From Rhea pennata (lineage: Eukaryota > Chordata > Aves > Rheiformes > Rheidae), in assembly GCF_028389875.1 (NCBI RefSeq), contig NC_084678.1:16584899-16648898 (forward strand): a DNA stretch of 64,000 bases, in the 5' to 3' direction. Positions 1-64,000 of this stretch are shown here, in pieces; position 1 is the first letter of the stretch, and each line of letters begins with the position of its first letter. The notes beneath the pieces are model-generated. The model was given only the letters and a program-made list of their open reading frames with translations. It was not told the DNA's origin and ran no database searches. The translations under genes were made by a program, and so were the position numbers.

Positions 1-470
1 CTTCCCTGGGGAGGGATGTCTCTGAGCTGGCCCTGCCAATTAGCGGAGATGGGAATCCTGGAAACCTGTTCGGAAAGTACGTGAGACGCAGGTGCAAGCA
101 GCTCTGCAAGCGAGGCCATCGCAGGCGCCGCCGGCCGAGATCCCCGCTTAGCCGGCGCGGCTCGGCTTCGGGCACGCCGGCCGGGCAGGGCGGCATTCGC
201 GCCGCGCCGGGAGACGCCGCGGGTCCCTCGCCGGCCTTTCCCGCGCCGTCAGCTCGCGTTTGCGCCGGGGGCCGCGGGGAGCCGGGTGCCAGCTTCGGGC
301 CGTGCGAAAAGAGGAAGCCGCCTTTGCCGGCCCCGGGGCGGAGGATGACTCCGCAGAGCCGGGAGGCGGCTTCCGTCAGGCCGGGGCCGGCGGCAGCGTC
401 GCGGGCCGCCGGCGGGTGCGCCCGGGCTGGCGGGTGCCAGGGCGCCTGCGTCGCCGTGGGGAAGCAGCAC

Positions 471-496
471 GAGGAGGAGGAGGAGGAGGAGGAGGA
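471..496. repeat. (GAG)n trinucleotide tract
   Basis: About eight and a half GAG units lie in the RGS19 promoter region. It is a simple microsatellite giving poly-Glu or poly-Leu chance frames. Confidence 0.85.
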
Positions 497-821
497 CCCG
501 GCCGTGCATCCCCCTTCCCGAGGCGCGGGAAGCGGCTGCGGTAGCGGGCGGCGCGGGCGCTCCGGGGGGGCCGCGCACGGCGGCGGCGGCGGCGGGCGCC
601 GGGGCGGCGCGTGCCCGCGCGCCGGGCAGAGCGGCCCGGCCTTGGTGGGGCTTTCCCAAAAAAGGTCTGAACTCTTCGGTTGACTTTGCCACTTCCCTTA
701 CCACTCCCTTTCCTGCGAGAGGATGTGCTCGCCCGCTCGGCTGTACGCCGCGTCGGGCCTGGGGCGGGGGGGGGGGGTCTTTTTTCTTCTATTTTTTTTT
801 CCCCCACCCACCTGCTCCTTC

Positions 822-846
822 GCTGCTGCTGCTGCTGTTGCTGCTG
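822..846. repeat. (CTG)n tract in RGS19 5' region
   Basis: CTG repeats with one TTG interruption sit about 60 bases upstream of the proposed RGS19 start codon, so they would fall in the 5' UTR if transcription starts upstream. A T-run and a G-run at 766-800 precede them. Confidence 0.8.
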
Positions 847-907
847 GGGAGGCGGCGAGCGCCCAGCCGCGGTGCGCCGGCACGGGCCGCCCCCGGGCCC
901 CGCCGGC

Positions 908-940
908 ATGGCCCGCCGGCCGCTGCGCCCGCCGGAGCAG
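908..940 (+). CDS. RGS19: RGS19 coding exon 1 (inferred)
   Basis: ATG in a strong Kozak context (GGCATGG) encodes eleven residues ending ...PPEQ, followed by the donor CAG/GTACGG. The phase-0 join to exon 2 gives an N-terminus nearly the same length as human RGS19. There is no residue-level proof. Confidence 0.5.
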
Positions 941-3900
941 GTACGGGGGCGGCGCGCGGCCGGGCCAGCGCGGGCGCCGCCGTTCGCGGGGAGCTTTCCG
1001 CCGCTGCCGGCTGCGGTGCGGCTTCCCGGCGGCTCCGGGCGAGCACCGCCTTCCCGGCCAGAGCCGGGACGCCCTTTGCTCCCCGCCGGGGCTCGAAGGC
1101 CTTGGGTTTTTCCGAGAGCCGGAGCTCCAAATCCTGGGCTGGGGCTTCCCTGGCACCGCTGGCAGCAGCAAGGCTCTGGCCGCCGGCGCCGACACCTTGG
1201 GCGCTTGGCGACGTGGGTGCTGGGGCCGGGCCCAGCTGCTGCCTGGGCCGAGCAAGGCTGCAGGGGTGCATTGAGTTAAAAAAAGAAAAAAGCATGAAAA
1301 ATCCCATTTCTGGCCGTTTTGGGAGGCCTCGAGCTCCTGCTCGCCCCTTCCCAGGCTGGAGGAAAAGCCGGGACTTGCGGCGCCCGCGGGGCGTTAAGGG
1401 CCCGTCCGCAGCCGCGGCGCGCTGGGCCGGGCGGCCAGCGAGCTCCGCTTCTCGCGCCGCCGGCGAAGAGCAACTTCCCTCCCCTGCTTCCCTGCGCTCA
1501 TATGACACCGCGGAGCTGCTCCGACTTCCCCATCGCTGGCCTGGAAACAGCCCCGGGGCTGCCGCGGCCGCCGGCGGGGTCCCGTGCCCAGCGCTCGGCC
1601 GCGGCGAGCGGGGAGCTGCGCTTTCCCTGCCGGAGCGGCTTTCCCCGCCGCGGTGCAGCCCCGCTGGCAGCCCCCCCGCGAGCCTGCCCTCCCGTTTCCC
1701 TCTCCTTGCACCGCTTGCCTTCGCTCCTGCCGCGCCAGCGAAGGGCTTTTCCCGGCGGGAAGCGCCGCTCGGAGGGCGCCGGGCCGCCGCCGTGACGCTC
1801 CTCTCCTTCCCCGCAGGCTCCGTGCAGGAGGGTGCAGGGACGCTAGCCGGGGCGCGCCGAGGGCACGGCTCGCCCGCTGCCCGGCCGCGGCGGCGCGCGC
1901 CGGACGGGCCCCCGCGGCGGCACCCGTCCACGTCCGCCGTGCATGAGGCCGGGACGCAGGTGAGGACGGCGCCGGGAGGCCGGAGCCGGGGGCTCGGGGC
2001 GGGCTGGCGGCAAGGGACGGCGCCGGGGTGGGGGACGGACGGACGGACGGACGGACGGCCAGCAGTCGCAGCAGGGCGGCTCACGCGCTCGGTGCCCTCC
2101 TGCCCGCAGCACGCAGGACCCGCGTCCGCAGAGCCACCCCTTCCGATGTCCCGGCATGAGGCTTCTCCGACAACGGTGCAACCCGCCGGCAGCCAGCGCC
2201 CCAACGCCTGCTGCTTCTGCTGGTGCTGCTGCTGCAGCTGCTCGTGGTACGTCGGGCGGCGCGGCGCGGCGCGGCGCGGCCGGGGCGCTCGGCTCGCCGA
2301 GCCCTCCGCAGCCCCTTCCTCCCCGACAACGTGCGTTTGGGCCGCCCGCCGGTCTGCTCGTCCGCGGGCTCCGCGCCTCCGGCAGCCCTGCCCTGCGGCC
2401 CCGGGGCACTCGGCGCTTTGCAGCCGCCGGGAGCCCCGGGCTCCGGAGAACACGCCGGGCCCCGGAGCTGGGCAAAGCCGGCGCCGGCGCGGCGGCCCCC
2501 TGCCACCCCGCGGCGCGTCCCTGGGGCTGCGCCTCGCCGCATTCCCGCCCCTTTTCCCCAATTTTCCACGCGGCGGCAGGCGGGACGGGCTCGCGAGCGC
2601 CGCCGGGGCGCGCAGCAAGTGGGGCGTCCCGCTGCGGCGCCGGGGGGGACGCGGGGCCCTGCCAGCCCGGCGAGGGGCAGTGTCGCAAGCAGGAAACGCT
2701 GCGGTCGCCTCCGGGCTCGGAAGCGCGGGGGCCCCCGGGGGAAGTTGCTTGGGAGCCTCTTGCGCCGCCGGCCCGCGGGCTGGGGGGTAGCCGCGGGGCA
2801 GCGGCGGCCCCCGCGGCTCCGGCGCCCCCGTCCCCGCCGCGCCCGGGGGTCTCCCGCGTTTCTAAATCTACCCGCGCCAGCGGCTTCCTGAGCCGGGCGG
2901 GCGCGCGCCGGCCGCCGGCTGCGGGGAGGCGATAACGCGGCGCGGCCGCGGGCCCCAAACCCCCCCCGGGGCGGCCGCGCCGCCGGCCGCGCCGGCACTG
3001 ACCTCTGCCGGCTGCTCCCGCGCCGAGGCCGGCAGCCGGGCGCCGCTGCGATCGCCCGAGCGCGGGAAGCCCGGCCGGGGGGCGGCGAGAGGCCTGGCCC
3101 CGCGGCGGGCAGCCCCCTCCGCCGCCGCCCGTTACTACCTTTCCGTCTCCCCGGCAGGAACGAGGACCGGGAGCGAGCATGGAGGGCGTCTCGGGAGACC
3201 AAACTGGAGACCATCCCAAACTGTGAAGCCTGGTGAGCGGAGGGGGCAGCGCCGGGTGCCGCTGGGGGCTTGTCCTGGGGGGGAAGGTGCTGCAGCGCAG
3301 CTCGGCGCGGCACAGCATGGTGCAGCGCAGCTCAGTGCACCACAGCACGGTGCGGCGTGGCACAGCGCGGTGTGGCACGGCACGGCATAGTGCAGCGTGG
3401 CACAGGGCCATGTTGCATGGCACAGTGCGACGCAGCATGGTCCAGCGTGGCACAGTTCAGCACAGCATGGCACAGTACAGCGCAGCATGGCACGGTGCAG
3501 CGTGGCACGGTGCAGTGCAGCAAGGTGCAGCATGGCACGCTACAGTGCAGCAAGGTGCAGCGTGGCACAGTGCAGTGCAGCAAGGTGCAGCATGGCACAG
3601 TGCAGTGCAGCACGGCACTGCAGTGCAGCAAGGTGCAGCATGGCACAGTACAGTGCAGCAAGGTGCAGCATGGCACAGTGCAGTGCAGCACGGCACTGCA
3701 GTGCAGCAAGGTGCAGCATGGCACGGTACAGTGCAGCAAGGTGCAGCATGGCACGGTGCAGTGCAGCACGGCACTGCAGTGCAGCAAGGTGCAGCATGGC
3801 ACTGTGCAGTGCAGCATGGCACGGTGCAGTGCAGCAAGGTGCAGCACGGCACTGCAGTGCAGCAAGGTGCAGCATGGCACTGTGCAGTGCAGCAAGGTGC

Positions 3901-5695
3901 AGCATGGCACAGCATGGCACAGTGCAGCACAGCCCGGGCCCCACCGCTCCGCTCCCTGGCGCGCTGCTCCGCGCGCGGGGACGCGCTCGATGCAGCGTGG
4001 CGGCGGGGCGCCAGGACACCCAGGTCCCCTCCGCCGCCCTTCCCGCAGCCGCTCGACACGGTGCCTCCCGTGCTCGGCCGAGAGAGGGGCTCCGTGGAGC
4101 CGCCGGCGCCAAGCGCTTGCCCCGGGGACACCGCGCGCTTTGCGCCCGCGCCGGGGGGAGCGCGCTGGCCTTGCAGCGGCAGGGATGGAGGGGATAAACC
4201 AACCCCGCAGCCAGCGCCGGGCACTTCCCGGGAAGCTCTGCGTCGCCGGGCGCTGCATTCCCCCCACTGGCCGCGGGGCTCAATATACCGCGGGGCTCTG
4301 CGCCGAGCCGACGCCGCGTAAGGCTCCGCCGAGCCGCGCGGGGGCCGGGAGCGAGGCGCCGGCGGGAGCAGCCTCCGGCCGAGAACCGCCCGGTCGGGCG
4401 GCCCCAATTAGCGGTGGATAATTACTGCTGCTGGCGGTGGCGGCGGCGAGGGGCCGGTTCGGGGCGCTGCGCGCTGACGCCGTGCCCTTGCCTCCGCGCC
4501 GCCCGGCAGCGCCAGACCCACGGCCGAGGAGGTGCGGGGCTGGGCGCAGTCCTTCGACAAGCTGATGAAGAGCCCGGCGGGCCGCAACGTCTTTCGGGAG
4601 TTCTTGCGGACTGAGTACAGCGAGGAGAACATGCTCTTCTGGCTAGCGTGCGAGGAGCTCAAAAACGAGTGCAACAAGCACAGCATCGACGAGAAGGCGC
4701 GGGTGATCTACGAGGACTACATCTCCATCCTCTCGCCCAAGGAGGTGCGCCCCCCCCCCCCCCCCCCCGGGTTTTGCAGCGCCGGGCAGCTGCCTCCTGC
4801 TTTTGCACCGCAGTGGCGAGACCATCACCCGCGGCGGCTCCCGGCAGCGTCCCTCGCGCGCGGTGCGGCGGGTCCCGCGGCCGGGCGGGAGGGGACCCCC
4901 GGGCCGGGGGCCAGAACTGCACGAGGGCACCGGCGTGGCCGAAAAGATGCTGCATCCCTGGGCCGGGGGGTGGGGGGGCACCCCAGCATGAGAGCGTCCC
5001 TGGGGTGGGAGCACCCTGCAGTGGGGGCACCCCAGCATGGGAGCGTCCCTGGGGTGGGAGCACCCTGCAGTGGGGGTGTCCATGGCATGGGGGCGCCCAT
5101 GGGGTGGGGGCACCCCACAGTGGGGTACCCCAGCATGAGAGCGACCCTGGGGTGGGAGGACCCTGCAGTGGGGGTGTCCATGGCATGGGGGCGCCCATGG
5201 GGTGGGGGCACCCCACAGTGGGGGCACCCCAGCATGGGAGCGTCCCTGGGGTGGGAGCACCCCACAGTGGGGGCACCCCAGCATGGGGGCATCCATGGGG
5301 TGGGGGCTCCCCGGCATGGGAACATCCCTGAGGTAGGAACACCCCAGCTTGGGAGCACCCCACGGTGGGAGCCCCCCCGTCTGCCTCCCGGTGCAGCGCC
5401 ACGTTCCCGCCCCACTTCTCCGCGGCGGTGGGAGGGAGGGAGGGAGGGTGCCGGGACCCGGCACCGGGGCGGCCCCGCTCACGGCCGCTTCTCTCCCGGC
5501 GCCCAGGTGAGCCTGGACTCGCGGGTGCGGGAGGTCATCAACCGGAAGATGCAGGAGCCGTCCTCGCACACCTTCGACGACGCGCAGCTGCAGATCTACA
5601 CGCTGATGCACAGGGACTCGTACCCCCGCTTCCTGAACTCGGCCATTTACAAAGCGCTGCTCCAGAGCGTCTCCCGCGCCTCCTCGGAGGCCTAG
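908..5695 (+). CDS. RGS19: RGS19 (GAIP), regulator of G-protein signalling, five coding exons
   Basis: GTPase-activating protein for Gi/Go/Gz alpha subunits; it acts at membranes and clathrin-coated vesicles. Exons: 908-940, 2110-2246, 3158-3232, 4510-4744, 5507-5695. All junctions are GT-AG and in phase, giving 222 residues from ATG 908, or 199 from the internal ATG 2146 (human is 217). The cysteine string CCFCWCCCCSCSW (residues 45-57) is the palmitoylation region of the RZ/A subfamily. The RGS domain follows at about residues 95-211, with SPAGRNVFREFL, EENMLFWLACEEL and the conserved DAQLQIYTLMHRDSYPRFL. The C-terminus SSEA matches the GIPC PDZ ligand of human GAIP. Exons 2-5 are secure. 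Exon 1 is inferred: its reading (MARRPLRPPEQ) joins exon 2 in phase 0 and matches the human N-terminus in length. An alternative 5' exon at 1817-1959 would force use of ATG 2146. Confidence 0.95.
1817..1959 (+). other. RGS19: Possible alternative RGS19 5' exon
   Basis: A pyrimidine-rich acceptor ending CCCCGCAG and a donor CAG/GTGAGG bound 143 bases. The last in-frame codons read VHEAGTQ, resembling the human PHEAEKQ segment, but there is no in-frame ATG and the length is not a multiple of three. It could be a noncoding exon of an alternative transcript starting translation at 2146. Confidence 0.35.
2034..2059. repeat. (GGAC)n microsatellite
   Basis: Six GGAC units lie in the intron before RGS19 exon 2. 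A pentameric GGCGC run follows the exon at about 2258-2282. Confidence 0.85.
2110..2246 (+). CDS. RGS19: RGS19 exon 2, cysteine-string exon
   Basis: Acceptor TGCCCGCAG, donor TCGTG/GTACGT, outgoing phase 2. It encodes MSRHEAS... (human MSSHDTA) and the cysteine string. The internal ATG is at 2146. Confidence 0.9.
3158..3232 (+). CDS. RGS19: RGS19 exon 3
   Basis: Acceptor CCCCGGCAG, donor GCCTG/GTGAGC. It encodes WNEDRERAWRASRETKLE and more, matching human NQERRRAWQASRESKLQ. The 75 bases keep phase 2 throughout. Confidence 0.93.
3290..3930. repeat. GTGCA/GCATG-based minisatellite in RGS19 intron 3
   Basis: A dense tandem array is built from pentamer-like blocks (GTGCA, GCATG, GCACA/GCACG, GCAAG) arranged in units of about 30 bases with longer higher-order units. 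Both strands are open in several frames, giving spurious Cys/His/Gln-rich proteins of over 300 residues. Segments such as GCAGTGC...GCACTGC are inverted and could form hairpins. Confidence 0.95.
4510..4744 (+). CDS. RGS19: RGS19 exon 4, N-terminal half of RGS domain
   Basis: Acceptor CGCCCGGCAG, donor AAGGAG/GTGCGC, phase 0 out. It encodes the alpha1-alpha5 part of the RGS box, including SPAGRNVFREFLRTEYSEEN. The donor is followed at once by a run of about 20 cytosines. Confidence 0.97.
4975..5375. repeat. About 33-36-bp minisatellite in RGS19 intron 4
   Basis: About ten imperfect copies of a unit built on GGCACCCCAGCATGGGAGCG followed by a CCTGGGGTGGGA-type half. The array fills most of the last intron and keeps frames open on both strands. 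Confidence 0.93.
5507..5695 (+). CDS. RGS19: RGS19 exon 5, C-terminal half of RGS domain and stop
   Basis: Acceptor GGCGCCCAG. It encodes VSLDSRVREVINRKMQEPS and the rest of the RGS box, ending SSEA and TAG at 5693-5695. This is nearly identical to human RGS19 as I recall it. Confidence 0.98.
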   Translation: MSLDSRVREVINRKMQEPSSHTFDDAQLQIYTLMHRDSYPRFLNSAIYKALLQSVSRASSEA

Positions 5696-7620
5696 GGGCG
5701 CCGCGGGGGGGGGGGGGGGGGGGGCCGCACCGGCCCGGGGCGGCCGCCACCCCAGTTTTTAGCTTTTTACCTATGAACCGTCCGTCTGTCCGTCCGTCCG
5801 CCCGGGCAGCGGTCCCCGCGCGGGCGCCCCGCAGGCCTGGCTCGTACTACTGAAGCGCTGCCCCGGCGGGGGGCCGGGGGGGGGACACACCGGTCCCCCG
5901 ACCCAGGCTCTGCTCCCGGAGGTCACTTTACCCCCTGCCCGCCGCCCCCGGGGCCGCGGTGAGTCCCCGCATCCCCCCGCCCCGAGCCCCGGTTGGGGAC
6001 CGGTTTTGGGGGGCTTGAGGGCAGGGGGGGATTGTTGTTGTTTTGATTTTTTTTATTATTATTTTAAATGCTTTTTTGTTGGCTTTTATCAAGGGGTGGG
6101 GGGGGGGATAAGCAGCTGTACATATAAAAACTTGACAGGTTTACATCGCTCCGTCTGTTTGCAGCGGCCCCGGGGGGCGGGCGGCGTTCCGGCCCCTTCC
6201 CGTGGGCTCGGAGCCGGAGCCGGACGGGAGGGAGCCTCTTCACACTGGTACGGCCAGGAAACCACCAGCGGTGGAGCGGGGAAGGGGGGCAGGCTCTGGG
6301 GCTCATCCTCTCCCCGTGCCCCCCGCCCCCCGGACTCCCCATATCCAGCTGCCCCGGGCCAGCGACTCGGAGCGGGCGGAAAAACCCACGCGGTTATCGT
6401 TCACCCGCCGGCACAAACTCGCAGGCGCCCCGGAGGAGCCGGGCTCCGCGCGGGACGGGAAGCGGCCCGGGGAGGGCACGCAGCACCCGCGCATTTCCGC
6501 ACGGCACGAGGAGTCGCTTACCCGAGCGCCGGCTCCCAGAACTGGACCATTTCGGCCCGCAGCAGCCCCCGCGCGCCCCACGGCCGCCACCGCGGCCTTC
6601 GCCTTCGCCGGCCGCACAAAGCAGCCCGTGGTTTCACACCCATCTCCCCCCTCCATCCCTTTCGGGGGCGGGGGAGGGAGAAAAAAGGAGCACTAGTTCT
6701 TTTTACTGAAGATTCTTTTTTTAAACAAACAAATTATCTTTCTGGTTTGGGCTTTTTTTTTTTTTCTTCCTTCCTAGTGGTGTGATTGTGTGGATATTCA
6801 CATCAGTAAATTCAGTTTGCCAAGCTGGAAATACAATTCAAAAAAAAAAAAAAAAAAGTATTTTTGAGAGAGACCAGAGATAGTCCACGTATCTAGGATC
6901 GTCGTACATTTATCATTTGCTGGTTACCAAAACGCAAGCTGATCTCGGCCTGCCTGACTCCTTCTGGACAAGCCGCTGCAGCAAGCGGCCCAAGTCCAGC
7001 TCTGAGCAGCTGCTTAAAAACAGGGTGGCATTTCTCGTTAAGCAGATATCAAAGCAGCAAAGAGACTGCTTTGCTACTCAGGGCTCTCCCATCCTGCCTC
7101 TCAAGAGTGTTTCTATACCTGTATCTGCAAAGCGATGCGGCTGCAGCAGCCGCCCACAGGACCCTCCGCCAAAGCAGCCCCCGCGGCTGCCGCACGTCCC
7201 GCGCAGCGTCCCCCCGGCGGGCGCTGACACCCTATCGGCCCGGCAGCATCCGCATCCCGCGCTGGGGAGGTTCTCAAGTCTGAGTTTTTTCTGCTGGTAA
7301 AGGAAATACGTCCAGATCGTTTTAAAAATCTGGCTCCAGCCCCGGGCGCGGAGGTGTCGGTGACTAAGCAGCGCGGCAGGCTGGCAGCACCTTCTCCCCG
7401 TGCCACAGAGGTCTCAGCCCAGCCGGGGCCCCACTACCACCAGATAATCCAGTTTGTCCCACAATCCTAGCACTTCTAAATATCTTATAATTGAATATTT
7501 CTGAGACACCTTTATATCTAATACATTTCACCTCCCTGACTCCCCTAGGTGTGTAGTTGGTATTATTCCAGAAGCTAAAGAAAAACACACAATAAAATGC
7601 AATGAAGCAAGATACTTTTC
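5696..7620 (+). other. RGS19: Presumed RGS19 3' UTR and downstream DNA
   Basis: GC-rich to about 6.65 kb, then AT-rich with T- and A-runs at 6750-6860. No coding signal is seen. The first canonical AATAAA I found on this strand is at 7591, so the 3' UTR could be up to 1.9 kb, but an earlier noncanonical site is possible. Confidence 0.45.
7591..7596 (+). terminator. RGS19: Candidate poly(A) signal for RGS19
   Basis: AATAAA in ACACAATAAAATGC. It lies upstream of the convergent TCEA2 3' end. The assignment rests on position only. Confidence 0.35.
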
Positions 7621-9619
7621 CTTAGCCTTGGAGAAGCTCCTTCTCCATTTATGAATCTCTACTCCACATGTAATTCGGGATTGTCAGCTGATTGCACGAA
7701 ACTCAACTTCCCCCTTACAGCAATACAAGGCAGGCAACAGCAACTTGTTAATTAGCTGGCTGCTGTCCATAGCACACGAGCCAGAGTGCCTTGGCCAGCT
7801 TTGGGTTTAGATCCTGAAGCATTTTTTTTTTAATAGTTACTATAAGGACACTATTTCCTCCACAGGCTGCTTGAATAATCCCATCACCCACCACACTTGC
7901 GAGACTTAGCAAGCTGTCAGCATCTTTGAATCTCTTCCTTCTTGAGAGATTGGCTGCACCCCTTCAAAGCAAGGGCCCTGAGCAGAGGATCCTTCTGGGA
8001 TCACTGCCTCAGGAGGAACACAGCCCTGTGAACGTGTCTGCCTTCACTTTAATGTGGCTGCTTACTCCCTTATAAACATCACGGAGATCTCTGATGAACG
8101 TCTGCTCTGGCATGCTGAAAAGCCAGTGGAAGTACTCGTTTTTCACCCAGGAGCTAGGAACAGAAGATGCAACTGCAAATGCTCCTGTGCTACGCGTGAG
8201 CAAGAGCTGAAGTGCAGAGGACTGCTCCAGAGCTGCCTCATGCCCAGAGGCTTTACTGGGGTCCCTTGAATGCTGTGCAGCACACCCGGTTAAGAGCCAG
8301 GAATCTCAGAAGAGAAGAGAGATTGTAACAGTAGCAGATTGAAAGCTGCTGTGAGGAAAGAAAAGGAGTTTCCTGACAGGTTTGCTTACCCCCCCACTAA
8401 GAGTCTGATCCCGCAGGAACCCCACAAGGTCACACTGAGACACAGCACCCGAGACTTGCTTTGTTACTAGGTCCCTTCTTCCTCCTCTCCCCCCTTCTGG
8501 GGGCTAACTGGAGGGTCACTTCAAACCTCATCCATTTGCAGAGCTAAGTGCTAACAGCCCCTACCGATCTCTGTAATCCCTGTCTCTTCCCGCTCAGGAC
8601 CTCTGGAAAGCTCCCTGTATTGGCAGCATTTCCCCACCATCGCGCTCTCTCTGAGCTCCTTCAGCAAGTCCCTCCAAAACCTCAGCCAGGCTTTCAGCAG
8701 TCAAGCTAGGAGTAGAGCACGCAAAAACAGGAAACTCTCTGGGACTTCCTTTTAACACCCTCACTGGTGACTGAATTCCCTCCACCTGCTTTATTGATGG
8801 TTTCTCACTAAATCAAGATTAATTGTCCTCAGGTTCCCTGGATGATGGCAATCAGGAGCAGCTGGTCACAGGGAGCAGCCTTTGGCAAAGTGAGCAGCTC
8901 AGCCAGCAGGAACAGCAACAGGCTGCTGGGTCCTCCCTGTAAGGGCACAGCCCTGACTTCCCCTGTCCCTAACAAGGTACTGAGGGACTCTCAGCGACAG
9001 AGGACTCCTTCCATAGAGCGAGGGAGCCCTAGGAAATGCACACCTCACCTAGGTCTGTGCCTCGCACTCTTTCCTGCCCCACAGTAACAACCATTTGGTT
9101 TTTTTTGGTGACTGGTGTCACCTTGTTTCTAGTCTGTTACATCCTGGATAACATGTCCTCGGTCTCATGCTTGCAGCAGCCCATGCTGTTGGCATTTAAA
9201 GGCCACATCACAGGGTATGGATCACACACAAGGAATCCAGCCCCAAATGACTAAATCATGCCAGTGCAAAGTCCATTGAATGCTCCTGACATCCAACTGA
9301 GCATGAGAGCATCACCTGATCTGTGCCCCAAAAGTTGTGTTCCAGCAATAGGTCTCCTCCTGTCAGTTCAGCAAAGCTATTACTGCCCATCCAGCCTCTC
9401 CAGGATTTGGCCCAGCATTTTGAGGCTCATGAGTTGATTAAAAGCAAGCCTTCATGCACTGAGGATATACCTACAAGCAGCTTCTTGCTTTCTGGTGGTC
9501 CAAGCACTGTTTAGTCCTCATCCGGCTGGACACTGACTGTCCATCAAGCTCTCATGTGTCGCAAATGCAAAGTGCTGTACGCACACGGTTCAAATAAAAG
9601 TCAGAAACTGACAAAAATG
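7621..9619. other. Convergent intergenic region RGS19/TCEA2
   Basis: Ordinary-composition DNA between two converging 3' ends. I see no gene, RNA or recognisable repeat. A minus-strand AATAAA at 8790-8795 could serve as a distal TCEA2 poly(A) signal. Confidence 0.5.
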
Positions 9620-9625
9620 TTTAAT
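9620..9625 (-). terminator. TCEA2: Candidate TCEA2 poly(A) signal (ATTAAA)
   Basis: ATTAAA on the minus strand, about 270 bases after the TCEA2 stop codon. AATAAA at 8790-8795 (minus) is the alternative. Confidence 0.4.
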
Positions 9626-9896
9626 ATTAGTTTTGAAGAAAAAATTACCATACTCGCTTAGATGAGAAAATAACGACTAAGTGTGTTTAGTGAGCTCTCC
9701 TGCTAAACTGTCAACCCACAACTGTGGCTCTCCCCTTAGGCCCAAGCAGAGAGGCAGGCCTCCGTGCAGCCGCTCTCTCAGTGCGTGACACAATGCAAAC
9801 TCACTTGGGATACAATACACAATTGCCGTGGGAGCTGGAGTATGGAGGTGGCGTTCTGATCTGCGTTTGGCTGCCGCTCTTGGGCCATGGCACATA

Positions 9897-28816
<18,920 letters not shown>

Positions 28817-29150
28817 TGCTCCGCTCCCCGCGGCGGCTGGGTGCCCCGGGGAGGAGGTGTTGGGGGGCGGGGCGGGGAGCGGAGAAGCGGGGAGAGCGGG
28901 CGGCGGCGGCGGCTGCCCGGTGCCCACAAGCCCCGGTACCGCAGTCCGGGCGGGCGGGCGGGCGGCGCGCGGGGCACGACGGGACTCGTAGTCCTCCGGG
29001 CGGGCGGCGCGCGGGGCACGACGGGACTCGTAGTCCTCCGGGCTCCCGCCCCGCCTCTTCCCGGCGCCTCGCAGAACTGCAGCTCCCAGCGGGCCGCGCG
29101 GCCCCGCCCGTCCCCTCCGCGGGGCATCATGGGAGTCGTAGTGCGGCGGC
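28817..29150 (-). promoter_or_regulatory. TCEA2: TCEA2 promoter with four ZNF143/THAP11-type elements
   Basis: Copies of the ACTACAANTCCCAGNNTGC-type element lie at 28974-28994, 29016-29036 and 29124-29144 (minus orientation) and 29075-29094 (plus orientation). The first two sit in a 42-base tandem duplication. ZNF143 and THAP11/HCFC1 occupy such elements in TATA-less housekeeping promoters. No TATA box is seen. Confidence 0.7.
28963..29040. repeat. 42-bp tandem duplication carrying a ZNF143-type site
   Basis: The block containing GCACGACGGGACTCGTAGTC is present twice, 42 bases apart, almost identical. Confidence 0.9.
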
Positions 29151-32100
29151 AGCGGCGCCATGAGCGCTGAGGCGCGGCGGCGGCGGCCTGGCAGATGGGG
29201 GCGCGGCGCTGTTCCCGTCACAGCGCCCATGACGCCTGCCCGCTCCGTCCCCGGGCTCCGAGCCAGCAGCAGTTGAACAGCCACCCCTGCCACTCGCTCA
29301 GCCCGCTCCCCTCAGCCTGCCCCCCCCGCCCCGGGTCCCAGCTGGGCCACCGGCGGCCGCGCAGGCGTCAAATCCTGCTGCCAAAAATCCTCGCCCGGGT
29401 GCTCGGGGAAGCCAAGGTGCGGGGGCACCGCGCAGCGCGGCTCGGGAGAGGCCCGGGACGACTGAAGGGGCAGGCGGCACGGACGGATGGATGGACGGAT
29501 GGACGGATGGATGGACAGAGGCGCAAGGGAAGCCTGGGAGCTCTTGGCATCCTTCCTGTGAAGCCCCCGGTTCGGTGGCTCTGGGGCCCGTCCCGGGCCC
29601 GGGATGCGGAGCCACCCTGTAGGTGGCACTCGTACACCGCGCGAGGACGGCGCGTCGTCGTCCGCCGCCGCCGGGGCCCTGTGCAGCGTCTGCTCCTGGG
29701 ACTCACCGGAGAAAATCCGTTTCCCCCTGCAGCTGATTGCTGGTGGCAGCGGGAGAGTTTCGGAGCCTTCTCCGCAGCTGGCTGCGTGGCCCTCGGCGAG
29801 CAGGATGGGACACGCCGCTCGGCCACGAGCGCCCAGTTCCATCTCCCGTCCACCACCGCTTGCAGGGCCCTTTCTGTGCTGGTCTATAGCTGCCACGTCC
29901 TGCCCCAAAAGGACAAGTCAAGGCAAGGAAGCCTCCTGCCTGGGAGCAAGGGCTCCCTGAGCTCAGCTCTAACCCCACTGCCTCCTGCAGCAGTTGAATT
30001 ACTGAGGCCAAATTTAGGTAACTAAAAACTCTCCTGGGTAACTTGTGCCCTGAAACTGCTCTTTAGGTACCTAAAGCTGCTGCTTTGCAGATCTACGTGG
30101 CAGCTTGTACTGAGGCAGATGGCAGTCTGGGATCCCTTCAAGCAAGAACTGCTCCCCAAATGTACTAAACAGACACTTTGATTCATCTGCAAACCGGCAG
30201 AGATGGCCCCAAACCAAGGCTTAGCTCCAGACACCGGCATCACGCTTGGAGCTACCTTGAAACTTTTTGTCTTGGCCTCGTTTTTGTAACTCTGAATTCC
30301 CTCCAGCCTGCAGTCTGGAGTCTCTGCAGCAACTGGAAAGCCTCTGTCCCTTGGCAGGATCTGGCCATGAAGCAAAGGCGTGCCATTTTGGAGGAACCCA
30401 CCTCTGCTAGGGAGGAAAGCAAGTCTGAGCAAGGGGACACTCTGGAGGACCCTGGAAGTGGGCAGCCGCCTGTCCCATGTGGGGTCGGGTCACGCCAGTC
30501 CTTGGCGTCAGAGGAGCACTCAAGAGGCACTGCTGCCACTGTAAATGTGGTTTGTATCACTGCAACGCGAACATGGTTCCTGACCACAAATATGGCCGGG
30601 GACGTGTCTCAGATTCCAGAGCGCTCAGTCACGCCGAGCCCCGTCACCCCGCTGGCACCCGCTGCCTCCAGACGCCAGCCTGCCACCGCGGCGGTCCAGA
30701 GCATCCTCGCCCAGTCCCCGTGACTGCGTGAGGGCCACGGGTCCCGCACCAATGCAACTGCACAACATCCTCTTAACTTGCAGCCCTTCAGCTGGACAGG
30801 AAAGGAAAATCCCCCGGCCCCTGTGCAGGCCTGGGGCACAGGCCAGACCTGCAGCCAGCCCCGGACCCTTCCTCCTCCCTGCCGTCCTGCTCTCCCGAAG
30901 GGTTAACAGGACAGGCGTTTGCAGAGCGGGGAGGGTTTCTGGCTGACCTTGGCTGGGAAGCCGTGTGGCGTCGTTCAGCCCAGCCCCCGAGCGCGGAGCC
31001 GGTGGCCTGAGCGCTCCCCGAGCCTGGGTGGAGGTAGATCCAGAGGAAACTCCACCTCCGCAGGAGCCAACCTGCTATTGCAGGAATTCCCAGAGAAATT
31101 CCCGCTTGGGCAGATCTGTCAACGGATCCATGAACTTTCCTTTACCTCTTGCAAAAGCAGCTACTTGAATGTGCTAAAAACAGAGCAGGGGTGAGGGCGA
31201 GTCTGTTGCTGGAGCTGGACTCAGGAAAGGTTGGGAAGGGGCTTTAGCTTTAAAGAGGCTCCTTTAAAGTCTCTGCAGACCTTGCGCCTTGCTCGCGAGC
31301 ACCCCTGTGCAGGCAGAGGTGAAGCTAGGAAGAGTTCATTGCAAAATACAAAACCACAAAATCCTGCCTGGTTTCGCCACAGGCCCACAGCTTTTCCCAA
31401 GTGACTCTCGTCCTGGTGGACGGGCTAGATGACATCAGATGAGCTCTCTTCACTTCGCCTCTCCCCACCAGATTCAAGTCACTATCATTCATTTGGAGAT
31501 CTGCACCACTTGTGTCAGCCACCAAAACCCACCTTTTCTCTTGCTCCCAGCCGCCACACTCACTTCTGATCCGAGCCCCTGGAGGCTGGATCTGGCCTGG
31601 TTTTGGAGCAGAAGGCTGGCTGCCTGTGGCTGCACACTCTCCACAAGGCCCCTGCAGCCTGGCTTTGCCCTCTGAGCCATGCACAGCTTATGAACAGTAG
31701 TGTGTCCAATGCCCGACAGTGGGCCATGCTGGCATGGGGGCTGCTGGCTCATCCCAAACCCCCAGGAGAGAAGAGAGGCCCTTCTAGGCCCACCCCTTGC
31801 CCACCAGGAGCCCCCCAGGGAAGCTCTGCCCTGTCCAAGACACCCCCCTCCTCCAAGTGTCTCTGGGCTCTCAGCCAGGGGTTCACGGCTTGAGGTTGGC
31901 CATCCCCAGGTCACACGCTGGCCTCCAAGCCCAGCATCCCATCTGGGGAGAGAAGAACAGCAACGCTGCTGTTAGACACCCTGGCTCTTCCCCAGCACCG
32001 TGAACCCACGGGAACACTCGCCGAACGCTTTGCCAGAACAGCGCTGACTCTGAAGGATTTTGATGCGTCTCCCTTCCTATTTACCCTTGGGAACCTGCCT

Positions 32101-33600
32101 TGGCAGCAGCTGAGTGCTCTTGGCTCTCTGCAGGCCCTGCTGGGTGGTTCGCTTTTGGCTCTCGGCCGTCTCCACCTGGCACGACAGCCTCTGCGGCAGG
32201 GCTCCTGCTGCCTGCGTGCATTGCTGGCAAGGACGCCCGCAGCCAGCCAGCCCCCCAGCACTGCTGGTCAAGCCATTCCCAGCACTGACCTCTGGGGACA
32301 GCTGATCTGTTCCTCCTTCTAGAGCAGCTTGTATTTGGGAGAGGAGGAGGAGAGAGTTGGGGGAATCAACGCTGCAGACACGAGCGTTTCAGCTTGTACC
32401 AGCCCCAGAATAAAGGCAGAGAGACTTCCTTTTGTCTCTATCCTTGCTGCAAATGTCCAATACCCTCAGGCTCCCGATGCTGGAATTACAGACATTTGAC
32501 CTCAAGGGCCAAAATCCTCCATCCAGAAACTCAAGAAACCTGGAGAATTTGGTCCAAACACTGTCTTGCATTTCCGTCTTACAGAACATCCTGATTTCTT
32601 CTGTGAGGAGCCGAAGGACCTCTCCATGGCTCTTCTCATGGCAAAGGCCCTACCGAGCATAACAAACCAACAGGGTTCCCAGGAAATATCGCAGGCTCCG
32701 TCTGTGCCTCTGGCAGAGCAGCCCAGCAGAGGCCAGAGTCTCTTGGGCACCCAGAAACCACTCTGAGATTAAGAGGAGGGATGCATTCCCTGAATCCCAC
32801 ATTCCTGCAGCTCCCCAGAAAAGCCTTGCCATCTGGACATCCTGGGAGAAGTCCCACATGCCGAGGGGCTGCAGGATTTGGCAGCAGCCAAGGAGGAGAA
32901 GCGTGGCCAGGACCACCCCGCCTGATGGCCAAGCCTCTGCTCCCCTGCAAAATGGGGAGCACGGAGAAGAGGTCATAGAGGAGCTGATGGTTCCTCTGGA
33001 TGCTGCTCATCACTGGTGCTTGGGTGGACTTTGGACCTCCAACTTTGCAGATGCTCTTCCAAGACGCTTTGAATGTTCCCTAAATCTCTTCCTTCTAATG
33101 ATTCTAATTATACTGGCTGCTGTTCAAAACAGTAATGACGGGGGAGGAGTAAGTGCTAAGCACGCTGCTCTCAGGGGTCGCTGGGCCAGACAAGCAGCTG
33201 GCCCGGAGCAGCGCCAGCCAGGTGGGTGCAGGCCTCACACCGGCCTCAGACGGGCTCCCAGGCCCGGAGCTGCCGTGTGTGCGTGAGAGCGTGTGCCAGT
33301 GCTCAGCTCTCAGCCCTCTCCCCCTCTCCCTGTCTCCTTTTATTCTCCTCCATAAAACATAGGAAGTTCAAGTCATTCATTTTGCTATTTGTGTCTCCCT
33401 CCCCACGCCCCGGCTCCCTCCCCTGCCCCCTGCAGCCTTGCTGCTCGCTGCTCGCCCAGCATCCTTGACCCTGCGAAGCCTGGTGTGTATGCACTTCCCT
33501 TTTGGCCCATGGAAAGCGCCGCTCTGAAATGGTGCCTTGATAAGTGTGTGGTGGGAAGGCAGGGGCTCCTGGGCTCCCACACAGGGCTTTCCCATGTAGC
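29151..33600. other. Intergenic region, left part (TCEA2-SOX18)
   Basis: No recognisable gene. Base composition falls from CpG-rich to ordinary by 30 kb. An ETS-type AGGAAGTTC lies at about 33362-33370 next to a pyrimidine tract, and an AT-richer patch at 33060-33150. These are the only regulatory hints I see. Confidence 0.5.
29481..29517. repeat. (GGAC/GGAT)n microsatellite
   Basis: Nine tetranucleotide units alternate GGAC and GGAT, giving the Asp-Gly-Trp/Met chance frames seen there. Confidence 0.9.
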
Positions 33601-34384
33601 ACTTCCTATGCCGTCCCCGGCGCTCACCGGCGCGAGCTCCTGAGCCGGGGCGGCGGGGAAGCGCTCCAGCGCGGCGGGGCCCCTCTCCGCGGCAGCAGGT
33701 CTGTCCCCCCCACGGGCGCCGAGGACTTGCTCTGTGACAGGAGCCCTGGCGCGTGCAGGGATGTGTCCTCCCGAGCACGAGGAGGAGGAGGATGGTTAGC
33801 AGGGAAGTTCGCTGAGCTCCCGGGGGGACGCCGGCACCCCTCCGCTCACCCGCAGCAAAGGATGGCAAAGGACTGCGCCCCCCCAGCCCCTTCCTCGCAG
33901 CGGCGTGCCAAGCAGGGCTCTGGTGCCGTCTGCCCCACGGAGTCTGGGACCAGCAGGTCCCTCCGAGAGCAAGCGCGTGACAGGGCACCCGGGGCCGGCC
34001 CCAGCACCGTAGGGGCCAGGGCGGTTGGGGGAAGGCGCTGGCGACCGCAGCGGTCTCTCCGTCACCACCGCCGCAGAGACGCGCGGACGGTGTCCGGGGA
34101 GCAGCGCGTGGACGCTCGGCGTCCCCTGCCCGGCGGGCGGCGGCGATGGCCTCGGCCCTCCGCGGCGGGAGCCAAAGCCGCGCCGCGAGCCACGTGCGGC
34201 AGGTCCTCTCCGAGGCGAGGGCGACCGCGAGCTAAAAGCCGTCGGGGGTCTGGGCTCCCGGCGCTGGGCCGGCGCTGGATTCCCGAACCTCGGTCTGAGC
34301 TGAGGGGGCCGCTGGGCAAACTGGGGAGGGGGACTGGGAGGAAGAGCCCGTCCTCCGCTCGCTGCCCCCCGCCCCGCCCCGCGG

Positions 34385-34560
34385 CGATGTGACCCCAGAT
34401 AGCGGCCGTGCCCCGCTTATCGGCCCATCGGCCGCGGCCGGCTCCGCTGCCCCACCGCCGAGCCCTGATCTCATCAGCGCGCCGCGCACTCGCGGCTCGA
34501 ACAATAACCTCCTTCCCCGCCCGACACAATTCCCAGAAATGCACGGCCTCCCGCTAGAGC
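34385..34560. promoter_or_regulatory. Candidate regulatory element A (GATA, SOX, ZNF143-like motifs)
   Basis: Within a CpG-rich stretch lie AGATAG (about 34398), CTTATC (34416-34421), a SOX-type AACAATAAC (about 34500) and ACACAATTCCCAGAAATGC (34524-34542), which closely resembles the ZNF143 element. Function is inferred from motif density upstream of SOX18. Confidence 0.35.
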
Positions 34561-36264
34561 CTCCCGGGGGGGAAACGTGCCAGCCGGCCTGGCGGCACCG
34601 GCACGAGCGCCGCTGCCAGCCGCTGGCAAGGGGAGCCGGCTGCGTCCCGGAGCGGGGCTGGCGCGGGGAGCACGGGGCGGCAGGACGGGGACGGGGGGCT
34701 TCTCGCGGCGAAACAAGGGTGCACTGGGGTGCGGGAGCGGAGGGAAAGGCCGCGCCGGAGCCCCTCCGGGCCGGGCTTCAGCCGGCGGCGCTCAGGAAAT
34801 CCCTCGCCCCAGCGCCGGCGGGGGCCCCGGGGCGCCGGGGCCGGGCTCCCTGCGGAGCGGCGGCGGCGGCGGCGCGGGCGGCAGAGCCGTCCCCGCGACG
34901 TCCCCGCCTCGGGGCACATTGTTCGCTCCAGCGCGCGGGGACGGCCGGGCAGGACAGACTCGCCGGCTGCGTCGGGCTTCCTGCCCGCGGCCGCCCGCCT
35001 GACATCATTGTTCCCGGTGGGAACGCCGGCCCCGCCGGCCCCCCGGCAGGGTCCCGACCTCCGGCCGGGCGCCTTTCCGAGCCATCGCGGCGGGTCCCCG
35101 CCGCCGCAGGACGCGGGGACGCCTCCGTGCCGCGCGGTGTGTGTGCGTGTGGGGGGGGAGGGATGCGCCACCCCCCGGCGCCCTGCACCGAGCCCCGGCT
35201 CCGTCCCGCCGGGGACCGTCCCCCGCGTGAGCCCTGGGCGAGGGCTGCCCGGCGGAGCACCCGGCCGCCTGCCGAGTCGTTTCTAGAAGAAATAAAACCC
35301 GTTTCATCGCCAGACAGGAGAGGGACTCGGAGGGAGGGAGGGCGCCCGGCAGAGAGCGATTCCAAACTGGGTTACACGCAGCGACCGAAACCAGCGCCGC
35401 GGGCGGCCGCAGCAGCCCCCGGAGAGCGGGGCCGGAGCCGAGCCGGCTGAACGCCGCCGCCGCCGGGAGCTGTGCAAAGCCGCGGGCCCCAGTGCCGGGT
35501 GCCGCGGCGGCTGCCACGCTGCACCGGGCCGCGCCGGGCCGGGCCATGCCACTGCACCTCGCGTGCTGGAGGAGCGCAGCGCTTGCATTTCACGCTGCCT
35601 TTGATCCCCAGCCAGCGCTGCTTTCATTTTGCCTCTGCAGCGCGGTGCGCAGGGCACGGGGCAGCGCAGGGCGACGGGGGGCAGGCAGGGCGCCGCCGGG
35701 CCGCCCCTTCGCGGCTCCCCTGTGCAAGCAGCGCGGCGCTTCCCAAAGGCTGCCGCGGCCCTGTCCCTCCCCGGGCAGGCAGGGGCGTGCAGAGCACCCG
35801 CGCGCCCGCCAGCCCGGCCGCGCCGCTTCCCTGGCGCCGCTCCCGCGGGATCCCGCAAGGCCCCGGCCCGCGTTGCTGTGGCCTCCCTCTGCCTCGGACC
35901 CTCCCTCCGTCCGTCCGCCAGCGGCCGGGGGGTTTTCCCTCTGGGCAGTGTAGCAGGAGGCGGCCGAGCTCGGCTTTGGCGCCGACACGCTGCGGACCTG
36001 CCTGCTGCCCTCGGGCAGCCGCGCCGCCGTCAGCAGCTTATCGCAGCTGCTTCCAGGGCTGCTCCAATAAACCGTTTCTGCTCGCAGCCCGAATCCCCCT
36101 GCTCCCTCCTTCTGGCTCCAACCCGCTTGGGCCGGAGGATTTCTCCTTCCCGTATAAAAATAAGACTGCCCAGTCCGCGACGCCCGGCAGCCGAGCCCGC
36201 CTCGCCGGCGGGGCCGAGCGCCCGCGCAGCGCGCCCTCTCCGCCGGTAGCAGCGGCCGGCTCCT
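34561..36264. other. CpG-rich intergenic stretch without a gene
   Basis: Strongly GC-rich with long chance frames on both strands. SOX-type CATTGTT at about 35005 and a TTATCGCAGCTG GATA/E-box pair at about 36038 are the only motifs I would note. No gene is recognised. Confidence 0.5.
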
Positions 36265-36420
36265 TCTCCCATCATTGTTGACTCGACAATGAAACTGTTT
36301 GTGTTATTGTGTCCCCGAAGCGCTGCCAATAGCACATGTGTCCTGCGCTGATAGCACCGGGCTTTGGCAAGACCGAAGCTCCATCAGATAAGAGCCTTTA
36401 ACCTCGTTTCTGCAGCGGGA
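36265..36420. promoter_or_regulatory. Candidate regulatory element B with inverted SOX pair and GATA site
   Basis: CATTGTTGACTCGACAATG (36273-36291) has two inverted SOX half-sites around a 7-base spacer. CACATGTG (about 36333), a palindromic E-box, and CAGATAAG (about 36384), a consensus GATA site, follow. The patch is of ordinary composition inside CpG-rich DNA, as expected of conserved noncoding DNA. It lies about 4 kb upstream of SOX18. Confidence 0.45.
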
Positions 36421-36879
36421 GCGTGCCACGCTCCGGCGCGCACGGCTGCTTGCCCTCCCCGAGCCGCCGCGGTCCCGAGCAGCCTGCCCGGCCCCTGGGG
36501 GCCCGCTGGCCATGCCGCGGCTCGCGGGCACCTTGTCCCGTGGCTGGCGGGGTCTCCGCGGGCACGGGACGTCCCCCCCGCCCCAGCCGCGAGCTCCTGC
36601 GGCGCTGCCGATGCCACCGCCGTGCCGCCTCGCTTAGTTCTCAGCCGGTTCTCGCCCTGCTTGGCCCCGTGCCCAAGCGGCGCCGCGGAGCCCAGGAGCG
36701 AAACCGGCCCTGCGGGCACGGCTCTGCGCCGGGGAGCCACGGCGGCGGGGCGCGCCGGAGGGTCGCGGCACCGCGGCGCTGCCGCCCCGGCGCGGCGAGC
36801 CGGCGTCTCGAGCGGCGCCCGCATCCGCGGACGCGCGCGCAGCGGGCGCGTGGCGCTCCGGGCAGCGCCGCCTGCTCGC

Positions 36880-37060
36880 TGTAGATCGGAGCAGCTGAAA
36901 GGCAGCCAAATCTGCTTCTCGGCGGCTTTGCTGCACTCTGTATTCATGTGTTTGGCATGAGTAACTCGGCATTGAGGTAATTCATTAACGCCGAACCACA
37001 AATGTGTTTATGGGAGTCTTGAAATAGTTGGTAGAAGTGTAAGACTTTCCTTCCTAAAAG
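36880..37060. promoter_or_regulatory. Candidate regulatory element C (AT-richer island)
   Basis: A 180-base island of balanced composition between CpG-rich flanks holds TAATTCATTAA-like homeodomain sequence, AACCACA (RUNX type) and CTTTCCTTCCT (ETS type). No coding potential is seen. Confidence 0.35.
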
Positions 37061-37659
37061 CCCGAGCCCTCGCCGTGACGAGACGCGAACGTCAAAGCCG
37101 CCGCGGCAGCCGCGAGCTGCGCGGGCAGCGGCTCGGCCCGGAGCGCGCGCGGCCCCGCTGCGAGCCGCGGCGCCGGGCCCGAGGCCGCCCGGGCCGGGCC
37201 GTTCCCCGCTCCCGGCGCCGGCCGTTCCCACCTGACCTCTCCCACCGCGTTTCGAAGAGCCTGGACTAAAGGCAGCCGCTTGGAGGCGTCCCCAGAGAGG
37301 GGGGGTTGGCTCCGGGCCCGGCGGCGTTCGCGCCGTGCCCGCGGGCAGGGACCGCGCCGCCGCCGCCGCCGGGAGCCTCCCTCGCGCCTCCGTCCCCGGC
37401 CGCCCGCCCGCCCGCCCTGGCCTCGCCGGGAAGCGCCTTCCTTCGGGAAGCCCCTGCTCGAGGAACGGCGGCGGCGGCGCGGCCCGGGCGATGCAGCCCC
37501 CCCGCCGCCCCCCGGCCCGGCTCCCGTCGGCCCCCTCCTGCCCCCCGGGGCCTCGAGCGGCTCCGCCGCGGCCCCGAAGCGGCTGCGTCTCGGCGGCGCG
37601 CGGGAGCAGCTCCTGGGCCCCGCCTGCTCGCACGGCTGCAAACGCCTGCACGGCTCGGC

Positions 37660-37830
37660 TCGCTCGCCCTCCAGGTGTGGCCTGAATTACAATTATTAGC
37701 TGCATTTAACAGCAGATCTCTTCCAGGGAGATGCCTCCTCCATCCAATCTAACTCGCTGGGAAACGCCACGTCACTAGGCAACCGGTTAGTCGTTAATTT
37801 ATTAGCGGTGCAAATGCACCTAGAAGCGAT
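37660..37830. promoter_or_regulatory. Candidate regulatory element D (homeodomain and RFX-like motifs)
   Basis: GAATTACAATTATTAGC, a half-palindromic GTCACTAGGCAAC resembling an RFX X-box, and GTTAATTTATTAG lie in one island of ordinary composition in a CpG-rich area. Noncoding. Confidence 0.35.
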
Positions 37831-40144
37831 GCCCGTCCGCAGGATCGGGTGAGGGAAGCCGCAGGAGCAGCTGCGGAAAGGTGCCGCCGGGCGCGCCGAG
37901 CCCCAGCGCGGGCTCCGGCCCCCTGCCGAACACAGCTGCTCCGCTCCCCTCCCGCTTCGAGCCCCCTCTGCGAGAAGAGGGTTTAAAAAGCTCGTTGCGG
38001 GCCGCGGTCCAGCGCTGCGCGACTGCTGCGCCCACCCGGGGCCGCCCCACCTGCCGCCTCCGCGGGTGCGGGTTTGGGAGAGGGGGCAGACGTGCACCCC
38101 GCGGGTTTGCTCGTGCAGCGCCGAGCGCAGCCGGGCGAGCCCAAGCAGCCGTGGGGCCGGGGCGGCCGCGCTCTGCCCTGCTCCCCGCTCCGCGCGGACC
38201 CACCCCCCCCCCCCCCCAACCTCCGCTCGCCCCCCGCAGCTCCGGGCGCCCGCGGCCGGCGCAGGTGGCGCCGGGTCTGTCTTTAGGCCGGGGGCGGCCA
38301 CGGCGGCTCGGCGGGCCCCGGCGAAGCGGGAGGCGCAGGCGAGGCGGGGGGAGGGAGTGAGGCCTTTGTGCTCGCCGGAGCGGAGGCGCAGGGCCGCCGG
38401 CCCCGCCAGGCTTCCTCTCCCAGGGGTGGTGCCGGGGCTCCGCGGCGCGGGCCACTAGCAAGGGGATCCGGCGCTGCGAGCCCGACCAAACTGGAGGGAA
38501 AAGAGGGGAAAAAAAAAGGGGGGGGGGCTGGAGGCAGCAGCGGGCGCAGCTGCAGCTGGGGTGTCTCGAGCAGCCGCCCGGACTGACAGCCCCAAAGCGG
38601 CCGCTCTCCCCGGCGGGTCCCTGTCCCGCCCTTCACCCAGCGCTGGCGGCCGCGGGGCCTGCGGTGGGGGCGGGCGCGCGGCAGCTCCCCAGCACCCACC
38701 TGGCTGCTCTCGGGATGGGAGCGCGGAGCAAAAGCGGCGGGCGCAGGAGGGAGCAGCTCGGGGCTCGCTCGGCGGCAGGGAGCGGCTGCGCTGCAGCGTG
38801 GCGGCGCTCCGGGCCGGCTGCGCGCCGGAGCGGCCCGGCCCGGAGCAGAGAGGAGATGCCTTGAAACCGTACGGCGTCTCCCACGGACTGGTGCTGATTT
38901 GCTCTCGCAAAATGTTAGGAAGAGACTGCAGGAACATGAAGGAAATCTAGCCTGAAACCTCTGTCGCTCCTGGCTAGGGACTGAAGAATAAGCGAGACAA
39001 TTTTTTTTTTTCTTTTTTAAGGCCCTTGTTTTGTTTAGGGTTAACTACAGATCGGCTCTTTCAAATCACTTCCAGACACACAGAAACCGTGGCATGCAAT
39101 ACCCCCCCGCTGCAAGGAGGCTGGGAGCGGGGCTCTTGCACAACCCCGTGCCCCAAGTCTTCCGAAGGCAGGGTCTCGGCTTTCAGGCTGGGGTCTGGGG
39201 CACGTCTGCAGCCGGGGGGGCTGGAGGCAGATGCAGGGAGCCGGGGAACCTTTCGAATGTGAACCAGGTAGCCTGGGTGCTGCCAAGGAGCAGAGGCAAG
39301 GGCGCACAAGCGGGTCTCCTTGCTTGCAAGCTGGTCCAGCAGCGTTCATGAGCGAGCCGAGGGCAGGGAGGACCTAGCCTGACTTCGGGCACATCACGGG
39401 CCGCTCCGCAAATCTCCGCTGGCCTGCAGCCGAGCGAGCGGAGGAGCGACCCGGCGGAGGGCACAAGGGCGCTTGTCCGCGGCTGCTGCCGAGGCCGCGC
39501 GCCGCGTGCCCGCCGCCGTGCCCAGCCGCGCAGCCGGCGCGTGCGGCAAAGGCACGGCCGGGCCAGGCGCAGCCCGGAAGGCAGGTCTGAGCTGCTCAGC
39601 CCGCCTGGCGGCAATCGTCCTGCCGGTGAACCCGCAGTTCCTGAAAAGTCCCGAGGCTGAGAGGCTGGAGAAGCATTTCTTTTCATGAGAAAGGCACTTA
39701 AGAAAAGGAGCAGCTTCTCCCCCTGCACACAAACTCCCACCAGAAAATTGCCGGGGAAGAGGGCTCGCCTCTGCCTTCACCCCAGGGCTGCTTCCGACCC
39801 CAGACGGTGAAGGCTGGCCAAGACACACACGCACAAAACAAGTCATAAGAAAAATAAACGCAAACCCCCAAGCATCCCTGTCCTGTTGCAAACACACAGC
39901 CTGGCAGGCAAATCTAAACACTTCCCTGCCTTGGCTCTGCGGGGCTGCAGGAGACATTGGCAGATTTCAAGTAGCCAGAAAGTGGCTTGCAAAAATAAAA
40001 ATAAATAAAGAAAGAAGAAGAAGAAAGAAATAAAAAGGAGGGAGAGAAAAAATTAAAAATCCTCCTTCGGGGTAGGAAGGGACCTGGGCAGCTGCATCCA
40101 CACCGGTCCCAGCACGGCCCTCTGCAGCCTGCTTTTCCTGCTGG
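37831..40144. other. Upstream flank of SOX18
   Basis: CpG-rich to 38.9 kb, with C- and G-runs at 38200-38218 and 38508-38528, then mixed composition with A-rich tracts near 39990-40060. No gene is recognised. Confidence 0.5.
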
Positions 40145-40266
40145 TGCCTGGGGACACCTCCCTTCCTCCTCCTCCTCCCCCATCCCTCCTCCTCCTCCCC
40201 GTCTCCTCCTCCTCCACCTTCTCCTCCTCTCCCTCTCCTCCTTCTCCTCCTCCTCCTCCTCCCCTC
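40145..40266. repeat. Polypyrimidine CTCCTC tract upstream of SOX18
   Basis: About 110 bases of nearly pure pyrimidine on the plus strand, built on CTCCTC/CTCCCC, lie immediately 5' of the SOX18 core promoter. Such mirror-like tracts can form triplex DNA and bind SP/KLF-type factors. Confidence 0.85.
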
Positions 40267-40269
40267 TGC

Positions 40270-40305
40270 ACCGCTGATTGGTCCAGCCCGGCTATATTTT
40301 GCCCC
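40270..40305 (+). promoter_or_regulatory. SOX18: SOX18 core promoter (inverted CCAAT, TATA-like)
   Basis: CTGATTGGTCC at about 40274 is an inverted CCAAT box (NF-Y site); GGCTATATTTT at 40290-40300 is a TATA-like box. The start site would fall near 40320-40330, about 220 bases before the ATG. NF-Y control through CCAAT boxes is reported for human SOX18. Confidence 0.65.
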
Positions 40306-40543
40306 TTCCAGCTCAGCATCATCCCAAAAGTTTTTTTTGGGGGGAAAGGGAAAAAACAAACAAAAAAAATCTAAAACCCCCCCAAACAAAACAAGCCGAC
40401 CCTGAACCCCCTGAAGCCGCCCCAGCGCAGGCGAGGGAGGCGAGCGGCTGTGCTCCCTGCTCGGCAGCTCCTCGGACCCGGTGGACGCGGCGGGACCCGG
40501 TTCTCACCCGGTCGAGTCGGACACAAAGTGCTGTCCAGCTGGA

Positions 40544-40946
40544 ATGAATATATCTGAGTCAAACTACTGCCGAGAGGAGATACCGCAACCCCGGGGCGAC
40601 TGTTCATGGGTCACCGCCGCCGGGCCGGCCGCTGAGCCCGGGCTCGCCTTCCCGCGCCCCCCGGGAGCCGCCTCCCCCGCCAGCCGCACGCCCAGCCCCG
40701 AGCCCGGCTTCGCCTTCGGCCCCGGCGCCGGCGGCGCGGCGCCCGGCGCGGCCCCCAGCCGCACGCCCAGCCCCGAGCCGGGCTATGGATACAGCCCCCC
40801 GGCGGGCCGCGCCGACGGCAAGGCCGGCGAGGACTCCCGCATCCGCCGGCCCATGAACGCCTTCATGGTCTGGGCGAAGGATGAGCGCAAGCGGCTGGCG
40901 CAGCAGAACCCCGACCTGCACAACGCCGTGCTCAGCAAGATGCTGG
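40544..40946 (+). CDS. SOX18: SOX18 exon 1
   Basis: N-terminal region rich in Pro/Ala/Gly, then the first half of the HMG box ([23 protein letters not shown]). Donor CTGG/GTGAGC. Confidence 0.97.
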
Positions 40947-43227
40947 GTGAGCGGGGCCGCGCCGCGGGCTGCGGGGCTGCGGGAGCCGCGCTGCACGGGA
41001 CCGGGGCGGCTGCGGGAGGCGGGCTGCAAGGGTGTGGGGCTACAGGAGTCAGGACGCAAGGGAACGGGGCTGCAGGAGCCGGGGCTGCAGGAGCCGGGAT
41101 GCACGGGAATGGGGCAGCTGTGGGAGCCAGGATGCAGGGGTACAGGGCAGCGGGAGCCGGGACTCAAGGGCACAGGGTGACTGCGGGAGCCGGGATGCAA
41201 GGATGCAGGCTGCAAGGGTAGAGAGGGCTGTGGGATACAAGTCTGTAAGGATATGGGGCTGTGGGGTGCAGGCGGCAAAGGTACCAGGGCTGCAGGGTAC
41301 AGGGCTGCGGGATGCAGGCTATGAGCTGCAAGGATACAGCAGTGCAGAGGTGAGGATGCAGGGATGTGGGCTACAGGCAGCCAGGATACGGGGCTGTGGG
41401 CTGCAAGGCTGCAGGATGTGGGCTGCAAGGATTTGGGGCTGCGGGATGTGGGTGACGCAAGGCTGTGCTCTGCCAGGCTACAGCCTGCAAGGATTCGGGG
41501 CTGTGGGACACAGGGCTGCAGCCGGCAATGATATGGGGCTGCAGGGTGCAGGCTGCAAGGATGCAGGGCTACAGGATGCAGGAAAGGGTTGTGGGATGCA
41601 AGGATATGGGGTGTGGGGACCTGGGGCTGTGGGGACCTGGGATGCAGAGATACAGGGCTGCAGGATGTGGGGCTCAGGGCTGCAGGAATACAGGGCTGCA
41701 GGTGTGCAGGATACAGGGACTCAAGGCTGCAGAAGGTGCAATACGGGGCTACAGGACACGGGGCGGTAGGATGCAGGATGTGGGAATACGGGAAGCAGGA
41801 TTTAGGTAGACAGGGCTGCAGGATGCAGGAACATGGGAAGCAGGATATGGGCAGACAGGGCTGCAGGATGAGGGATGCAGGGAGGGATGCACAGCTGCAG
41901 GGTGCAGAGATAAGGGATTCAGGATGCAGCGTTTGCGGACAGGGGATTTGGGCTGCGGGATGCAGAGAAGCGGCGCTACGGGTGCGGGGCTGTGCCAAGG
42001 GAGCAGCAGGAGGCAGAGGGGCAGCCCAGCAGAGCCTCCGGGCAGCCCGGGACCCTGCCCACCGGAGGGGTCGGTCCTTCGCCTCCCCGGGGCTTTGCAT
42101 CGCCCTTTCTCGCTGCTCCTCTCCAAAATGTTGGGCACAACCCGCTCTCGGCTGCCGGGGGGCAGAGCCGGAGCCCTGCTCCGGGGCTTGCTCCCGTTTC
42201 CCAGCCTGCTCTCGTGCCAGTGCTGGGACCCAGGTCAAGCCCTGAGTTGGCCACGGGAGCCCTCCCCACACCCGAAGTGCCCCGTCCTCGGGTGCCCCTG
42301 CGCCCTGGCCGCCCGGCCGCCCTGCCGCCACCAGGAAGCCGAGCGGGTTTCACAGAGCCTCGCTTTCCCCTTCCAGGCCAGTCGTGGAAGGCGCTGAGCG
42401 CCAGCGACAAGCGTCCCTTCGTGGAAGAGGCAGAGAGGCTGCGGATCCAGCATCTACAGGATCACCCCAACTACAAGTACCGCCCAAGGAGAAAGAAGCA
42501 AGCCAAGAAAATCAAGAGGATGGAACCCAATATCCTCCTCCATAACCTTTCCCAGCCTTGCAGTGACAACTTCAGCATGAGTCACCATGGTGGCAGCCAG
42601 CCGGGCCACCCCCAGCCTCCCCCACTTAACCACTTCAGAGAACTCCACTCCATGGGGTCGGATATTGAAAACTATGGCTTGCCAACTCCTGAGATGTCTC
42701 CCTTGGATGTCTTGGAACAGACCGAGCCAGCGTTTTTCCCTCCGCACATGCAGGATGACTGCAACATGATGCCCTTTCGCGGCTACCACCACCATCACCA
42801 GATGGAGTTTCCCCAGGAGAAGTGCATCGGGCGGGATGTGGCGGTGCCCTATGCGCAGACCCCCTCGCATCTGGCCGATGCTATGAGGACTCCCCACCCG
42901 TCCAGCATATACTACAACCAGATGTGCTCGGGAACTCAGAACGGGCTTTCGGCCCACCTGGGCCAGCTCTCGCCCCCTCCCGAAGCCCACCACATGGAGA
43001 GCGTGGAGCACTTGAACCAAACCGAGCTCTGGACAGACGTCGACCGCAATGAGTTTGACCAGTATTTGAACATGAGCAGGACTCGTCCTGAAACCTCAGG
43101 ACTCCCTTACCATGTCTCCCTGTCCAAAGTGACTCCTAGAAGCATCTCCTGCGAGGAGAGCAGCTTGATATCTGCCCTGTCCGACGCCAGCAGCGCTGTT
43201 TACTATAGCCCGTGCATCACCGGTTAG
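40544..43227 (+). CDS. SOX18: SOX18, SoxF HMG-box transcription factor, two exons
   Basis: Nuclear transcription factor for endothelial, lymphatic and hair/feather development. Exons 40544-40946 and 42377-43227 with GT-AG sites (ATGCTGG/GTGAGC; TTCCAG/GCCAG), phase 1, give 417 residues (human 384). The HMG box runs from about residue 98 to 175 ([20 protein letters not shown] ... [10 protein letters not shown]), split by the intron after SKMLG as in all SoxF genes. The conserved EFDQYL motif (360-365), used for beta-catenin contact in SoxF proteins, and the C-terminal [17 protein letters not shown] block are intact, which sets SOX18/SOX7/SOX17 apart from other SOX groups. Start chosen: first ATG ([12 protein letters not shown]); an in-frame GTG at 40481 is rejected. 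The N-terminal region carries a duplicated SRTPSPEPG segment. Synteny next to TCEA2 supports SOX18 over SOX7/17. Confidence 0.98.
40947..42376 (+). repeat. SOX18: SOX18 intron with GGGCTGCAGGATGCA-type minisatellite
   Basis: From about 40970 to 41960 the intron is a degenerate array of short units (GGGCTGCAGGATGCAGG and variants with GGATATGGGGCTG), roughly 9-18 bases each. It keeps frames open on both strands, producing false proteins of hundreds of residues. The last 400 bases of the intron are non-repetitive. Confidence 0.93.
42377..43227 (+). CDS. SOX18: SOX18 exon 2
   Basis: Second half of the HMG box ([20 protein letters not shown]), a nuclear-localisation [10 protein letters not shown], a His-rich run YHHHHQ, the EFDQYL motif and the conserved C-terminus ending YYSPCITG. 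The stop is at 43225-43227. Confidence 0.98.
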
Positions 43228-43717
43228 GTCTGCCCCCCCCCCCGTCCGGCGCGTCCGCCGGGAGAGCCCGCAGCGCACGCTCTCCCCGGAAAACCCAAAG
43301 CCATCTTCCTTTAACCACGAGCTCCATAATATTTAGAGTATCTCATTAAATGCATCGCTTTCTTCTTAAAAAAAAAAAAAAAAATGCTGAAGTCACTGAT
43401 ATACCGTATAACTATATAACACAGCTAGATGCCTTTCCAAAGCCTGAATCCTGCCTGAAAAGCGGCGACGAGCAGGACGAGCCAAAGCAGCCCGTCCGCA
43501 CGCTAACCCGCGGGGCGGTTGCCTTGCCTGGGGGAAGCTTTGGGAGCGCTTCGCAGGGACGGTTACAGATTCGGTGCCTATTAGTGGGGGTCTTTAGGAC
43601 AGTTTTTTCTGTATTATCAGCAATATATTTTAATTGGGCAACAAAACTATATTTTTACTAAGCATTTTTATATATAAAATGATATTTAATGTCTTTTTTT
43701 TTATTAGACTTTTTAAA

Positions 43718-43723
43718 AATAAA
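43718..43723 (+). terminator. SOX18: Proximal AATAAA in SOX18 3' UTR
   Basis: AATAAA in TTAAAAATAAATCAAGG. There is no clear GU-rich element directly after it, so it is probably the minor site. Confidence 0.4.
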
Positions 43724-43943
43724 TCAAGGGATATCCGTGAGATCTAAAGCATCTATGTAGCAAAGCTGGATTAAAAAAAAAAATAACCGAAAAAGCAAAA
43801 CGGAGATATTTTGTGAAAAGGGAATTGCAATGTAAATATTGTGGACCAATCGACTGGAATTTTGTACAAAAGAAAAATACGACTGCAAACACTTTTATTG
43901 TCTAGAACTGTATGGAGAGCAAACTCTTTTATAATGGTTAATT

Positions 43944-43949
43944 ATTAAA
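43944..43949 (+). terminator. SOX18: Likely SOX18 poly(A) signal (ATTAAA)
   Basis: ATTAAA followed 25-40 bases later by the GU-rich element TTGTGCGCTTGTTGTGTG, the classic arrangement for 3' end formation. Confidence 0.65.
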
Positions 43950-43969
43950 ACAGCTTCATATAATTGTTC

Positions 43970-45600
43970 CCATCTTGTGCGCTTGTTGTGTGAACACATA
44001 TTTTCCGCAAATACATGTTGTCCCAACCGTTTCCAGATTGCTGTATCCGTTGATTAATGTTTTGACAACCCGGCAAATGTATCAATCGGGAGCCCCGTGC
44101 CCGGCCGCCCCGCCGGCTGCCGGCGCCGCAAACCCCGGCAAGCAACCGCGCGACCCCCTCGCCGGGCTTCTCTCGCGCTGGGGGGGCTATCGCGCGGGGT
44201 GGGGGTCCCGCAAGCGCCGTTTTCCCGGGGAAAGGCCCCGAACTGGGCGGGCGGGCGGGAGGCGGCGGCGCGGGAGCCCCGGCGGCGCGGGAGCCCCTGC
44301 GGCACGCTCTCCGCCGCGCCGTGCGCCGGCAAGGGCGGCAGCGCCGGCAGCTGCTGCCGAAGACCCCGCGGCCTCCGCGCCCGGCGGGTTACACCAGGCT
44401 GATATCGCCAAAAAAGGCCATTTGAAAAAATGAATAGGAGAAGAGCTTTTTTTTGTTGTTGTTGTTGGCAAGGGATTGCCTTTTAGGGGGAATGGATATT
44501 TAACAAATGACATTAATTTTCAAGCTTCTCCTAAATTAAATTCACATTAGTGTTAACAAGACTCAACCCTGACTCGCTTTTTTTTCTTTTTTTTTTTCTT
44601 TTCTTTTTTTTCTCTTATTCAACGCGGCGCTAACGAAAACGAAGCCGTTCGGGGGCCGCGAAGCGCCGGCGACGCGCTTCGCTGCGTTTCCATATACAGT
44701 ATGCGAAAAAAAAAAAAAAAGGGGGGGGGACGCACGGAAAAATGAGCTCACTACCTAGACGGGCGGGCTGGCGGCGGGCCACGAGCGGGAGCCTGCGGAA
44801 ACGGGGCCCGGCGCGGGAGTTTGGCTCGTGGGCAGAGCGGGGCTCCGGGCATTTCCCCGGCCCCGGCTCCGCCTCGGGCTGCGCCGGGAGAACCGCCGCT
44901 GCCCTCGCCCAAACCCGCCCCGGGGTGGGGGTCGGGTGCTTGGGGGGGGGGGGTCGGGTGCTGCGAGAAGTGGCGGCTCCTGCGTGGGTTTTCCTCTCGG
45001 GATTGGAAAAGTTGCCGCTAAAGCCCTGGTTTTTGCAGCTCGGGCGGCTGGGCGAAGCGGAGAGGGCGCCCGTGGCTGCGGCCGGGGCGAGCGGCCCGTG
45101 CCCCTTCCCGTGCCCCCTTCCCGTGCCTCTTCCCGTGCCCCTTCCCGTTCCCGTTCCCGTTCGTTCCCCGGCGCTGCCCGGGGCTCTCCGGCCACGCCGC
45201 GGCCCCCCTTCCCCGCAGCCCGGCCTTGCGGCGGCGCCGGGCCGCGGGGAGCGATCCCCGAGCGCACTGCTCCTCGGAGCGGCGGCGGAGCGCTGCTCAG
45301 GTGCCGAGCGGGGATGGAAACGGACTCTGCTGGAATAGTTTGGGGATGATTTCACCGCTGTTACGGCTCAGGCCGCGGCTGTTTCCACGCAGCCCCTTCC
45401 GATTTTATGACTTAATCTCTGCAGAGCTCGCTGCTCTTCCCGGGGAGGAGGAGCCGCGGGCTCTTAGCAGGTCGTTACTGCCCGAGCGAGCTCCGAGCTC
45501 CGGTATTTGACAGGTACGTTTAAAAGCTGACAGCCCCATCCTGCCGGCGGGGCCGCCCGCGGGGCCCGGGAGCAGGGGGCCGCCGAGAGGGACCGCCGTG
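43970..45600. other. Intergenic CpG-rich DNA downstream of SOX18
   Basis: No gene recognised. T-rich tract at 44578-44615, A/G-run at 44705-44730, and GTGCCCCTTCCC-type short repeats near 45100-45170. Confidence 0.5.
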
Positions 45601-45885
45601 GCTCGGGTGGCCCCGAGCGCGTGCCTGCGTCCCTGCGCGCGTGCACGGGGCGCGCGTGTGCGGCCCTTTGCACCGACGCGTGCGCGAGCGCAGCCGCACG
45701 CGTCTGCGCCCGCGCCTGTGTGCACCCGCAGGCACGGATGTGTGTGCGCGCGCGCGTCCACACGCGTCCATCCGCGTGCACGTGGGCGAGCGCATCTGCG
45801 TGTGCGCGCGGGTGTGCACATCCCCGTGGGGGGGCATCCCCGTGGGGGGGCATCCGTGTGCGCACTCACACGTGTGTGTTCTGCT
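45601..45885. repeat. GTGCGCG-rich alternating purine-pyrimidine tract
   Basis: A 280-base stretch is rich in GTGCGC, CACGCG and GTGTGC steps. Alternating purine/pyrimidine of this kind is prone to Z-DNA. It is not a clean tandem array. CATCCCCGTGGGGGGG repeats at its right end. Confidence 0.8.
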
Positions 45886-47455
45886 GGAGGCTCACTGGCC
45901 AGGTTTATAGATGTTCTGGTTTTTTATGGCGTTATAGAGCGCTCGATGACATCACCCAAATATTAAAACAGCATGTGCCAGCCGGCCCGGCTCGGGAATA
46001 TGCAGCTCGGAGCCACACGAGGGTGAAAAATCCCCAGCGGGGCCGTGGCCGGGCTCGGGGCGAGCAGCAGCCGGAGCCGTCCCGGAGCGCAGCCGCCGTG
46101 AACTCATTCCAGCTGGGATTTTAAAGGGGAATCGGAGCTTCCCGATCCTTGGGGGACGGCGACGGCCTTTGCACGCCGTCCCCGCCCTCTCGCCGCGGCA
46201 CGCGGCGACGGCGGGCTCGCGCCGACGGATTTATCAAAATCAAACCTGTTTGTGGAAAACGGCTCCCAAACATTTCCTGACTTGAGGAAAAAAAAAAAGA
46301 GGGAAAAAAAAAAAAAAAAAAAAAAGAGTGCTGGGGGAAAAAAAAAGTTTCCAGGCTTTTTTGGATCCAGGGCAAGCTTTTTAGCTTTGTGACTTGCACT
46401 ATATTTTTTAAAGGTTAAACAAAAGGAAAAGGTCAAAATCCAAAGGAAGGTTTCAAAGTATGCGCAGAGAAACCTTCCACAGCCGATCCAAACGAGAAGT
46501 CGTCTCAGCGTGCCAGTTCCCAAACTTTCCCAAACTTTCTGCTTTGCAGCCCAGTTTGGGAACGGAAATGCTTTAAAATCGCGACGCTTCTTACAGGACA
46601 GGAAAACCATGATTTCCTCCTCGGCGCTGGTCGGGGTGCCCAGAACAGGACAGAAAGGAGATCTAAAGGCGGCGGGTGATGGAGGGTTACTCCGGTCCTT
46701 CCCCCGAGCCCGCGGCCAAGCCGGAGCCCGGCGAGACGCTGCTTACGGTGCTCTGCTTTGGCCGGTGGATGAGAAGCCCCCAAGTCGGAGAGCAGCGGGG
46801 AGGCAGGCGGAGGAAGAGTGTGGGCAGGCGGGCGACGAAGGCCCCGGCCCGCTGAAGGCTTTCAGCTCTGCAACTTTGCACCGGCAGCCAGGGCTCGTTT
46901 TCCACCCTCCCCACTTCGCTTTGGAGCCTGTTACCGGGAAAATAGCTACAGAACAGGGTTTTTCCCCCCATAAAGTTCACGTTTATAACGGGCCAAGAGC
47001 TCCCTGCCACTCAGCGCTGCTCGTGAGCAGTTTCCCAGGCAGCTGGGCAGCCACAAGCTCCAGCGCGCCCGAAGCGTTGGTCCCGGAGCAGCACAAACAC
47101 GTCGGGCTTTGCAAAAGAAAAAGCGAGCAAGCCGGTCCCTAAATGTGCCCCGGGAAGGCTCCGCAGCCTGAAACTGGGGTTTCAGCGTTCGCGCCGCGCC
47201 GAGGCTCAGCCGTGCCATCGCCGGCAGAGCCCTGGCTGCGGTCCCCAGGCTGGAGAGGAGGCGGTTTGGGGCGCAGGGTCCTCGTGGCACGAGCCACGGG
47301 AGGGTTTGGGGTTGTTTCCCCCAGCACAGACGAGCGCCGGCTCCCGCCGTGCCGGAGCAGAGCCCCGCTGACACCCGTCGGCGCCGCTCTGCGTCCCTGA
47401 GCCAACCCAGCAGTGCTGGGGACGGTCGTGGGATAAATCGGGCTGGGAGGGCTCC
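45886..47455. other. Intergenic DNA with AT-richer patch
   Basis: An AT-richer patch at 45895-45990 (including GATGACATCACCCAAATATT, a CRE-like TGACATCA) may be regulatory. An A-run at 46288-46350 follows. No gene recognised. Confidence 0.4.
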
Positions 47456-48165
47456 CTGAGGGTCCCTAAGCCACCGACCTCCCCCTAACCCAGCCCGGCC
47501 TCCCCCTAACCCAACCAAACCCACCCTAATCCCCCTCTTACCCAGCCTAACCTGCCTGGAATCCAACCTGACCCAATTTAGTCACACTAATCCAGACTAA
47601 CCTCTCCTTAACCCACCTAACCTGATTCCCCTTTTAACTCAATTTAACCTCCTCTTAACCAAACCTAACCCGCCCTTAAGACAATCTAATCAGCCTAATC
47701 CAGTCTAACCTCCCCCTCATCCAGCCTAACCAATCTCACCCAATCTACCCTCCCAACCCAACCTAGCCAACCTAGCCTCCCCCAAAACCACCTAATGTCC
47801 CCCTAACCTGCTTCTAATCCAACCTGACCTCCCCCAACCCAAATTAACGTCACCTTAGCCCAACTCAACATCCCCCAACCCAACATAACCAACCAAACCT
47901 CCCCCTAATCCAACCCAACCTCGCCTTAACCCAACCCAACCTCCTCCTAACCCAACATAACCAACCTAACCTCCCCCTAATCCAACCCAACCTCCCCCTA
48001 ATCCAACCCAACCTCCTCCTAACCCAACATAATCAACTTGAACTCCTCCAACCCAACCTACCTCTAACCCACCTTAACCACCCTTGAACTCAACCCAACC
48101 CAACATAACCAACCTGACCTCCCTCTAACCCAACCCAACCTCTCCCTGACCCAACCTCCCGCTCC
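47456..48165. repeat. CCTAACCCAACC-type telomere-like minisatellite
   Basis: About 700 bases of degenerate tandem repeat built on AACCTCCCCCTAACCCAACC and shorter CCTAACC/CCAACC blocks. It resembles the C-rich telomere strand (CCCTAA) but is not exact. Almost free of G on the plus strand. Confidence 0.95.
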
Positions 48166-48429
48166 GAGCAGGTCTATCCCTCACCCCCCACGCGGCCGAG
48201 CTCAAGCCTTCTAGGCTGGCAGGGAGGTGTTGGTGGAAACCTCTGCCTCGTGGCGGCTCGCCGCCGAGGGGCTGAGCCCTGGCTGGAGCTGAATCAGCCC
48301 CCCCGCGGCGCAGGAGCGTCGCGGGCCGTCGGAGGCCCGTCGGGACGGTCAGGCCAGGCCGCGCGGGGCCGTTCTGGGAAGCTGTCCAGCCATCCGCCGG
48401 AGAGAGGAGCCTGCCTAGAAATGACTCTC

Positions 48430-48720
48430 CTGGCTGCCCTCCACGCTCCGACCGTCCCATATGGAACGAATGTACATTTTCCATCAATTGTTTGTATTTT
48501 TCATTTAAAGAAAGAAAGAAAAAAAAGCGACAGAAAGAAAACGGGCTCGCCGTACATGCAAAGTGTCAGCGACAGCAGATAGGCCCCACGGCAGAGAGGG
48601 AGAAACGCTGGCCGGCGTTCAAGAGCCTCGACCGTATGGTATGGAACAATAAATTTTAAGTGTGTTTTGACATATTTGGTGGTCTCTGCCTCGCGCTTAA
48701 CGAGCGTTGGTCCCCGTTAC
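48430..48720. promoter_or_regulatory. Candidate regulatory element E
   Basis: An AT-richer island in GC-rich DNA holds CCATATGG, TCAATTGTTTG (SOX-like) and TATGGAACAATAAATTTTAA (SOX AACAAT), then an abrupt return to CpG-rich DNA. No coding potential. Inferred from composition and motifs. Confidence 0.35.
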
Positions 48721-48889
48721 GGGGGAGCCGTAACCGTGCCGCTCGAGCTGGCTGGCAGGCGGCGCGGGGGAGCCCCCGGCCAGGCGAGCCGGCCCGGAGG
48801 TCGGCGCCGCGCTGGTCCCGGCGCGCGCGGCCACGGCGGACGGCCGTGCTGGAAGCGCGTGGGTCGGGGCGAGCGCCGGCGGTGAGATG

Positions 48890-49010
48890 AGAGTCTGGGG
48901 TGCGCGGGGCGTTCGCAGGGCGCCGTTGCACGCCGGTGCAACCCATTGCACGCTGTTGCAACCCGTCGCACGCCGGTGCAACCCGTTGCACGCCGCCGCC
49001 CGCCGCTGCC
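48890..49010. repeat. Short GCACGCCGGTGCAACCC repeat
   Basis: About five copies of a 15-16-base unit (GTTGCACGCCGGTGCAACCC and variants). Each copy is itself near-palindromic (TTGCAC...GTGCAA). Confidence 0.85.
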
Positions 49011-49214
49011 CGTGCACCCCTGGGCGATGCTCGGCCGCGCGGCGCGGCCGGACGGCGTTTGGGAAGCCACGCTCGGCCCCACGGCCTCGCCTGTCCCCCG
49101 CGGCTGCAGGGAGAGGGCCGGGGGAGCGGGGAGCCGGGCAGCGGGGCCGGGCCGGGCGCGGGGCGTGCGGCCGGCGGCTCAGCGCGGTGCCGGGGCTGCC
49201 CGCCTCCCCCGTCG

Positions 49215-49510
49215 AACAGGGGCTGATCACAGAGATGGACATGAAAGCGCAGCTTGGCTCTGTTTTCTCTCTCATTCAGAACATTCAAAAACTATTAACT
49301 GTGGTGGGGGTAAAAAAGCAGCTGGTTTTAATATCGTGCTCTTCCAATTGTGTTTCTTTCTCTTTTTTTTTTTTCTTTTTGCTTTTCACGAGCACTTTAA
49401 GTGACATGGTTACATGCATTTGATTAAAAAGCTGTAATTCAACGAGTGCGTTTTCTTGTACTGTACGAAACTGCTTAAAGACGCAGGGTGCGTTTATGGT
49501 GGTCTCCAGG
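49215..49510. promoter_or_regulatory. Candidate regulatory element F
   Basis: A 300-base AT-richer island holds AACTGTGGT (RUNX type), TTTAATATCG, TTAAGTGACATG and GATTAAAAAGCTGTAATTC, flanked by CpG-rich DNA. Noncoding. Confidence 0.35.
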
Positions 49511-51630
49511 TTTGTGCCGAAAGCCGGGCGGTCGGGGCAGCGGGGAAGGAGGCGACGGAGAGCGGCGGCCGCGGGCGCCCGCCTCGGCAGCCCCGCAGAG
49601 CCTCCGCGCGGACCGGCTTCACCCCGGCCCCGCGCTCCCCCGGCGCCGCCGTTTCCTTCGTGCTCGGCAAAGAGAAAAGGGGAAAAAAAAGAAAATCCCC
49701 GCGGGTGTGCGCAGCTCCGGGCGCAGCGTCGCCGCGCCGCGTCCCGGCGGCTTCGAGCGCGCGTCTTTCCCTTGGCTCGGCCCGGCTCAGGGATCACCTG
49801 CGGCTCGGCTGATTTATGAACGGAGAATTTTTCGGGCTCCGTTTCCTTCTCGTTGTTGTTTCAGTTGCTGCGCTCGCTTCCGGCCGCCTTTGAATAGCCC
49901 CGGCCGCGGCGCGAGCGATGGGAATCGCCGGGGGGAAACGCTCACACTCGCGGGTGGACGCGCGCGCGCGCGCCGGGGGGCGAAGGACCCTCAGCTGCCC
50001 CGGCCGGGGGCAGCTCCCCGGGCGCTGGGCTCACCGCGGGGACAGCAGCTCCCCGGGGATGTGCGTCCCCCATCCCCCCCCCCAACGCCACCCCAGCGCC
50101 GCGGATTGGGATTCGGGGTGGGTGGTTTTACTGGGAAATCAGGAAGGAGAGGGTGGAGAGCCCGCAAAGCGGCTCCGCGAGGCCGGGGGGAGGGGGGGGG
50201 CTTGGGCCGATTTGCAGCAAGACTTTTTTTTTGGGGGGGGGGGCAAAAAAAAAAAAGGAAATAAAAGGAAAAAAAAAAAGAGCCCCCAGCTGCAATCTCA
50301 GCGCGTCACTCCGGGCCCCGCGCGCGCGCGCGGCCGACCCGCCGCGCCGGCCGCCGCCGCCTCGCCGCCCCCTTCGCGGCCAGGGCGGCCGAGCGGGGCT
50401 GGGGGGGGGGCGGCGGGGGCCCCCCGGCGCCGCGGGGCGCCCGGCGCGCTCCGGGCCCCCCGCCGCGGAGCCGGGAGCAAACAGGAAGCTCTCCCCAGCG
50501 TGATGCAGCGGAAATGAGACAAACGAGCTGGAGCGGCAGCGAGGAAGCGGGCGGAAGCGCGCCGGATATTTGGAACGGCCGGCGAATTCTTGGGCTTATC
50601 TCTGCGCCGCAGAGGCCCGGCAGTCCTTACAAAACAGCGCCCAGCTGGAGCGCGGCCCGCGGCGAGGCCGGAGCCGGCCGCCGGCCCCCCCCCTCCGCCA
50701 CCCCCCCCCCGGGGACGGCCCGAGCGCCCGCGGAGCCCGCCGGCGCCTTCCCCGGGCCCGTTCCCCGGCCCCGCTCGCCCCCTTGTCTCCCCGCGCAGCC
50801 CTCTCGCTCGCGCAGCGCCGGCCAAGCCCGCCGCGCCGCCCGGGTTTGGAGTTTTTTTTTTTTTTTTTTTTTTTTCATTCTTTTTCATTACAAAGCCACA
50901 TTCGTGTCTTACGCTCGGCGCATCGGGCCTGGCCGGGGAGCAGAGAGCGGGTTCAGCCCGCGGGCGCCGCGCCGGGGTTTCGCCGCGGTCCCCGAAGCCG
51001 GGCGGGCGCCGGCACCCGCGGCCGCGGTGGAGACGCCGGCGCACCAGGGCCGGCAGCGGCCGCCGGCCGGGCTCGAAGCGCCTGGGGAGCGCGGCGCGCG
51101 CCCGGCCTGGGCTCGAGGGCGCCCGCGGGCTCCTGCTCCCACCGTCCCGGCCCCGCGGCCCCTCGAGGGGCTGCGGGAAGCCGCTCGCTCCCTTTATGCT
51201 CCCGACCCGCCACGTAATTAGAGCCCCGTTTCCTGCCCCTGGGAGCGATCGCTTCCCCGGGCAGGTGGCTCCGACACCGCAGAGGCCGCGGGTTGCGGAG
51301 GGTATTTTTTTTTGGGGGGGGGGGGTTGGTGTTTACGTGTGCTAAATCGGGGGAAGAGTTTGTTGTTTATTTCTGCATTTACAAAGCGCAGCTTTTTCCT
51401 GATGCCGGGCGGAGGAAGAGGGGCAGGATGTGACCTTCGTGCACCCCTGCTCGCTCGCGCAACGCCGCGGCGCGGCGGGCGCCGCCGGCTGCGGCCCCGG
51501 CGCCCGGACAGGGGCGGGTTTTTACGCTTGCAGCCCCAAAAGGGGCTTCGCCGGGGCCGCGCAGCGCGCCCGGGGCGCCGTCGGCCGCGGCCGCTCGGCT
51601 CCGCGGCGGCGGGAGGGAGCAAAAGGAAAA
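49511..51630. other. CpG-rich intergenic block
   Basis: Very GC-rich with homopolymer runs (C/G at 50210-50240, T at 50852-50875). A small patch at 50490-50640 has GATA-type CTTATCTC. No gene recognised. Confidence 0.45.
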
Positions 51631-51634
51631 CTCG

Positions 51635-51860
51635 GCCCAGGGCGGTTTAATAAGCCGAGCGGTACGAGCTGGGGAAAAGCTGGGGAACACACAAGTGGTA
51701 ACGCAGGATTAATCTTCCCTTTAGTCTTGGGAATTATGTTTTCATTAATCCTAATTTTTCCAGATGTTTCGCTCCTTACACCAGGGTCTTCAAAGCCGCT
51801 GTGGCTGCAAATGCTAATGAAGCCATGAGAACGTTTTAAAGAGAAAGATTCAAAGCTCAA
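51635..51860. promoter_or_regulatory. Candidate regulatory element G with inverted GGATTA/TAATCC pair
   Basis: GCAGGATTAATCTTCC (about 51703) and TTCATTAATCCTAATT (about 51742) give two inverted K50-homeodomain (OTX/PITX/CRX-type) sites about 40 bases apart, followed by GCAAATGCTAATGAAG (POU-like). AT-rich and noncoding, in a CpG-rich setting. Confidence 0.45.
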
Positions 51861-52254
51861 ATTGCTTCCTTTTTTTTTTCTTTTCTTTCTCCCTTTTTTT
51901 CCCCCCCCTTTTTTTGGTGCGGGGGGGGGCGCGTGCACGTGTGCGGTCCCGGCGCCTCCCCGCGCCGCGGCGCTGGGACGCTGCGGGAGCCGCCGGGCCC
52001 GCGCACTGCCGCCGGCACGGCCGCGCTGCCGGGCTCCCCGCAAACACCGAGGAAACCTGGATGCTTTCGCGCGGGGTGGTTTAACGCAGCCGGGCGCCGG
52101 CACGCGCAGGGAGCGCCCCGGTGCTGCCCGAGGAGGGTCCCCGGGCGGGACGCGGAGGGCTGGCAGAGCCCGCGGCCCGCCGGCTCCCCGCGGCCCCGAG
52201 CGGGTCCCGGAGCGGGCGCCGGGCGGACGGGACCGTCGGAAGAATCCCGCCGCC

Positions 52255-52410
52255 GCCCGGGATTCACATCCATGTACTTATATGGCCTTCAAGCCGCGGC
52301 GGGAGCGTGCCCAGCGTCTGGAAATCCAGCTAGGACCAGATCCCTTCATTAGTAATTTCTTGTACATGACTTTCGAGGCCAGAGGGATTTGTTAAATTTG
52401 CAGGAGTGTT
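52255..52410. promoter_or_regulatory. Candidate regulatory element H
   Basis: A balanced-composition island holding CATTAGTAATTTC (homeodomain), TCACATCCATGTACTTATAT and TTTGTTAAATTTGC. Noncoding; inferred only from composition and motifs. Confidence 0.3.
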
Positions 52411-52694
52411 TTCTCGCAGTGCCACGGACCGGCTGCTGCCAGCACGTATTGGCTCGGCTCCGTCCGAGCCCGTCGCCTTGCACGACCCGCCGCTGCTCCA
52501 GCTTTCCCTTGCATCCAGCCCTCGGCGGGGAGCTCCTGGAGCAGGCTCAGCGCCGGGGCCCCGAGCGGCCGCGCGGAAACCCGCCGCGGCCCTAAAATAC
52601 TCCCGGAGGCGCCGGAGTGGCCCCCCACCCCCCCCGCGCATCCCCCCCCTTCCCCTGCGCCGGCCGGGCAGGCGGATGCTCCTTCCCCGCAGCC

Positions 52695-52745
52695 TCTGGA
52701 AACTTCGACCTTTTTTTATGGGTGCCATAAAAGTTATTTGTTAAT
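52695..52745. promoter_or_regulatory. Palindromic TTTTATGG-GTG-CCATAAAA element
   Basis: TTTTATGGGTGCCATAAAA (52714-52732) has perfect 8-base inverted arms around a 3-base spacer. TTTTATGG/CCATAAAA is a CDX/posterior-HOX-type site. The island also has GTTATTTGTTAATC. Confidence 0.4.
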
Positions 52746-53530
52746 CGGCCCCTGCGAGGTTTCCCCACCACCGGGGTCCGCGGCCTGGGCAGCGCCGAGG
52801 CAGCGCCGCTTTTTTTTGCCTTTTTTTTTTTTTTTGGAAGAAGCGAGGCTTTTTCCGAGCGGCTTTTTCGCTAAAGGGAGACGCCGGGCGGGGAACGAGC
52901 GGCCGCCCCACGCTTGTGTGGCTCGCGCTTCCGCGACCGCGGAAACCCCGCGGCAGACCCCGCGGAGGGAGCCCGGGCCCCGGGGGCGCCTCGCTTTGCA
53001 GCGGGGCAAAACCCCCCCCTTCCTCCGGGCGGACGGAGGAGGGCGAGGGCGGCAGGACGGGAGCCCCGGCCCCGCGCAGCGCCCGGCCCCGCCGGCAGCT
53101 CCGTGCCTTGCCGGTCCCTCCCAGGACCCGCGCCGGCAGCGGCCGGCCGAGGTCAGCCCCGAGCCGCAGGTCTCCCTTCCGAGCGGCCCCTGGAGCAGCT
53201 CTTCCCGGGAAAAGCAATTCCCCGGAGCAGCCCTTTCCGCGGGGCACGGCCAGGAGGTGCCTACGGCTCCGCGTTCCCTCGGGCAAAATATTCCCACCGG
53301 TGCCATCGCCCACCCTGGCCTCGCGGCGGGGACGTCGCCGGGACCGGGACGAGCCACCCCGGGACGTCACCGGCCAAAGCGGCTCCGGCCGCAGCGCCTG
53401 CCGAGCCCTTTGCCGGGCCCTTCCTCCGAAGCGGCATCTCCTCCTCCTCCTCCTCCTCGTCCTCGGCGGCGGCCCGGTTTCCAGCGCCGCCGGGCTGCGG
53501 GCGGCCGGGGAGGCTTTGGCAAAGGCGCCG
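52746..53530. other. CpG-rich intergenic block, no gene
   Basis: GC-rich DNA with T-runs at 52811-52836 and a CTCCTC run at 53428-53460. Long frames here are chance. Confidence 0.5.
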
Positions 53531-53534
53531 CTCG

Positions 53535-53760
53535 CGGGTTATTCAACAATTGTTTCCCATTTTGCGCCCTCGTCCTGCCTCATCCCCCAGTAACGATGAC
53601 GAAGAGCGGCGCGGAGCCAGCGCCCGCGGCAGGGGTGTTGGGATCGGGGACAGCACAAAAATATCTCCTCTCTGGAACAAATATTTACCAACCCTTCTGC
53701 CTTTTGTTCTTGTGGTTCCCATATATCTTTTTTTTTTCGTTTTTTTTTCTTTTCCCCCCA
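53535..53760. promoter_or_regulatory. Candidate regulatory element I with palindromic SOX site
   Basis: AACAATTGTT (53545-53554) is a perfect palindrome of two overlapping SOX half-sites. GTAACGATGACG and AACAAATATTTACCAAC follow in the same AT-richer island, 0.5 kb upstream of the Rh gene. Confidence 0.4.
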
Positions 53761-54085
53761 GACATTCGCTGGCAAAATGTCACGTTAAAGAGCAAACCCA
53801 GAAACTTCGGGGTAGCTGCCTGGCGCCTCTGCGCTTTGCTTTTCCCGCGCGCCGGTCGTCAGCGACTTCCCGGCCTTCGCGCCGCCGCGAACCTGCGCGG
53901 GACCGAGCGCTGCGGCCCGCTCCGGGGCTTCCCGCGGCGGGGCCGGGGCACGTCTCGTCTTCTGGACGTTGACTTATGGCTCCGGTTAAAAATTAACCCC
54001 GGCAATAAAATCGCGAATGCGCGAGGGCAGCAGCGCTCGCACTGGCTCACCCCCCCCCCCCCCGCCGGCCGGCCGGGCTGCGTCC

Positions 54086-54122
54086 GTCCCGTCCCGTCCC
54101 GTCCCGTCCCGTCCCGTCCCGT
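54086..54122. repeat. (GTCCC)n pentanucleotide repeat
   Basis: About seven GTCCC units lie directly upstream of the Rh gene start, probably in its 5' UTR. Confidence 0.9.
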
Positions 54123-54172
54123 CGGAGGCCAGCCTCGCTCGCCGCCTCCTCTGCCCCGCGGAGGCCGCGCCG

Positions 54173-55594
54173 ATGGCCCCGGCGGCGCCCGGCAGCCTCC
54201 GGTGCCGCTTGCCCGCCTGCCTGGGGCTCTTCCAGGGCGTCCTGCTGCTCTTCTTCGTCCTCTTCGTCTCCTACGACGAGCACGCGGACGCCGCCTCCCA
54301 GGCGGTGGACGCCGACCCCGGCGCCAACCAGCTCTACAGCGTCTTCCCCTTCTTCCAGGACGTCCAGGTGATGCTGGTGGTGGCCCTGGGCCTCTTGCTG
54401 GCATTCATGCCGCGCTACGGGCTCGGCGCGCTCGCCTACAATTTCCTGCTGCTCAACTTCTCCATGCAGTGGGCTCTGGTCCTGCAGGGCTTGCTCTACC
54501 ACTTCCACCACGGCAAGGTCCACATGGGCCTCCACAACATCCTCGTGGCAGAGTTTGCTGCGGTGACGGTGCTGATCTCCATCGGAGCCGTCCTGGGGAG
54601 AATCAGCCCCTTCCAGCTCCTTCTCGCCGCCTTCTGTGAAATCCCCGTCTACCTCGCAAGCGAGTGGGCCATCATGACCTGGCTGAAGGTCCTCGACGTG
54701 GGAGGAACCATCACCATCCACATCTTTGCATGCTATTTTGGCCTCGGCATGTCCAAGGCTCTGTTCCGGCCAGGAAAGCAGCTGAGGCTTCGCAAGGAAA
54801 ACCCAACTTACCAGTCCGACCTCCTGTCCCTCACCGGGATGCTCTCCCTCTGGGTTTTCTGGCCCAGCTTTGTGGCTGCCCTTTGCCAGCCGGGGGATGC
54901 CCAGCACCGGGCAGTGCTGCACACCATCCTCGCGCTCAGCGCCAGCGCCCTGACCACCTTCCTGGCCTCCGGGCTGCTGGAGAGACGCGGCAAGCTCAGC
55001 GTGGGCCACCTGCAGAACGCCAGCCTCGCCGGAGGGGTGGCCATCGGGGCGCTGGCCAACATGATGATCACGCCGGCCGCCGCCTTGGCCCTGGGCAGCC
55101 TCTCGTCTCTGGCCTGCGTCCTCGGGTTCAAATTCCTGGCGCCCTTCTTGGCGAGGAGGCTCGGGCTCCTGGACCAGTGCGGCATCCACAACCTCCACGG
55201 GCTGCCCGGCATCATCGGCGCGGCGGCCGGCGCGGTGGCCATCCTGCTGGCCTCCGAGGAGACCTACGGGCATCGCTTCTACCAGGTCTTCCCGGCCCGC
55301 GGGCCGCCCGGGGGCAACGCCAGCCTGGCGGCGTCCCGGCCGGGGGCGAAGCCGGGCCGGAGCGCCTCGGAGCAGGCGCTCTTCCAGGCGGCCGGGCTGG
55401 CCGTAGCCGTCGGCGGCTCCCTGCTCGGGGGGCTCCTCACCGGCACGCTGCTCCGGCTGCCCGGCCTGGCCCAGCCGCCCCAGCAGCTCTGCTCGGACGA
55501 CGCGCTTTACTTCGGGATCCCGGACGCGGCCGAGGCCTCGGAGCCGGACGGCCCCGCGGAGGAAGCCCGCCTGGCCCTGAAGGAGCGGGTTTAA
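54173..55594 (+). CDS. Intronless Rh-family ammonium/CO2 channel glycoprotein (Rhp2/RHCG-like)
   Basis: A polytopic plasma-membrane channel for NH3/NH4+ (and possibly CO2), 473 residues in one uninterrupted exon. About twelve hydrophobic segments can be read, from residues 14-33 to 405-429. Family hallmarks: FQDVQVM (61-67), NFLLLNFSMQWALVLQG (90-106), D175 and the twin pore histidines H183 (GGTITIHIFACYFGL) and H342 (CGIHNLHGLPGIIG), WPSF (230-233), and QNASLAGGVAIG (281-292). The RHCG-type first-loop glycosylation site (NLS) is missing; NAS at 382 is a possible substitute. Start 54173 (CCGATGG) fits the family N-terminus; the frame stays open 52 codons upstream in low-complexity DNA. RHAG, RHBG and RHCG normally have about ten exons, so the single exon points to a retrogene or a lineage with intron loss. 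I cannot settle Rhp2 versus RHCG-like without a tree. Confidence 0.95.
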   Translation: MAPAAPGSLRCRLPACLGLFQGVLLLFFVLFVSYDEHADAASQAVDADPGANQLYSVFPFFQDVQVMLVVALGLLLAFMPRYGLGALAYNFLLLNFSMQWALVLQGLLYHFHHGKVHMGLHNILVAEFAAVTVLISIGAVLGRISPFQLLLAAFCEIPVYLASEWAIMTWLKVLDVGGTITIHIFACYFGLGMSKALFRPGKQLRLRKENPTYQSDLLSLTGMLSLWVFWPSFVAALCQPGDAQHRAVLHTILALSASALTTFLASGLLERRGKLSVGHLQNASLAGGVAIGALANMMITPAAALALGSLSSLACVLGFKFLAPFLARRLGLLDQCGIHNLHGLPGIIGAAAGAVAILLASEETYGHRFYQVFPARGPPGGNASLAASRPGAKPGRSASEQALFQAAGLAVAVGGSLLGGLLTGTLLRLPGLAQPPQQLCSDDALYFGIPDAAEASEPDGPAEEARLALKERV

Positions 55595-55896
55595 ACGCGC
55601 CGGCGCGGGGCCGCTGCCGGCGAGAGCCGGGTCCGTGTCGCACCGAACCGCCCGCGCCCCGGCCCCGCGCCTCCGGCAGCCCGAGGTTTTCCCTTCCTCC
55701 GCTCCGACCTCAGCCCCAGGGAGCATCCGTCCCCGCTCAGCTCCGGGGGCTTCCCGGGGACCCCCCAAGCCCGGCCCCAGCACCGGGTCTGGCAAACGGG
55801 GGCCGCCGGCGGCGAGACGAGGCGGCTGCGCCCGGGGAATCACCCGCCCGCCGTCGCAGGCAGGCTGCGCCGCGCTCGCGCGATTGCTAGAATAAA
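55595..55896 (+). other. 3' UTR of the Rh gene
   Basis: About 300 GC-rich bases ending at a canonical AATAAA. No A-tract or obvious target-site duplication follows, so if this is a retrocopy it is old. Confidence 0.6.
55891..55896 (+). terminator. Poly(A) signal of the Rh gene
   Basis: AATAAA in GCTAGAATAAAATATCGC, about 300 bases after the stop codon. Confidence 0.7.
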
Positions 55897-58800
55897 ATAT
55901 CGCTCGGCGCTGACGAAGGGATCCGGCCCGGCCGCCCGGCGCTGCGAACGACACGCGAACCCGCTCCGGCGCTGGCCCCACACCGGGCCGGCTCCGGGGC
56001 ACCGGAGCCAGCGGCGCCCTGGGGCGGCAGCTCCCGGCGTCCCCGTCCCGCTCGCGGGGCCGCGGGAAGCGGCAACGGGCAGGAACGCCGTGCACGTGCG
56101 CACACGCAGGCGCACGCACGCCCAAACACGCACACGCGTGCCCCCGCGTGCGCGGGCGCCCGGCCCGGGGACCTCCAGCTTCCCGCGGGGGCCGGCACAG
56201 AAACCCTCCCCGCTCCGCCGGCCTCGGCCCTTCGCAAACGCTGCCCCGCGGCAGCGCCCGAGCCTGGCGCCCCGAAGACACAGCTCCAGCGGGGAGGGGG
56301 GACCGGGCGGGCAGCCCCCCGCCCCGGCCGCCCGCCCTCGCTCCCCGTGGGGTGGCATCTCCGTGCCCGGGCGTCCCAGCGCCGTGGCACACGCAATCTG
56401 CTCGGCAGATGCTGCCGAAACCCGGCAACGGGGCCATAAAAGCGGCAGGGAGGGAGGGAGAGAAGGAGGGAGGGAGGCTCCCTACCCCCCCCCCCCCCCC
56501 CGGGACCCTGGCGTTATTTCTGTGCCGTTTCCAGCCCGTTCGGCACTCAGGGGCTTGTTGCGCTGCCCGGCACCGCGGGGCCACGGCCGGACGCCCCTCC
56601 GGCACAGCGTCCCCCCGGGATGCCGGACCCGCCGGAGCCGGGCACCGCCGCGCCGGCTCTGCCCGCTCCTCCGGAGCCGCCGCTCTCCGAAGGATGGAGC
56701 AGCGAAATATTAACCGGAGCCTCTAGCATTTATCTCGCCATAAATCAGTGCTTTCAACAGCTCTACAACGCCGCAGGCAGAGCGGAGCGAACAAAACGCT
56801 CTTCCCCGCGGTGGCACACAGGCTTCGGGCCCCCGGCACCCACTCCGCGAGACCCCCCGGGCCGGCTGCCTTCGGCGGGGGCGTCCCCAGGCAGGAGGGG
56901 CCGTGGCGAAGGGTCGGTACCGCGTCGGCTCCGGGGGGAACCGCAGCGATCCGCTCCCAGCCTGGCGCCCCAGGCCCGCTGGTGCTGTCGCCACCTCTGA
57001 ATCCAGCCCGGGGCCCGCACGCCGTGAGCAGCATCCGTGTCCCCCAGCACCGGCATGGCCCCCCGGCCCCCAAGAGACCCCTGTGCTCTGCCAAAGCTGC
57101 ACCCAGCCCACAAGAAAGGCAGCGAAACCGCGGTGCAACCCCGTCCCCGGGCGGGCACCGGCCGCCGGCTCCGTCCCACGCCGGGATTGCAAAGCGGGAG
57201 CCGAGGGGAGGAAGCCTGGGCTGGTTTTACGGCGGGCAGCCGCGGCCCCGGGCGGTGCCCCGCAGCACGCACACGTGCACGCAGGGCCGGCACACGCGTG
57301 CTTGCACCGCCCCACGCTGCACGCCCACAGCTGTTCCCGCACGCGCGTGTGCAAGCGCCCAGTGCGCAGGAAGCCCGCACGGGCCTGGAGCGAGGTGCCG
57401 ATGGGACGCCCGGCGGCCGGCACGGCGTGGGGCCAGGGCAGGCTGCTCCGCGGCGGGCGCTGAACCGCGCCGGAGCAGGCGGGAGCGCACGGCGCTGCCC
57501 CCGAAGGAAATGCGCTCACTGCCATGTGCTGTACACTTGGGTTTGCCTCGCTGCTATTTTTATTTGACTTTGCAGGCCCGTTTCCTTTTTCCGGCTGTTT
57601 TGCTGCGATTCCACCGTCGCTTCGACCTCGCTTTCCCCCTCCCTCCCTTTAGCCCCTTCCTTCGCTCTTTCCTTCCTTTCCATGCGCTCATTCCTGCCGC
57701 TGCACCGGGCTCCCTCTGCCCCGGCGCCGGGCTTGCCGTGAGCGCCCGCCGCAGGTGCCGCCGGGAGGAGCCGCCCGGAGCCCCGCGCCAGCGCGCCGGA
57801 TTATCCAGGAACGCGCTGGCAGCGCGGGACGGGGGGACGTCGCTGCAGGAGCCGCCGCGAGGGCCCTGGGCTCCTGCGCCCTGGGGGCTGCGCCCCGGCA
57901 CACGGGAGAAGCGCTGGCCCCAGGAGAAGTCGGGGGGGGGGGGCAAAGCTTGTGTTTGGGGTGGTTGCAGGGTCCCCCCTGCCTTTCTTCCCTCTGCTCG
58001 ATGCAATTAAAATCTGTCTGCATTTGCTCTCGATTAGGGAAAATTTGGGGGGGAGGGGGGAAGGAGAAGAAAAGCAAAACAGAAAAGAGCAAAGCGAACC
58101 CAAGCAGCGCTCCCACGCCGGAGCCCCCCCGGGGGCAGCGGAAAGGGCGCGAGGGAAACGCGGCTGCAGCACGCAGGGGGCTCGAGCCTGCAAAAGCAGG
58201 ACCCCCGCCCGCCCCCCCCCCCCCCCCCCCGAGCCGGCCGGGCCCCGCGCCGCCCGCGGGCTGCGGGACACGCGCCGCGGCCGGGCGCCACGCGCGGCCC
58301 GCTGCTGCCCCCTCGTGTCCGCCGTGGCGGGCTGCAGCGCGGCCGCTGCGCTGCCCCCGGGGCCGGGCCGGGCCGGGCCGGGCCGCAGCGAGGGAGAGCA
58401 GGCGGCGGCGAGGCGCGGGGAGCTTTCGCTTCCCCCCGGGAGCCCGGGCGGCTCCGCAGCCTCCGTCCACGCGCGCTCGCACGCAGGGGCGGCCGCCCAC
58501 GCGGGGAACGGCCGAGGGGGGGGGGGTCCCGCCACCCCGCAGGTCTCGGGGCGGCAGTCAGGCAGCAGGGGCGTTTGTCCGTGCACGCAGGCTGGACGCC
58601 CACCAGGGCCTGCCAGAAACGCAGGCCGGCCCCAGCGGCCACCCGCCCCCGTCCCGCTCCCGCTCCCGCAGGCGGCCGCGGGCCCAGCGAGCGGCAGGCG
58701 CTGCCCGGGCAGGGACGGGAGCACCCCGCAAGTCAGCGCCGCCTCCTTCTTCCAGCGCTTCCCCTCCTCTTCCCTCGGTCTGCGGTTTTGCAGCCGGCTT

Positions 58801-59040
58801 CTGCAGCCACCCCGCAGCGGGGGAGCCCGCCGGCGTCCAGCGCCCGTTCCCGGGGCATCGCGCGGGACGAGCGGGCGGATTCAACTCTGGCGCCCGGCGG
58901 CATCGCCTCCGCTGACTCCGGAGCTGAGCGTGGGATCAAGACACCTGCAGCGCCGAGCCCAGAGCGGCGTCGCTCTCCGGGGTGCGGGGTGGGTCCCCCC
59001 GGGAGCCGTTACCTGCCGGGGAGGGCGGGGGCAGCGGGCC
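55897..59040. other. Intergenic DNA between Rh gene and C20orf204-like gene
   Basis: Mostly CpG-rich. Small AT-richer islands at about 56700-56770 (GAAATATTAACC, GCCATAAATCAGTG), 57520-57600 (GCTATTTTTATTTGAC) and 57990-58050 (TGCAATTAAAATCTG) may be regulatory. C-runs at 56486-56500 and 58208-58230. No gene recognised. Confidence 0.45.
56083..56160. repeat. CACACGC/GTGCGC alternating tract
   Basis: Alternating CA/CG/TG dinucleotides (GTGCACGTGCGCACACGCAG and similar), Z-DNA-prone. A second such patch lies at 57255-57365. Confidence 0.75.
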
Positions 59041-59190
59041 CTAGGCGCCCCGCGCGTCCGGGCCGGGGGTGTGCAGCGCGTAGAGCTTCTCCCAGCACGT
59101 CGCCAGCCTCTCCGCCTTCCGCGCGATCTCCCTCAGCTGCTTCCTCCGGCGGCCGGGCTCCCCGCGCCGGGGCTGTGCCGGCGGGCTCTG
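59041..59190 (-). CDS. C20orf204: C20orf204-like exon 5 with stop
   Basis: Acceptor TGCTGCCAG; 49 codons ending TPGPDARGA and TAG at 59041-59043. A basic stretch PGRRRKQLREIARK leads into helix D with TCWEKLYAL, the strongest match to human. Confidence 0.88.
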   Translation of the reverse strand, partial: QSPPAQPRRGEPGRRRKQLREIARKAERLATCWEKLYALHTPGPDARGA

Positions 59191-62100
59191 CTGGCAGCAG
59201 GCCAAGGACGCCCAAAAAGATCCCCCACGGTTAGAGAGGGTGGGGTGGGGGAACGAAAGCCACGGGGGGGGGGGGTCGCGGCCGCCCAGCAAAGCTGCTG
59301 CCCGGCGCCGCGGCAGGGCCGTGCTCCGCGCGCGGCTCGGGTCCCCGGCGGAGCTGCGCAGCCCCCTCCCGCGCCAGGAAACCCCCGGGGAAGGGTTAAA
59401 CTCCAGTTTGAGCGCCCTACTGGATGCAGGCGCAGCCGGGGAGGGGGCACCGGGCCGCCCCGAGCTTCCCCCGCGGTCAGCGAGTTACGGGCTGCAGCCG
59501 CCGGGCGATGCCGCCTTGCTCGCACGCTCGCGCCCAAGCGGCTCCCACCTGGCACACCTTCCTGCAGTTCTCCCTGAGCACGAACTCGGTGTTTCTGGCC
59601 ACCTTCCACACGGCCGCCTCCTCGGGGTCGCGCAGGCTGCCGGCCGCCGCCTGCCGCAGGGACGTGCTGATGGTGTAGATGGACAGCAGGATCTTCTGGT
59701 CCTGCAAGAAACGGGAGAAAGCAGCCCCGCGCCCGGAGCGGGAGGCTGAGGGCTCCGGCCGGGGCTCAGCCCGCCCGGCCCCGCCGCGCGTCTCCCAGGC
59801 CTCGGCGCAGCCCGCGGCCGCCGCTCACCTTGTCCGAGCGGCAGGCCGGCCCGGCTCGGCCGCTCCGGTCCGTCGACCCGCTCAGGGCTTTCTGGAGGGA
59901 CGAAGCAAAGAGAAGGTCAGGCGCCCTGAAGCGCTCGTGCCAGCGCTCTGCCCCACCGCGCCGGCCAGGGACGTAACCCCGCGCTCGGCCTTCGCGGGCA
60001 CCATCTTCCCTGCAGCGGGTCCCCCCGCCACGGGCGCGGGCGGCCGCGGGCCGGGTGGCTTCGCACAGCGAGGCCTTGGACCCGTCCCCCCCCGCCGCAG
60101 CGCCGGGACCCTCGGCTCACCAGGTTCTGGATCTCGTGGAAGATGACGGCGCGGTACTGCCGCAGGATTTTGGCGATGCTGCACCTCTTGCCTCTGCTCA
60201 GCACGGAGACAACCAGGAGGAGCAGAACAGCGCAGGAGAGCGCCCTGGGGAGAATCTAGGCAGGGAAAGGCTCAGCGTCGCGGGAGGCACCGGGGGCAAA
60301 GGCAGGGCTCCAGGCGCTGCCAGCATCCCCTTGGCACAAGCCCGGAGCGGAGCTGTCCCCCCCTCCTGCTGCCTCGGCTCTTCCAGGCACAGCACGGGCA
60401 GGACGGAGAGCGACCACATCCTCTCCTAGGTGTCCTGCCCGGCAGGACGACCTCCTCTTGGATCTGCCCCGCCAGGCCGCTGGCTCAGCCCGCTCCCCAG
60501 CTCTCGCGGTCCAAAGCCGGGTGCTCGACCACCCAAAGCCAGGGGCAGCCAAGAGGGACGTGCCGTGCGCCGCGGCGGGGAGAGGGAGGCAGGGAGAGGG
60601 ACGTGGCGTGCGCCACGGCGGGGAGAGGGAGGCAGGGAGAGGGACGTGCCGTGCGCCGCGGCGGGGAGAGGGAGGCAGGGAGAGGGACGTGCCGTGCGCC
60701 GCGGCGGGGAGAGGGAGGCAGGGAGAGGGACGTGCCGTGCGCCGCGGCGGGGAGAGGGAGGCAGGGAGAGGGACGTGGCGTGCGCCGCGGCGGGGAGAGG
60801 GAGGCAGGGAGAGGGACGTGCCGTGCGCCGCGGCGGGGAGAGGGAGGCAGGGAGCCGCCTGTCCCCGCCAGCGAACCGCCACGGCTCGAGGCCGATGTTT
60901 TAGGGCACCTGCGGAAAGGTCTTTGCAGTCGCGCGAACCCAGGGCGAGGAGGCAGCGCGCAGCCGCTGCCGGGCGTTTGCTCAGCCCTCCCTCCCTCGCG
61001 TGCAGCGTCTCCTGGCCCGCGCTCGGCACCTCCTGCGAGAGCCCCGGGGCAGCGGGCGGTGGGAGAAGGCGGGAGGAGGGGGCCCGCGCAGCCGCCCCTC
61101 GGCGCTCCCAGGCGTCCCGGCTGAGCCGCGGCGGCCCCGGCAGCGCCGAGCGCGGCGGCTCCGGCGGGACCCTCCAAGGGATGGGGACAAGGCCAGGCGC
61201 TTTGAGGAAAAGCCAGCAGGACCTCAGGTGACCGCGACACCGGATATTTGAGCAGTCCCACGGCAGCGGGGCGAGGACGGGAAGCCCTGCGTCTGCCAGG
61301 AAGGGCTCGACAGCTCTCCGCCTCTGCCCGCTCCGCGCCGGCTGCCGACGCACCCGCGGCGCTGGGAGAGGGCACGGCGCCGGGGGCCCGTCCTGGCACG
61401 GGCACGCTCCCATCACCTCCTACTTTCTCCGGGAGCCCAGGGGCCGGGTTTCAGGTCTGAGCAGGCGGAAAGCAGCTCAGCTCCCTTGGAAAACGCAACC
61501 GCGCGCTGCAGGCAAGCGTGCGCGAGCCGGCGGCCGCCGAGCTCCCCCCGGCCGGGCAGGCGGCGTCCAGCAACGCGGGTGATTCCGGCTGCACCGTGGA
61601 GCTTTGCTTCCCCTTTCGCCCTGCGTCGTGGCGCGCTCTGCACCGGGTGCCAGCACCCGTCTGCCCCGCGGCACGGCCCGCGGCCCTGGGGGCTCGCTGC
61701 TGCTCCAGCCGCGTCTCGGCCAGCCGCGACGCGTTCGGCCCTCCGGCCCTTCGACGCAAACCGGAGGGCTCGCTTCCAGAGGCTGCATCCGATCCCGCGC
61801 GCACCCGCCGAAGGGCTAGTCCCGGCCCCAGGAGGCTCGGGCCGCCCGCCCTTGCCCTCCGGCTCGCAGCGGCGAGAGCCGAGCACGGGGCAAAACCCAA
61901 CGCGCTGCGAGTCTACAAATCCACAGACAGGGAAACTGTCCGAACAGATTAGCAAATTCACTTAAAACCGGTACAAATCCCACTGGGGTCCTTAGCTTTC
62001 CTAAGGAAAGGGCACGTTCCTGTTGGCCAGGGCTGGGCCCCGTCCGGGGGGCCACACAGGGCGGCGAAGGACCTCCCCGGGCTGCTAGCTTTGCCCCTCT

Positions 62101-63408
62101 GCAACCCCTGCAGAGGGGAGAGATCTTGCCCCAGAGATGATTCAGCACAGAACCACGGGCACAACCCTCGGAGACGCAGAGCGGGAACACCGCTTCCATG
62201 AGGATACCCCGTTCAAAGTCTAAGGGTTGCTCTCAGGAAGCCGCCGCCGCCAGGAAGACACGGCCACGCAGCCTTGCTCAAACCAGCAAGTCGGGAACGA
62301 CTTCCCTGAAGCGGCTTATTAAACAACTGGGCCCAAATTCCAGGAGAAAGCACACCACTTCCAGCATTTCCAGGCAGCCAGACCTGGCACCGAAAGCTCA
62401 GTCCCTAACAAGCGAGGAAGCGCAGTCTGCGGCGAGCAGCTGGGAGAGGAGCTCGGAGGGCGCAGGCGGCGCTCCCCACGACCGCCCGCGCGGCACGGAG
62501 CCTGCAAACCCCGGTCCTCCCCGCTGCCCGAGGCGGGGAAGAGGAGCTCAGGCGCCGGCCCGGGGGCGCTCCTTCCCCCGCCCCGCTCTGGGCCCCGCGG
62601 CGGCGCAGACCCCGCGGCTGCCGGCCACGCTGGGGAGGGACGCAGCCCCCCTCGCCGGCGGGGAGCACGGGTGCACGACGGGGCACAGTCGCAGCGCGCT
62701 CCGCTTGGCAGGGGAAGCTAATCTCTTCCCCAGCTCTAATCCTCCAACAAATAGAAGGAGATAAGGGAAATCACTGTTATTGATAGAGCAGTTCCTGGTG
62801 GCACCTGTGCTAGCCTCAGCCACCCAAGAAGCGAGGCACAAAACCCACTGCCTGCCCGGGAACCCACCGGGGGCCCCAGGTCCCTCTAAGCCAGATGGAC
62901 CTGCTCAGGCCAGGAGCCCCCTGCCCCGTCCTGCCCACAGCAGCCCTGCTGCTGACCCAGAGCCCCTGGGCCGGACCGGACCATCCATTCACCACATTGA
63001 GGACAAGCAACGCTCAAGCCCAGCTAGGTCCAAGCCCCATCCCCACCAGCCCAACCCCATCCCTGCCGGACCAGCCTTCTCCACCAGCTCCACGCCCCAT
63101 CCCAGCTGGACCAAGCCCTCCCAGCTCGGCCAGCCCCCTCCCAGCCGGGTCCGAGCCCCCTCCCGGCCAGAGCAGCCCCTTCCCCTCGGGGTTTGAGCCC
63201 CATCGTGCCTGGAGCAGCCCCCACTCCAACCACACTTCCCTTTCCGCCAGGTCCAAGTCCAAGCCGCATGGGTCTGAGCTGCATCCCAGCCAGGGAGAGC
63301 CCCTTCCCAGCCGCATCAGCCCTGTCCCGAGTGGTCCGAGCCCCCTCCCGGACGCCTGGAGCCCCAGATCGCAGAGCCATGGGGCAGCAGCCCCGACACA
63401 CTCACCAT
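59041..63408 (-). CDS. C20orf204: C20orf204-like secreted four-helix (cytokine-like) protein
   Basis: Function unknown. I read five coding exons on the minus strand: 63406-63408 (ATG only, inferred), 60121-60255, 59829-59891, 59549-59701, 59041-59190. All are GT-AG and phase 0, giving 167 residues. Residues 2-21 form a signal peptide (ILPRALSCAVLLLLVVSVLS). Four amphipathic helices are predicted: about 26-46 (CSIAKILRQYRAVIFHEIQN), 68-90 (DQKILLSIYTISTSLRQAAA), 92-118 (EEAAVWKVARNTEFVLRENC) and 130-158 (REIARKAERLATCWEKLYAL). Human C20orf204, as I recall it, shares CSxxxxLRxYRA, ILLSI, CR and ATCWEKLxAL, including four cysteines (here C26, C63, C113, C150), and lies next to SOX18. Secretion, four helices and phase-0 introns together resemble helical cytokines; that is inference. 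No stop or frame problem is seen. Exon 1 is the weakest part. Confidence 0.85.
59191..59548 (-). other. C20orf204: C20orf204-like intron 4
   Basis: 358 bases, GC-rich; nothing else seen. Confidence 0.7.
59549..59701 (-). CDS. C20orf204: C20orf204-like exon 4 (helices B and C)
   Basis: Acceptor GTTTCTTGCAG, donor TGCCAG/GTGGGA; 51 whole codons from DQKILLSIYT to ENCRKVCQ. Donor AAG/GTGTGC nine bases earlier is an in-phase alternative. Confidence 0.85.
59829..59891 (-). CDS. C20orf204: C20orf204-like exon 3 (A-B loop)
   Basis: 21 codons KALSGSTDRSGRAGPACRSD and K. Acceptor TCCCTCCAG, donor GACAAG/GTGAGC. It carries the loop cysteine matching human SCGAQK. Confidence 0.82.
60121..60255 (-). 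CDS. C20orf204: C20orf204-like exon 2 (signal peptide and helix A)
   Basis: Acceptor CTTTCCCTGCCTAG, donor AACCTG/GTGAGC; 45 codons with the hydrophobic core AVLLLLVVSVL and CSIAKILRQYRAVIF. The TAG just before the exon belongs to the splice acceptor, so translation must begin in an upstream exon. Confidence 0.87.
60553..60855. repeat. 43-bp tandem repeat, seven copies
   Basis: Seven nearly identical units starting AGAGGGACGTGCCGTGCGCC, period 43. Because 43 is not a multiple of three, each frame cycles through all three readings, giving a 43-residue protein period on both strands. The high copy identity suggests recent expansion. Confidence 0.97.
63030..63350. repeat. Degenerate CCCCTCCCAGCCGGGTCCGAG-type minisatellite
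   Basis: Around ten diverged units of about 27-30 bases (GAGCCCCCTCCCGGCC, AGCCCCATCC, CCAGCCGGGTCC). Gives Pro/Ser-rich chance frames. Confidence 0.85.
63406..63408 (-). CDS. C20orf204: C20orf204-like exon 1, ATG only (inferred)
   Basis: The minus strand reads GGGCTCCATG/GTGAGTGTG: a start codon directly followed by a near-perfect donor, in phase 0 with exon 2, at the edge of a CpG island. Joined to exon 2 it gives MILPRALSCAV, similar in length to human MVPPKPALWALL. Confidence 0.5.
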
Positions 63409-63800
63409 GGAGCCCCCCGCCGGCTCCCAGGGAGGGGGGCCCGGCCGGCCTTGCCACGTCCCGCTCCGCCGCCGCTCACGGTTTGAACTTGGCTCCACGA
63501 GCGGGGCCGCGGTGGGAGGAGACGGGTCCGGCCCGGCCCGGCCGCCGCGGGGGGGCACCGCGGCGGAGCAGCCGCCGGCGCAGCCTGGCTCCCGCTCGCC
63601 GCCTCGCCCGGGGGGCCGCCCCGAGGGGAAGCCCGAGGCGCTTCGCCGGGGCTGGGCGCCGGGAAAGGCGAGACGGCACCGAGCGAAGGGAGAGCCGGCT
63701 CAAGGATCCCAGCCTCCGGGAGCGGGCGGCCGCGAGGCACCCGTCCTGCTTCGGCGGCGAAGGGTCCTGCCTCGAGGTGGAGCGCACAAGGCTCCCCCGT
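63409..63800 (-). promoter_or_regulatory. C20orf204: CpG-island promoter of the C20orf204-like gene (inferred)
   Basis: CpG-dense DNA upstream of the proposed first exon, with no TATA box seen. It would also hold the 5' UTR. Confidence 0.4.
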
Positions 63801-64000
63801 GCCTGGAGAGCCTGAGACAAGCTGGCAGGAGGAGCTCCACCGGGTCCAGCAGTGGGAGACGAGAACGGACGCGCGTCCCTGCCCGGGAGCGGGGCGCGAG
63901 CGCGTTGCTGCTGTTGTAGTTCATGCTGCACAAAGTACTCCAAAGCCCAGGATCCCAGGCCACTGTGAGTTTCGATTTCTGTTAGCGTGCATTTTAATCA
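63801..64000. other. Right edge, no gene recognised
   Basis: Composition falls to ordinary after 63.9 kb. By synteny PRPF6 should follow beyond the window, but no PRPF6 exon is present here. Confidence 0.4.

Follow-up and report, generated by a model that had tools for sequence, protein, structure and literature searches.

The likely bird ortholog of C20orf204 is a five-exon gene that probably encodes an orphan class I-like helical cytokine

The 64,000-nt stretch of Rhea pennata DNA analysed here (the window; GCF_028389875.1, NC_084678.1, 16,584,899-16,648,898, forward strand) carries on its minus strand a genuine protein-coding gene of five exons, which by its position is likely to be the bird ortholog of human C20orf204 and whose product is probably an orphan class I-like helical cytokine. 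That avian C20orf204 is a secreted four-helix class I-type cytokine acting via type I receptor chains is, in our judgement, reasonably probable. To our knowledge, few helical cytokines are still nameless or receptorless, and we know of no receptor for C20orf204. The cytokine likeness is not new as an idea because it has already been published for the human protein, which was likened in 2023 to interleukins and growth hormones by language-model hits (available part of PMC9992864). The features of the window are listed below.

63406..63408, minus strand: coding part of exon 1, ATG alone, followed by a GTGAGT donor in phase 0 (donor rank 2 of 186)
60121..60255, minus strand: exon 2, 135 nt, remaining signal peptide (ILPRALSCAVLLLLVVSVLS) and predicted helix A
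59829..59891, minus strand: exon 3, 63 nt, putative AB loop rich in G, S, and R, with Cys63
59549..59701, minus strand: exon 4, 153 nt, predicted helix B (69-87) and predicted helix C (93-117), Cys113, and Cys117
59041..59190, minus strand: exon 5, 150 nt, basic CD loop, predicted helix D (130-158), Cys150, and stop codon TAG
57559..57564, minus strand: poly(A) signal of AATAAA/ATTAAA type, possible 3' end of the C20orf204-like gene
40415..43224, plus strand: presumed SOX18 (named from its sequence), HMG box and C-terminal part in two open frames, downstream neighbour of the gene
10484..16352 (ends approximate), minus strand: partial gene, presumably TCEA2-like from its motifs, two exons seen
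4562..4730 (ends approximate), plus strand: exon taken from its motif to encode an RGS domain, RGS19 by position

Splicing these exons in silico gave the 167-residue product that the earlier note had assembled from five exons, with no internal stops. All four introns are GT-AG and, as that note had held, all four are in phase 0. When splice sites were scored with simple textbook weight matrices, the donors ranked 1, 2, 3, and 4 among 186 GT sites and the acceptors ranked 1, 3, 13, and 18 among 285 AG sites. From 52001 to 59041, no other poly(A) signal of this type was found on the minus strand. The least secure element of the gene model is the one-codon exon 1, whose start codon has a T at -3 though its donor is strong. 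An alternative exon 2 acceptor 11 nt downstream was rejected; it would require a first exon ending in phase 2, and the ATG exon does not provide this with a good donor. The model with ATG directly followed by GTGAGT was therefore retained.

Coding was assessed by base composition at each codon position. In the joined exons 2-5, GC1, GC2, and GC3 are 0.62, 0.52, and 0.94, and GC3 minus GC2 is 0.416, compared to 0.000 ± 0.048 in random open-frame segments; none of 20,000 random open-frame sets attained this value. The same difference is -0.05 to 0.09 in the four introns, 0.25 and 0.30 in the known exons of SOX18, and 0.36 to 0.48 in pieces of EPO. Exon 3 by itself has weak periodicity (GC2 0.76, GC3 0.91). 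It could be argued that no protein is made and that the locus is a decayed gene or yields a noncoding RNA, because the human locus was originally named LINC00176 and DNA of about 75% GC often has long open frames. We regard this as very improbable indeed, because such periodicity did not arise in any random set and the unbroken frame uses the four best-scoring donors. In addition, the available part of PMC7969625 describes the human protein as seen with an antibody and the human RNA as present in polysomes. Periodicity, open frame, and donors together bear out the earlier contention that this is a real gene and not a noncoding RNA.

The recognised neighbours of the gene are PRPF6, of which four open frames (5' exons) lie on the same minus strand about 21 to 28 kb past the end of the window, and SOX18 on the plus strand. 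The order PRPF6, SOX18, and then the TCEA2 and RGS genes equals the human order, which we take to be PRPF6 - C20orf204 - SOX18 - TCEA2/RGS genes. Thus, the Rhea gene is C20orf204 by position, which supports the earlier claim of a C20orf204 ortholog adjoining SOX18. A search of the Rhea genome found no second copy: four of the five matches were the gene itself and the fifth, on contig C61, had an E value of 0.36.

The N-terminus, M-ILPRALSCAVLLLLVVSVLS followed by RGKRC, has by inspection a hydrophobic core with V at -3 and S at -1. It is a standard-looking predicted signal peptide with cleavage between VLS and RGKRC, and the signal peptide proposed earlier stands. The signal peptide has one Cys (9) and the mature part five (26, 63, 113, 117, and 150). 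From residue 23 on the pI is 10.5, and there is an NLS-like stretch; no N-glycosylation sequon was found in the whole 167-residue product. AlphaFold2 predicted helices at 2-20 and 26-50 of the exon 4 peptide (mean pLDDT 81.6) and at 12-40 of the exon 5 peptide (mean pLDDT 81.0). Since the input was short single-exon peptides without alignment or decoy control, these models give helix propensity and not a bundle. Helix A, at about residues 26-46, was read from the amphipathic pattern in exon 2. Of the four amphipathic helices in the earlier note, therefore, B, C, and D are predicted from exons 4 and 5 and A stands by pattern only; its placing of helices A and D in separate exons agrees with exons 2 and 5 and their phase-0 introns.

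The layout of helix A, AB loop, helices B and C, and helix D, with phase-0 introns between them (introns 2-4), recurs in the Rhea genes THPO, IL6, and GH, if the helices within these genes and EPO lie where we take them to be. EPO fits this layout in part: its exon 4 acceptor was placed by eye and its exon 5 start was unplaced, so it was counted for introns 2-3 and the exon 4 donor. PRL was left out because the start of its exon 4 could not be placed. EPO, THPO, GH, PRL, and IL6 were named by Pfam hits and known sequences; by single exon the hits of EPO and THPO were weak (best E 0.019 and 3.42), and when joined with neighbouring exons both were over the cut-off. In the Rhea genome nothing from the IL2 and IL4 families, which are short-chain, passed the curated cut-off, and the comparison is therefore one with long-chain genes. 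Exons 2, 3, and 4 are 135, 63, and 153 nt in the C20orf204-like gene, 128, 87, and 165 nt in THPO, 128, 87, and 144 nt in EPO, 200, 114, and 147 nt in IL6, and 164, 117, and 162 nt in GH. Counted from and including its last Cys, exon 2 runs on for 21 residues in the C20orf204-like gene, 20 in EPO, 20 in THPO, and 18 in IL6; GH exon 2 has no such Cys. In long-chain class I genes a phase-1 intron follows a short first coding exon, as at intron 1 of THPO, EPO, IL6, and GH, whereas here the first coding exon, also short, consists of the ATG alone and intron 1 is in phase 0.

At E up to 10, searches with the spliced protein found no Pfam family and no PDB chain. Aligned exon by exon to EPO, THPO, GH, PRL, and IL6, it scored at chance level over all exons (z -0.79 to 0.94; 1000 shuffles, free end gaps leaving some alignments almost without overlap). 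Over all exons, the 15 pairs compared, those among the cytokine genes included, gave just two clear signals, EPO-THPO (z 9.6) and GH-PRL (z 17.1). The undoubted class I pairs EPO-GH and THPO-IL6 were likewise at chance, and this alignment is therefore powerless at this distance. The top single-exon score of the C20orf204-like gene, exon 4 against IL6 (z 2.0, 51 of 1000 shuffles), is one of its 15 single-exon tests and was not counted as evidence. Thus, of the cytokine identity claimed earlier, the fit of the exon-to-helix partition to class I genes stands, and homology is supported by no sequence search or alignment.

We propose that the avian C20orf204 ortholog encodes a small basic secreted protein in which removal of the signal peptide between VLS and RGKRC would leave about 146 mature residues. 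The mature protein would fold as a class I cytokine-type four-helix bundle with helices A to D in sequence: about 22 residues of AB loop would separate A from B, a 5-residue turn would make B and C a hairpin, and about 12 residues of CD loop would lead to D. Disulfides are likely between Cys26 and Cys150, joining helix A to helix D, and between Cys63 and Cys113 or Cys117, joining the AB loop to helix C. Outside the cell it may act by joining type I cytokine receptor chains, by analogy with EPO, TPO, and IL-6. More tentatively, with the chances slightly against it, C20orf204 could be an orphan class I cytokine that forms its own subfamily and was kept in birds and mammals alike, is apparently secreted and encoded by a single copy, and has a receptor yet to be recognised; its labels as a noncoding RNA and as a nucleolar cancer protein would then stem from mis-annotation and tagged overexpression. 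With its signal peptide, its fixed place by SOX18, and no second copy found, it is a candidate directly open to receptor screening. Should the proposal hold, what has been published on a nucleolar role in liver cancer would need rereading, and the bird ortholog with its intact exon layout provides a second lineage for testing C20orf204.

The protein might instead be helical and secreted, or kept in the ER lumen, without being a cytokine; it could be a basic binding protein, for instance, that is cytokine-like by size and helix content only. This is unlikely. In its favour, neither Pfam, PDB, nor exonwise alignment links the protein to any cytokine, helices of the predicted kind are common, and the composition is very basic. 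Against it stand an exon partition, phase-0 introns, and exon 2 Cys spacing that follow class I genes of the same genome, and published language-model hits that are interleukins and growth hormones (available part of PMC9992864). Another reading, to which we give little credence, is a nuclear or nucleolar protein that regulates nucleolin and rRNA synthesis, the role published for human C20orf204 in liver cancer cells, with the hydrophobic N-terminus unused for export. The resemblance of the bird N-terminus to a standard signal peptide argues against it. So does the fact that tagged overexpression can mislocate a very basic protein. In the available part of PMC7969625, human C20orf204 is reported to be mainly nucleolar and to bind rRNA, and its tagged form, which binds nucleolin, is found together with nucleolin and fibrillarin; EndoH-sensitive bands and partial ER localisation are described there too, as would be expected of a signal-peptide protein. 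In the literature searched on C20orf204 / LINC00176, as far as its text was available, no receptor or extracellular activity is reported; the available part of PMC13220464 has C20orf204 in its reference list only.

A class II helical cytokine of the interferon / IL-10 type seems to us improbable as well, although that class likewise has five coding exons with all phases zero, and on phase alone the gene fits it better than long-chain class I. IFN-upsilon was discovered by five coding exons, all phase 0, a signal peptide, and several helices, but its locus is between ADARB2 and PFKP (available part of PMC8863823) and not between PRPF6 and SOX18, which rules out identity with it. The second exon of IL10 in the same genome is helix-like (SKDDELSIQLLSSELLDEF) and its final frame is short, as read by eye with splice sites unplaced and the fourth exon not found, whereas exon 3 of the C20orf204-like gene is a G/S/R-rich loop and a single long last exon holds the final helix.

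The class I-type cytokine reading can be set beside the known systems. With human C20orf204 the Rhea gene shares the place between PRPF6 and SOX18, given the human order stated above, and a small, arginine-rich, multi-exon make-up. By published description the human protein has 189 aa, 32 arginines, and a possible N-glycosylation site at 72-74 (available part of PMC7969625), while the bird protein has 167 aa, 22 arginines, and no sequon. IFN-upsilon and other class II genes are like it in their five coding exons, phase-0 introns, signal peptide, and helices, but their helices seem otherwise divided over exons, judging from IL10. The IL-6 and growth hormone families (PF00489, PF00103) differ in longer exons 2 and 3, a phase-1 intron 1, and the lack of sequence similarity across all exons, and yet presumably split their helices alike over exons 2-5, with introns 2-4 in phase 0. 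The EPO / THPO family (PF00758) differs in its phase-1 intron 1, an AB-loop exon of 87 nt instead of 63 nt, and no detectable sequence similarity, but it also places the last exon 2 Cys 20 residues before a phase-0 intron (21 here), gives the AB loop its own exon, and presumably holds helices B and C within one exon.

The gene that the earlier note had spliced by hand from five exons was confirmed where it was claimed. All of its introns have GT-AG borders and are in phase 0, and the spliced product has 167 residues.

Coding exons of the C20orf204-like gene (positions in the window)
63406-63408, minus strand, exon 1, the coding part being the ATG alone
60121-60255, minus strand, exon 2
59829-59891, minus strand, exon 3
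59549-59701, minus strand, exon 4
59041-59190, minus strand, exon 5

Splice sites on the minus strand from 58900 to 63600 were ranked with simple textbook weight matrices. The four donors took ranks 1-4 among 186 GT sites, a ranking that alone is subject to selection because the donors may have been picked by eye in the earlier note, and the acceptors took ranks 1, 3, 13, and 18 among 285. In exons 2-5 joined together, GC at codon positions 1, 2, and 3 is 0.62, 0.52, and 0.94, and GC3 minus GC2 is 0.416, whereas the four introns range from -0.05 to 0.09. This value was equalled in none of 20,000 draws of random sets of open-frame segments of matched lengths, taken on both strands from the flank at 56000-59030 and from intron 1. 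The same test on known exons gave 0.25 and 0.30 for SOX18 and 0.36 to 0.48 for pieces of EPO; exon 3 by itself gave a weak 0.14. Because of the splice-site ranks and the codon-position test, this locus is almost certainly a real gene, and the claim that it codes for a protein and is not a noncoding RNA is upheld. Intron 1 carries 7.0 copies of a 43-bp unit with 97% match (60552-60854).

The genes recognised follow one another as PRPF6, the C20orf204-like gene, SOX18, a TCEA gene, and an RGS gene; SOX18 and the RGS gene lie on the plus strand, the other three on the minus strand. Four open frames in the neighbouring stretch L009, some 21 to 28 kb past the window end, represent the 5' exons of PRPF6. 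The human order and orientation are the same (PRPF6, C20orf204, SOX18, TCEA2, and RGS19), and the PRPF6 neighbour speaks against the related SOX17-TCEA1-RGS20 region. A search of the whole genome (1.27 billion bases, 180 contigs) found no second copy, four of the five matches being the gene itself and the fifth having an E of 0.36. Several open frames of the SOX18 intron (40951-42242) read as repetitive peptides, which points to short repeats.

The protein is very probably secreted, and the signal peptide claimed earlier fits residues 1-21 by inspection. Cysteines stand at five positions of the mature protein (26, 63, 113, 117, and 150), which has no N-glycosylation sequon, and the pI computed from residue 23 is 10.5. 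The claim of four helices held in part. AlphaFold2, run on single exons with no alignment, predicted helices 69-87 and 93-117 in exon 4 (mean pLDDT 81.6) and 130-158 in exon 5 (mean pLDDT 81.0), models that, made with no decoy peptides, are read as helix propensity only; helix A, at about 26-46, comes from the amphipathic pattern only. The connections of about 22, 5, and 12 residues, in order, would suit the crossover, hairpin, crossover of class I cytokines more than a plain up-down bundle.

The gene and its published likeness to cytokines are already known. In the available portion of a 2023 paper (PMC9992864), a language-model search for human C20orf204 leads to interleukin variants and growth hormones, AlphaFold2 aligns it to lungfish somatotropin, and BLAST and phmmer with it return the mouse protein only; therefore, the cytokine-like reading is already in print. 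The available portion of a 2021 paper (PMC7969625) describes the human protein as having 189 residues, being nucleolar, and binding nucleolin and rRNA. The same paper also shows EndoH-sensitive bands and staining of the ER, results that fit entry into the secretory pathway. In excerpts of two further papers, the cattle homolog is tabulated among genes raised in infection in gamma-delta T cells (PMC10628470), with an extreme log2 fold change of 22.6 that suggests near-zero control counts, and is one of the leucocyte genes that are lowered when cows carry a high load of herpesvirus (PMC7768445); neither entry is strong evidence. What is added here is a bird ortholog by position, a coding test, and an exon-to-helix match inside one genome.

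Neither a Pfam family nor a PDB sequence matched the protein at E up to 10, and exon-by-exon alignment with shuffles was at chance level against each of five cytokines when taken over all exons (z -0.79 to 0.94). Since EPO-GH, EPO-IL6, THPO-GH, and other cytokine pairs were likewise at chance, this alignment cannot decide cytokine kinship. According to an excerpt of PMC2654155, sequence poorly reveals helical cytokines, and exon structure was added evidence for the interferon-lambda family. A class II identity also has to be weighed, as IFN-upsilon was found, in the available portion of PMC8863823, by five coding exons all in phase 0, a signal peptide, and helices, all of which fit the C20orf204-like gene too. 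The same source places IFN-upsilon at ADARB2-PFKP, and therefore our gene is not IFN-upsilon. All-zero intron phases do not discriminate between the classes. The class II gene IL10, whose exons were read by eye and one of them not located, seems to divide its helices over exons otherwise, and the AB-loop exon together with helix D within a single exon favours class I.

The compared genes (IL6, GH, PRL, EPO, THPO, and IL10) were located by Pfam family searches, with weak matches for EPO and THPO, and the names that they carry are presumed from their sequences. PRL was excluded from the layout comparison because the start of its exon 4 could not be placed. A third locus of the growth-hormone/prolactin family lies at G000:C1:33418463-33420089. 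In IL6 (L021), the intron past the exon ending CLLSGFNE seems bordered by GC-AG and not GT-AG. EPO is often absent from bird assemblies; here the EPO-like gene (L026, G000:C137:11500-20500) is on a 22-kb contig, where repeat-like long open frames flank its exons and the border of the last exon is unclear.

The claim of cytokine identity is partly supported: the gene layout fits it, but there is no match in Pfam, PDB, or alignments, and intron 1 is in phase 0 whereas it is in phase 1 in EPO, THPO, IL6, and GH. On balance we lean towards a class I-like helical cytokine that acts on a receptor. In THPO, IL6, and GH, phase 0 occurs at each of introns 2 to 4, and the known structures place the end of exon 2 past helix A, the AB loop in exon 3, helices B and C in exon 4, and helix D in exon 5. 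EPO agrees as far as its exons could be placed. The C20orf204-like gene has this same plan with a smaller AB-loop exon, 63 nt as against 87 to 117 nt. Counting the cysteine, the distance from the last cysteine of exon 2 to the exon end is 21 residues, compared to 20 in EPO, 20 in THPO, and 18 in IL6; GH has no cysteine there.
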